From: Candidatus Treponema equi
Lineage (GTDB): Bacteria > Spirochaetota > Spirochaetia > Treponematales > Treponemataceae
Direction: 5' to 3'
Assembly (NCBI GenBank): GCA_018064785.1
Contig: JAGHUO010000032.1
Span: 1-39,446 of the forward strand
DNA length: 39,446 nucleotides
This document shows positions 1-39,446 of the stretch, piece after piece. Each line of letters opens with the position of its first letter. Position 1 is the stretch's first letter. A model generated the notes under the pieces. That model searched no databases and had not been told where the DNA came from. It saw nothing but the letters and a program-made list of their open reading frames with translations. Position numbers and translations under genes: made by a program.

Positions 1-636
1 GAACTTAAGAAACGCCACTTTCTTAGCGGTGCAGGTTTTATCAAATGGATCATTGACGGCATTGTTGAACCAAGCCGCGGTTATGGTACAGAAGTGGTAA
101 AACTTACACAGCCTACTTTTGAATTCAATCCTGTTGGAAAAAGCGGAGTAATATCACAGCAGTGGAACCTTACATTCACATTGGACTGGTGCAGAAACCT
201 TGCTTCGGAAGCCTATGAGGTACGCTCAAGCAGGGAAGGTAATTTCAGAACAGCCGGTCTTGATGTAAACCACAACTGGTTTGCTTCAGACATTGTAAAC
301 GGACAGCTTGTGAATTCCGCAGGGTACATAAAGAATACGGGCTACAGCGTTGACAGAATCAAGTCCATGCTCTATGTCCTTGCAGTGACAGAACCTGACT
401 GGTTCTACCTTGGTGCCGTGCGCCAGGGATCAAAAATCAAACCTGATGAACTTGTTTTCAACAACTGCGTTGCTTTCTTCCCATATTTTGACAAGAACGG
501 CAAATTCGGATGCTTTATTTTTGATCAGGGTGAAGAAATCACTTTGGACAAATTCATAGAGAAATATAGTGGGGCATATGTTCATCTGGAGAGAGTAAAA
601 GCAACAGAGGCATTCTTCCCATATGAAAAGAAGTAA
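1..636 (+). CDS. 3' part of an unrecognised protein gene (5' end outside window)
   Basis: The reading frame is open from base 1, so this is the C-terminal ~211 residues of a gene that begins to the left of the window. The GTG at 94 in the ORF track is only the first possible start codon inside the window and probably not the real start. The visible part is soluble-looking, rich in aromatic residues (WFYLGAVRQG, CVAFFPYF), with no membrane segment or motif I recognise. Its last 14 bases overlap the start of the TPR gene at 623, which suggests translational coupling and membership of the same operon as the Ton-like genes. I cannot assign a function. Confidence 0.75.
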   Translation, partial: ELKKRHFLSGAGFIKWIIDGIVEPSRGYGTEVVKLTQPTFEFNPVGKSGVISQQWNLTFTLDWCRNLASEAYEVRSSREGNFRTAGLDVNHNWFASDIVNGQLVNSAGYIKNTGYSVDRIKSMLYVLAVTEPDWFYLGAVRQGSKIKPDELVFNNCVAFFPYFDKNGKFGCFIFDQGEEITLDKFIEKYSGAYVHLERVKATEAFFPYEKK

Positions 637-3544
637 AAAAGAAAAAAAAGTATTTGCGATTTTAACAGGCCTGCTTATGTCCGCCATGGCTTTTGCAGGA
701 CCTTCAGATTCTGTTTCCAGTGATTCCTGGATCTATTCCGAAATAGTTTCCGCATACTCCGGCGCCGCATATCCATCGGTAATCGAGCATGTGGATACCC
801 TGGAACGTACATATCCTGATTCCGCATATCTGTATAAATCCATCCTCTACAAGGGCGAAAGTCTTTTTTGTCTTGGCCGTTTTTCAGAGGCGGAATCTGT
901 ACTGCTCCGTGGAACAATAAGCGACAGCATAGATGTCCAGGTCCAGTCATGGTATTGGCTTGGACGCACGAGACTTATGCTTGAAAAAAACAAGGAGTCC
1001 CTCGAGGCCTTCTATAGATGCTGTCAGATTTCAAGCGAGAAAAAAATCTCAAAAAAATCAGAGAACTATTATAATCTTGCCCTTTACTATGCTGGTAAGA
1101 CCTACTTTGCCATGGGACAGTATTCCGACTGCATTCCGATCTTTGAATCTGTGGTGACACGTGGAAACGAGTATCCGGTCTCTGTATATTCCGACAGTTT
1201 TACTTTGCTTTTCAGAAGCTATAATGAAACAGGCAGGACAAAGGATCTCCTTAGTCTTTACAGAAAGACACCAAAGGGAAATACACCAGAGCTTGCATCT
1301 CTTTATGGTCAGCTTTCTCTTTATGCAGCCGAAGCTTACGAAAAGGGTGGTGACTACAAAAACGCATGGAAGTGCTGTCTTGCCGCATTGGATTGTGGTG
1401 ATGGAGCCCTTGCGTCGGAGGCGTTCCGTACTGCCTATAGAATCTCCGGAAAATATGAAAAACAGTCCGGAGAGGATACAGCTCCAGTTCTTGAGAAAGC
1501 ATCGGAAAAGCTTGCAGGCAATCCAGACCTTCTTGCGGAATTCTGGACACGCATTGCCACTGACTGCTATGAAGATGGTGATTACGAAGGCGCAAAAAAA
1601 TATTTTGACAAGGCACAGGAAAACGATGTAAACAAGAAATATGCATCCCTCATCGCCTTGTATCGTGCCAGATTGAACGGTGAGACGTTGCAGCTTGTTG
1701 GATCTGTGAACGAAGACGGCGAACTTTACGTTGATTACGAGATTTCCTTTGCCGAACAGTATGCCGCCATAGATGACTGGAAGCTTTGCTACAGCCATAG
1801 CCAGAAGGCTTATGAAAAGCTGGATCCAAAACTTCATAACGAGGATCTTTGCCGCAAGACAGCCTATTATTATGCACTTGCTATCCTTTCTTACGGAAAG
1901 GCTACGGATGCTGAAAACATCATTGAAAAAGGAAAGGCAACCTTTGTTAAAAACGGTTCATACTACAGTGCTTCAAGAAAACTTCTTGCACGCTGCTATT
2001 CAGTTACAGGAAAGGAAGCCGATGCCCTCAATGTATATTCGTCACTGGATAAAAACGGTGAGCTTGCAGGAGAAGAAAAGGCAGACTACGCAAAGCTTCT
2101 TTTCTCATGCGGTTATCTTTCGTCAAGCAAGAAAGTCGGAATCGCCAGCGGCACACAGGAAGGAAAATACGTAGCGGCCCTTTCATGCTTTAACCTTAAG
2201 GAATGGCAACAGGCGGAACAGCTCTTTGAGCAGTATCTTGTAGGAAAGTCCCGAAAGAACACAGGCTATGCTGTTTTCTACCTTGGTTACTGTCAGTATA
2301 GGCTTGCAAAGAAAAATGCCGTTGACACCCTTGAGAATTTTGGCACTCGTTTTAAAGGACATACATTGTGCTACAGCGCTGCCATCGTCTGCGCCAATGC
2401 TGCTCTACAGAACGGTGATTATGAAAAGGCCGCCGCTCAGGCCAATGCTGCCTGCAATTATGCAAAGACCCAGGGTGAAAAGGAAAATGCTGTTCTTTTA
2501 TGTGCTTCAGTCTATGCCGACGCAGGCAAAACAGACCTGGCCATCAATTCCCTTGCTCCTTACATAAAGGACAGCAGCGAATTTGGTGTTGCCGCAAGAT
2601 ATAGGACCGCCATCATGCAGTCTCGTATGGGCAGGATCAACGAAAGCGACAGGCTTTTTGCTGAGATACAGAATAAATTCCCGGAATCAGTTTATGCAGA
2701 AGAAAGTTCCTACCGCAGGGGAGAGCTGTTCTATACAGCAAAGAATTATTCCGCTGCAGTCACACGTTTTGATGAATATAGAAAAAAGTATCCAAAGGGA
2801 AACTTCTACGAAAGCGCAATTTTCTACAGCGGTGACAGCCATGTGAATCTCAAGGAAAAGGATAAGGCAATACTTGATTATCAGCTTCTCCTACTTGAAA
2901 ATCCAAAGTCTCCCTACGGTTTTGCCAGCGCAAAAAATCTTGTGAGCCTCTACAAGGAACAGAAGAACTATGACAAAGCCATGGAATACAGCAAGGTAAT
3001 GTATGAAAGCGCCTTGACTGCAGACCAGAAAGCTGAGGCAAAAAAAGAAAGCGACCTTCTTGGTAAAATCGCAAAATCCGGTGAGCCTACAAAGGCTGTT
3101 GAGCTCAGGGAAAAATACAATTCTCTTGGCGGCATAAAGACAGCTGAAGGACGTATGACAGGGACCGAATATGCGGAATACCTGTGGAATGAAAACCAGA
3201 ACAGGGATGAAGCTCTTGATCTTTGTGAGAAGCTCCATGCAGCCCAGACTAAGGCACGCAACATAGGACAGGAATGTGGATATGCCGCAAGGACTGCAGT
3301 GATACTTGCATTGAGTGAACGTTCCGCCAACCAGAATGCTTCCAGTGCAGAGATTTTCCTTTCTGCCGCAAAATATGCAAGGCAGGCTGGCGATGATGCC
3401 CTTGCTTCCAGATGCCTTTATGGTGCAGCAGAAGCTTTTGATGCCGCAGGGAAGAAAGGAGATTCCAGGGCTACGGCTGAAAATCTTATGGAAATGTATC
3501 CGGGTACAGAATACGCAAAAAGTGCCCGTGTTTTTATAAAGTAG
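623..3544 (+). CDS. Secreted tetratricopeptide-repeat (TPR) protein, 973 aa
   Basis: A basic start followed by a hydrophobic stretch and AMAFA then GPSD gives a clear Sec signal peptide of about 25 residues, so the mature protein should be periplasmic. No lipobox cysteine is visible. The rest is almost entirely helical TPR-like repeats, recognisable by units such as YWLGRTRLMLEKNKESLEAF, YYAGKTYFAMGQYSDCIPIF, FYLGYCQYRLAKKNAVDTLE and SYRRGELFYTAKNYSAAVTRF. The last units resemble BamD/YbgF-type TPRs that act in envelope complexes. The gene overlaps the upstream gene by 14 nt and is followed 16 nt later by an outer-membrane protein gene, then exbB-exbD-tonB. A scaffolding role in a Ton-linked envelope machine is inferred from this context. 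No enzyme motif is seen. Confidence 0.85.
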   Translation: MKRSKKEKKVFAILTGLLMSAMAFAGPSDSVSSDSWIYSEIVSAYSGAAYPSVIEHVDTLERTYPDSAYLYKSILYKGESLFCLGRFSEAESVLLRGTISDSIDVQVQSWYWLGRTRLMLEKNKESLEAFYRCCQISSEKKISKKSENYYNLALYYAGKTYFAMGQYSDCIPIFESVVTRGNEYPVSVYSDSFTLLFRSYNETGRTKDLLSLYRKTPKGNTPELASLYGQLSLYAAEAYEKGGDYKNAWKCCLAALDCGDGALASEAFRTAYRISGKYEKQSGEDTAPVLEKASEKLAGNPDLLAEFWTRIATDCYEDGDYEGAKKYFDKAQENDVNKKYASLIALYRARLNGETLQLVGSVNEDGELYVDYEISFAEQYAAIDDWKLCYSHSQKAYEKLDPKLHNEDLCRKTAYYYALAILSYGKATDAENIIEKGKATFVKNGSYYSASRKLLARCYSVTGKEADALNVYSSLDKNGELAGEEKADYAKLLFSCGYLSSSKKVGIASGTQEGKYVAALSCFNLKEWQQAEQLFEQYLVGKSRKNTGYAVFYLGYCQYRLAKKNAVDTLENFGTRFKGHTLCYSAAIVCANAALQNGDYEKAAAQANAACNYAKTQGEKENAVLLCASVYADAGKTDLAINSLAPYIKDSSEFGVAARYRTAIMQSRMGRINESDRLFAEIQNKFPESVYAEESSYRRGELFYTAKNYSAAVTRFDEYRKKYPKGNFYESAIFYSGDSHVNLKEKDKAILDYQLLLLENPKSPYGFASAKNLVSLYKEQKNYDKAMEYSKVMYESALTADQKAEAKKESDLLGKIAKSGEPTKAVELREKYNSLGGIKTAEGRMTGTEYAEYLWNENQNRDEALDLCEKLHAAQTKARNIGQECGYAARTAVILALSERSANQNASSAEIFLSAAKYARQAGDDALASRCLYGAAEAFDAAGKKGDSRATAENLMEMYPGTEYAKSARVFIK

Positions 3545-3560
3545 TATTTAAGGACAGTAT

Positions 3561-5216
3561 ATGAAAAAGATTTCATTTATTTTGATCGCTGCGATTGCCT
3601 GCATGGGGGTTGCAGCCGCACAGAACGCAGAAGAGGAAAGAATACAGCTTCCTGAAATGACAACGACTGTTTCAGGTGACACAGTTGTGGCTGGCCGTGA
3701 TGCCGTTCCTGATTTTTCAAAGGTTGTTCCATCTGCCGGTGCTGAAAAGAACATCATGCCAAAGCTTCCTGGTGAAAGGATCATGGCTGAAGACGCCGGT
3801 GCTGAGCCGGTGGCTGACTTTGTAAGCGGCGACCACAAGAATGTCTATGCACAGGGCCTTGTTGGGGGTGGCTTTCCAGGAGATTTCATCGGAGATTTTT
3901 CTGTCTATAAGACCGAAGGTACAGATCCTTTCAGAATCGACTTCTCCCACTTCAGCAGAAACGGATACGGCAAGCATGATGGTGGTGACGGTTTCTTTGA
4001 CAACGGAACAAAGCTCTATGCAGAAAAATCATTCCGTGCCATGTCTTCTGACTTCACTATCGGTGGCAGATACGACAGGGCTGGTTCCGGCCTTCAGGGA
4101 AAAAGCGACAACTTCTACGACATGAATTCACAGAAGGTTACAGCCTGTTTTCTTTTTGACCATGTCTTTGGAGATTCCGGCTTTGAATTCTATTCTGATT
4201 CCGAGGCCTACTGGTACAACAGATATTGCGGCATGAAGCTTGATGATCCTAGCCTTACAATTCAGGAAAAGGATATTGATGTGTTCTTTGCTGATCCTGG
4301 TTTTGTGTTTTCATTTTATAGCCAGGGATTCTCAGCATCCTTGGACCTGAACATGCAGATTGAATCATTCCTGGGCAAGCATGACACAGCAGCCATCGAT
4401 GATCTTTTCCGTGTAGACGCCGCCATCGTGACAGGTTATGAGAACGACATAGTTACTGCTTTCGCAAAGGGTGGTATCGCAGGCGGAACTGAAATCGGCG
4501 AGGGTAGAACTATCGTTCCTTTCTTTGCTACCGGTGCGGAAGTAAGGGTTGAGATGGGCAGTACAGGAAGAACTCTTGTAGTGGGCCTTAACGGTGGTCT
4601 TGAAACCAAGCACGAGGAATTTGCCGGCCTTGAAAGAAAATATAAATTTGCCCAGCTTGATTCTTTGACTGATGAAACAACAGACTGGTTTGTAAATTCA
4701 AAGATCGTCCTTCCTTTGTTTGAGACTATATCTTTCAACAGCGGTGTGGAATTCCGTAAATCAGCTTTTGGCAACGGAATCTTTGAGGCAGACTACAGCC
4801 ATAGAATGCCAAACGGCGTGTACAAGTTCCATATGGATGAAAGGACACAGGTAACCACTGACAACGGAATCACATTCCGCATGGGAATCTTTACTGTCCG
4901 CGGTGGTTGGAGAGCACACTGGTCCCATGTACCTGCAAATGACTACAGGCATACAGTCGAAGGTACCATCGGATATGACGATGACGACGGAAAGTGGGGA
5001 TTCTCTGCTGGGGTTGCGGAAGCAATTGACTCAGACAGCGACAAATGTCCTAACCTAAGGGCTAGCATCTACTTTAACATCAAGACTGTCATGAAGCTTT
5101 CCCTCGAGGTTGAGGATGCAATAAAACTTTTCTCTGGCAGCGACAGAGATTTTGTTGAAACTGATTATCTTGTCAGAGCAGGAAGCGTGACTTTGCTTTC
5201 ACGTTTCTTCTTCTGA
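3561..5216 (+). CDS. Predicted outer-membrane beta-barrel protein in Ton-like operon, 551 aa
   Basis: The N-terminus (KKISFILIAAIACMGVAAA) is a Sec signal peptide ending near AAAQ. The mature start has a short extension, LPEMTTTVSGDTVV, that resembles the flexible N-terminus carrying a TonB box in TonB-dependent proteins. The rest alternates short polar and aromatic strands with Gly/Asp turns, typical of an outer-membrane barrel. The last residues are LLSRFFF, matching the C-terminal aromatic signature of barrels inserted by BamA. At 551 residues with no plug domain that I can recognise, it is not an ordinary TonB-dependent receptor. An AAGGA ribosome-binding site precedes the ATG. Its position between the TPR gene and exbB suggests it is the outer-membrane partner of this Ton system; that is inference. 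Confidence 0.75.
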   Translation: MKKISFILIAAIACMGVAAAQNAEEERIQLPEMTTTVSGDTVVAGRDAVPDFSKVVPSAGAEKNIMPKLPGERIMAEDAGAEPVADFVSGDHKNVYAQGLVGGGFPGDFIGDFSVYKTEGTDPFRIDFSHFSRNGYGKHDGGDGFFDNGTKLYAEKSFRAMSSDFTIGGRYDRAGSGLQGKSDNFYDMNSQKVTACFLFDHVFGDSGFEFYSDSEAYWYNRYCGMKLDDPSLTIQEKDIDVFFADPGFVFSFYSQGFSASLDLNMQIESFLGKHDTAAIDDLFRVDAAIVTGYENDIVTAFAKGGIAGGTEIGEGRTIVPFFATGAEVRVEMGSTGRTLVVGLNGGLETKHEEFAGLERKYKFAQLDSLTDETTDWFVNSKIVLPLFETISFNSGVEFRKSAFGNGIFEADYSHRMPNGVYKFHMDERTQVTTDNGITFRMGIFTVRGGWRAHWSHVPANDYRHTVEGTIGYDDDDGKWGFSAGVAEAIDSDSDKCPNLRASIYFNIKTVMKLSLEVEDAIKLFSGSDRDFVETDYLVRAGSVTLLSRFFF

Positions 5217-5240
5217 TAGAAAAAATATGGGAGTAAAAAT

Positions 5241-5852
5241 ATGTTCCAGATATTGAAAAACGGTGGAATCCTCATGGTTCCAATCATTGCTTGTGGTGTT
5301 CTTGTTGTGTTCATCGTGGCTGAACGCCTTTACTACTACTTCACAGTTAAAAAGCGTGAAGAATCTTTTGCCGATGACATTGACGCCGCACTTTCAAAGG
5401 GCGACTACACGGTTGCAGAAAATCTTTGCAACAACGCGGGAACACCTTGCGCTTCCGTGGTAAAGGATGCCATCAACTGCCGTGGTCTTGCAGAACAGGA
5501 CCTTAAGGAATATGTCCAGACAAAAATGGATCTTGCCGTTCCTCGCTTTGAGCACCTTCTTTCCGCCCTTGGCACAATCTCCAATGTTGCAACCCTTCTT
5601 GGACTTCTTGGTACTGTAACAGGTAACATCAAGGCTTTTGGTGTTCTTGGTAACGGCGGAACCATGGGAGACCCAGCCTTGCTTGCCTCAAGCATCGGTG
5701 AAGCTCTTGTGACTACAGTTGCTGGTCTTGTAGTTGCAATTCCTGCAATCATTTTCCACAGCTACTTCAATTCACAGGTGAACCATCTTGTAAAGAGAAT
5801 GGAACTTACCGTGACAAGAGTTATGTTCCGTCTTACAGGAAAGAACCTGTAA
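5241..5852 (+). CDS. exbB: ExbB/TolQ/MotA-family proton channel protein
   Basis: Inner-membrane proton-channel subunit that energises TonB or TolA together with ExbD. Length (203 aa) and layout fit the family: a first membrane helix (GGILMVPIIACGVLVVFIVA), a cytoplasmic loop of about 80 residues, then the conserved core LSALGTISNVATLLGLLGTV and a third helix (ALVTTVAGLVVAIPAIIF) containing the family's TT motif. The start is an ATG with GGGAG 7-8 nt upstream. It is followed by exbD and tonB, which makes ExbB more likely than TolQ; no tolA, tolB or pal is next to it. Confidence 0.92.
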   Translation: MFQILKNGGILMVPIIACGVLVVFIVAERLYYYFTVKKREESFADDIDAALSKGDYTVAENLCNNAGTPCASVVKDAINCRGLAEQDLKEYVQTKMDLAVPRFEHLLSALGTISNVATLLGLLGTVTGNIKAFGVLGNGGTMGDPALLASSIGEALVTTVAGLVVAIPAIIFHSYFNSQVNHLVKRMELTVTRVMFRLTGKNL

Positions 5853-5868
5853 TAAAAGGAGTGAAATC

Positions 5869-6285
5869 GTGAAAGTATCTTCCAGAAGCGGACAAAAATC
5901 CATCGGCGGAGTAGACCTTTCGCCAATGCTGGACGTCATCTTCCAGCTTATCCTCTTCTTCCTGGTATCTACGACTTTTTCCGTTTTGCCTGCAATCAAC
6001 GTCAATCTTCCTGAAAGTTCAACTTCCCAGGGAGTAGAGACAAGCAGCATTACAATCACAGCCCAGGAAGACGGAACCATGTGGTTCAATGAAGAAAAGG
6101 TATCCATGAAGGAGTTGGAAAAACTTCTCAAGGATTTTGATACAGGTTCTGTGCCAAGAAATGAATTCCCGGTATCAATCTCAGCTGACAGCAATGTTAC
6201 AAACGGAAAGATCGTCGCTCTTTTTGATGTCATAAGATTCAGCGGGTTCAGCGCAGTAAGCCTTCGTACTACAGGAAAGAAATGA
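5869..6285 (+). CDS. exbD: ExbD/TolR-family protein
   Basis: Partner of ExbB in the proton-driven motor. The single membrane helix carries the family signature GGVDLSPMLDVIFQLILFFL; the Asp in PMLDVIFQL aligns with the proton-accepting Asp of ExbD. The periplasmic part (VNLPESS, ITITAQEDGTMWFNEEKVSM, VSISAD) matches the ExbD fold, and the length of 138 aa is typical. The start is GTG at 5869 with AAGGAG about 8 nt upstream; no ATG fits the family start. The stop overlaps the ATG of the TonB gene by 4 nt (ATGA), indicating coupled translation. Confidence 0.92.
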   Translation: MKVSSRSGQKSIGGVDLSPMLDVIFQLILFFLVSTTFSVLPAINVNLPESSTSQGVETSSITITAQEDGTMWFNEEKVSMKELEKLLKDFDTGSVPRNEFPVSISADSNVTNGKIVALFDVIRFSGFSAVSLRTTGKK

Positions 6286-7292
6286 CAGAAATTGAATCAA
6301 GGGGCAGAAAATTTGCCCTGCAGGTTACATCAGCATTCTTCCTCTTTCTCTTTGTTCTGTGCCTTGTTGTGCGCATAAAGCCGCAACCAAAGTACCAGGA
6401 ACTCGCAATACGCCTGGATAGTGTTCCGGTTGTAAAGGAAAAACCAAAGCAGAGTCCTGTAAAAAAGGCAGATACCACTAAAAAAGAGACAAAGTCCAAG
6501 TCCGAGCAGAAGACCCAGGAAAAACCTGCGGACCAGAAGCAGCAGACTGTAAAAAAGACTGAAAAAAAGGCTGAACCTGCAAAAAAAGCTCCTACAAAGG
6601 CAAAGGAAGAACCTAAGAAGGTGGAGGAGCCTAAGATAAAGAAAAGTGTTGAAGAACTCATGGCAGAGCAGAATTCACCAAAGAAAAAGAAGGTGGAATT
6701 TGATGAAAGCCTCTTTGCCGACACCCCGGAACCAGTCCAGACAAGGGAATCGCCTGCCGCAAAGAAGGTTGTGGCTCCAAAAAGCTCCCTTAGCGGTAGT
6801 TCCGCCGTTGCTGATACAAAAAAGGATACTGGAGGGGCCGCAAGCTCTTCTTCTTCCTCAAGTGACAGTGCGGTCTCTGATGCCACAAGACAGGCTTTAA
6901 GCGGAATCAAGAGCACTTCCTACAGCTCTACCGTCACCGAAGGTGTGAAAAGCAAGGCTTCCGTCGCAAGCTCAAAGAGCAGTACAGGTGCCGTTTCAAT
7001 CCAGATGTCGGACGGTTCCACAAGGCAGCTTCTTTATCCAAAAAATCCTGCCATCTACATCAGCGAGGAAAACGCCCGTCTTATAGACAGCACCAGAAAC
7101 GTAAAGATCACATTTAGCGTAAAGGCAGATGGATCAGTACCTTTCGGAGAAATAACCATACGTCCTGCGTCCCTTCTTCCGGATCCTATCCAAAGGGAAA
7201 TAAAGATGCAGATAAGCGAATGGAAGTTTTCTGAGGATTCTTCAGGGAGAACAGGTATAGCTACATTCGACTATACGCTTGAGATAAGGTGA
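6282..7292 (+). CDS. tonB: TonB-family energy transducer, 336 aa
   Basis: Classic TonB layout. A short cytoplasmic start is followed by one membrane helix (SAFFLFLFVLCLVVRI), then a long Lys/Pro/Glu-rich periplasmic spacer (about residues 45-125), a Ser-rich linker (SSSSSSDSAVSD), and a C-terminal alpha/beta domain of about 90 residues (LLYPKNPAIYISEENARL, NVKITFSVKADGSVPFGEI, IQREIKMQISEWKF). The C-terminal domain matches the general TonB pattern (polar strand, GxV, helix, W-F strand) but is divergent. It overlaps exbD by 4 nt. The promoter of the next gene lies inside its last codons. Its partner is probably the barrel protein encoded upstream (inference from operon). Confidence 0.85.
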   Translation: MTEIESRGRKFALQVTSAFFLFLFVLCLVVRIKPQPKYQELAIRLDSVPVVKEKPKQSPVKKADTTKKETKSKSEQKTQEKPADQKQQTVKKTEKKAEPAKKAPTKAKEEPKKVEEPKIKKSVEELMAEQNSPKKKKVEFDESLFADTPEPVQTRESPAAKKVVAPKSSLSGSSAVADTKKDTGGAASSSSSSSDSAVSDATRQALSGIKSTSYSSTVTEGVKSKASVASSKSSTGAVSIQMSDGSTRQLLYPKNPAIYISEENARLIDSTRNVKITFSVKADGSVPFGEITIRPASLLPDPIQREIKMQISEWKFSEDSSGRTGIATFDYTLEIR

Positions 7293-7307
7293 TTTATCTA
7301 CTATAAT
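7279..7307 (+). promoter_or_regulatory. Sigma70-type promoter giving a leaderless HAD-hydrolase mRNA
   Basis: TTGAGA (7279-7284), a 17-bp spacer and TATAAT (7302-7307) lie across the end of the TonB gene. Only six bases separate the -10 box from the ATG at 7314, so transcription should begin at or next to the A of the start codon. No Shine-Dalgarno sequence is visible. The -10 box sits inside a perfect inverted repeat (7298-7312). Confidence 0.7.
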
Positions 7308-7312
7308 AGTAG
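7298..7312. repeat. 15-bp inverted repeat covering the -10 box
   Basis: CTACTAT-A-ATAGTAG is a perfect inverted repeat with a one-base centre. It contains the TATAAT and ends one base before the predicted start codon, the position of a repressor operator. It could also be a chance effect of an AT-rich -10 region. Confidence 0.4.
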
Positions 7313-7313
7313 T

Positions 7314-7985
7314 ATGTACCAGAATATCCAGGCCGTGGCATTCGACATAGACGGAACTCTTTATCCTTCATGGAAGCTGTTTATCCGTATGCCACTGCAT
7401 GTTCTGAAGAACTTCAGACTGTATCTCCACTTCAACAAGACTCGTCACAAGATGCACAGAACAGCTCCTCTTGCTGATTTTTATGAATATCAGGCTAGGA
7501 TGTTCTCTGAAGTTTCAAAAATAAAAAGTCCAAGGGCCAAGCAGATCATCAATGATGTATGTTATGACGGCCTCAAAAAATTCTTCAAGAAAATCAAACC
7601 ATATCCGCACGCATATGAATGCATAAAGGCAATGAAAGATGCCGGACTAAAGATAGGTATACTGTCGGATTTTCCACCAGAACAGAAAGGGGATATCTGG
7701 GGAATCCGCGACCTGTGTGATGTCTGCATCGGTTCCGAGGAATCGGGAGCATTGAAGCCTTCCGTCTATCCATTTGGGATACTTGAGCGCAAGCTTGGGG
7801 TTCCGGCTGATAGAATCCTCTATGTGGGCAACAGCGTAAAGTATGACGTCAAAGGAGCATCAAAAGCCGGAATGAAGACTGCATTCATACTTACGGGATT
7901 GAAAAGGTTATTCAATATCAAACTTCCGGAAGCTGACATTTCGTTCAAAAATTATCGCCAGCTGCAGGAAATCGTGCTAGAATAG
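7314..7985 (+). CDS. HAD-superfamily hydrolase (phosphatase-like), 223 aa
   Basis: All four HAD motifs are visible. Motif I is FDIDGTLYP (nucleophile Asp11, acid/base Asp13). Motif II is the Ser in GILSDFP (~residue 117). Motif III is the Lys in GALKPSVYPFG (~148). Motif IV is VGNSVKYDVKGASKAGM (~170-185). Residues ~25-95 form a helical cap with many Lys and His (KTRHKMHRTAPL), placing it in the subclass I group with phosphoglycolate phosphatase- and YjjG-like enzymes. Substrate cannot be read from sequence. It has its own promoter and an apparently leaderless start, and is followed 28 nt later by the giant coiled-coil gene. Confidence 0.88.
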   Translation: MYQNIQAVAFDIDGTLYPSWKLFIRMPLHVLKNFRLYLHFNKTRHKMHRTAPLADFYEYQARMFSEVSKIKSPRAKQIINDVCYDGLKKFFKKIKPYPHAYECIKAMKDAGLKIGILSDFPPEQKGDIWGIRDLCDVCIGSEESGALKPSVYPFGILERKLGVPADRILYVGNSVKYDVKGASKAGMKTAFILTGLKRLFNIKLPEADISFKNYRQLQEIVLE

Positions 7986-8013
7986 ACTAAATAAAATTGG
8001 GTGGGAATAAAAA

Positions 8014-11000
8014 GTGATTATAGTTGGTATCATTATCTCTGTTATATTGTCTGCTGTTGTGTCAGTCGTGATTCGCCAGATGGATAAGAATGAAAACCAG
8101 ATGGAGAAAGTCAAAAACTATGCCGACAAGCGCAAGAAGGAATTTGACGAATACTTTGAAGGACAGAGGGATTCTCAGAATTTCATCATCAATGAACTCA
8201 AGACAAAAGAAATAGAAACAGAAGCTGCTATCCGTAGAATGGACCAGCAGATCGAAGAATGTAAAAAAACAACCGAAAGCTTTGAAAATCCAGTTCAGGC
8301 AGTGGAAAACATCCACAACAAGATCAACGCATATGACAATGTCCTCAAGAACCTTATGGACATGACTGCCGCCGTAGAACAGAATCTTGCCTCCGTAAAA
8401 AACGAAACAATCCTTATTGATAAAGTAAACCAGAGACTCAACAAGCAGCAGAAGGCCGCTGAAATTCTTGAAAGCAAGGTTGCTGATCTTGTAAAGCAGT
8501 TCTCTTCAAAAAATGCGGAACAGCTCAAGACCATCGGCGAAGATCTTCTCAAAGCCTTTGAGGAACGTGCTTCGGAAGTTGAGAATTCTACAGAACTTGC
8601 AAAGAAACAGAATGAAGCCATCATGAAGAAAATCGAAGATGACATCCGCAATGCTTATTCTGCCGCCATCGAAAATGCAAAGAAACTTGAGGATGAATCC
8701 TTCAGTCAGCTTCGTGATGAATCACAGAAGAGAATCAGTGACTGTCTTAATGAAATCAATGCCCAGGCAAAGCAGATCAATGCGGTCATCGATGCACGAA
8801 TCAAGGAAACACAGTCAGCCCTTAACGATAAATCAAAAACTCTTTCTGAATCTTTCAAGGTATACAGCACAGATATTGAGAAGAAGTTCAAGGAAAGAAC
8901 GGAATCAATGCAGCAGATGCTTGATGCCAGAAGCAACACTCTTCATGACAGCTGGCAGAAGAAACTTGTATCTCTCGAAGATGACCTTAAGGAACGCTCC
9001 GAGAACTTTGATTCCATGCTTGATGGTGCCACAAATACAATTAAGACAAACATCGAACAGAGAATTGCATCCATTGAAGGTGATGTGGCTGAAAGGACTG
9101 GAAACATTGAAAGCAACCTTACAGCAAAAGTTGATGAACTTTCAAACCGTGTAGAGGAAACTATATCGAACCTTTCTGACAAGGTTGAGGAAGCAACATC
9201 TTCTATGGTCCAGCAGGTTGAAAACGCCACGTCAGGACTTTCCAACGACATCTACGAGAAGATCAACGATGTCCGCAGCGAACTTGACAACAGCACATAT
9301 GAAATGCGCGAAACCATTACCAGCCGCATAAATGAATTCAGAGATAACCTTGAGAATTCCACATCTGGCATCGAAGAAAGAATCGACAGCCGCATAGATC
9401 AGCTTAATGCAAAGATCGATGACGGTCTTTCTGGACTTGAAGGCGACTATACTCAGCGTGCAGACAGCCTTGAACAGAATCTTGGCCAGAGATTTGCCCA
9501 GCTTGAATCTGACTTTACTGAAAAGACTGACAACTTCGACAGGATATTCACAGAACGTTCCGCAGCCTTTGAGGAAAAAACTACAGCCTTTGAGTCGGCA
9601 GTCCGTGAAGAAGTTGAAAAGATCAACACTGTCATTGATTCCAACGCAAATGGCTTTGCCGAGAAAATGGACAGCCGTATCGCAGAACTTAATGATGCTC
9701 TTGCAGAAAAGACACAGAGCCTTGATATGCTTTTCCATGACAGGACAAAGTCTCTTGAAAATGATTTCAATACAAAGTCCGATGAGCTTTCAAGAAGTCT
9801 GGAAAGCAAATATGCAGACATGGTAGGTTCCATCGACAGCCGTCTCAAGGATATTACAAAGGGTTACGAAGACAGGATGCAGGAAATGGACCAGAAGCTT
9901 GCAGATACTTCTTCAAGCGTAATCCAGCTCTTTGAAGACAAGAACCGTGAGCTTGAGACAGCCTATGACGTCAAGTCAAAGAATCTTCGCGAGACTTTGG
10001 ATACAAGCACAGACAATGCTGAATCTGAAATGAAGGAAAAGTCACAGAAGCTTATTTCTCTTTTCAATGAAAAGGCAGCCGCCCTTGATGCAAAGCTCAA
10101 ACAGAAGATTGCTTCCGTAGATGAGGATATCGACAAGAACTTTGATGAACTTGCCGACAAACTTAAACAGCGTACAACAGCAGCGAACACTAACCTTGAT
10201 ACTTCAATCGCAAAGATTGAGACAGAAATCAAGCAGAGGACTACAGCCCTCAATACAAACTTCACAGACAAGGCAGACAATGTGGATGCTTTGATACGCA
10301 AGAAGCTTGAAGACCTTAACAACCGTGCTCTTTCCATTTCTTCCGACATCAAGACAAGAACTGACAGCCTTGAGGATGATGTAAGAAAGAAGCTTAATGA
10401 TCTTACAGAAGATGTCCGTGAACAGACTGCACAGGCTGTTGATAAGTATAGGGAAACAACTTCTTCTTATACTCAGGATATCGAGGAACGCACTGATCTT
10501 CTTAGAAAGGAACTTGCAGAAAGAACTGAAAAACTTGAACGCCAGCTTCGTGACCGCACTGGAGAAATCGAAGGCAAACTTGAAGAGCTGGTCAACAATG
10601 TTGAAAACCAGACTCACGGTGCCATCGAACAGTACAAGATCACAACCTCAGATTACACATCGAGAATTGAAAACCAGACAAGGACACTCCAAGAAGAACT
10701 TGAAACAAAGAGCCGTGTTCTTGAAGAACTCATACAGGCCAATGCAGCTGCCCTTGAAAACAAGACAAAGGAACTTGAAGAAGAGATTGGTGCAAAGGCG
10801 GAAGAAATCCGTGATGAAGCCAACAGCATGCTCAAGTCTGTAAGGGAAGGACTTGCTGAAGAAGCCGATGCCGCAAGAAGAGATGCCGCAAATGAAATCG
10901 ACAGCGTGAAGGGACAGTTCTCCGAAGCTGCCGACAAGCTTGTCACAGAAATGCGTGATACTATTTCCGATGTACAGAGAAGGGTATCTGATGCAGTGGA

Positions 11001-13638
11001 CAATGCAAGAAGCGCCTTTGATTCCATTTCCGTTGATACAAGAGCCAACGCAGAAAAACTTGAACAGCTGCAGGCTTCCGTGGATAGACAGTCGGAAGAC
11101 CTTAAGGAACGCTATGACGGAATGTTCAACAGCATCCTTGAAAAAGCTGAAAGGGAAGAATCTGAAGCCTACGAAAAGTTCAGTGCACTCAGTTCCTCTA
11201 ACCTTGATAAATACAAGAAGGATGTCCAGGACCGCGTGGACCAGATGCACACCGATGTAAAGAATACATTGGGAACTCTTGATGAGCAGGCAAAGACCTA
11301 CAATGAGAATATCAGTGTTGTCATTGCTGAAATCCAGAATAAATTCCAGGAAATCCAGTCTAGTGCCGCTGAAGTTTCATCGCGCATAGAAAATGAGACG
11401 GCAGACCATTCTGCAAAACTTGACCAGTTCTCTTCAGAATTGAATGGAAAACTTGCTGAGATGAATGCAACTCTCCTTGGTGCTTCCCGTGATATTGCCG
11501 CTGAATGTGATGCAAGACAGACAAAGTACCTTGCGGAACTGGACAATACTCTTGATGAATACAAGAAGGAAATGGAATACCGTTTCAAGAAGCTCAATAC
11601 AGCCGGTGCAGATGTAGACAAACTTGAAGCATCCCTTAGAAAGCTGATGGAGCAGAGTCAGAAAAAGGTTGCCGGCGAATTTGAAAAGTTTACTGAAGCG
11701 GCAATCAGGAACCAGGATGACTTTGAGAAGAACCTCAACGGCAGATTTGAGAAGGTAAAGGAAGAACTTGATACAGTACAGACATCCCTTGATGAGATAA
11801 AGAGGGAATCTGCCGCAAGACTTAGCAGCAAGGTCAAGGTTTTTGAAGATACTTTCATCCAGGAACTTACAAAGCGTGAAGAAGATGTTTCAAACCAGCT
11901 TGCTACATGGAAGAACAAGTTTGATTCTCAGTTTGAGAGTTTCACTGGTGAGTATGAAGACCGCAGAACAACTCTTGAAAGACAGTATGAGGAGACTCTG
12001 AGCCAGCGTATCCTTGATCTCCAGAAGAAGACCCAGGATCAGGAAAAGAAGTTCCAGGCTGCTCTTCTTGCAGGACAGACAACGATCCAGGAACAAATCA
12101 ATTCTGTTAACCAGAGGATCCATGACTTTATTGAACAGTATCGTGCTGAAATAAAGAAGGCTATCGAAAGCGTTGATGGCGAGCTTAAGGTTGAGTCCGA
12201 CGAGTATAAGGCACGCATGAACGAGAACCTTGAACGTACTGAACGTGAGCTTAACTCTAGAATCACGGAACTCAAGGACATTCTTGTTTCAAAGCAGGAT
12301 ACACAGTCTGCAACCATTGATGCTGCAGTCCAGGAATTTGCGGAATGGAAAACCCGTCTCAAGGGACAGTACGACGATTACTATCAGCAGATTGATGACC
12401 AGTTGAAGGTCCTTGCGGATACAAACCAGCAGAAGATTGATGAACTGCAGACAGATTTCTCTGCTGCTGCAAAACGTGCAGGTGATATCCTCAGTGGATT
12501 TGATGCCAACAGCAAGAAGCGTCTTGAAGAATTCGACACCATGTACAATGAGATGATGTCCAGCGTAAAGAGCTATACTGAAGAACAGACAAAGAACGCT
12601 GAGCTTAAGATCAAGGATCTTAAAAAAGCATTCTCTGAAAAAGCCGATGAATACAAGTCTGCATATCAGGGAGCTACAGACAGACTCAACGATGAGACAA
12701 ACAATCTTCAGATGAAGGTTGATGAAATCAAGAAGAGCATCGCAAACTTCGTCGCAGAGTCAGGAGCTTTTGAACAGGCAGACATACTTAAGCGTCAGCT
12801 TGCTGATGACATCGATGACCTTGGTAAGAAAATCGCCTCTGTAAAGAATTTTGACGGCAAACTTAATGAACTTGGCACACAGATCAGACAGCTTGAACGT
12901 CTTGGTGATGATGTAAACCAGAAGCTTAATGCCTACAGTGCTGATAAATCCCGCATTGACAGCATTGAACATAAGTTTGATACGCTTCTCAAACTTTCAA
13001 ATGGAATTGATTCGAAACTGCTTGAAGTACAGAAGATCAATGACGACTTCATGAACATCCAGTCAAGCATCCGCAAGTATAGCGATTCAATGTCTGGTAT
13101 GGAAACAAAGTTTGACCGCATTGAAAAGAAGAGCCAGACCGTTGACCGTGTTGCGGAAGCAGTGGACCATTCTTTTGAGAACATCGCAGAACTTGAAAAA
13201 CGTCTTGATGAATACAGCGGAAGGTTTGAAGATATTCCTGAGCAGATGGAAAAGATCAAGAAGAACATGGATGAGATCCTTAAGAACGGCGCACAGATCA
13301 ATGAGGCTGTTGAAAAGGTTGAGACTCTCCAGGGAATTCTTGAGGAAGTTGACAAGCAGATCGATGAGATTGAAAATTCCAAGAAGGGATTCAATGCGAC
13401 TGAAGAAAGAGTCAGAAAACTTTATGAAGACAGTGAAAAGCAGCTTGATCTTCTTCATTCCATCGCAAAGAGTGCAAGCAAGAAAAAGACCGCTACTGGA
13501 AACAGCATTTCTCCTCAGATCAGAAGCAATGTTGTTTCACTTAAGAAACAGGGCTGGTCGAACGAAGAAATCGCAAGAAGCCTGAAGATAGAGGAAAACA
13601 TGGTTTCCCTTATCCTTGAGCTTGGAACTGACGAGTAA
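8014..13638 (+). CDS. Giant membrane-anchored coiled-coil protein (SpiroCoCo type), 1874 aa
   Basis: Residues 2-22 (IIVGIIISVILSAVVSVVIR) form one membrane helix; positive charges just after it predict that the remaining ~1850 residues are cytoplasmic. The body is almost continuous charged helix: 60 exact 11-residue repeats (residues 248-907), then more mixed coiled coil. The last ~45 residues form a compact helix-turn-helix-like unit (SLKKQGWSNEEIARSLKIEE). I recall the name SpiroCoCo for such spirochaete coiled-coil proteins; that match is from memory. The role is unknown, and a cytoskeletal or membrane-tethering filament is a reasonable guess. The start is GTG at 8014 with GGGTGGG about 7 nt upstream. 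An intrinsic terminator follows immediately. Confidence 0.85.
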   Translation: MIIVGIIISVILSAVVSVVIRQMDKNENQMEKVKNYADKRKKEFDEYFEGQRDSQNFIINELKTKEIETEAAIRRMDQQIEECKKTTESFENPVQAVENIHNKINAYDNVLKNLMDMTAAVEQNLASVKNETILIDKVNQRLNKQQKAAEILESKVADLVKQFSSKNAEQLKTIGEDLLKAFEERASEVENSTELAKKQNEAIMKKIEDDIRNAYSAAIENAKKLEDESFSQLRDESQKRISDCLNEINAQAKQINAVIDARIKETQSALNDKSKTLSESFKVYSTDIEKKFKERTESMQQMLDARSNTLHDSWQKKLVSLEDDLKERSENFDSMLDGATNTIKTNIEQRIASIEGDVAERTGNIESNLTAKVDELSNRVEETISNLSDKVEEATSSMVQQVENATSGLSNDIYEKINDVRSELDNSTYEMRETITSRINEFRDNLENSTSGIEERIDSRIDQLNAKIDDGLSGLEGDYTQRADSLEQNLGQRFAQLESDFTEKTDNFDRIFTERSAAFEEKTTAFESAVREEVEKINTVIDSNANGFAEKMDSRIAELNDALAEKTQSLDMLFHDRTKSLENDFNTKSDELSRSLESKYADMVGSIDSRLKDITKGYEDRMQEMDQKLADTSSSVIQLFEDKNRELETAYDVKSKNLRETLDTSTDNAESEMKEKSQKLISLFNEKAAALDAKLKQKIASVDEDIDKNFDELADKLKQRTTAANTNLDTSIAKIETEIKQRTTALNTNFTDKADNVDALIRKKLEDLNNRALSISSDIKTRTDSLEDDVRKKLNDLTEDVREQTAQAVDKYRETTSSYTQDIEERTDLLRKELAERTEKLERQLRDRTGEIEGKLEELVNNVENQTHGAIEQYKITTSDYTSRIENQTRTLQEELETKSRVLEELIQANAAALENKTKELEEEIGAKAEEIRDEANSMLKSVREGLAEEADAARRDAANEIDSVKGQFSEAADKLVTEMRDTISDVQRRVSDAVDNARSAFDSISVDTRANAEKLEQLQASVDRQSEDLKERYDGMFNSILEKAEREESEAYEKFSALSSSNLDKYKKDVQDRVDQMHTDVKNTLGTLDEQAKTYNENISVVIAEIQNKFQEIQSSAAEVSSRIENETADHSAKLDQFSSELNGKLAEMNATLLGASRDIAAECDARQTKYLAELDNTLDEYKKEMEYRFKKLNTAGADVDKLEASLRKLMEQSQKKVAGEFEKFTEAAIRNQDDFEKNLNGRFEKVKEELDTVQTSLDEIKRESAARLSSKVKVFEDTFIQELTKREEDVSNQLATWKNKFDSQFESFTGEYEDRRTTLERQYEETLSQRILDLQKKTQDQEKKFQAALLAGQTTIQEQINSVNQRIHDFIEQYRAEIKKAIESVDGELKVESDEYKARMNENLERTERELNSRITELKDILVSKQDTQSATIDAAVQEFAEWKTRLKGQYDDYYQQIDDQLKVLADTNQQKIDELQTDFSAAAKRAGDILSGFDANSKKRLEEFDTMYNEMMSSVKSYTEEQTKNAELKIKDLKKAFSEKADEYKSAYQGATDRLNDETNNLQMKVDEIKKSIANFVAESGAFEQADILKRQLADDIDDLGKKIASVKNFDGKLNELGTQIRQLERLGDDVNQKLNAYSADKSRIDSIEHKFDTLLKLSNGIDSKLLEVQKINDDFMNIQSSIRKYSDSMSGMETKFDRIEKKSQTVDRVAEAVDHSFENIAELEKRLDEYSGRFEDIPEQMEKIKKNMDEILKNGAQINEAVEKVETLQGILEEVDKQIDEIENSKKGFNATEERVRKLYEDSEKQLDLLHSIAKSASKKKTATGNSISPQIRSNVVSLKKQGWSNEEIARSLKIEENMVSLILELGTDE
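8755..10734 (+). repeat. 60 tandem 11-residue (33-bp) hendecad repeats in the coiled-coil gene
   Basis: Splitting the translation from INAQAKQINAV to ETKSRVLEELI into elevens gives 60 units with no insertion or deletion; 60 x 33 = 1980 bases fits the coordinates exactly. Examples are VAERTGNIESN, LTAKVDELSNR, VEETISNLSDK and IDSRIDQLNAK. Hydrophobic residues recur at positions 1, 4 and 8 early on and drift to 4, 8 and 11 late. The repeat is conserved as a pattern, not as DNA sequence. Confidence 0.85.
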
Positions 13639-13644
13639 ATAATG

Positions 13645-13674
13645 AAGACCTGTGTTTTACACAGGTCTTTTTTT
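13645..13674 (+). terminator. Intrinsic terminator after the coiled-coil gene
   Basis: An 11-bp stem (AAGACCTGTGT / ACACAGGTCTT) with a TTT loop is followed by a run of T's up to 13674. It starts 6 nt after the stop codon. It overlaps the last bases of the convergent ispDF gene, so it separates the two converging transcripts. On the minus strand the hairpin is not followed by a good T-run. Confidence 0.88.
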
Positions 13675-14851
13675 ATTGTCTTTCAAGAAGACAGACACAA
13701 TAGGCTTTTATGGCATTTCCGGCGCCTACGGAATCCTGTTTTTCGTTGGTCTTTGCCTTGACGAAAACACGACTGGTTTCTGTTTCAAGTACAGAAGCTA
13801 TGGATTCGATTATCTTTTCACGCCATGGAAGGACTTTAGGTTTTTCAGTCTCAACTACGCAGTCAAGGTTGTTCAGCTTCCATCCTGCTTTAAGGACATC
13901 ATCCCATATTTTTTTCAAAAGCATCTTTGAATCTGCGTTTTTCCACTGCGGTTCATCAGGAGGAAAATAGGATCCTATGTCACCAAGTCCGCCTGCGCCA
14001 AGAAGGGCATCTGCTATGGCATGGAGAAGAACATCTCCATCCGAGTGTCCGTCCTCACCTTTGTCACAAGGGATCTCGATTCCGCCAAGATAAAATTTTC
14101 TGCCTTCAACAAGTCTATGGAGGTCTGTTCCGATTCCTATTCGTGTCATTGTGTTGTTTTCCGGTATGTCCTGTACGAATGTTATTTTCTTATTTGCTTT
14201 GTTGCCTTCTACGACAAAAACTTTTTTTCCGTCTGTAAATTCAGGAAAATTGTCCCAGATTTCTGTGTCATCTGTGTATTCAAATTTCTTTTCGGCCGCT
14301 TTTGCATGGCAGGCAAGCAAAGGTTCAAGAAGGAAACCTTGTGGTGTCTGGACTGCAACAAGATCTTTCCTTACAAGATGACGCTTTATTGTTCCGTCTG
14401 AATCGATTTCTTTCTGTGTGTCTACAGGTGCTATGGCAGGGACGGCAGCTCCATATTGTTCCACGGCATCAATGACATTTTCAATGATTTCCTTTGAGAC
14501 GAAAGGGCGGGCTGCATCATGTATCAGTACGATTGAATCTTTTTCAGGAATTGCTTTGATGGCATTGAATACAGAAGACTGTCTGGTTGCTCCGCCTTCA
14601 ACAAAGAGGAGATTTTTATCTTTTAGAAGTCTTTCTGTTTCCGGATCAGCAAAAAGGGCTTTCTGCGCATCTTTCTCACCGTTTTCAGGTATCGCTATGA
14701 CGACAGTTTTAAAATCTGCTGTTTCCAAAAAAATGCGGGCGGCACAAGAAAGAACTGTACCGCCACCCATTTTAAGATATTCTTTTTTTGTGCCAAGGCC
14801 CATCCTGGTGGATGAGCCCGCAGCTGCAAGAACAAGTGCAAGTGATTTCAA
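13673..14851 (-). CDS. ispDF: Bifunctional IspD-IspF of the MEP isoprenoid pathway
   Basis: Two enzymes in one chain of 392 aa. Residues 1-~230 are IspD (MEP cytidylyltransferase): LAAAGSSTRMG nucleotide loop, GGATRQSSV, LIHDAARPFV, VQTPQGF and TDDTEI. Residues ~235-392 are IspF (MEcPP synthase): GTDLHRL, whose Asp and His bind metal, DGHSDGDVLLHAIADALLGA, and DIGSYFPP. IspE would be elsewhere. The start is a TTG at 14851, just one codon (TTC) after the carD stop and in the same frame; GAGGA inside the last carD codons lies 7 nt upstream and fits as ribosome-binding site. Translation is therefore probably coupled to carD. Fused IspDF is known in several bacterial groups. Confidence 0.93.
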   Translation of the reverse strand: MKSLALVLAAAGSSTRMGLGTKKEYLKMGGGTVLSCAARIFLETADFKTVVIAIPENGEKDAQKALFADPETERLLKDKNLLFVEGGATRQSSVFNAIKAIPEKDSIVLIHDAARPFVSKEIIENVIDAVEQYGAAVPAIAPVDTQKEIDSDGTIKRHLVRKDLVAVQTPQGFLLEPLLACHAKAAEKKFEYTDDTEIWDNFPEFTDGKKVFVVEGNKANKKITFVQDIPENNTMTRIGIGTDLHRLVEGRKFYLGGIEIPCDKGEDGHSDGDVLLHAIADALLGAGGLGDIGSYFPPDEPQWKNADSKMLLKKIWDDVLKAGWKLNNLDCVVETEKPKVLPWREKIIESIASVLETETSRVFVKAKTNEKQDSVGAGNAIKAYCVCLLERQ

Positions 14852-14854
14852 GAA

Positions 14855-15463
14855 TTAATCCTCGTCATCATCGTCATTGTCTTTAGATGATGATGTATCT
14901 TCTTCAAATTCATCCTCATCTTCTTCGTCTTCTGTATATGTCTGCTTCTTTTCGATCTTGAGACCAAGTGGTTCAAGCTTAGCATGGAGCATTACTTCAA
15001 CTTCCTTTGCGGAAATTCCGTATGCTTCTGCTATTTCATTTTCAAGAAGTGTCTTTGCATTCTCGTAGAGCTTGCGTTCAAGAATAGGAAGTTCCTTTAC
15101 CTTTGAACGGTGGTAAAGACAGCGTACGATTGCTGCGATATCACCGATTGTTCCCTTCTTGAGAAGGTCAAGGTTCTGCTGGTAACGAAGCTTCCAGTCT
15201 GACGTTGGTGGCTCGTAATCGTCGCTGATGGACTCAAGGGCTCTTTTGGCTTCTGCTTTAGAGACAATTGCTCGGATTCCAAGTACTTTGGCGTTGTCTA
15301 CAGGAACAATGACATTCATGTCAGAAACTTCAATGTAGATCTTGTAGTGGTATACCATTTCGCCTTTGAATTCACGCTTGAATACATCGACGATTTTACC
15401 GACTCCCTGGCTTGGGTAAACGATTGTCTGGTTTACTGTAAATTCTGTCTTAGGTTTTGCCAT
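14855..15463 (-). CDS. carD: CarD/CdnL-family RNA polymerase-binding regulator
   Basis: CarD-family proteins bind the RNA polymerase beta subunit and stabilise open promoter complexes. The N-terminal RNAP-interaction domain starts with FTVNQTIVYPSQGVGKIVDV and continues YHYKIYIEVSDMNVIVPVDNA. A helical DNA-interaction domain follows, with WKLRYQQNLDLLKKG, RCLYHRSKVKELPILERKLYE and LLENEIAEAYG. The last ~30 residues are an acidic tail (DEEDEDEFEED...DDDDED). Length is 202 aa, longer than typical CarD because of the tail. It is transcribed from a near-consensus promoter directly in front of the ATG and is followed by ispDF. Confidence 0.93.
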   Translation of the reverse strand: MAKPKTEFTVNQTIVYPSQGVGKIVDVFKREFKGEMVYHYKIYIEVSDMNVIVPVDNAKVLGIRAIVSKAEAKRALESISDDYEPPTSDWKLRYQQNLDLLKKGTIGDIAAIVRCLYHRSKVKELPILERKLYENAKTLLENEIAEAYGISAKEVEVMLHAKLEPLGLKIEKKQTYTEDEEDEDEFEEDTSSSKDNDDDDED

Positions 15464-15471
15464 AGTTTCCT

Positions 15472-15500
15472 ATTATATCACAAATTTATTAAAGTATCAA
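15472..15500 (-). promoter_or_regulatory. Near-consensus promoter of carD-ispDF, predicted (near-)leaderless
   Basis: On the minus strand TTGATA (15500-15495), a 17-bp spacer and TATAAT (15477-15472) are followed by only eight bases (AGGAAACT) before the ATG. The predicted start of transcription is 0-2 nt before the start codon. The AGGA looks like a Shine-Dalgarno but would be mostly upstream of the transcript if this promoter is used. Confidence 0.75.
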
Positions 15501-15548
15501 ATTCAGCATTCTGAATTGTTTTTTGGATGCGAGTCCGTAAAAAACAAT
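15501..15548. repeat. Two adjoining inverted repeats between the GH5 gene and the carD promoter
   Basis: ATTGTTTTTT (15515-15524) pairs with AAAAAACAAT (15539-15548), with a small inner GGA/TCC stem. Next to it ATTCAG-CATT-CTGAAT (15501-15516) forms a second hairpin. They start at the GH5 stop codon and end at the carD -35 box. They may end GH5 transcription, but neither has a classic GC stem plus T-run for the minus strand, so an operator or boundary role is also possible. Confidence 0.45.
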
Positions 15549-16630
15549 TACTGCTGGATATTTGAGGCCTTTATGATGGTATCCTTGATGTCGTTGTCGT
15601 ACCACTGGTTTGTCTTTCTGTTGAAAAAGCCAAAGGATTCCGCAGGATTTTCCTCGTTGTTTTCGATTCCGTTGTCCCAGAGAACAGATACGATTCCGCG
15701 TTTTGCAGATTCCTTGATGTAGTAATCAAACCAGATAAGGCGTTCCTTTTTGTTGTTTTTGTTTGTGGCACCATATTCACCGATGATGACCGGATATCCC
15801 TTGTTGATGAAGTTTTTCTTGAGCATGTCAAAGTGGTCGTCAAGGTCCTTCTTTGTCTGCATGGAGAAGTCTGTATAGCCACCTTCACCGCAGTTCATGG
15901 CAAAATTGTATGGTGTGTACATGTGCACTGAAAGGGCGATTTTTCCCTGGTTGCCTTGAATGTCTGCCGGGAATGCGAATTCCTTGCTCAAGGCCGCATA
16001 AGGAGAAGCTACATAAGCCGGAACCATGATCAGGCGGTCTTTGTTTACCCCCGATGCTGCACGTATGGTATCTACAGCAGCCTGGTTGAGCACCTTTATG
16101 ACTTCCATTGCTTCCTGGCATTTTTCGCAGGTGCCTTCGTAGTTCCATTCGTGTTCATGGCCGCGAAGACGAGGTTCATTGAGGGTTTCAAAAATGACGG
16201 ATCTGTATTCATCATCTGCAAAGACTTCTGAAACCTGCTTCCATACTTCAGTAACGTATTTGATGGATTTTTCCTTTGCGAAGTTGTTTGGGTAGTATCC
16301 CTGGAATGCATATACCATGTTCTGGTTGATGTAGTTGTCGTGATGGATGTTGAGGATTACATACATGTCGCATTCCATGCACCAGTCGACGATAGTCTTT
16401 ACACGGTTCATCCATTCAGAGTTGATTACATAGTCTGCGTTTATATGTGGTGTCCAGCTTACCGGAAGTCTGATGGTTTTGATTCCGCTTTTGGCAAGAC
16501 CTTCTATCATTTCCTTTGTTGTTGTAGGCTGTCCCCAGCTTGTCTCTGTATCTGCCGGCTGATTTTCAAAGCTGTCTGCATTATGGGCATCCAATGTGTT
16601 GCCAAGGTTCCATCCTGTACCAAGATTCAT
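15548..16630 (-). CDS. GH5-family glycoside hydrolase (endoglucanase-like) without signal peptide
   Basis: The protein has 360 aa and the family 5 (clan A) barrel motifs: GWNLGNTLDA at the start, IKTIRLPVSW, VILNIHHDNY, FETLNEPR with the acid/base Glu152, SVHMYTPYNF, and VIIGEYGATN with the nucleophile Glu285. FETLNEP resembles the GH5_4 group (endo-beta-glucanase or xyloglucanase), but the substrate is not certain. The start is the ATG at 16630, with GAGGAAA 5 nt upstream. No signal peptide or in-frame upstream extension with a Met is visible, so the enzyme appears cytoplasmic. A small CEKC motif sits in a loop around residues 168-171. It lies 53 bp after the FN3/TPR gene and may be co-transcribed with it. 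Confidence 0.88.
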   Translation of the reverse strand: MNLGTGWNLGNTLDAHNADSFENQPADTETSWGQPTTTKEMIEGLAKSGIKTIRLPVSWTPHINADYVINSEWMNRVKTIVDWCMECDMYVILNIHHDNYINQNMVYAFQGYYPNNFAKEKSIKYVTEVWKQVSEVFADDEYRSVIFETLNEPRLRGHEHEWNYEGTCEKCQEAMEVIKVLNQAAVDTIRAASGVNKDRLIMVPAYVASPYAALSKEFAFPADIQGNQGKIALSVHMYTPYNFAMNCGEGGYTDFSMQTKKDLDDHFDMLKKNFINKGYPVIIGEYGATNKNNKKERLIWFDYYIKESAKRGIVSVLWDNGIENNEENPAESFGFFNRKTNQWYDNDIKDTIIKASNIQQ

Positions 16631-16683
16631 ATGTTTCCTCGTAGTATGTTTTGTGAGTTTATTGAAATTTTATGATTTATTGA

Positions 16684-17661
16684 CTAGTTGAACTGATCCA
16701 GTGTGCTGTCGATCCATTGGCGGCTGAGCTCTGGATATGTTTCTTCAAGTGCAAGAAATCTTGTGAGGGCAGAAGGGAAGTTTCCTGTATAGTAGTATGC
16801 CTCTCCAAGATAGAAGGCTGCTCTGTCCGAAACTTCCTTTGTTCTGTTCTGGGCAAGGAATTTCCGGAGTGTTGAAATGGATTCCGTATACTGCTTTCTG
16901 ATGAAATATGTCTTAAGGATCTCAAAGAGAAGGTATTCGTCTCCGCCTGCTGGGCTTACAAGGTCTTCCTCAAAAATGTGAACAGGAAGAGGTTCCCTTT
17001 TGTAGGTCTTGTTTGAAGTTCCGGCAAGGTTTTTTGCCATTCTTTTTGATTCAGGGGAGATTGTTGGTTCCCTGACTGGTTTTTCATCAAGAACATCGAT
17101 GTATGGAAGTGGAGTTTCCCTGAGTTCTCCGTTTTCGTATGTCTTTTTCTGTGGTGCTGCCTTCTGGATCTTTGCCTTCTGCTGTCTTCTCTTTACAGGC
17201 TGAACCCTTGCACCTTTGACGGTGGCATTTACACCTGGGAGCACTGTCTTTAGCACTGTGTCGCTGTCATTCATTACTTCTTTGCCGTCGGTTTCTTCGT
17301 CATAGTAGTATGCCGATTCCGCCTCTGGTTTTGATGAAAGGACCGAGATGACCACATAGAAATATTCCTGGGAAGTCCTAAGCATGTCCGTATATGATGT
17401 TTCTCCGGCTCTCAATGTCGCCGCAGGTTCAATGTCCTCAACCTGATTGTATGATGTGAAAGGTTTTGTTCCTCTGTAGAGAAGGAGGGCAGAGACTTCG
17501 GTGGTCTGGGCTGGACTGTTCCATGTTACGGTCACGGAATTGCCTGAGGATGGTTCCGCTTTGATCCCTGTGACTACAGCTTTTGTTGACTGTGCGAATA
17601 AAGATGAAACTGACAATAATATAGTAGAAACTAATAAAACGACACGAACCTTTGCTTTCAT
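16684..17661 (-). CDS. Secreted FN3-like plus TPR protein
   Basis: I place the start at the fourth codon of the ORF-track entry (ATG at 17661), because the upstream ATG at 17670 overlaps the -10 box. From there KAKVRVVLLVSTILLSVSSLFAQ is a clean signal peptide. Residues ~25-120 resemble a fibronectin type III module (VTGIKAEPSSGNSVTVTW, ALLLYRGTKPF). A Lys/Gln/Pro-rich linker follows, and the last ~90 residues are YbgF-like TPRs (LFEILKTYFIRKQYTESIST, AFYLGEAYYYTGNFPSAL). It is probably periplasmic with a protein-binding role; no enzymatic motif is seen. It is transcribed divergently from the Cas2-like gene. Confidence 0.75.
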   Translation of the reverse strand: MKAKVRVVLLVSTILLSVSSLFAQSTKAVVTGIKAEPSSGNSVTVTWNSPAQTTEVSALLLYRGTKPFTSYNQVEDIEPAATLRAGETSYTDMLRTSQEYFYVVISVLSSKPEAESAYYYDEETDGKEVMNDSDTVLKTVLPGVNATVKGARVQPVKRRQQKAKIQKAAPQKKTYENGELRETPLPYIDVLDEKPVREPTISPESKRMAKNLAGTSNKTYKREPLPVHIFEEDLVSPAGGDEYLLFEILKTYFIRKQYTESISTLRKFLAQNRTKEVSDRAAFYLGEAYYYTGNFPSALTRFLALEETYPELSRQWIDSTLDQFN

Positions 17662-17668
17662 AAGTATC

Positions 17669-17697
17669 ATTTTAGGTCAACTTGGTCTGTTTGACAA
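17669..17697 (-). promoter_or_regulatory. Promoter of the FN3/TPR gene, predicted leaderless
   Basis: On the minus strand TTGTCA (17697-17692), a 17-bp spacer and TAAAAT (17674-17669) are followed by seven bases and then the ATG at 17661. Its -35 occupies the same bases as the -35 of the divergent promoter. Confidence 0.6.
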
Positions 17698-17719
17698 TAG
17701 ATGTCGTTTCAATTATTCT
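17691..17719 (+). promoter_or_regulatory. Promoter of the Cas2-like gene, predicted leaderless
   Basis: TTGACA (17691-17696), a 17-bp spacer and TATTCT (17714-17719) are followed by seven bases and the ATG at 17727. AAGG lies directly against the ATG, too close to act as a normal ribosome-binding site. The -35 overlaps the divergent -35 on the other strand. Confidence 0.65.
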
Positions 17720-17726
17720 TTAAGGT

Positions 17727-18011
17727 ATGTTTGTATCTGTAATGATTGAACCGGGAAGCCTTGATAGCGGTAAATCCTTGGTTGATATTCTCACACGCTA
17801 TGGCTTCACGAAGATTCAGAGATCCTGCTGGGAAAGCATGAAGGTCCGTGAAGATGAGCTTTCAAACCTTAAGAAAGATCTGGACCGTGTTACAGACTAT
17901 TATGACAAGATCAGACTCTATCAGTTTCCGGTCAACGGACTTTTTGTCATCACTGAGATGAAACAGAAAAAATGGCGCAAGTGCCAGTTCAGCGGAACTC
18001 CAAAACAGTGA
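17727..18011 (+). CDS. Solitary Cas2-like small protein, 94 aa
   Basis: The strand-helix-strand pattern is that of Cas2/VapD-type ferredoxin folds: MFVSVMIEPG as first strand, a helix ending in LVDILTRYGFTKIQRSCWES, a second helix (ELSNLKKDLDRVTDYYDKI) and RLYQFPVNG as a later strand. The segment GFTKIQRSCWES matches the Cas2 feature R/K-x-Q-x-S-V-F-E, and DKIRLYQF matches its D-x-I-R-I-Y strand. The Asp that normally ends strand 1 in Cas2 is absent, so nuclease activity is doubtful. There is no cas1, other cas gene or CRISPR array in the window. It sits 53 bp upstream of prfB and may share its transcript. The function is unknown. Confidence 0.6.
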   Translation: MFVSVMIEPGSLDSGKSLVDILTRYGFTKIQRSCWESMKVREDELSNLKKDLDRVTDYYDKIRLYQFPVNGLFVITEMKQKKWRKCQFSGTPKQ

Positions 18012-18064
18012 CGGTGATATTCAGGGCGTAGAGTTAAAAAAATCATTTTGAGGAAATATTTATT

Positions 18065-19204
18065 ATGGTAGAAGATTTTCAGGAACCCATCGCACAGCTT
18101 AAGGAAGGGATTCTTTCCGTATGGGGTCGTCTTGACGTTGATGATATAAATAAGAAAATTGCCGACAAGGAAGCTCTTTCCAATGCTCCAGGATTCTGGG
18201 ATGACAATGCGAAAGCCACAAAGGTGATGAATGACATCAAGCTTCTTAAGGGAAGAATCGAGCCATGGCAGAAGCTTGTGGCCGATATCGATGACATTGA
18301 GACCATGTACCAGATGGCATTGGAAGAAAATGACCAGGCTCTGGAGGCGGAACTCAAGGACATGTATGAGGCTGCCAACAAGGATTATGAGCACTACAGT
18401 ATCCTTAACCTTCTTAGCGATGAAGTAGACAAGAACGACTGCTTCCTTTCTGTCCATGCTGGTGCAGGTGGTACTGAAGCCTGTGACTGGACTTTCATGC
18501 TCAGCCGTATGTACCAGAGATGGGCTGAACGCCATGGATATAAAATTGAGATTGTTTCCCAGGAAGAAGCTGAAGGTGGCCTTAAGTCAATCAACATGAG
18601 GATTTCCGGCGACTATGTCTATGGATATACAAAGGGAGAGGCTGGAGTACATCGTCTTGTCCGCATTTCTCCATTTGATGCCAACGCAAGACGTCATACA
18701 TCATTTGCTTCTGTATACGTTTTCCCTGTTCTTGATGAAAACATCGAGGTCAACATTGATCCTAAGGACCTTCGTGTTGATACATATCGTTCAGGCGGAA
18801 AGGGTGGTCAGCATGTAAACAAGACCGAGTCTGCCGTTCGTTTTACCCATATTCCTACTGGAATCGTTGTTGCCTGTGACAGTGAAAGATCACAGCTCAT
18901 GAACCGTGCTACTGCAATGAGCATCCTTCGTTCAAGACTTTATGAGTATTACAAGGAACAGAAGGAAAAGGAAAATTCCAAGTTTGCTGGAGAAAAGAAG
19001 GACATCTCTTTTGGAAGCCAGATCCGCTCATATGTTTTCCAGCCTTACACAATGGTGAATGACCACCGCACAAAGCTTAAGATTGGAAACATCCATGATG
19101 TCATGGACGGAAACATCGATCCGTTCCTTGATGAATTCCTTTCTGCTAAATGGAAGGGACTTTCTGTTACACCAGATGATGACGATATGGATGATGTTGA
19201 ATAA
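18065..19204 (+). CDS. prfB: Peptide chain release factor 2 (RF2)
   Basis: Terminates translation at UGA and UAA. Key parts are visible: the N-terminal helical domain, HAGAGGTEACDW, the stop-codon-reading SPF motif in VRISPFDANARRHTSF (RF1 would have PxT), and the catalytic GGQ in SGGKGGQHVNKTES (~residue 247). The C-terminus (SQIRSYVFQPYTMVND) is also typical. The frame is open from the ATG, so there is no programmed +1 frameshift as in Escherichia coli prfB. GAGGAAA lies about 10 nt before the ATG. The 3' end overlaps the next gene. Confidence 0.96.
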   Translation: MVEDFQEPIAQLKEGILSVWGRLDVDDINKKIADKEALSNAPGFWDDNAKATKVMNDIKLLKGRIEPWQKLVADIDDIETMYQMALEENDQALEAELKDMYEAANKDYEHYSILNLLSDEVDKNDCFLSVHAGAGGTEACDWTFMLSRMYQRWAERHGYKIEIVSQEEAEGGLKSINMRISGDYVYGYTKGEAGVHRLVRISPFDANARRHTSFASVYVFPVLDENIEVNIDPKDLRVDTYRSGGKGGQHVNKTESAVRFTHIPTGIVVACDSERSQLMNRATAMSILRSRLYEYYKEQKEKENSKFAGEKKDISFGSQIRSYVFQPYTMVNDHRTKLKIGNIHDVMDGNIDPFLDEFLSAKWKGLSVTPDDDDMDDVE

Positions 19205-20951
19205 AAGGAGCATCCTGTTATTCTTTTCTGCATTTCTATTTATCTCTTTTGTCTTTCCAGGTGACTGGGTTCTTGCCGCAAAGAAATTTGATTTTGTCCA
19301 GAATAAGAAGAGGGACCTTTATGAGCAGGAATTTTCTTCCCTGGTGCCTCAGATGGTCCTGGAACAGATTTCAGAAGGTCTTATAAGAAGCACTTCCGAA
19401 AAAGAAATGATGGACAGAACACTTGATACCTATCTTGTGGAACGCCAGTCTCTTTTCCTTAATCTTGCAAAGGAAAACAAGGTCAGGGATGGTCTTGTTC
19501 TTTCAAATCCTACTGAAAAGAAATTCAAGAAGGCTCTTGCTGCCCAACAGAAAAAAATCCAGGAAGTCGAAGAGAAAATCGATGAGAACCTGGAGAAAAC
19601 CAGGCAGATTCGTGAAGAATACCAGAATTCCCTGGTGAATGAAGAAAAAAAGAACAAGACGGAATCTGACTTCAATATTTTTTTCAATCCTTTGACAAAC
19701 CTTTTTGTAAAGAAAACCGAAAAACTTCTGCCTGATGCTGAGGACGAAAAAGTCACACTTTACAAGAAAGATTCTTCTGCACTTTATGTTCCAAGCGAGA
19801 ACTATAAAAACAATGGGCCGGACAGCCGTGCGTTTGAAAAGGAAATGGTGTCTGCCAAGATCAATGGTTTCTTGGACGGAACGTTGACTTTATACGGAGA
19901 TTATTTTTCCGTCACTTGCACACTTTGGCTTTACCCTGGAAGACAGGTTCTTGGAAGCATAACTGAAGTCGGAAAAATCCGTGATTGCGGTACCGTTGCT
20001 TCAAACATAGCATCTTATATGGCTCCGCTTCTTGCAAACCATATGCCTGTGGATATTATCTTTGAGGTTACTCCGGAAGAAATAGTCGATAAATCCAGTG
20101 TCACAGTTGATGGAATATATTACGAAAAGATTCCTGAAAAACTTGTTCTTGATTCAGGCAAACATTCCATAAAGGTTGAATGCAAGGACTACTATTCGCG
20201 AATGATCACCTATGAATTCACTGGCGCGGACAAGTTTGTGATCCAAGCTGATATGATCAAGCAGGAAAATTCTGAGCTGTCTGTCGCAATCCTGAAACCT
20301 ATAAAAGGTACAGTCTATGCGGATGGAAAATTTTCCGGCGATATCCTTGATGGCAATATCTATGGTAATTTTTCCGCAGACGGAAGTCCTGTAATTGGTC
20401 AGTTCATAGCCATGGATAAAGACAAGAAAGGAAACAAGCAGAGTTTCTTCTATTACGTTCCTGAGCATCTACAGCAGAATGGAACCGTTCTTGCAGTCAA
20501 TGGTACTGCGAGAGATCATGAGTCCTATGTTGATAAAAGAAGAATCTGGACTTACAGGGCCTATACACTTCTTGTTCTGTCCATGCCTTTTACCTTATAC
20601 AGCACAGGAAAATATAATTCGGCTGTAAGGGCATACAACTCAAAATCTTTTAATGATCTGGATGAAGTCTACAGGTTGCAGGACAGAAAAAACATATGCC
20701 TTGGAATTACGGCGGCATGCACGGGACTTTTTGTCATTGAACTGGTGCGCTATCTGATCGCTGCCAATTCCGTATTGCCAGCCAGTGTTCACAAGGCTTC
20801 TTCCAGTGAGATACATAAGGCAGAAGAAAAGCAAAAGAAAATGTATCCTGTTGTTGAAACAGTCCTTGAGCAGGAAAATGATGCTGCGGATGAACAACCG
20901 GATGGTGATGTTGAAATTACAGAAGAAAAGGAAACAAGTGGAGAAGAATAA
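19191..20951 (+). CDS. Signal-peptide-bearing membrane protein with PEGA-like domain, 586 aa
   Basis: The ORF-track start at 19059 is too far upstream, inside prfB. The likely start is ATG 19191 or ATG 19194, followed by LNKRSILLFFSAFLFISFVF and a signal-like end near VLAAKK. This overlaps prfB by 11-14 nt. Residues ~45-145 are charged helix (coiled coil). Residues ~285-355 resemble a PEGA domain (SVTVDGIYYEKIPEKLVLDSGKHSIKV), a small beta module often found in surface or envelope proteins. Two hydrophobic segments follow (~450-470, YTLLVLSMPFTLY; ~500-525, ICLGITAACTGLFVIEL), and the tail is acidic. The function is unknown. Its stop overlaps the ftsY start by 1 nt (TAATG). Confidence 0.75.
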   Translation: MMLNKRSILLFFSAFLFISFVFPGDWVLAAKKFDFVQNKKRDLYEQEFSSLVPQMVLEQISEGLIRSTSEKEMMDRTLDTYLVERQSLFLNLAKENKVRDGLVLSNPTEKKFKKALAAQQKKIQEVEEKIDENLEKTRQIREEYQNSLVNEEKKNKTESDFNIFFNPLTNLFVKKTEKLLPDAEDEKVTLYKKDSSALYVPSENYKNNGPDSRAFEKEMVSAKINGFLDGTLTLYGDYFSVTCTLWLYPGRQVLGSITEVGKIRDCGTVASNIASYMAPLLANHMPVDIIFEVTPEEIVDKSSVTVDGIYYEKIPEKLVLDSGKHSIKVECKDYYSRMITYEFTGADKFVIQADMIKQENSELSVAILKPIKGTVYADGKFSGDILDGNIYGNFSADGSPVIGQFIAMDKDKKGNKQSFFYYVPEHLQQNGTVLAVNGTARDHESYVDKRRIWTYRAYTLLVLSMPFTLYSTGKYNSAVRAYNSKSFNDLDEVYRLQDRKNICLGITAACTGLFVIELVRYLIAANSVLPASVHKASSSEIHKAEEKQKKMYPVVETVLEQENDAADEQPDGDVEITEEKETSGEE

Positions 20952-21826
20952 TGGCTAAGATTTCATTTGCGGAAAAATTAAGAAGCCTCTTTGGCTCAAA
21001 AAAAGATAATGTTGAAGAATTCTTCGAGGATCTTACTGATGCCCTTATAGAAGGTGATGTAGGTGCAAAGAATGCCGTTGAGATCGTTGATGAGCTTGAG
21101 GCTAAATGCAAGGAAGATAAAATTACCGATGAGGATGAGATTCTTAAAAATCTTAAGGAAATCCTTGTTGGAAATATAAAGGAAATTTCGCTTGAGCCGG
21201 AATCAGGAAAGACAAATGTCTGGATGGTTCTTGGTGTCAATGGTGTTGGAAAAACAACTTCTGTCGCAAAAGTCGCAAAAATGTATTCTGACAAAGGTTG
21301 CAATGTCATAATGGCTGCCTCTGATACATTCCGTGCTGCTGCAGTTGATCAGATTTCCATGCATGGAGAAAGACTTGGTATCCGTGTGGTCAAACACCAG
21401 ATGGGAAGTGATCCTTCTTCCGTTGTTTTTGATGCCGCTGATGCATGCCGTGCCAATGGTGGCGGGCTTGTTCTTGCTGATACTGCAGGACGTCTCCACA
21501 ACAAAGAAAACCTTGTAAATGAATTAAAGAAGATCGACAGGATCTGCAGTTCCAAGGCAGATGAGGGATGCTACAAGAAAATTCTTGTCATTGATGCGAC
21601 TACAGGACAGAATGCCGTAAGACAGGTTGAAGTATTCAATGAGGCGGTAGGTGTCGATGCCATCATTCTTACAAAATATGATTCAACGGCGAAAGGTGGT
21701 TGTGTTGTTTCCATAGGCCGTGATTTTGGCATTCCGGCTCTTTTTGTCTGCACAGGCGAAAAATATGAGAACATCGAGGCCTTTGAAAAAGAAAAGTACG
21801 TAAAGGAATTCCTTGGTCAACAGTAA
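20951..21826 (+). CDS. ftsY: Signal recognition particle receptor FtsY (NG domain only)
   Basis: GTPase receptor that docks the SRP-ribosome complex at the inner membrane. At 291 aa it is just the NG domain without the acidic A domain of E. coli FtsY. Motifs: G1 GVNGVGKTTS (95-104), DTFRAAAVDQ, G3 LADTAGRLHN, G4 TKYDSTAKGG and the closing motif GEKYENIEAF. G4 is usually TKLDGTAKGG, so two positions vary. The stretch KISFAEKLRSLFG at the N-terminus can act as the amphipathic membrane-targeting helix. It overlaps the upstream gene by 1 nt and abuts the next gene with no spacer. Confidence 0.95.
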   Translation: MAKISFAEKLRSLFGSKKDNVEEFFEDLTDALIEGDVGAKNAVEIVDELEAKCKEDKITDEDEILKNLKEILVGNIKEISLEPESGKTNVWMVLGVNGVGKTTSVAKVAKMYSDKGCNVIMAASDTFRAAAVDQISMHGERLGIRVVKHQMGSDPSSVVFDAADACRANGGGLVLADTAGRLHNKENLVNELKKIDRICSSKADEGCYKKILVIDATTGQNAVRQVEVFNEAVGVDAIILTKYDSTAKGGCVVSIGRDFGIPALFVCTGEKYENIEAFEKEKYVKEFLGQQ

Positions 21827-22828
21827 ATGGATATAGTTTCTGCGGCATTAAGCCTTTACCTTTTATTTCCAATCCTCACAGACAGACAGCAAAGATATTC
21901 AGAGCTCATAAAAAAGAATCTTACATCGAGTCCTGCTGAAGTTGAAAAGCGGCTGGAACTTTTAAAATTTCTTGGTTTTGATGAATCCGGTTTTGAACTT
22001 GATATTCCGGAAGAAGACGAAGAAGGCATGGATTTCTTTGAGATTGCGGAAGGGGCTAATGAAGAAGGTGATGCTGAAACCACGCAGGAAGAGCCTAAAG
22101 AAAATATTGCAGAAATCTACCTTAGAAATACAAACAGCCATCTGAAACTTTTTGAGCATGGAGAGGAAAAACTCTCTGTAGGTGACAAGGAAGGTAAAAG
22201 ATCTTCGGTTGTCTCCGTGAACCAGGATGTGGTCACCAGGACAAAGTATGATTCCGAATACAGAATGATAGAACAGATCACCTGGAAAAACAAAAGCTCA
22301 CTTTCGGAATCCATGATGCTTACAAGACGGAACTGGTTTTACAGGGATGATTCCACCTATATGACAGAAGAAGATTTTGAGAACAATATCTTCACTGACA
22401 CGGTATTCAATATGAAGGACCTGCCAGTAAAGGTCATGGAGCATAAGGTCGAGGATGTAAAGACTGATGGCGATGAAAAGGTTCAGAAAAAGAACCTGGC
22501 AAGAATTCTTCTATATGAGTATGATGACGAAAACCGTGTCATTGTAGATAGGGAAGAAGTCTACGAACAGAAGAAGAACGAATCCACCGGCAGAGTAAAG
22601 GATGTTGTAATTTTCTCCCAGGAAAAGAAATATACATATACTGAAAATTCAGAGACTCCTGATCTTAAATATTATGAAGATGGCTTCCTTAGAATCGAGA
22701 CTCAGCAGATAAGCGATGACGTGTACTATGAATCCTTGTATTTTCCAGGCGGAAGCGGTGTAAGAACAAAATATGAGAACGGGTTGAAAGTCGATGAGAA
22801 GATGTTCCTGTACAAGGAAGGTCAATGA
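21827..22828 (+). CDS. Unrecognised protein with YD-like repeats, upstream of Lol genes
   Basis: A 333-aa protein beginning directly after the ftsY stop and overlapping the next gene by 4 nt (ATGA). Residues 3-17 (IVSAALSLYLLFPIL) may be a signal anchor. An acidic stretch (EEDEEGMDFFEIAEG) follows, and then a beta-rich part with units such as RTKYDSEYRMIEQITW, LLYEYDDENRVIVDREEV and LKYYEDGFLRIETQ, which resemble the YD/RHS or MORN-like repeats of surface proteins. I do not recognise a family. Its tight coupling to the lipoprotein-export genes suggests an envelope role; this is inference only. Confidence 0.7.
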   Translation: MDIVSAALSLYLLFPILTDRQQRYSELIKKNLTSSPAEVEKRLELLKFLGFDESGFELDIPEEDEEGMDFFEIAEGANEEGDAETTQEEPKENIAEIYLRNTNSHLKLFEHGEEKLSVGDKEGKRSSVVSVNQDVVTRTKYDSEYRMIEQITWKNKSSLSESMMLTRRNWFYRDDSTYMTEEDFENNIFTDTVFNMKDLPVKVMEHKVEDVKTDGDEKVQKKNLARILLYEYDDENRVIVDREEVYEQKKNESTGRVKDVVIFSQEKKYTYTENSETPDLKYYEDGFLRIETQQISDDVYYESLYFPGGSGVRTKYENGLKVDEKMFLYKEGQ

Positions 22829-24054
22829 TGTCGGACTTCAAATGGATTCTCTTTGTTTCCCAAAGATTCTCAAAGGTCGACAGAAAGGGCAGGACGGCAG
22901 TGACTTCCTGGCTTGCTTCCCTTGGTGTCTGCTTTGGAGTCATGGCGCTCATTGTGATTATGGCTGTCATGAACGGATTCCAGATGTCATTCATTGATTC
23001 CATAATGGAAATCTCTTCATGCCACGTGCGTGTGTCCGGTATTACTTCTGAGAGGGAAGCTGAATTCATTTCCTTCTGCAAAGAAAGTCCGGAGATCAAA
23101 GCCTGCGTTCCTTTCTATGAAGCACATGGTCTTCTAGCCGGAAGCAGGGGACTTCAGACCGCTTCCATCATCCGCACTGTTCCTAAGAATGTGCTTTCTA
23201 TGGATGAAGGCTTCAAAAAAGAACTGAGGATAGTCTCCGGGAAATTTGATCTGACCGATCCAGATTCCATCGTCATCGGAAATACCATTGCATATAACCT
23301 AAAACTCAGAAAAGGTAGCAAAGTAAACATTGCGGCCTTGAGCGGTTCTTCCGATACGGCCTTGCTTTCTTCCAGCAGGGTTTTTACCGTCAAAGGAATT
23401 TTTTTCTGTGGCTATGCAGACATAAATGCAGGCTATTGTTTTATAAGCAACGAATCAGGTGAGGCAAATTTTGGCAGGAATGCCACCAGAACATACGGAA
23501 TAAAGCTGACCTCAAGTCACAGGGATGTGGCGTTCATTGATTCCGTCAAGAAGAACTTTCCTGAAGCAAAGATCGTAAGCTGGCGTGAATTCAACAGGAG
23601 CTTCTTTGGCGTACTCCGCATGGAAAAGAACATTCTTTTTACCCTTGTCTTTCTTATTTTTATAGTCGTTGCTGTAAACATCTATAATTCCATGAAAAGA
23701 CTCGTCTATGAGCGCAAGGAAGAAATAGCGGTGCTTTCCGCACTTGGAGCTTCTCCTGTAAGCGTCCACCACATTTTTCTGGCCCAGGGAGCTAAGACCG
23801 GTATCTGCGGTGCTTTTCCGGGCCTTCTTCTTGGTATTGTAGTAAGTAAAAACATTTCTTCTTTTTTTGATTTTCTTGGCAGGATCACAGGCAATCCAAT
23901 GTTTGGTGCCTATGCAGCCATTCCAGGACGGTTGGTTGCCGGTGAGGTCTTCATGATATTTATGTTTGGCCTGATGTCAGCACTTGTCGCTTCATGGCTT
24001 GCAGGAAGATGTGTCCTTAAGATGACTGTTTCGGAGGTTCTAAGAGATGAATAG
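22825..24054 (+). CDS. lolC: LolC/LolE-type ABC transporter permease (first)
   Basis: A 409-aa inner-membrane protein with the MacB/FtsX layout. The N-terminal helix (TSWLASLGVCFGVMALIVIMAVMNGF) carries the LolC/E signature ending in MNGF. A periplasmic domain of about 220 residues follows, then three more helices (ILFTLVFLIFIVVAVNIYNS, a second near FPGLLLGIVVSKN, and FMIFMFGLMSALVASWLAG). The cytoplasmic stretch RLVYERKEEIAVLSALGAS is the permease-ATPase coupling segment of FtsX-like permeases. With the adjacent ATPase and second permease it should form a complex that extracts lipoproteins for transfer to the outer membrane. The distinction between LolC and LolE is not certain. Confidence 0.85.
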   Translation: MMSDFKWILFVSQRFSKVDRKGRTAVTSWLASLGVCFGVMALIVIMAVMNGFQMSFIDSIMEISSCHVRVSGITSEREAEFISFCKESPEIKACVPFYEAHGLLAGSRGLQTASIIRTVPKNVLSMDEGFKKELRIVSGKFDLTDPDSIVIGNTIAYNLKLRKGSKVNIAALSGSSDTALLSSSRVFTVKGIFFCGYADINAGYCFISNESGEANFGRNATRTYGIKLTSSHRDVAFIDSVKKNFPEAKIVSWREFNRSFFGVLRMEKNILFTLVFLIFIVVAVNIYNSMKRLVYERKEEIAVLSALGASPVSVHHIFLAQGAKTGICGAFPGLLLGIVVSKNISSFFDFLGRITGNPMFGAYAAIPGRLVAGEVFMIFMFGLMSALVASWLAGRCVLKMTVSEVLRDE

Positions 24055-24730
24055 CGAAATCGTTCTTGAATTGAAAAACATAGAAAAGACATACAGGTCA
24101 AGCGGTGAGACTCTGACAATCCTTAAGGACCTTGATCTTTCCCTTGAACGCGGAAAAAAATGTGTCATTGTAGGAAAAAGCGGAAGCGGAAAATCTACCT
24201 TGCTCAACATAATGGGTGGCCTTGATGATGCGACGGCAGGTTCCGTCATAGTAAATGGCATGGACATCTGTGGCATGAATGATAAGCAAAGAAATGAATT
24301 CAGAAAAAAAGTTCTTGGGCTTGTTTTTCAGTTTCATTATCTTCTGAAGGATTTTACTGCTCTGGAAAATATTTTTCTTCCGGCCTATATGGCAGGCATT
24401 TCAAAAAAAGACGCCATGGAAAAAGCACGTGCTCTTCTTGAAGAAGTGGGGCTTTCGGACAGGGCTGACCATCTGCCGTCGCAGCTGTCTGGAGGAGAAC
24501 GCCAAAGGGTTGCTGTTGCCCGTTGCCTTGTGAACGAACCTGAAATAATTCTTGCTGATGAGCCTACAGGAAATCTTGATCCTGAGAATGCCTTGCTTAT
24601 CGGCGACATGCTTTTTTCACTTTCTGAAAAACACGGAAAGACCCTTGTCCTTGTGACCCACGACATGAACCTTGCATCAAAAGGTGATGTAAGATATTCA
24701 ATCGAAAACGGAAAACTGCTGCAGGTCTAA
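24047..24730 (+). CDS. lolD: LolD-type ABC transporter ATPase
   Basis: A 227-aa ATP-binding subunit. Walker A is GKSGSGKST (43-51), the Q-loop lies in LGLVFQFHYLLKDFTALEN, the ABC signature is LSGGERQRVAVARCL, Walker B is IILADEPTGNLD, and the switch His is in LVLVTHDMNLA. The sequence type (FQFHYLLKDFTALENIFLPA) is that of the LolD/MacB/FtsE group. It overlaps the upstream permease by 8 nt and is 1 nt from the next permease, so the three genes are one transcriptional and translational unit. Confidence 0.93.
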   Translation: MNSEIVLELKNIEKTYRSSGETLTILKDLDLSLERGKKCVIVGKSGSGKSTLLNIMGGLDDATAGSVIVNGMDICGMNDKQRNEFRKKVLGLVFQFHYLLKDFTALENIFLPAYMAGISKKDAMEKARALLEEVGLSDRADHLPSQLSGGERQRVAVARCLVNEPEIILADEPTGNLDPENALLIGDMLFSLSEKHGKTLVLVTHDMNLASKGDVRYSIENGKLLQV

Positions 24731-24731
24731 G

Positions 24732-26048
24732 ATGACGTTAGGTTCATGTTTTTTATACGCAAAAAAAGTATTTTTCTCAAAGTCAGCAAGAGGAGCAGAC
24801 AAGACTGCCGGCCATAGATCACTCTCGGGTGCAGTGGCATGCATCGCAGTGAGCCTTGTTCCGCTTGTTGCAGTGATCTCTGTAAGCAGCGGTATGATAA
24901 GCGGAATAACCGGGAGACTCATAACCTTGTCTTCCCATGACATACAGGTGGTGCTGGATTCCGGCTGTAAAAAGACAGAGACAATGGAAAATTTCCTTGA
25001 AGCCGCAGACAGCTATTCCACTTTGGAATCTGTTGTAAAAGTAAATCCAGAAGTCCGTGGAATGGGCCTTGCCGCCGGTGCGTCATATAGAAGTGGGGCC
25101 ACAATAAGGGCTGTAAAGCAGGATGTCTTCAACGACAGCACTTTCTCGGATTTTTTTCATGTGGTTGAAGGAACTGTCGATCTAACTTCAAAAAAGAATG
25201 CGGTCATTGGTCAGAAGCTTGCCCAGGATCTTGAACTGCATCCAGGTGATACCCTCAGGCTTATCAGTCTTTCGACAAAAAATGAAAGAATTTCTCCAAA
25301 GGTAAATCTCTTCAAGGTCACAGGAATTGTATCCAGTGGCTATCAGGAACTTGATGCACTCTGGGTTTTTGTTCCTCTTGAAAATGCTTTCACTTCCTTC
25401 AGAGGATGTTCCATGGAATTCATCCTTGGCCTTGATACGGACTGCACTTTTGACAGTGGTCTTGAAAAGGTCATGTCAGACGTGAGAAAGAAACTTGTGG
25501 CCGATGAGGATTCCGGTTCAAGCACTGCCGGTACATGGAGAAGTGTCAACGCAGCCCAGTTTGAGAATTTTGCCTCCACCAAGGCTCTTCTTGTTGTCAT
25601 AATGTTCGCCATCATTCTGGTGGCAAGCATCAATATCAGTTCTGCCATCGTCATGATCGTAATGGAACGCCGAAAGGAAATTGCAATTCTAAAAAGCACC
25701 GGTGGATCTTCTTCCGGCATCGCCTTGGCTTTTGTCATGACAGGTCTTTTCGCAGGCATAAGCGGAATCCTCATAGGCGTGCCTTGCGGACTTCTTGTCT
25801 CCGTGTTCATAAATCCGATCATAAGCGGCATAGAAGTCGTGCTGAATTTTGTCCTTTCATTTGCCGGGGCAGGTCATGTAAAGCTTCTTGATCCTGCCTT
25901 CTATCTGCAGGAAATTCCTGTTGTTATTCCATGGAATGAGGTTGCTCTCATCATAGTTATGACTTTGATTCTCTCCGCTGTCATGTCGGTTATTCCGTCT
26001 GTAAGAGCCGGAAAATCAAAGATTATCGAGACATTAAGCAAGAACTGA
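24732..26048 (+). CDS. lolE: LolC/LolE-type ABC transporter permease (second)
   Basis: A 438-aa permease with the same layout as the first: N-terminal helix (ACIAVSLVPLVAVISVSSGMI), periplasmic domain to about residue 280, then three helices (LLVVIMFAIILVASINISSA, MTGLFAGISGILIGVPCGLL, VALIIVMTLILSAVMSVIPS). The coupling segment is MERRKEIAILKSTGGSSSGI. Two different permeases plus one ATPase correspond to the heteromeric LolCDE type. Between this gene and mcsA there is no clear terminator, only an AT-rich stretch holding the mcsA promoter. Confidence 0.85.
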   Translation: MTLGSCFLYAKKVFFSKSARGADKTAGHRSLSGAVACIAVSLVPLVAVISVSSGMISGITGRLITLSSHDIQVVLDSGCKKTETMENFLEAADSYSTLESVVKVNPEVRGMGLAAGASYRSGATIRAVKQDVFNDSTFSDFFHVVEGTVDLTSKKNAVIGQKLAQDLELHPGDTLRLISLSTKNERISPKVNLFKVTGIVSSGYQELDALWVFVPLENAFTSFRGCSMEFILGLDTDCTFDSGLEKVMSDVRKKLVADEDSGSSTAGTWRSVNAAQFENFASTKALLVVIMFAIILVASINISSAIVMIVMERRKEIAILKSTGGSSSGIALAFVMTGLFAGISGILIGVPCGLLVSVFINPIISGIEVVLNFVLSFAGAGHVKLLDPAFYLQEIPVVIPWNEVALIIVMTLILSAVMSVIPSVRAGKSKIIETLSKN

Positions 26049-26066
26049 CTTGTTTTTCCTAAAATT

Positions 26067-26095
26067 TTGAATTTTTCCTCTTTTTCTTGTATATT
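26067..26095 (+). promoter_or_regulatory. Promoter of the mcsA-mcsB-clpC operon
   Basis: TTGAAT (26067-26072), a 17-bp spacer and TATATT (26090-26095) stand 27 nt before the ATG at 26123, leaving a leader of about 20 nt with a normal ribosome-binding site (GAGGGG). I see no CtsR heptad repeat and no CIRCE element around it. Confidence 0.6.
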
Positions 26096-26122
26096 AAATA
26101 TGAAAACAACGAGGGGAATTCA

Positions 26123-26659
26123 ATGATTTGTGACTTTTGCCACGAAAGAGAAGCAGCTATCTTTATGGAACAGATGACCGGTATAGGTCAGCGCCGTAAA
26201 ATCAACATATGCCTGGAATGTGCCATGGAAAGGGGAATCTCGCCTGATCCAAAGAACATAGAATCTTCAATAGGCAATCTTTTCAAGGAGCTTGCCGACG
26301 TCTCAAAGAAAATATCAGACAGAGAAAACAAGGTCTGCCCAGTCTGCGGAACTAAACTCGGCGATATAAGAAAGACCGGACATACTGGCTGTCCTGAATG
26401 CTATGCCATTTTCAAGAATGACATCCGACAGCTTCTGGAAAACAACGGAGTCAAGGAAGTCTTCAAGGGAACCATGCCGGCACGTCTTTCAACAATACAT
26501 TCCGTCCTCAACGACAGGGTGATACTTCAGAATAAACTTAATGATGCCCTTGAGCGTGAGGATTATGAAAAGGCCGCCATGTACCGCGACTATCTCAAGG
26601 CTCTTGAAAAGCAGTCCGTTTCCGATGGTTCCGATGTGGAACAGGGAGAGGCTGACTGA
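26123..26659 (+). CDS. mcsA: McsA-like zinc-finger protein with UVR motif
   Basis: In Bacillus McsA activates the arginine kinase McsB and helps it deliver substrates to ClpC. The start is ATG 26123 with GAGGGG 6 nt upstream; the TTG at 26087 in the ORF track lies in the promoter. The 178-aa protein has four CxxC pairs, CDFC, CLEC, CPVC and CPEC, forming two zinc fingers. Its C-terminal UVR motif is LNDALEREDYEKAAMYRDYL. All metal ligands are intact. Its stop overlaps the mcsB start by 1 nt (TGATG). Confidence 0.9.
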   Translation: MICDFCHEREAAIFMEQMTGIGQRRKINICLECAMERGISPDPKNIESSIGNLFKELADVSKKISDRENKVCPVCGTKLGDIRKTGHTGCPECYAIFKNDIRQLLENNGVKEVFKGTMPARLSTIHSVLNDRVILQNKLNDALEREDYEKAAMYRDYLKALEKQSVSDGSDVEQGEAD

Positions 26660-27771
26660 TGGCAAAGAAAAACAATTCCTCTGTGACCGACACCTGGTAT
26701 TCCGTGAAGGGCAGGGAACAGGATGTGGTTGTATCCACAATGTCTACGTTAAGACGCAACCTTGCAAACTTTCCTTTTCCGTCACAGCTTCGTGAACCTG
26801 AAAGTGAAAGAATACAATCCATAATGTTCGATGCCTTCAACTATCTTCCTGATGCGGAATTCTACCAGGCGGTTCCTCTTGAAAAACTTGATGACACAGG
26901 CCGCAAAGTCATGTATGAACGCTGCGTAGTCGAGGACAGCGAAGTAAAGAAAGGTGGACTCATCCTGCGCAATGACGGAAGGATCAGCTGTACTGTGAAC
27001 ACCGGTGACCATGTCGTAGTTTCATCCTTTGCTTCCGGTTTTGCTCCAGATATTACGACTAAAACAGTCTACGAGGTGGACTGCGAGCTACAGAAGCACG
27101 TGCAGTTTGCCGCCAGCTATGATTTTGGATACCTGACCAATTTTGTCATGAACTCAGGAAGCGGACTTTGTATTTCTGCGGTCCTCCATCTTCCGGCTCT
27201 CTCTCTTCTTCATGAAGTAGGCGGAATTGCCGAGCGCCTTTCAAAGGATGGATTTGTCCTTAGTGAAAGATATGGTTCAGGTGGATATGAGAATGTCAGT
27301 GGCTATGGCAGTTATGGTTCCGCACTTGGTACCTATTACAGGCTTTCGACAAAAAGCAGCGCAGGCGGAACTGAACTGGAACAGCTTGCTTCCATGCAGA
27401 TCGTGTTGAAGGATGTGATCAACGAAGAGCGTGAGGCAAGAAAGAAATGCCGCACAAACCATGTCACGGAAATAGCCAACTACACCTACAGATCACTTGC
27501 CCTTGCAAAATCAAGTTTCTTTATAAACTTGAGGGAATCTGTCGATATTATAAGTGGCGTCAAATTCGGCGCCGACATGGGTATTCTGAGCGGAATCGAT
27601 GACACTGAACTCCATGCCCTTCTTTACAGGGTGCAGGAAGGTCATCTTGAATATGTTCTCAATACGGGTAAATTCAAGTTTGAAAAGGACATCCAGGAAA
27701 ACAAGCACAAGCAGATTGAAAGGCTGAGGGCGCTTATTCTTCAGGAATCCTTTGAGAATATTGAGAAATAA
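26659..27771 (+). CDS. mcsB: McsB-like phosphagen-kinase-fold protein, probable pseudokinase
   Basis: A 370-aa protein of the McsB length and fold; landmarks still align, such as RRNLANFPFP, GYLTN and VLHLPALSLLHEVGGIAERL. Compared with Bacillus McsB from memory, the catalytic positions are changed. SSRIRLARN is STMSTLRRN (two ATP-binding Arg lost, M28 and T30). NEEDHLR is NTGDHVV (both Glu and the Arg lost, 115-120). The Cys of TSCPTN is F162. The Arg of GTGMRAS is C171. RGIYGEGSEA is replaced by a longer Gly/Tyr/Ser-rich loop, and the C-terminal RDxxRA phosphoarginine site is not recognisable. Kinase activity is therefore unlikely. Its place between mcsA and clpC suggests a retained adaptor role. 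GGGAGAGG precedes the start. Confidence 0.88.
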   Translation: MAKKNNSSVTDTWYSVKGREQDVVVSTMSTLRRNLANFPFPSQLREPESERIQSIMFDAFNYLPDAEFYQAVPLEKLDDTGRKVMYERCVVEDSEVKKGGLILRNDGRISCTVNTGDHVVVSSFASGFAPDITTKTVYEVDCELQKHVQFAASYDFGYLTNFVMNSGSGLCISAVLHLPALSLLHEVGGIAERLSKDGFVLSERYGSGGYENVSGYGSYGSALGTYYRLSTKSSAGGTELEQLASMQIVLKDVINEEREARKKCRTNHVTEIANYTYRSLALAKSSFFINLRESVDIISGVKFGADMGILSGIDDTELHALLYRVQEGHLEYVLNTGKFKFEKDIQENKHKQIERLRALILQESFENIEK

Positions 27772-27785
27772 AAATCGGGTGGGTT

Positions 27786-30341
27786 ATGTACGATAATTTT
27801 TCACCAAGAGCACGCAGACTTCTTGTTGCTCTTGCACAGGATGAGGCTTACTATTCCGGAAGCAAGGTCATTGATCCGGAACATATCATTCTTGCTCTTT
27901 TGAAATCAGCAGACGGTCTCGGCTACATTGCGCTTCAGAATCTGAGGATCAATGTGCTTACGATGCAGCTTGCCATTGAACAGAATTTCCATAGCAGATA
28001 TCCAGATGCGGAACTCAAGACAATCCCTAATTCGGAACGCACGGAAAAATTCCTTAACCAGTGTTCTTTTATCGCAAAGGCCATGGGCAACAATTATGTT
28101 GGAACTGAGCATATGGTTCTTGCGGCCATTACGGAAGAACATTCACTTTTGTGGACTTATTTCCGCAAAGCCGGAATTTCCGTTGACCAGGTAAAGAAGA
28201 CGGTTTCCGAAATACAGAAAAAAATCCCTTCTTCGGCAGCAAACTCAGAAGATGATGCCGATGGCGGAAATTTCATAAATGAGAAAGCCGTTCCATTCAT
28301 GGCTGACGGAAGTTCACAGCAGAAAAAACAGAAGCCACAGAGCATTCTGGAACAGTTTTCCCGTGACCTTACTCAGGCTGCCCGTGACGGTCTTCTTGAT
28401 CCTGTCGTAGGCCGGGAAAAGGAAGTGCTCCGTACGGTGCAGATTCTGAGCCGTCGTTCAAAAAACAATCCTGTACTCATTGGTGAACCTGGCGTTGGAA
28501 AGACAGCCATTGTAGAAGGTCTTGCCCAGAGAATCGAAAAAGGCACTGTACCTGTAGATCTCCTTAACAAGCGTGTTCTTCAGCTTGATCTTGCTGCCAT
28601 GATTGCCGGTACAAAGTATCGCGGTGAATTCGAGGAAAGACTCAAGCGTGTCATGAAGGAAATCAAGGAAGCAAAGAATGTCATCCTTTTCATCGATGAA
28701 CTTCATACAATAATTGGTGCCGGTGGACCGGAAGGAAGCATGGATGCAGGAAACATGATAAAGCCTGCCCTGAGCCGTGCCGAGCTCCAGATCATTGGAG
28801 CCACAACAACAAAGGAATACAGAAAATATTTTGAGAAGGACAGCGCCCTTGTACGTCGTTTCCAGACAGTACGCGTTGAAGAACCTTCTGAAAATGAAAC
28901 AGAGCAGATCCTTCTTGGACTTAAATCAAACTACGAGGAGTATCACCATGTAAGATATGATGATGATGTAATTCCTCTCATTGTCAAATATTCAAAACGT
29001 TACATCAATGAAAGGTTCCTGCCGGACAAGGCAATCGACATTCTTGATGAAGCCGGTGCCGCAAAGAAGATCACAGAAAACTCACGTCCTGACGGGCTTG
29101 AACAGCTTGAACTTGAATATGCAAAGGCAAACGAACAGAAGCGTGAACTTGTAGCAGCTCAGGAATACGAGAAGGCCGCATGGATGCGTGACAAGATGAA
29201 CAGCCTTAAGCTTGAGATCGATGAGCTTAACCGCAAGTGGAAGTCTGCTGATGCAGGACGCAACCGTTGCGTAAGCGCAGAGGATGTATGCCGCATCATT
29301 TCTTCAATGACAGGAATTGATGTCTCAAAGCTTGATGACGGAAAATCTTCAAGGCTCCTTAATATGGAACGTGAAATTCATCGCGAGGTCATTGGCCAGA
29401 ATGAAGCCGTAAGCCTCATAAGCAGCGCAGTACGTAGAAACAGGGCTGGTGTCTCTTCTGGACGCAGACCTATGGGATCCTTCATTTTCCTTGGACCAAC
29501 AGGTGTTGGAAAAACACAGCTGGCAAAGAGTCTTGCGAAATTCCTCTTTGGAACCGAGGATGCCCTTATCCGTGTTGATATGAGTGATTATATGGAAAAG
29601 CAGAATGCTTCCCGCCTTGTAGGTGCACCTCCTGGATATGTTGGATATGAGGAAGGCGGAATGCTTACAGAACAGGTCAGACAGCATCCTTATTCCGTTG
29701 TGCTCCTTGATGAGATCGAGAAGGCCCATCATGACATCTTCAATCTTCTTCTTCAGATGCTTGAAGAAGGCGAACTTAAGGACAATCTTGGACATACGGT
29801 TTCTTTCCGTAACTGTCTTGTGATCATGACAAGCAATGCTGGCGCAAGGGAAATCACAGCCGACAGCCGCATGGGATTTTCTACGGTCAAGGAAGGCGTG
29901 CTTCCTTATGAGGACATCAAGGCAAGCGCCATGGAAGAACTTAAGCGCATCATGTCTCCAGAACTCCTCAACCGTGTGGATGATGTTGTCGTATTCAACG
30001 CCCTTTCTCATGAAGAAGTGGACAATATCCTCAACATTCAGCTTGATGAGCTCAAGTCAAGGATTGCGGAAAAAGGAATCTCTCTTGATGTGAAACCAAA
30101 GGCCCGCCAGTGGCTGGTTGAAAACGGATATAAACCTTCCATGGGTGCCCGTCCTATGAGGCGCCTCATCCAGCGTCAGATTGAAGATCCTCTTTCTGTC
30201 CTTCTCCTTGAGAATTCAGAGTTTGCCGATGAGACAAAACCAAAGACCGTTGTCCTTGATTTTGACGGAGAAAAACTCACCCTCAAGATGAAGAAGGCCA
30301 GGGTAAGGGTAGTCAACCAGAACGAAGAGCTTCTTGTCTGA
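27786..30341 (+). CDS. clpC: ClpC-type AAA+ unfoldase
   Basis: An 851-aa Hsp100 protein that feeds substrates to ClpP. The N-terminal double repeat (1-~145) includes [10 protein letters not shown] and [11 protein letters not shown], which keep Glu32 and Glu109, the positions that contact phosphoarginine in Bacillus ClpC. AAA1 has GEPGVGKT and [12 protein letters not shown]. The middle domain carries a UVR-type stretch ([19 protein letters not shown]), a ClpC hallmark. AAA2 has [28 protein letters not shown] and the sensor segment [14 protein letters not shown] likely ClpP-binding loop is RMGF. GGGTGGG precedes the ATG. It is the last gene of the mcsA-mcsB-clpC operon, and no ctsR gene is present. 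Confidence 0.95.
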
Positions 30342-30376
30342 TGGCTTGTAAAATCATTCCGGGGAATCGGTGTTTA

Positions 30377-30405
30377 TTGACACAGGTTCCCTGAAATGAT
30401 ATATT
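30377..30405 (+). promoter_or_regulatory. Strong promoter of rimP-nusA-infB-rbfA
   Basis: TTGACA (30377-30382), a 17-bp spacer and TATATT (30400-30405) predict a transcription start near 30412. This leaves an ~84-nt leader before the TTG of rimP, with an intrinsic terminator inside it. The 154-bp gap between clpC and rimP holds only these two elements. Confidence 0.72.
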
Positions 30406-30434
30406 TTCGTTACATTGTGATTAACCTTAGAACT

Positions 30435-30462
30435 GAGCCCTTCCAAAAGGCTCTTTTTTTTT
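30435..30462 (+). terminator. Intrinsic terminator or attenuator in the rimP-nusA leader
   Basis: The stem GAGCC/GGCTC, with possible extra TT/AA pairs in the loop, is followed by nine or more T's. It lies ~95 nt after the clpC stop and about 23 nt after the predicted rimP transcription start. It can thus end clpC transcripts and also stop most rimP-operon transcripts early. Confidence 0.78.
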
Positions 30463-30495
30463 GGTGTTTCGCTTACTTTTAAACAGAGGCATAAC

Positions 30496-30963
30496 TTGGA
30501 ATATATTTCATTAAACAGTATTCCCTACTTCAACGAATGTTCTGCTGTAGTATCGGCAGAAGGATTGAAACTTGTGGAGCTTCAGATTGTTCCGCAGAAA
30601 ACACTTACAAGAATCACGGCTGTGATCGCTTCCGGTGACCCGACTAAAGATGTTGGTGTCTCGGATTGTTCAAAGGCTCACAGGGCACTGGCACCAAAGT
30701 TGATGGCTCTTCTCAACAAGACTGAAGATGACATCGGAATGGAAGTCTGTTCTCCTGGAATCGAGCGCAACCTTAAGAATGCCGCAGAGTTCCAGATTTT
30801 CCAGGGGCGCCAGGTGCGTGTCTGGGACAGGAACATCAACGACTGGGCTTCAGGTTCCATCAAGAGTTCAGATGACAAATCGGTGACTCTTGTTTCAGAA
30901 GACGGAACTGAAATCACTTTCCAGTTTGCCGACATCGCAAAAGCAAAGTTTATCCATATATAG
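30496..30963 (+). CDS. rimP: Ribosome maturation factor RimP
   Basis: Needed for maturation of the 30S subunit. The family signature EVCSPGIERNLKNAAEFQIFQGRQVRV is present (in most bacteria VSSPGLDRPL...F.G), after an N-terminal alpha/beta domain (LVELQIVPQKTLTRITAVIAS). The C-terminal SH3-like part is SVTLVSEDGTEITFQFADIAKAKF. The length of 155 aa is normal. The start is TTG at 30496 with AGAGG 6 nt upstream; no ATG lies nearby. It is the first gene of the nusA operon, as in most bacteria. Confidence 0.93.
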   Translation: MEYISLNSIPYFNECSAVVSAEGLKLVELQIVPQKTLTRITAVIASGDPTKDVGVSDCSKAHRALAPKLMALLNKTEDDIGMEVCSPGIERNLKNAAEFQIFQGRQVRVWDRNINDWASGSIKSSDDKSVTLVSEDGTEITFQFADIAKAKFIHI

Positions 30964-30988
30964 AGATTAGATAACAGGAGTATAGAAA

Positions 30989-32473
30989 ATGGCTAAGAAA
31001 ACAAAAAAGGACAATTCAGAACCAATCGCCGATATCATCCGTGCACTTGCTGCAGAAAAGGGAATCGATGAGACAGCTGTAAAGGCAACTGTTACAAAAA
31101 TGATTACTGCTGCATATCAGAAGTCATTCGGAAAGATATATGACAACTGTATCGTTGACATTTCAGACGACCTTTCAAGTGTAAATGTATATGCAGAAAA
31201 GACAGTTGTAGACGGAGTTTATGACCCTGTTATTGAAATTGAACTTGAGGAAGCAAAGCAGCTTGTGGCAAGTGCGGAAGTAAATGACGTTCTTCGCATT
31301 CAGCTTGATCCTAAGAAAGATTTCCAGCGTGGAGCAGTTTCTGTAGGAAAGCAGGAAGCACACAAGGATCTCAGCGAAAATTCAAGCAGAAAGCTTATCG
31401 ACGAATACAAGGACAAGATCGGTGAGACAATCATCGGTTATTTCCAGCGTTCATACAAGGACAACATCTATGTTGATCTTGGCGGAAAGGTTGAAGGTGT
31501 TCTTCCTAAGAAGTACCAGAGCCCAAGAGAAGTCTATGAAAACAAGTCGGATAGAATCAAGGCCCTCATCAAGGAAGTAAAGAAGGTTAACTCTGGAGTT
31601 CAGGTTATCCTCAGCCGTACAGATGAAAACCTTGTACGCAACATCCTCGAAGGTGAAGTTACAGAAATCCAGGACGGAATCGTTGTCATCAACAGCATCG
31701 CCCGTGAAGCTGGTTACCGCACAAAGATCGCAGTTTCATCAACAAAGATGGATGTTGATCCAGTAGGTGCATGTGTAGGTCTCAAGGGTGTGCGTATCCA
31801 GAACGTAATCCGCGAACTTGAAGGTGAAAAGATCGATGTTCTCCGTTATGACGAGGATCCACATGTATTCATCAGAAACGCACTTTCACCTGCAGAAGTT
31901 CTTCAGGTCATCATCAAGGATTCCGAGAAGCGTGAAGCTCTTGCCATCGTTTCTGATGAGAACTTCTCGATTGCCATCGGTAAGCAGGGACAGAATGTTC
32001 GCCTTGCCAACAGACTCTGCAACTGGATTGTCGATGTAAAGACAGAATCTCAGGCCGCAGAACTTGATCTTACAGAAAACTACACAGCAAAGGCTGATGC
32101 TGAAAAGCTCTTTGCAGAAACATCTGATGAAGAAATCACATCTATCACACAGCTTCCTGGAGTTGACCAGGCTGCCGCAGAAATCCTCAAGGCCGCAGGT
32201 TTTGATGATATCGAGGCATTCATCACAGCTTATGAAGATGGTTCTTTGAAAAACGTAGAAGGCGTTACACAGGAACAGCTTGATGCTATCAACGCAATAA
32301 TCGGTGAATACGTAGAGTTCGAAGACGAAGAAGCTGAGAACGAAATTGAAGAAACAGAAGAAGCTGCAGAAGAAGAGGAAGAATACTTCTGTCCAGAATG
32401 TGGCGAGAAGATCACACCTGACATGACAAAGTGTCCAAAGTGTGGAACAGAATTCTCATTTGAAGAAGAATAA
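30989..32473 (+). CDS. nusA: Transcription factor NusA with C-terminal zinc ribbon
   Basis: Pausing, termination and antitermination factor that binds RNA polymerase. The N-terminal domain (residues 1-~130) is followed by S1 (IGYFQRSYKDNIYVDLGGKVEGVLP) and two KH domains (VDPVGACVGLKGVRIQNVIREL and IAIGKQGQNVRLANRL). A helix-hairpin-helix repeat comes next (ITQLPGVDQAAAEILKAAGF). After an acidic linker the last 28 residues form a zinc ribbon, CPEC (468-471) and CPKC (482-485), which is not part of standard NusA. Length is 494 aa. The ribosome-binding site is AGGAG. It lies 25 nt after rimP and 29 nt before infB. Confidence 0.95.
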   Translation: MAKKTKKDNSEPIADIIRALAAEKGIDETAVKATVTKMITAAYQKSFGKIYDNCIVDISDDLSSVNVYAEKTVVDGVYDPVIEIELEEAKQLVASAEVNDVLRIQLDPKKDFQRGAVSVGKQEAHKDLSENSSRKLIDEYKDKIGETIIGYFQRSYKDNIYVDLGGKVEGVLPKKYQSPREVYENKSDRIKALIKEVKKVNSGVQVILSRTDENLVRNILEGEVTEIQDGIVVINSIAREAGYRTKIAVSSTKMDVDPVGACVGLKGVRIQNVIRELEGEKIDVLRYDEDPHVFIRNALSPAEVLQVIIKDSEKREALAIVSDENFSIAIGKQGQNVRLANRLCNWIVDVKTESQAAELDLTENYTAKADAEKLFAETSDEEITSITQLPGVDQAAAEILKAAGFDDIEAFITAYEDGSLKNVEGVTQEQLDAINAIIGEYVEFEDEEAENEIEETEEAAEEEEEYFCPECGEKITPDMTKCPKCGTEFSFEEE

Positions 32474-32502
32474 GGCGCAAGAAGAGGTAGGTATAACAGA
32501 GT

Positions 32503-35235
32503 ATGGCAGAAGAATCAGAGAAAAAACCAGGTGTTGTTTTAATAAAGCACACTAAAACAAACGACTCTCAGTCAGCAGAAGCTTCTCAGAAGAAAAAGAT
32601 TGTTATCAAGAGAAAGACTGCATCAGCTACTCCTTCAGATGCATCTAAGCCTGAGCAGAAAAAACGTATCGTTGTACAGAAGAAACATACGGAACCAACA
32701 GCCAAGTCCGAGGAGACAAAGCCTGCAGCAACAGCAGAAGAAACTCCAGCACCAAAGGCTGCTCCTGCTCCAGCTTCAAAACCACAGGTTCAGACACTTG
32801 AATTCCCAAGCACAAGACCTAACGTAAAGGCAGGTAACCTCAGCGGTGGTAACCGTGGTGGTTACAATGGCGGATACAACCGTGGCGGTCAGGGCGGCTA
32901 CAACAATGGTGGCTACAACCGTAATGGTGGCCAGGGTGGCTTTACTGGTGCACAGGCACGTGAAGGCTATCAGAGCAGAGAACGCCAGGGCGGCTACAAC
33001 AACCGCGGTGGCTACAATAATAATGGCGGTCAGGGCGGATACAACCGTGGCGGCTACAACAACAATGGCGGTCAGGGTGGCTACAACCGTGGCGGCTACA
33101 ACAACAATGGTGGTCAGGGTGGATACAACCGTGGTCCTAATGGCCAGGGTGGTGGTTTCAACCGTGGACAGAACGGCCAGGGTGGCGGATTCAACCGTGG
33201 ACCTGGATTCGGTGGACCACGCCCAGGCTTTGGTGGTGGTCGTCCAGGATTTGGCGCACCATCGGCAGTTCCTACACCAGACAGAACACCTGGAAAGAAA
33301 CAGTTCAAGGGAAAGAAACAGGTATACAACCGCAAGGACAAGGAAGAACTCTTTGACGAAGATGAACTTTATGGAAACAAGAGACATGAAGTTACTCCTG
33401 CAAGCGTAGTACCTGAGACAATCGATATCATGGAAACAATTTCTGTTTCCGATCTTGCAAAGAAGATGAACCTCAAGGCTAGTGAAATCATCAGCAAGCT
33501 CTTTGGTATGGGTATGATGGTAACAATCAACCAGTCCATCGATTCCGATACTGCTACACTTCTTGCAGATGAATACAACTGTAAGGTTCACCTTGTAAGC
33601 CTTTATGATGAGACAGTTATCGCCAGTGACGAAGGTTCTTCAGAAGGAGAACGTCCACGTCCTCCTGTCGTTACAGTCATGGGTCACGTTGACCATGGTA
33701 AGACAAAGACATTGGATGCTATCCGCGATGAGAATGTTGCCGCAGGCGAAGCCGGTGGTATCACACAGAAGATCGGTGCTTACCAGGTACGTACAAAGGA
33801 CGGTCAGGACATTACATTCCTTGATACTCCAGGACACGAAGCATTTACAATGATGCGTGCACGTGGTGCCCAGATTACAGATATCGTTGTTCTTGTTGTT
33901 GCAGCAGACGACGGTGTAATGCCTCAGACAGAAGAAGCTATTGACCATGCAAAGCAGGCAAAGGTTCCAATTATTGTTGCAGTAAACAAGTGTGATAAGC
34001 CTGATGCTAATCCAGAAAATGTAATGACCCAGCTTTCAAATCTTGGTCTTACTCCTGAAGCATGGGGTGGAGATACTCAGTTCGTAAACATTTCCGCTCT
34101 CAAGCGCCAGGGTATTGATGATCTTCTTGATGCTATCCTTATCCAGGCAGAAATGCTTGAACTCAAGGCTCATTATGATTGCCGTGCTGAAGGTAAGGTC
34201 ATCGAATCACGCACAGACCAGGGACGCGGTGTCGTTGCATCTGTTGTTGTTGAACGCGGAACACTCCGTATTGGTGATCCTCTTGTTGCTGGTATCTACT
34301 CTGGTCGTGTTCGTGCACTTTTCAATGACCGCGGACAGAAGGTCAAGGAAGCTACTCCATCAATGCCAGTAGAAGTTCTTGGTCTCGAAAGCATGCCAAA
34401 CGCAGGTGATCCAATCCAGGTTACAGAAAATGAAAAGGACGCACGTGCATTTGCTGCAAAACGTCAGGAACTTAAGAGATTCGAAGCTGCCAAGGCAGTC
34501 AAGAAGATCACTATGGACAACATGTTCAGCGAGCTTGAAAGCCGTGAAGTCAAGGAACTTAAGGTCATCATCAAGGCTGACCTCCAGGGTTCCGCAGAAG
34601 CACTCAAGGCATCTTTGGAAAAACTTACTACAAGGGAAATCCGCGTAAATGTAATCCATTCAAGCGCAGGTGCAATCAACGAAAGCGATGTTACACTCGC
34701 AGCTGCTGACCAGAATGCAATCATCATTGCCTTCAACGTTCGTCCAACACCAAAGGCAAAGGAACTTGCAGATCAGGAAAAGGTTGAAATCAGAAAGTAC
34801 AATATCATCTACAAGTGTGTTGAAGAAATCCAGCAGGCTATGGAAGGTATGCTTTCTCCAGATACAAAGGAAGAAACAACAGGTACCGCAGAAGTACGCA
34901 ATACTTTCAAGGTTCCAAAGGTTGGTGTCATTGCAGGTTGTTACGTTACAGAAGGTTTCATCAAGAGAACATGCAGCGTGAACCTCATCCGCGAAGGTGT
35001 CGTTATCTTCACTGGAAAGATTTCTTCCCTCAAGCGTTTCAAGGACGATGCAAAGGAAGTCAAGGACGGATTTGAATGTGGTATCGGTCTCGAAAACTGG
35101 CAGGATATCCAGGTTGGTGACCAGATTGAAGCATTCGAAATCATTGAAGTTAAACGTTCCCTTGGAAAGACTCTTGCAGAAGAACAGGCAGAAGCTGCAA
35201 AGAAGGCAGGTTCTGCTGAAAGCACAGCAGAATAA
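32503..35235 (+). CDS. infB: Translation initiation factor IF-2 with RGG-rich N-terminal region
   Basis: A 910-aa GTPase that places initiator tRNA on the 30S subunit. Residues 1-~110 are Lys/Ala/Pro-rich. Residues ~115-255 are a low-complexity Gly/Asn/Tyr/Arg segment ([14 protein letters not shown] units). An IF2_N-type domain ([24 protein letters not shown]) precedes the G domain with [10 protein letters not shown] (~392), DTPGHEAF and [11 protein letters not shown]-terminal domains follow, including [14 protein letters not shown]. The G1 tail is KTKTLD instead of the common KTSLLD. The ribosome-binding region is AGAGG, about 17 nt before the ATG, with AGG nearer. Confidence 0.96.
32845..33270 (+). 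repeat. In-frame tandem repeats coding the RGG/YNNNGG segment of IF-2
   Basis: Imperfect 42-bp units of the type GGxGGxTACAACxxxxGT code for blocks such as [14 protein letters not shown], repeated three times almost exactly at about 33000-33135, with shorter GGFNRG units after it. The repetition at DNA level suggests growth and shrinkage by slippage. This is coding repeat, not CRISPR. Confidence 0.85.
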
Positions 35236-35243
35236 GGTAATAA

Positions 35244-35660
35244 ATGGGACAGTTCAGATTACAGAGATTAGGTGAACAATTAAGGGAAGAAATCGCGACA
35301 ATGGTTCTTAGACATGAAATCAAGGACCCTCGTGTCAATGAGTTTCTTTCCATAAATAGGGTTGAAGTTGCGGCGGACCTGGCATACGCAAAGGTCTACG
35401 TATCTTCATTTATGGACGATCAGTCAGTTATTCGCGGTGTCGAAGGCCTTAATAGTGCGGCTGGATTCATCCAGTGCAGGATCGCCAAGAAGCTGACTAT
35501 TTACAAGTTTCCAAAACTTACCTTTGTGGCAGACTTCAGCATGAAGGAAGGCTACAAGATGGTTCAGAAACTTAATGCTCTTGAGGCTGAATCAAAAGAG
35601 CGTGAATCGCAGACTGAAGGTGCAGAAGCCGGCGAAGATGCCGAGACCGATGCAAAATAA
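35244..35660 (+). CDS. rbfA: Ribosome-binding factor A
   Basis: 30S maturation factor of 138 aa. Family features: FRLQRLGEQLREEIATMVLRHEIKDPRV at the start, then LAYAKVYVSSF and the helical part GLNSAAGFIQCRIAKKLTIYKFPKLTFVAD, which corresponds to the usual LRxxL...PELxFxxD. The tail is acidic (EAGEDAETDA). It lies 8 nt after infB and is the last gene before an intrinsic terminator. Confidence 0.93.
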   Translation: MGQFRLQRLGEQLREEIATMVLRHEIKDPRVNEFLSINRVEVAADLAYAKVYVSSFMDDQSVIRGVEGLNSAAGFIQCRIAKKLTIYKFPKLTFVADFSMKEGYKMVQKLNALEAESKERESQTEGAEAGEDAETDAK

Positions 35661-35675
35661 AAATCTGTAATATTA

Positions 35676-35707
35676 GGGACTTCCTTAGTGAAGTCCCTTT
35701 ATTTTTT
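35676..35707 (+). terminator. Intrinsic terminator after rbfA
   Basis: GGGACTTC - CTTAGT - GAAGTCCC gives an 8-bp stem and a 6-nt loop, followed by TTTATTTTTT. It closes the rimP-nusA-infB-rbfA operon. The ORF-track start of the MATE gene (35688) falls inside this hairpin and is therefore rejected. Confidence 0.9.
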
Positions 35708-35719
35708 CATTCAAAAACA

Positions 35720-35725
35720 TATAAT
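35720..35725 (+). promoter_or_regulatory. Candidate -10 box for the MATE gene
   Basis: A perfect TATAAT is found 19 nt before the ATG at 35745, giving a leader of roughly 12-13 nt that carries GGGG as ribosome-binding site. The matching -35 (CTTTAT, 17-bp spacer) is poor, so the promoter is only moderately supported. Confidence 0.45.
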
Positions 35726-35744
35726 TCTCCTCATTGGGGTTAAA

Positions 35745-37091
35745 ATGAGAGAAAAAAAGAATCCGGGTACAATTTCAATGTTTGCTCTGGCACTTCCTTT
35801 GTGCCTTGAACAGGGTTTTAGAATTCTTGTTTCTTCAATAGATACCATAATGCTTTCAAGCTATGACAATGCAGCTGTTGCCGCTGTAGGAATGACAAGC
35901 CAGTACGCCTTTTTCATAAACATTCTCTATAATGTTGTCTGCGTCGGCACCATGATCGTCCTGAGCCAGTACATAGGTGCAAAAAAATCCAATGAAGAAC
36001 TTGGCGGCATTGCTAAGGCAAGCATCCTTATGGTGGTTTCATTTTCCATCATCATGTCTCTTGCTGTAATTTTTGGTACCGGTGCCTTGCTTTCCTGTTA
36101 CACCCTTGAAGAAAGTGTCCGTAACTACGCCCACGAATATTTTGTGATTTTCTGCGGATATGGTTCAGTGTTCATTGCCTTCAACCTGATGCAGGGAGCG
36201 ATTGTCCGTGCTTACGGCTATACAAAGCAGATTCTCTATGCAACTATTATTGCAAACTTAATAAATGTAATTGGCAATGCCCTGTCCCTTTACGGATGGT
36301 TTGGACTTCCTGTGTTTGGTCTTCCAGGTGTTGCCATTGCCTCTGTAGTAGGTAACTTCTTTTCTTGCGTTTATCTTGCCTGTGTAATCAGAAGAAAAAA
36401 GGAAATTCAGTTCAGCGTCAAGAATCTCTTTTCCGCTGATAAAACATATTTTAAGAAGATCCTCAGTATTGGTATTCCTACAGCCGGTGAAAACCTTTCC
36501 TATAATGTTGCCCAGATTGTAATCATGGCCATGATAACGACTTTGGGAACAGCCGCCATGAGTGCCCAGGTGTATACAAATACAATTGCCCGTTTTGTTT
36601 TCGTGGTTGCAGTGGGAATCGGAAGTGCAACACAGATCAAGACCGGGTTCTTTGTAGGTTCCAAAAATGCAGATGTTGCCTACAGGAATCTGTGGCGCTA
36701 TCAGTTCTGCGGAACCATGACAAGCATGGTGCTCATTGTCCTCATAAATCTGGGCAAGGGTTTCATCGTGCCTATGTTCACAAAGGATCCTGTCATCATA
36801 GGTTATGTCTCATCTCTGCTTCTTTATTCCATCTACATAGAATTTGGTCGTTCCCTGAACCTTATTTCCATCGGCGGACTCAAGGGTGCTGGAGATGTAG
36901 GCTTCCCTGTGCTCTATGGAATCTTCTCAATGTGGTGCATCATGGTTCTTTTCAGTTACATACTTGGTATAAAGATGGGACTGGGGCTTATAGGTTTCTG
37001 GCTTGCCATTGGTACAGATGAGACGACACGTGGTCTTGTGATGCTTGTGCGCTGGAAAAGCAAGCGTTGGCAGACAAAAGCCCTTGTATGA
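35745..37091 (+). CDS. MATE-family multidrug/cation antiporter
   Basis: The start is taken at ATG 35745 (TTGGGG 5 nt upstream), giving 448 aa. The pattern of about 12 hydrophobic helices fits MATE. Typical segments are MFALALPLCLEQGFRILVSSIDTIMLSSYDNAAVAAVGM at the start, the second half GIPTAGENLSYNVAQIVIMAMI, and ATQIKTGFFVGSKNADVAYRNLWRY. Such transporters export drugs or metabolites in exchange for Na+ or H+; the substrate is unknown. It sits between rbfA and truB-ribF, flanked by a terminator and a separate promoter, so it is an independent unit placed in a usually compact translation gene cluster. Confidence 0.9.
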   Translation: MREKKNPGTISMFALALPLCLEQGFRILVSSIDTIMLSSYDNAAVAAVGMTSQYAFFINILYNVVCVGTMIVLSQYIGAKKSNEELGGIAKASILMVVSFSIIMSLAVIFGTGALLSCYTLEESVRNYAHEYFVIFCGYGSVFIAFNLMQGAIVRAYGYTKQILYATIIANLINVIGNALSLYGWFGLPVFGLPGVAIASVVGNFFSCVYLACVIRRKKEIQFSVKNLFSADKTYFKKILSIGIPTAGENLSYNVAQIVIMAMITTLGTAAMSAQVYTNTIARFVFVVAVGIGSATQIKTGFFVGSKNADVAYRNLWRYQFCGTMTSMVLIVLINLGKGFIVPMFTKDPVIIGYVSSLLLYSIYIEFGRSLNLISIGGLKGAGDVGFPVLYGIFSMWCIMVLFSYILGIKMGLGLIGFWLAIGTDETTRGLVMLVRWKSKRWQTKALV

Positions 37092-37104
37092 CATCAGATT
37101 CTTA

Positions 37105-37133
37105 TTGTCTTATTGAAATTATTTCTATAAAAT
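37105..37133 (+). promoter_or_regulatory. Promoter of truB-ribF, predicted leaderless
   Basis: TTGTCT (37105-37110), a 17-bp spacer and TAAAAT (37128-37133) are followed by seven bases and the ATG at 37141. No ribosome-binding site is visible. Confidence 0.55.
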
Positions 37134-37140
37134 TGACTGC

Positions 37141-39027
37141 ATGAAAAATAAGGCCGCACCTACAGGGGTAATGCTCTTTGCCAAATCCTCTGGACTGACA
37201 AGTTTCTCTTCTCTCTGGAGCATCAAGCACGCCCTTGGTACGGAGAAGGTGGGCCACACTGGAACTCTGGACAGTTTTGCTGATGGTCTTCTTGTTGTTC
37301 TTAGCGGAAATCTTACACATCTGGTTCCCCATGTGACAGGCTTTACAAAAACCTATGAAGCCATTGTATGCTTTGGAAAGGAAACCGACACCCTTGATCC
37401 TACAGGTGAGATTGTTTCCACGGCGGAACCTGTATCCAAAGATGCCCTGGAAGGTGTGCTTCCAAAATTTACCGGTGCCATACTTCAGACTCCTCCTGCT
37501 TTCAGTGCCCTCCATGTGGACGGCAAGCGTGCGAGCGATCTTGTGCGCGAGGGAAAGGAAGTTGTTCTTGAAAGCCGTCAGATATTCATATATGGACTCA
37601 AGGTTCTTGATTACTTGGACAACCGCAGCGTTGATGGCTGTACATATGCGAAGCTTGAGGTTGTCTGTTCAAAGGGAACTTACATACGAGCCCTTGCCCG
37701 CGACATTGCCCATGAGCTTGGAAGCTGTGCACATCTAAGTGCCCTGCGCCGTACACAGGTCGGTCCGTTCTCTCTCAAAGATGCGGCATGTTATTCTGAA
37801 CTGAAGGATTTTACCATCAACGCAGGAATAGAAAGCGAAAAGAAATGTCAGGAAGAACGTGAGCACAAAAGTATTCTTGCAAAAGCAGAAGAAAAACTTT
37901 TCAGCAAGAAGAAAGAAAAGAAGCCTCGTGAAAAAGACAGCGATCAGAAAATCGCGGACATCAAAAGCCGATTTTTGACTTTCACTCCAGAACTTGCTGC
38001 CTTGTGCGGTTTTGAGTGTGATGTCATTAAGCCGGAATCAGAAAAGTCCTATAACAATGGAAGACCTCTTTATTCAAAGATGTTCGATAGAATAGAGAAT
38101 ATTGAAGTTTCAAATGAATTCCGGGTGCAGGATGAAATCGCTGTCTACTATAAGGATGGGACTTTCGCCGGAATCATAAAGAAACATGATGGACGTCTTG
38201 GATATGGCTTTGTGGTTCCACACGGCAGAAAATCCATGGGTGTCTTTACCTGGAAAGAAATTTGCGACGGTGCATTCCCTATCCAGTGGAAGAAGAAGGG
38301 CAGTGCCATTACGGTTGGAAGTTTTGAGGCTATCCATAAAGGTCATCAGGAACTTGTAGACTATGTTGTTTCAGAAAAAGAAAATGTTTCTGGTATCGTC
38401 ACATTCGCTTCGAGCATAAGCCGTGATGATGGCCGTGATATATTTACATTGAAACAGCGCCTTGAATACTTTGAATCCCTTGGCCTTGATTTTGCCGTTG
38501 TCATTGATTTCAACGATGATTTTGCCAAGCTTTCCGGTGAATCTTTCTTTGCCATTCTTCATGAAAAATGTGGACTCAGATTCCTTGCAGAAGGTAGTGA
38601 TTTCAAATGCGGTTACAAGGGCAGCTGCGACATGGAACAGATTTCCCTTCTGTCCCAGAAATTTGGATTTACTCTGAAGAAAGCGGAATATGTTGAATAT
38701 GAAGGCGCCAAGGTAAGTTCAAGCAGAATAAAGAAGGAAATTGACCAGGGTGATTTCCGCGGAATAAAATCCATGCTGGACCGTTCCTTTGAATACAGCC
38801 TTGCGGGTTTGAAGTGGACAAAGAAATCTGACTGCCATGAGATGTCGTCTTTTGAATCGTCTCCATCAAGCAACCAGGTTCTTCCTAAGAATGGAAAATA
38901 TAATGTTGTTGTAAAACTGTCTGACGGAAATATCCTGCATACGGAATTGACCATCGAAGGAAACGCAATTTCATTGCTTCTGCCTACTCAGAAGTATGCA
39001 AACAGTGCCCTTTCGATTTATTTTTAG
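37141..39027 (+). CDS. Fused TruB (tRNA Psi55 synthase) - RibF-type FAD synthetase
   Basis: One open frame of 628 aa with two enzymes. Residues ~8-225 are TruB: KVGHTGTLDSFADGLL with catalytic Asp44, KTYEAIVCFGKETDTLDPTG, TPPAFSALHVDGKRA, and GTYIRALARDIAHELG. Residues ~275-365, after a Lys/Glu linker, look like the TruB C-terminal RNA-binding part (FRVQDEIAVYYKDGTFAGII). Residues ~388-555 are the FAD synthetase (adenylyltransferase) half of RibF: TVGSFEAIHKGHQ nucleotide loop, EGSDFKCGYKGS, and VSSSRIKKEIDQGDF. The riboflavin kinase half is not recognisable: only ~75 divergent residues follow. The start is ATG 37141, apparently leaderless. In most bacteria truB and ribF are adjacent but separate. 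Confidence 0.88.
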   Translation: MKNKAAPTGVMLFAKSSGLTSFSSLWSIKHALGTEKVGHTGTLDSFADGLLVVLSGNLTHLVPHVTGFTKTYEAIVCFGKETDTLDPTGEIVSTAEPVSKDALEGVLPKFTGAILQTPPAFSALHVDGKRASDLVREGKEVVLESRQIFIYGLKVLDYLDNRSVDGCTYAKLEVVCSKGTYIRALARDIAHELGSCAHLSALRRTQVGPFSLKDAACYSELKDFTINAGIESEKKCQEEREHKSILAKAEEKLFSKKKEKKPREKDSDQKIADIKSRFLTFTPELAALCGFECDVIKPESEKSYNNGRPLYSKMFDRIENIEVSNEFRVQDEIAVYYKDGTFAGIIKKHDGRLGYGFVVPHGRKSMGVFTWKEICDGAFPIQWKKKGSAITVGSFEAIHKGHQELVDYVVSEKENVSGIVTFASSISRDDGRDIFTLKQRLEYFESLGLDFAVVIDFNDDFAKLSGESFFAILHEKCGLRFLAEGSDFKCGYKGSCDMEQISLLSQKFGFTLKKAEYVEYEGAKVSSSRIKKEIDQGDFRGIKSMLDRSFEYSLAGLKWTKKSDCHEMSSFESSPSSNQVLPKNGKYNVVVKLSDGNILHTELTIEGNAISLLLPTQKYANSALSIYF

Positions 39028-39169
39028 GTCCTGCTACACTAGACAAAAGGTAATATATCAGTAAAATTATATACAACTTTTGCTGTCATGATTCCGCCTG
39101 GAGTACAAAGAGCCACTTTTATCCCAGGTCTTATCTTAGGCAAAAGAAACTATATCAAGGAGTAAGTAT
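39028..39169 (+). promoter_or_regulatory. 142-bp leader of rpsO with a possible hairpin
   Basis: No gene is seen here. GCCTGG (39096-39101) can pair with CCAGGT (39124-39129), and inside it AAAG with CTTT (39107-39110 / 39116-39119), leaving the loop AGCCA. Ribosomal protein S15 controls its own mRNA through leader structures in several bacteria, so this may be its binding site. I see no convincing promoter and no terminator after truB-ribF. Confidence 0.35.
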
Positions 39170-39439
39170 ATGGCACTTACAAAAGAAACAACATCTTCAA
39201 TCGTTGGCAAGTTCGGCAAGTCAGCAGCTGACACAGGTAACACAAATGTTCAGATTGCTCTTCTTACAGAACGCATCAAGCAGCTTACAGTTCACTGCAA
39301 GGCATTCCCAAAGGATACAACAGCATCCCGCGGACTCCTCAAGGCTGTAGGTGCTCGCAGAAGACTTCTTAAGTACCTTCAGAACACAAATCTTGAAGGA
39401 TACCGCGCTCTCATCAAGGAACTCGGAATTCGTAAGTAA
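39170..39439 (+). CDS. rpsO: Ribosomal protein S15
   Basis: An 89-aa small-subunit protein that binds 16S rRNA early in assembly. Typical sequence: SIVGKFGKSAADTGNTNVQIALLTERIKQLTVHCKAF, KDTTASRGLLKAVGARRRLLKYL and LIKELGIRK. The usual H-x-x-D-x-x-S-R-R/G-L-L motif appears in the form FPKDTTASRGLL. AGGAG lies 7 nt before the ATG. The pnp gene often follows rpsO, but the window ends 7 bases after the stop. Confidence 0.97.
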   Translation: MALTKETTSSIVGKFGKSAADTGNTNVQIALLTERIKQLTVHCKAFPKDTTASRGLLKAVGARRRLLKYLQNTNLEGYRALIKELGIRK

Positions 39440-39446
39440 GTTTTCT

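Follow-up and report, generated by a model that had tools for sequence, protein, structure and literature searches.

The mcsB gene of the window (the whole stretch of DNA analysed here, 39,446 nucleotides of a Candidatus Treponema equi contig) encodes a member of the McsB family in which none of the eight key catalytic residues is kept, and the loss of its kinase activity is strongly supported by the sequence. The protein is probably a McsB-family member without arginine kinase activity that functions as a structural partner in a McsA-McsB-ClpC module and, as we infer, as a phosphorylation-free adaptor of ClpC. The gene lies in the following locus.

26123 to 26659, plus strand: mcsA (NCBIfam NF053706, E 4.6e-23; UVR, E 1.3e-6; McsA of PDB 8wtb_B, E 3e-18)
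26659 to 27771, plus strand: mcsB homologue, 370 aa, predicted to be kinase-dead (a pseudo-arginine-kinase) from the ORF, profiles, alignment and model
27786 to 30341, plus strand: clpC, 851 aa (Clp_N domain and two AAA modules)

The mcsB ORF starts with ATG and has no internal stops; it overlaps mcsA by one base, the last of mcsA and the first of mcsB, and is followed by clpC 14 nt downstream. The likely start of mcsA is the ATG at 26123, the listed ORF beginning with the TTG at 26087, and its product contains two CxxC zinc-finger pairs (four CxxC) and a UVR motif. The first-pass annotation of this DNA had described an intact frame coupled to intact mcsA and clpC, which agrees with the open ORF and the mcsA-mcsB-clpC operon found here.

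McsB homology spans the whole ORF and covers both the phosphotransferase and the dimerisation domains (NCBIfam NF002194, E 3.5e-51, residues 12-346; Geobacillus McsB, PDB 6fh1, E 8.7e-32, residues 9-345; Foldseek), with a further match to Pfam PF00217 (ATP:guanido phosphotransferase; E 2.4e-23), and the protein scores far below the curated NCBIfam equivalog cut-offs (174.3 bits vs 385, and 156.8 vs 500). An AlphaFold2 model built with 90 relatives as input has a mean pLDDT of 93.3, and its top matches among solved structures in Foldseek are the McsB structures 6fh1, 6fh3 and 6tv6 (TM 0.82-0.84, the best being 6fh1 at 0.84). Taken together, the profile matches, the model and the structure matches point to the McsB fold. 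No second, intact McsB was found by profile search in the genome from which the window comes (71% complete).

The catalytic site was read at eight positions, R29, R31, E121, R125, C167, R176, R207 and E212 (B. subtilis McsB numbering, from the PDB chain), which in the window protein are M, T, G, V, F, C, S and S, respectively. The affected motifs, the lid and the phosphoarginine pocket map as follows.

26734 to 26757, plus strand: STMSTLRR, remnant of the SSRIRLAR nucleotide-binding motif (R29 to M28, R31 to T30), by alignment
26998 to 27018, plus strand: NTGDHVV, remnant of NEEDHIR (substrate Glu121 to Gly116, ATP Arg125 to Val120), by alignment
27142 to 27171, plus strand: FVMNSGSGLC, remnant of CPTNVGTGLR (Cys167 to Phe162, Arg176 to Cys171), by alignment
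27271 to 27333, plus strand: enlarged Gly/Ser/Tyr-rich lid YGSGGYENVSGYGSYGSALGT, aa 205-225, in place of the GEGSEA lid, by alignment and model
27715 to 27732, plus strand: I353-E-R-L-R357-A358, half-retained counterpart of the RDxxRA phosphoarginine pocket, by alignment

The two remaining changes are R207 to S202 and E212 to S207, the latter within the lid. What is kept comprises R34 (R33 in the window protein), N119 (N114), D122 (D117), H123 (H118), the GYLT core and GSG. The first-pass annotation had inferred the loss of the phosphagen-kinase site from the changes of SSRIR to STMST, of NEEDHLR to NTGDHVV, of the TSC Cys to F162 and of the GLRAS Arg to C171 and from the replacement of the GEGSEA loop by a Gly/Tyr-rich one, and the alignment with Bacillus, Geobacillus and spirochaete McsB bears out the loss and each of these changes. 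Its statement that the RDxxRA pocket is not recognisable holds in part: R337 is gone, but alignment via a canonical spirochaete McsB (L062) reveals the counterpart I353-E354-x-x-R357-A358, in which D338 is replaced by Glu and R341-A342 are kept, R357 being present in 90 of the 92 genus sequences. The roles of E121 and E212 are presumably those of Glu225 and Glu314 of Limulus arginine kinase, with which they align. In B. subtilis, the replacements R29K, R31K, R34K, R125K, R176K, R207K and R337K each abolished the kinase signal, and the C167S variant has no kinase activity (PMC7235348). Chance or misalignment is ruled out by the agreement between the fold, the PDB alignments and a MAFFT alignment that includes every relative collected, and an assembly artefact by the occurrence of a like state in other genomes at 59-76% identity, including relatives that are 76% and 72% identical.

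To place the window protein, McsB sequences sampled at each rank from genus up to phylum (with family, order and class in between) were aligned together with two Bacillota references; the sampling demanded a Pfam match and thus favoured less divergent sequences. None of the 125 sampled McsB of the class Spirochaetia combines E121 with C167 (0/92 in the genus, 0/11 and 0/5 in other genera of the family, 0/7 in the order and 0/10 in the rest of the class). Among McsB from the phylum's other classes, both residues are present in 23 of 38, a set enriched in strong matches that does not provide an estimate of frequency, and one spirochaete McsB (L062, from genome G230) has all eight residues. In a tree built without the eight catalytic columns, the 70 rows of the family form a supported group (99) with zero catalytic members, and the catalytic state changed at least six times overall, on what is a quick tree with an unsure deep order. 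The loss of the substrate residues is common to the sampled class and not peculiar to the window gene; the window's subclade stands apart in having also lost ATP-binding arginines and in its enlarged Gly-rich lid. The close relatives L028 and L032 share with the window protein the loss of R29, R31 and R125.

Several further members of the set deserve mention. The McsB of L118 and L129, which belong to a large genus of another class, are without the catalytic set and have a shortened lid, which suggests that the kinase site was lost independently there. In the order-level relatives L002, L012 and L013, McsB sits in a much longer open frame than is usual (461-589 aa), which may reflect an N-terminal extension or merely an upstream stretch that is open. 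Among the 160 listed genus genomes with a PF00217 match, only one (G091) has two.

In the genus at large, residues of the nucleotide site outlast those of the substrate site: R29 and R31 are each kept in 73 of 92 sequences and R125 in 63 of 92, and position 176 is Lys in 72 of 92. This pattern is compatible with a nucleotide-responsive pseudokinase that transfers no phosphate, in which most genus members would bind ATP or ADP via the kept arginines as a conformational switch and the window's subclade, being derived, would have lost the switch too. The concentration of nucleotide-arginine loss in the long-lid forms fits such a scheme as well: at least one of R29, R31 and R125 is lost in 23 of 25 long-lid genus sequences vs 4 of 67 short-lid ones. 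However, a nucleotide switch is inapplicable to the window protein itself, which is missing R29, R31, R125, R176 and R207, and R176K alone abolishes the activity of the B. subtilis enzyme (PMC7235348), so that we consider this explanation unlikely.

The lid has 25 residues between its anchors in the window protein, compared with 16-17 usually in the genus and 14 in B. subtilis; its Gly-rich character is conserved inside the window's subclade, and aa 211-220 form a low-confidence part of the model (mean pLDDT 66). The association of lid enlargement with nucleotide-arginine loss is suggestive only: a test of lid length against nucleotide-site loss yielded a single independent pair, and with so few pairs and one or two origins of the long lid, the association holds at the level of clades.

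The part of the protein predicted to face McsA shows the opposite trend to the catalytic site.

27091 to 27138, plus strand: McsA-docking helix end and loop QKHVQFAASYDFGYLT, aa 145-160, conserved in the genus

In S. aureus, McsB residues Y147-Y153 dock the second zinc finger of McsA (PMC12467219), and this segment aligns with aa 152-158 of the window protein. E121 and C167, which are invariant in 24 active-like McsB, have entropy ranks of 0.96 and 0.86 in the genus (1 being the most variable), whereas the McsA-docking stretch (B. subtilis 150-165) moves from rank 86 in the active-like set to rank 8 in the genus, of 314 sixteen-residue windows, which places it among the most constrained parts of the genus McsB; Q145, Q149 and A151 are identical in all 92 genus sequences. 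On the McsA side, zinc finger 2, which does the docking, can be recognised in 90 of the 92 genus partners, also where finger 1 is lost. At the activating position of finger 2 (B. subtilis R96), 21 of 22 partners of active-like McsB have a basic residue, compared with 46 of 90 genus partners; the window McsA has His. The retention of finger 2 combined with the less frequent basic residue is consistent with docking being kept and activation being relaxed. Only two CxxC are present in McsA of L007, L014, L018 to L021, L024, L030, L132, L149, L151, L152, L168 and L169; these members have lost the first finger and kept the McsB-docking one, and most of them fall within one supported McsB clade.

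Strong constraint on the docking loop would also be expected of a McsB that has no adaptor role towards ClpC and serves only to stabilise or accompany McsA, for example in redox sensing, or to restrain ClpC, and in B. subtilis McsB is inhibited by ClpC and McsA is redox sensitive (PMC5506225). Against this stands the strict linkage of mcsB to clpC besides mcsA: in the genus, mcsA is the neighbour of mcsB in all 89 loci that have room for it, and clpC adjoins mcsB in 83 of 84 loci with a match. Furthermore, the redox switch is known to act on CtsR, and CtsR was not found in 59 relatives including the window's genome (of the controls, only Lactococcus was positive), and we regard a role confined to McsA or to restraining ClpC as quite improbable.

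MecA likewise was not found in the 59 relatives, with the B. subtilis control positive. The B. subtilis control genome was negative for PF00217 and CtsR even though the species has both genes; it seems to lack the ctsR-mcsA-mcsB-clpC region, and negatives there need care. Of the low-molecular-weight phosphatases, 12 were read in the genus, and each carries CHGNICRS (the Tyr type), with Ile where YwlE has Thr; Thr11 is, we assume, the arginine-selectivity residue of YwlE. A single residue decides the selectivity of these phosphatases (PMC5506225). No YwlE-type (CTGNTCRSP) phosphatase was found in the window's genome (71% complete, sole match CHGNICRST) or in 11 relatives, and the only CTGNTCRSP phosphatase seen comes from G230, the genome that also encodes the fully canonical McsB. 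The window's genome further encodes two ClpP paralogues (G000:C87:1742-2281 and G000:C53:1649-2170).

The favoured reading is that of a phosphorylation-free adaptor, which the first-pass annotation had also raised. The window protein folds like McsB, as the model and the structure matches show, and would probably dimerise. It is predicted neither to bind nor to phosphorylate arginine and, in the window's subclade, probably not to bind the ATP phosphates, judging by the loss of residues essential in B. subtilis. McsA would be bound via the retained loop for its second zinc finger, as suggested by conservation, and McsA-McsB would then dock on the N-terminal domain of ClpC, free ClpC from its resting state and hand over clients untagged. 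The models for this last step are MecA and B. subtilis McsB C167S, a kinase-dead variant that is still partly functional in MgsR turnover; its authors interpret this as adaptor activity independent of the kinase (PMC7235348). Within the subclade, the emptied active-site cleft under the enlarged flexible Gly-rich lid may, speculatively, touch clients or ClpC.

Two observations weigh against the adaptor reading. B. subtilis McsB reportedly needs kinase activity to stimulate ClpC (PMC5506225), so that the spirochaetes would have had to rewire this step. The window ClpC keeps Glu32 and Glu108, the acids of the two N-domain phosphoarginine pockets, as do nearly all genus members. Such retention is what continued reading of phosphoarginine would predict, although adaptors and the resting state make use of these sites as well. 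Adaptor binding to the ClpC N domain activates ClpC, and given that adaptors use the same sites (PMC12583610), retention of the pocket Glu residues does not decide between the models. A more sweeping version of the adaptor reading, in which phosphorylation-free McsA-McsB-ClpC quality control would extend across Spirochaetia with McsB as a pure adaptor, and the dead site and new lid of the subclade would form a client- or ClpC-binding surface, is possible but doubtful.

Catalytic residues of pseudoenzymes are sometimes retained or migrate, which also weighs against the adaptor reading, and the site could in principle belong to a changed enzyme, either rebuilt for another reaction or still phosphorylating arginine with migrated residues. 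A new acid at position 170 (Asp in 73 of 92 genus sequences) lies near K176, the Gly-rich lid is conserved in the subclade and the phosphoarginine pocket is half kept. The window protein, however, has N165 and C171 in place of D170 and K176, no new polar set appears in the aligned pocket motifs, and positions 121 and 167 tolerate many different residues across the genus, all of which makes a changed enzyme very improbable.

The pairwise dN/dS ratios of mcsB are mostly in the range of 0.02 to 0.15 and resemble those of mcsA and clpC (close pairs; in pairs containing the window itself, dS is near saturation), the L034/L134 pair of the window's subclade giving about 0.07 and one very close pair with few changes 0.29. 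The first-pass annotation had argued against recent decay, and these values, well below 1 and near those of the neighbours, rule it out. The idea that the gene is decaying and will be lost, for which the stepwise loss of key residues and the missing PF00217 match in 11 of 84 high-quality genus genomes might speak, is scarcely credible and already contradicted by these ratios, by the open frames of the listed genus mcsB matches (with one exception), by the conserved operon and by the confident fold. With the catalytic motif absent and purifying selection acting on the gene, the window McsB is a predicted pseudoenzyme of the McsB family.

In the open-access literature, we found no paper dealing with the McsB of spirochaetes, nor any describing a catalytically inactive McsB family or a phosphagen-kinase pseudoenzyme. 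McsB is known for producing the phosphoarginine tag that marks bacterial proteins, such as damaged ones in Bacillus, for degradation. Whether it has an adaptor role independent of the kinase as well is described as difficult to dissect in B. subtilis, where one protein does both (PMC5506225); a class that keeps mcsA-mcsB-clpC without the kinase site would be a natural separation of the two roles. For these spirochaetes, it would be a mistake to annotate the gene as "arginine kinase" on the basis of PF00217 or to infer arginine phosphorylation because mcsB is present.

Compared with the McsB of B. subtilis, G. stearothermophilus and S. aureus (6tv6, 6fh1, 8gqd), the window protein shares full-length homology, the two-domain fold, the McsA-docking loop and the mcsA-mcsB-clpC operon; it differs in being without the eight catalytic residues and R337 and in its enlarged lid, as well as in its setting, in which CtsR was not found in the window's genome and 58 relatives and no YwlE-type phosphatase was present among the genus ones read. 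It resembles the B. subtilis C167S laboratory mutant (PMC7235348) in that kinase inactivity is expected and an adaptor function is proposed to persist, but the spirochaete state is natural, fixed across the class and accompanied by many further changes. The proposed binding to the ClpC N domain, ClpC activation and delivery of clients without phosphorylation would be MecA-like, although McsB is from an unrelated family and MecA was not found in the relatives searched. The catalytic-domain fold is that of the animal arginine and creatine kinases (phosphagen kinases; Foldseek TM about 0.55), from which the window protein differs by the absence of the Glu, Cys and Arg set and by its McsB C-terminal dimerisation domain. 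Finally, as in pseudokinases and pseudoenzymes generally, the motif is lost while the fold and the selection are kept.
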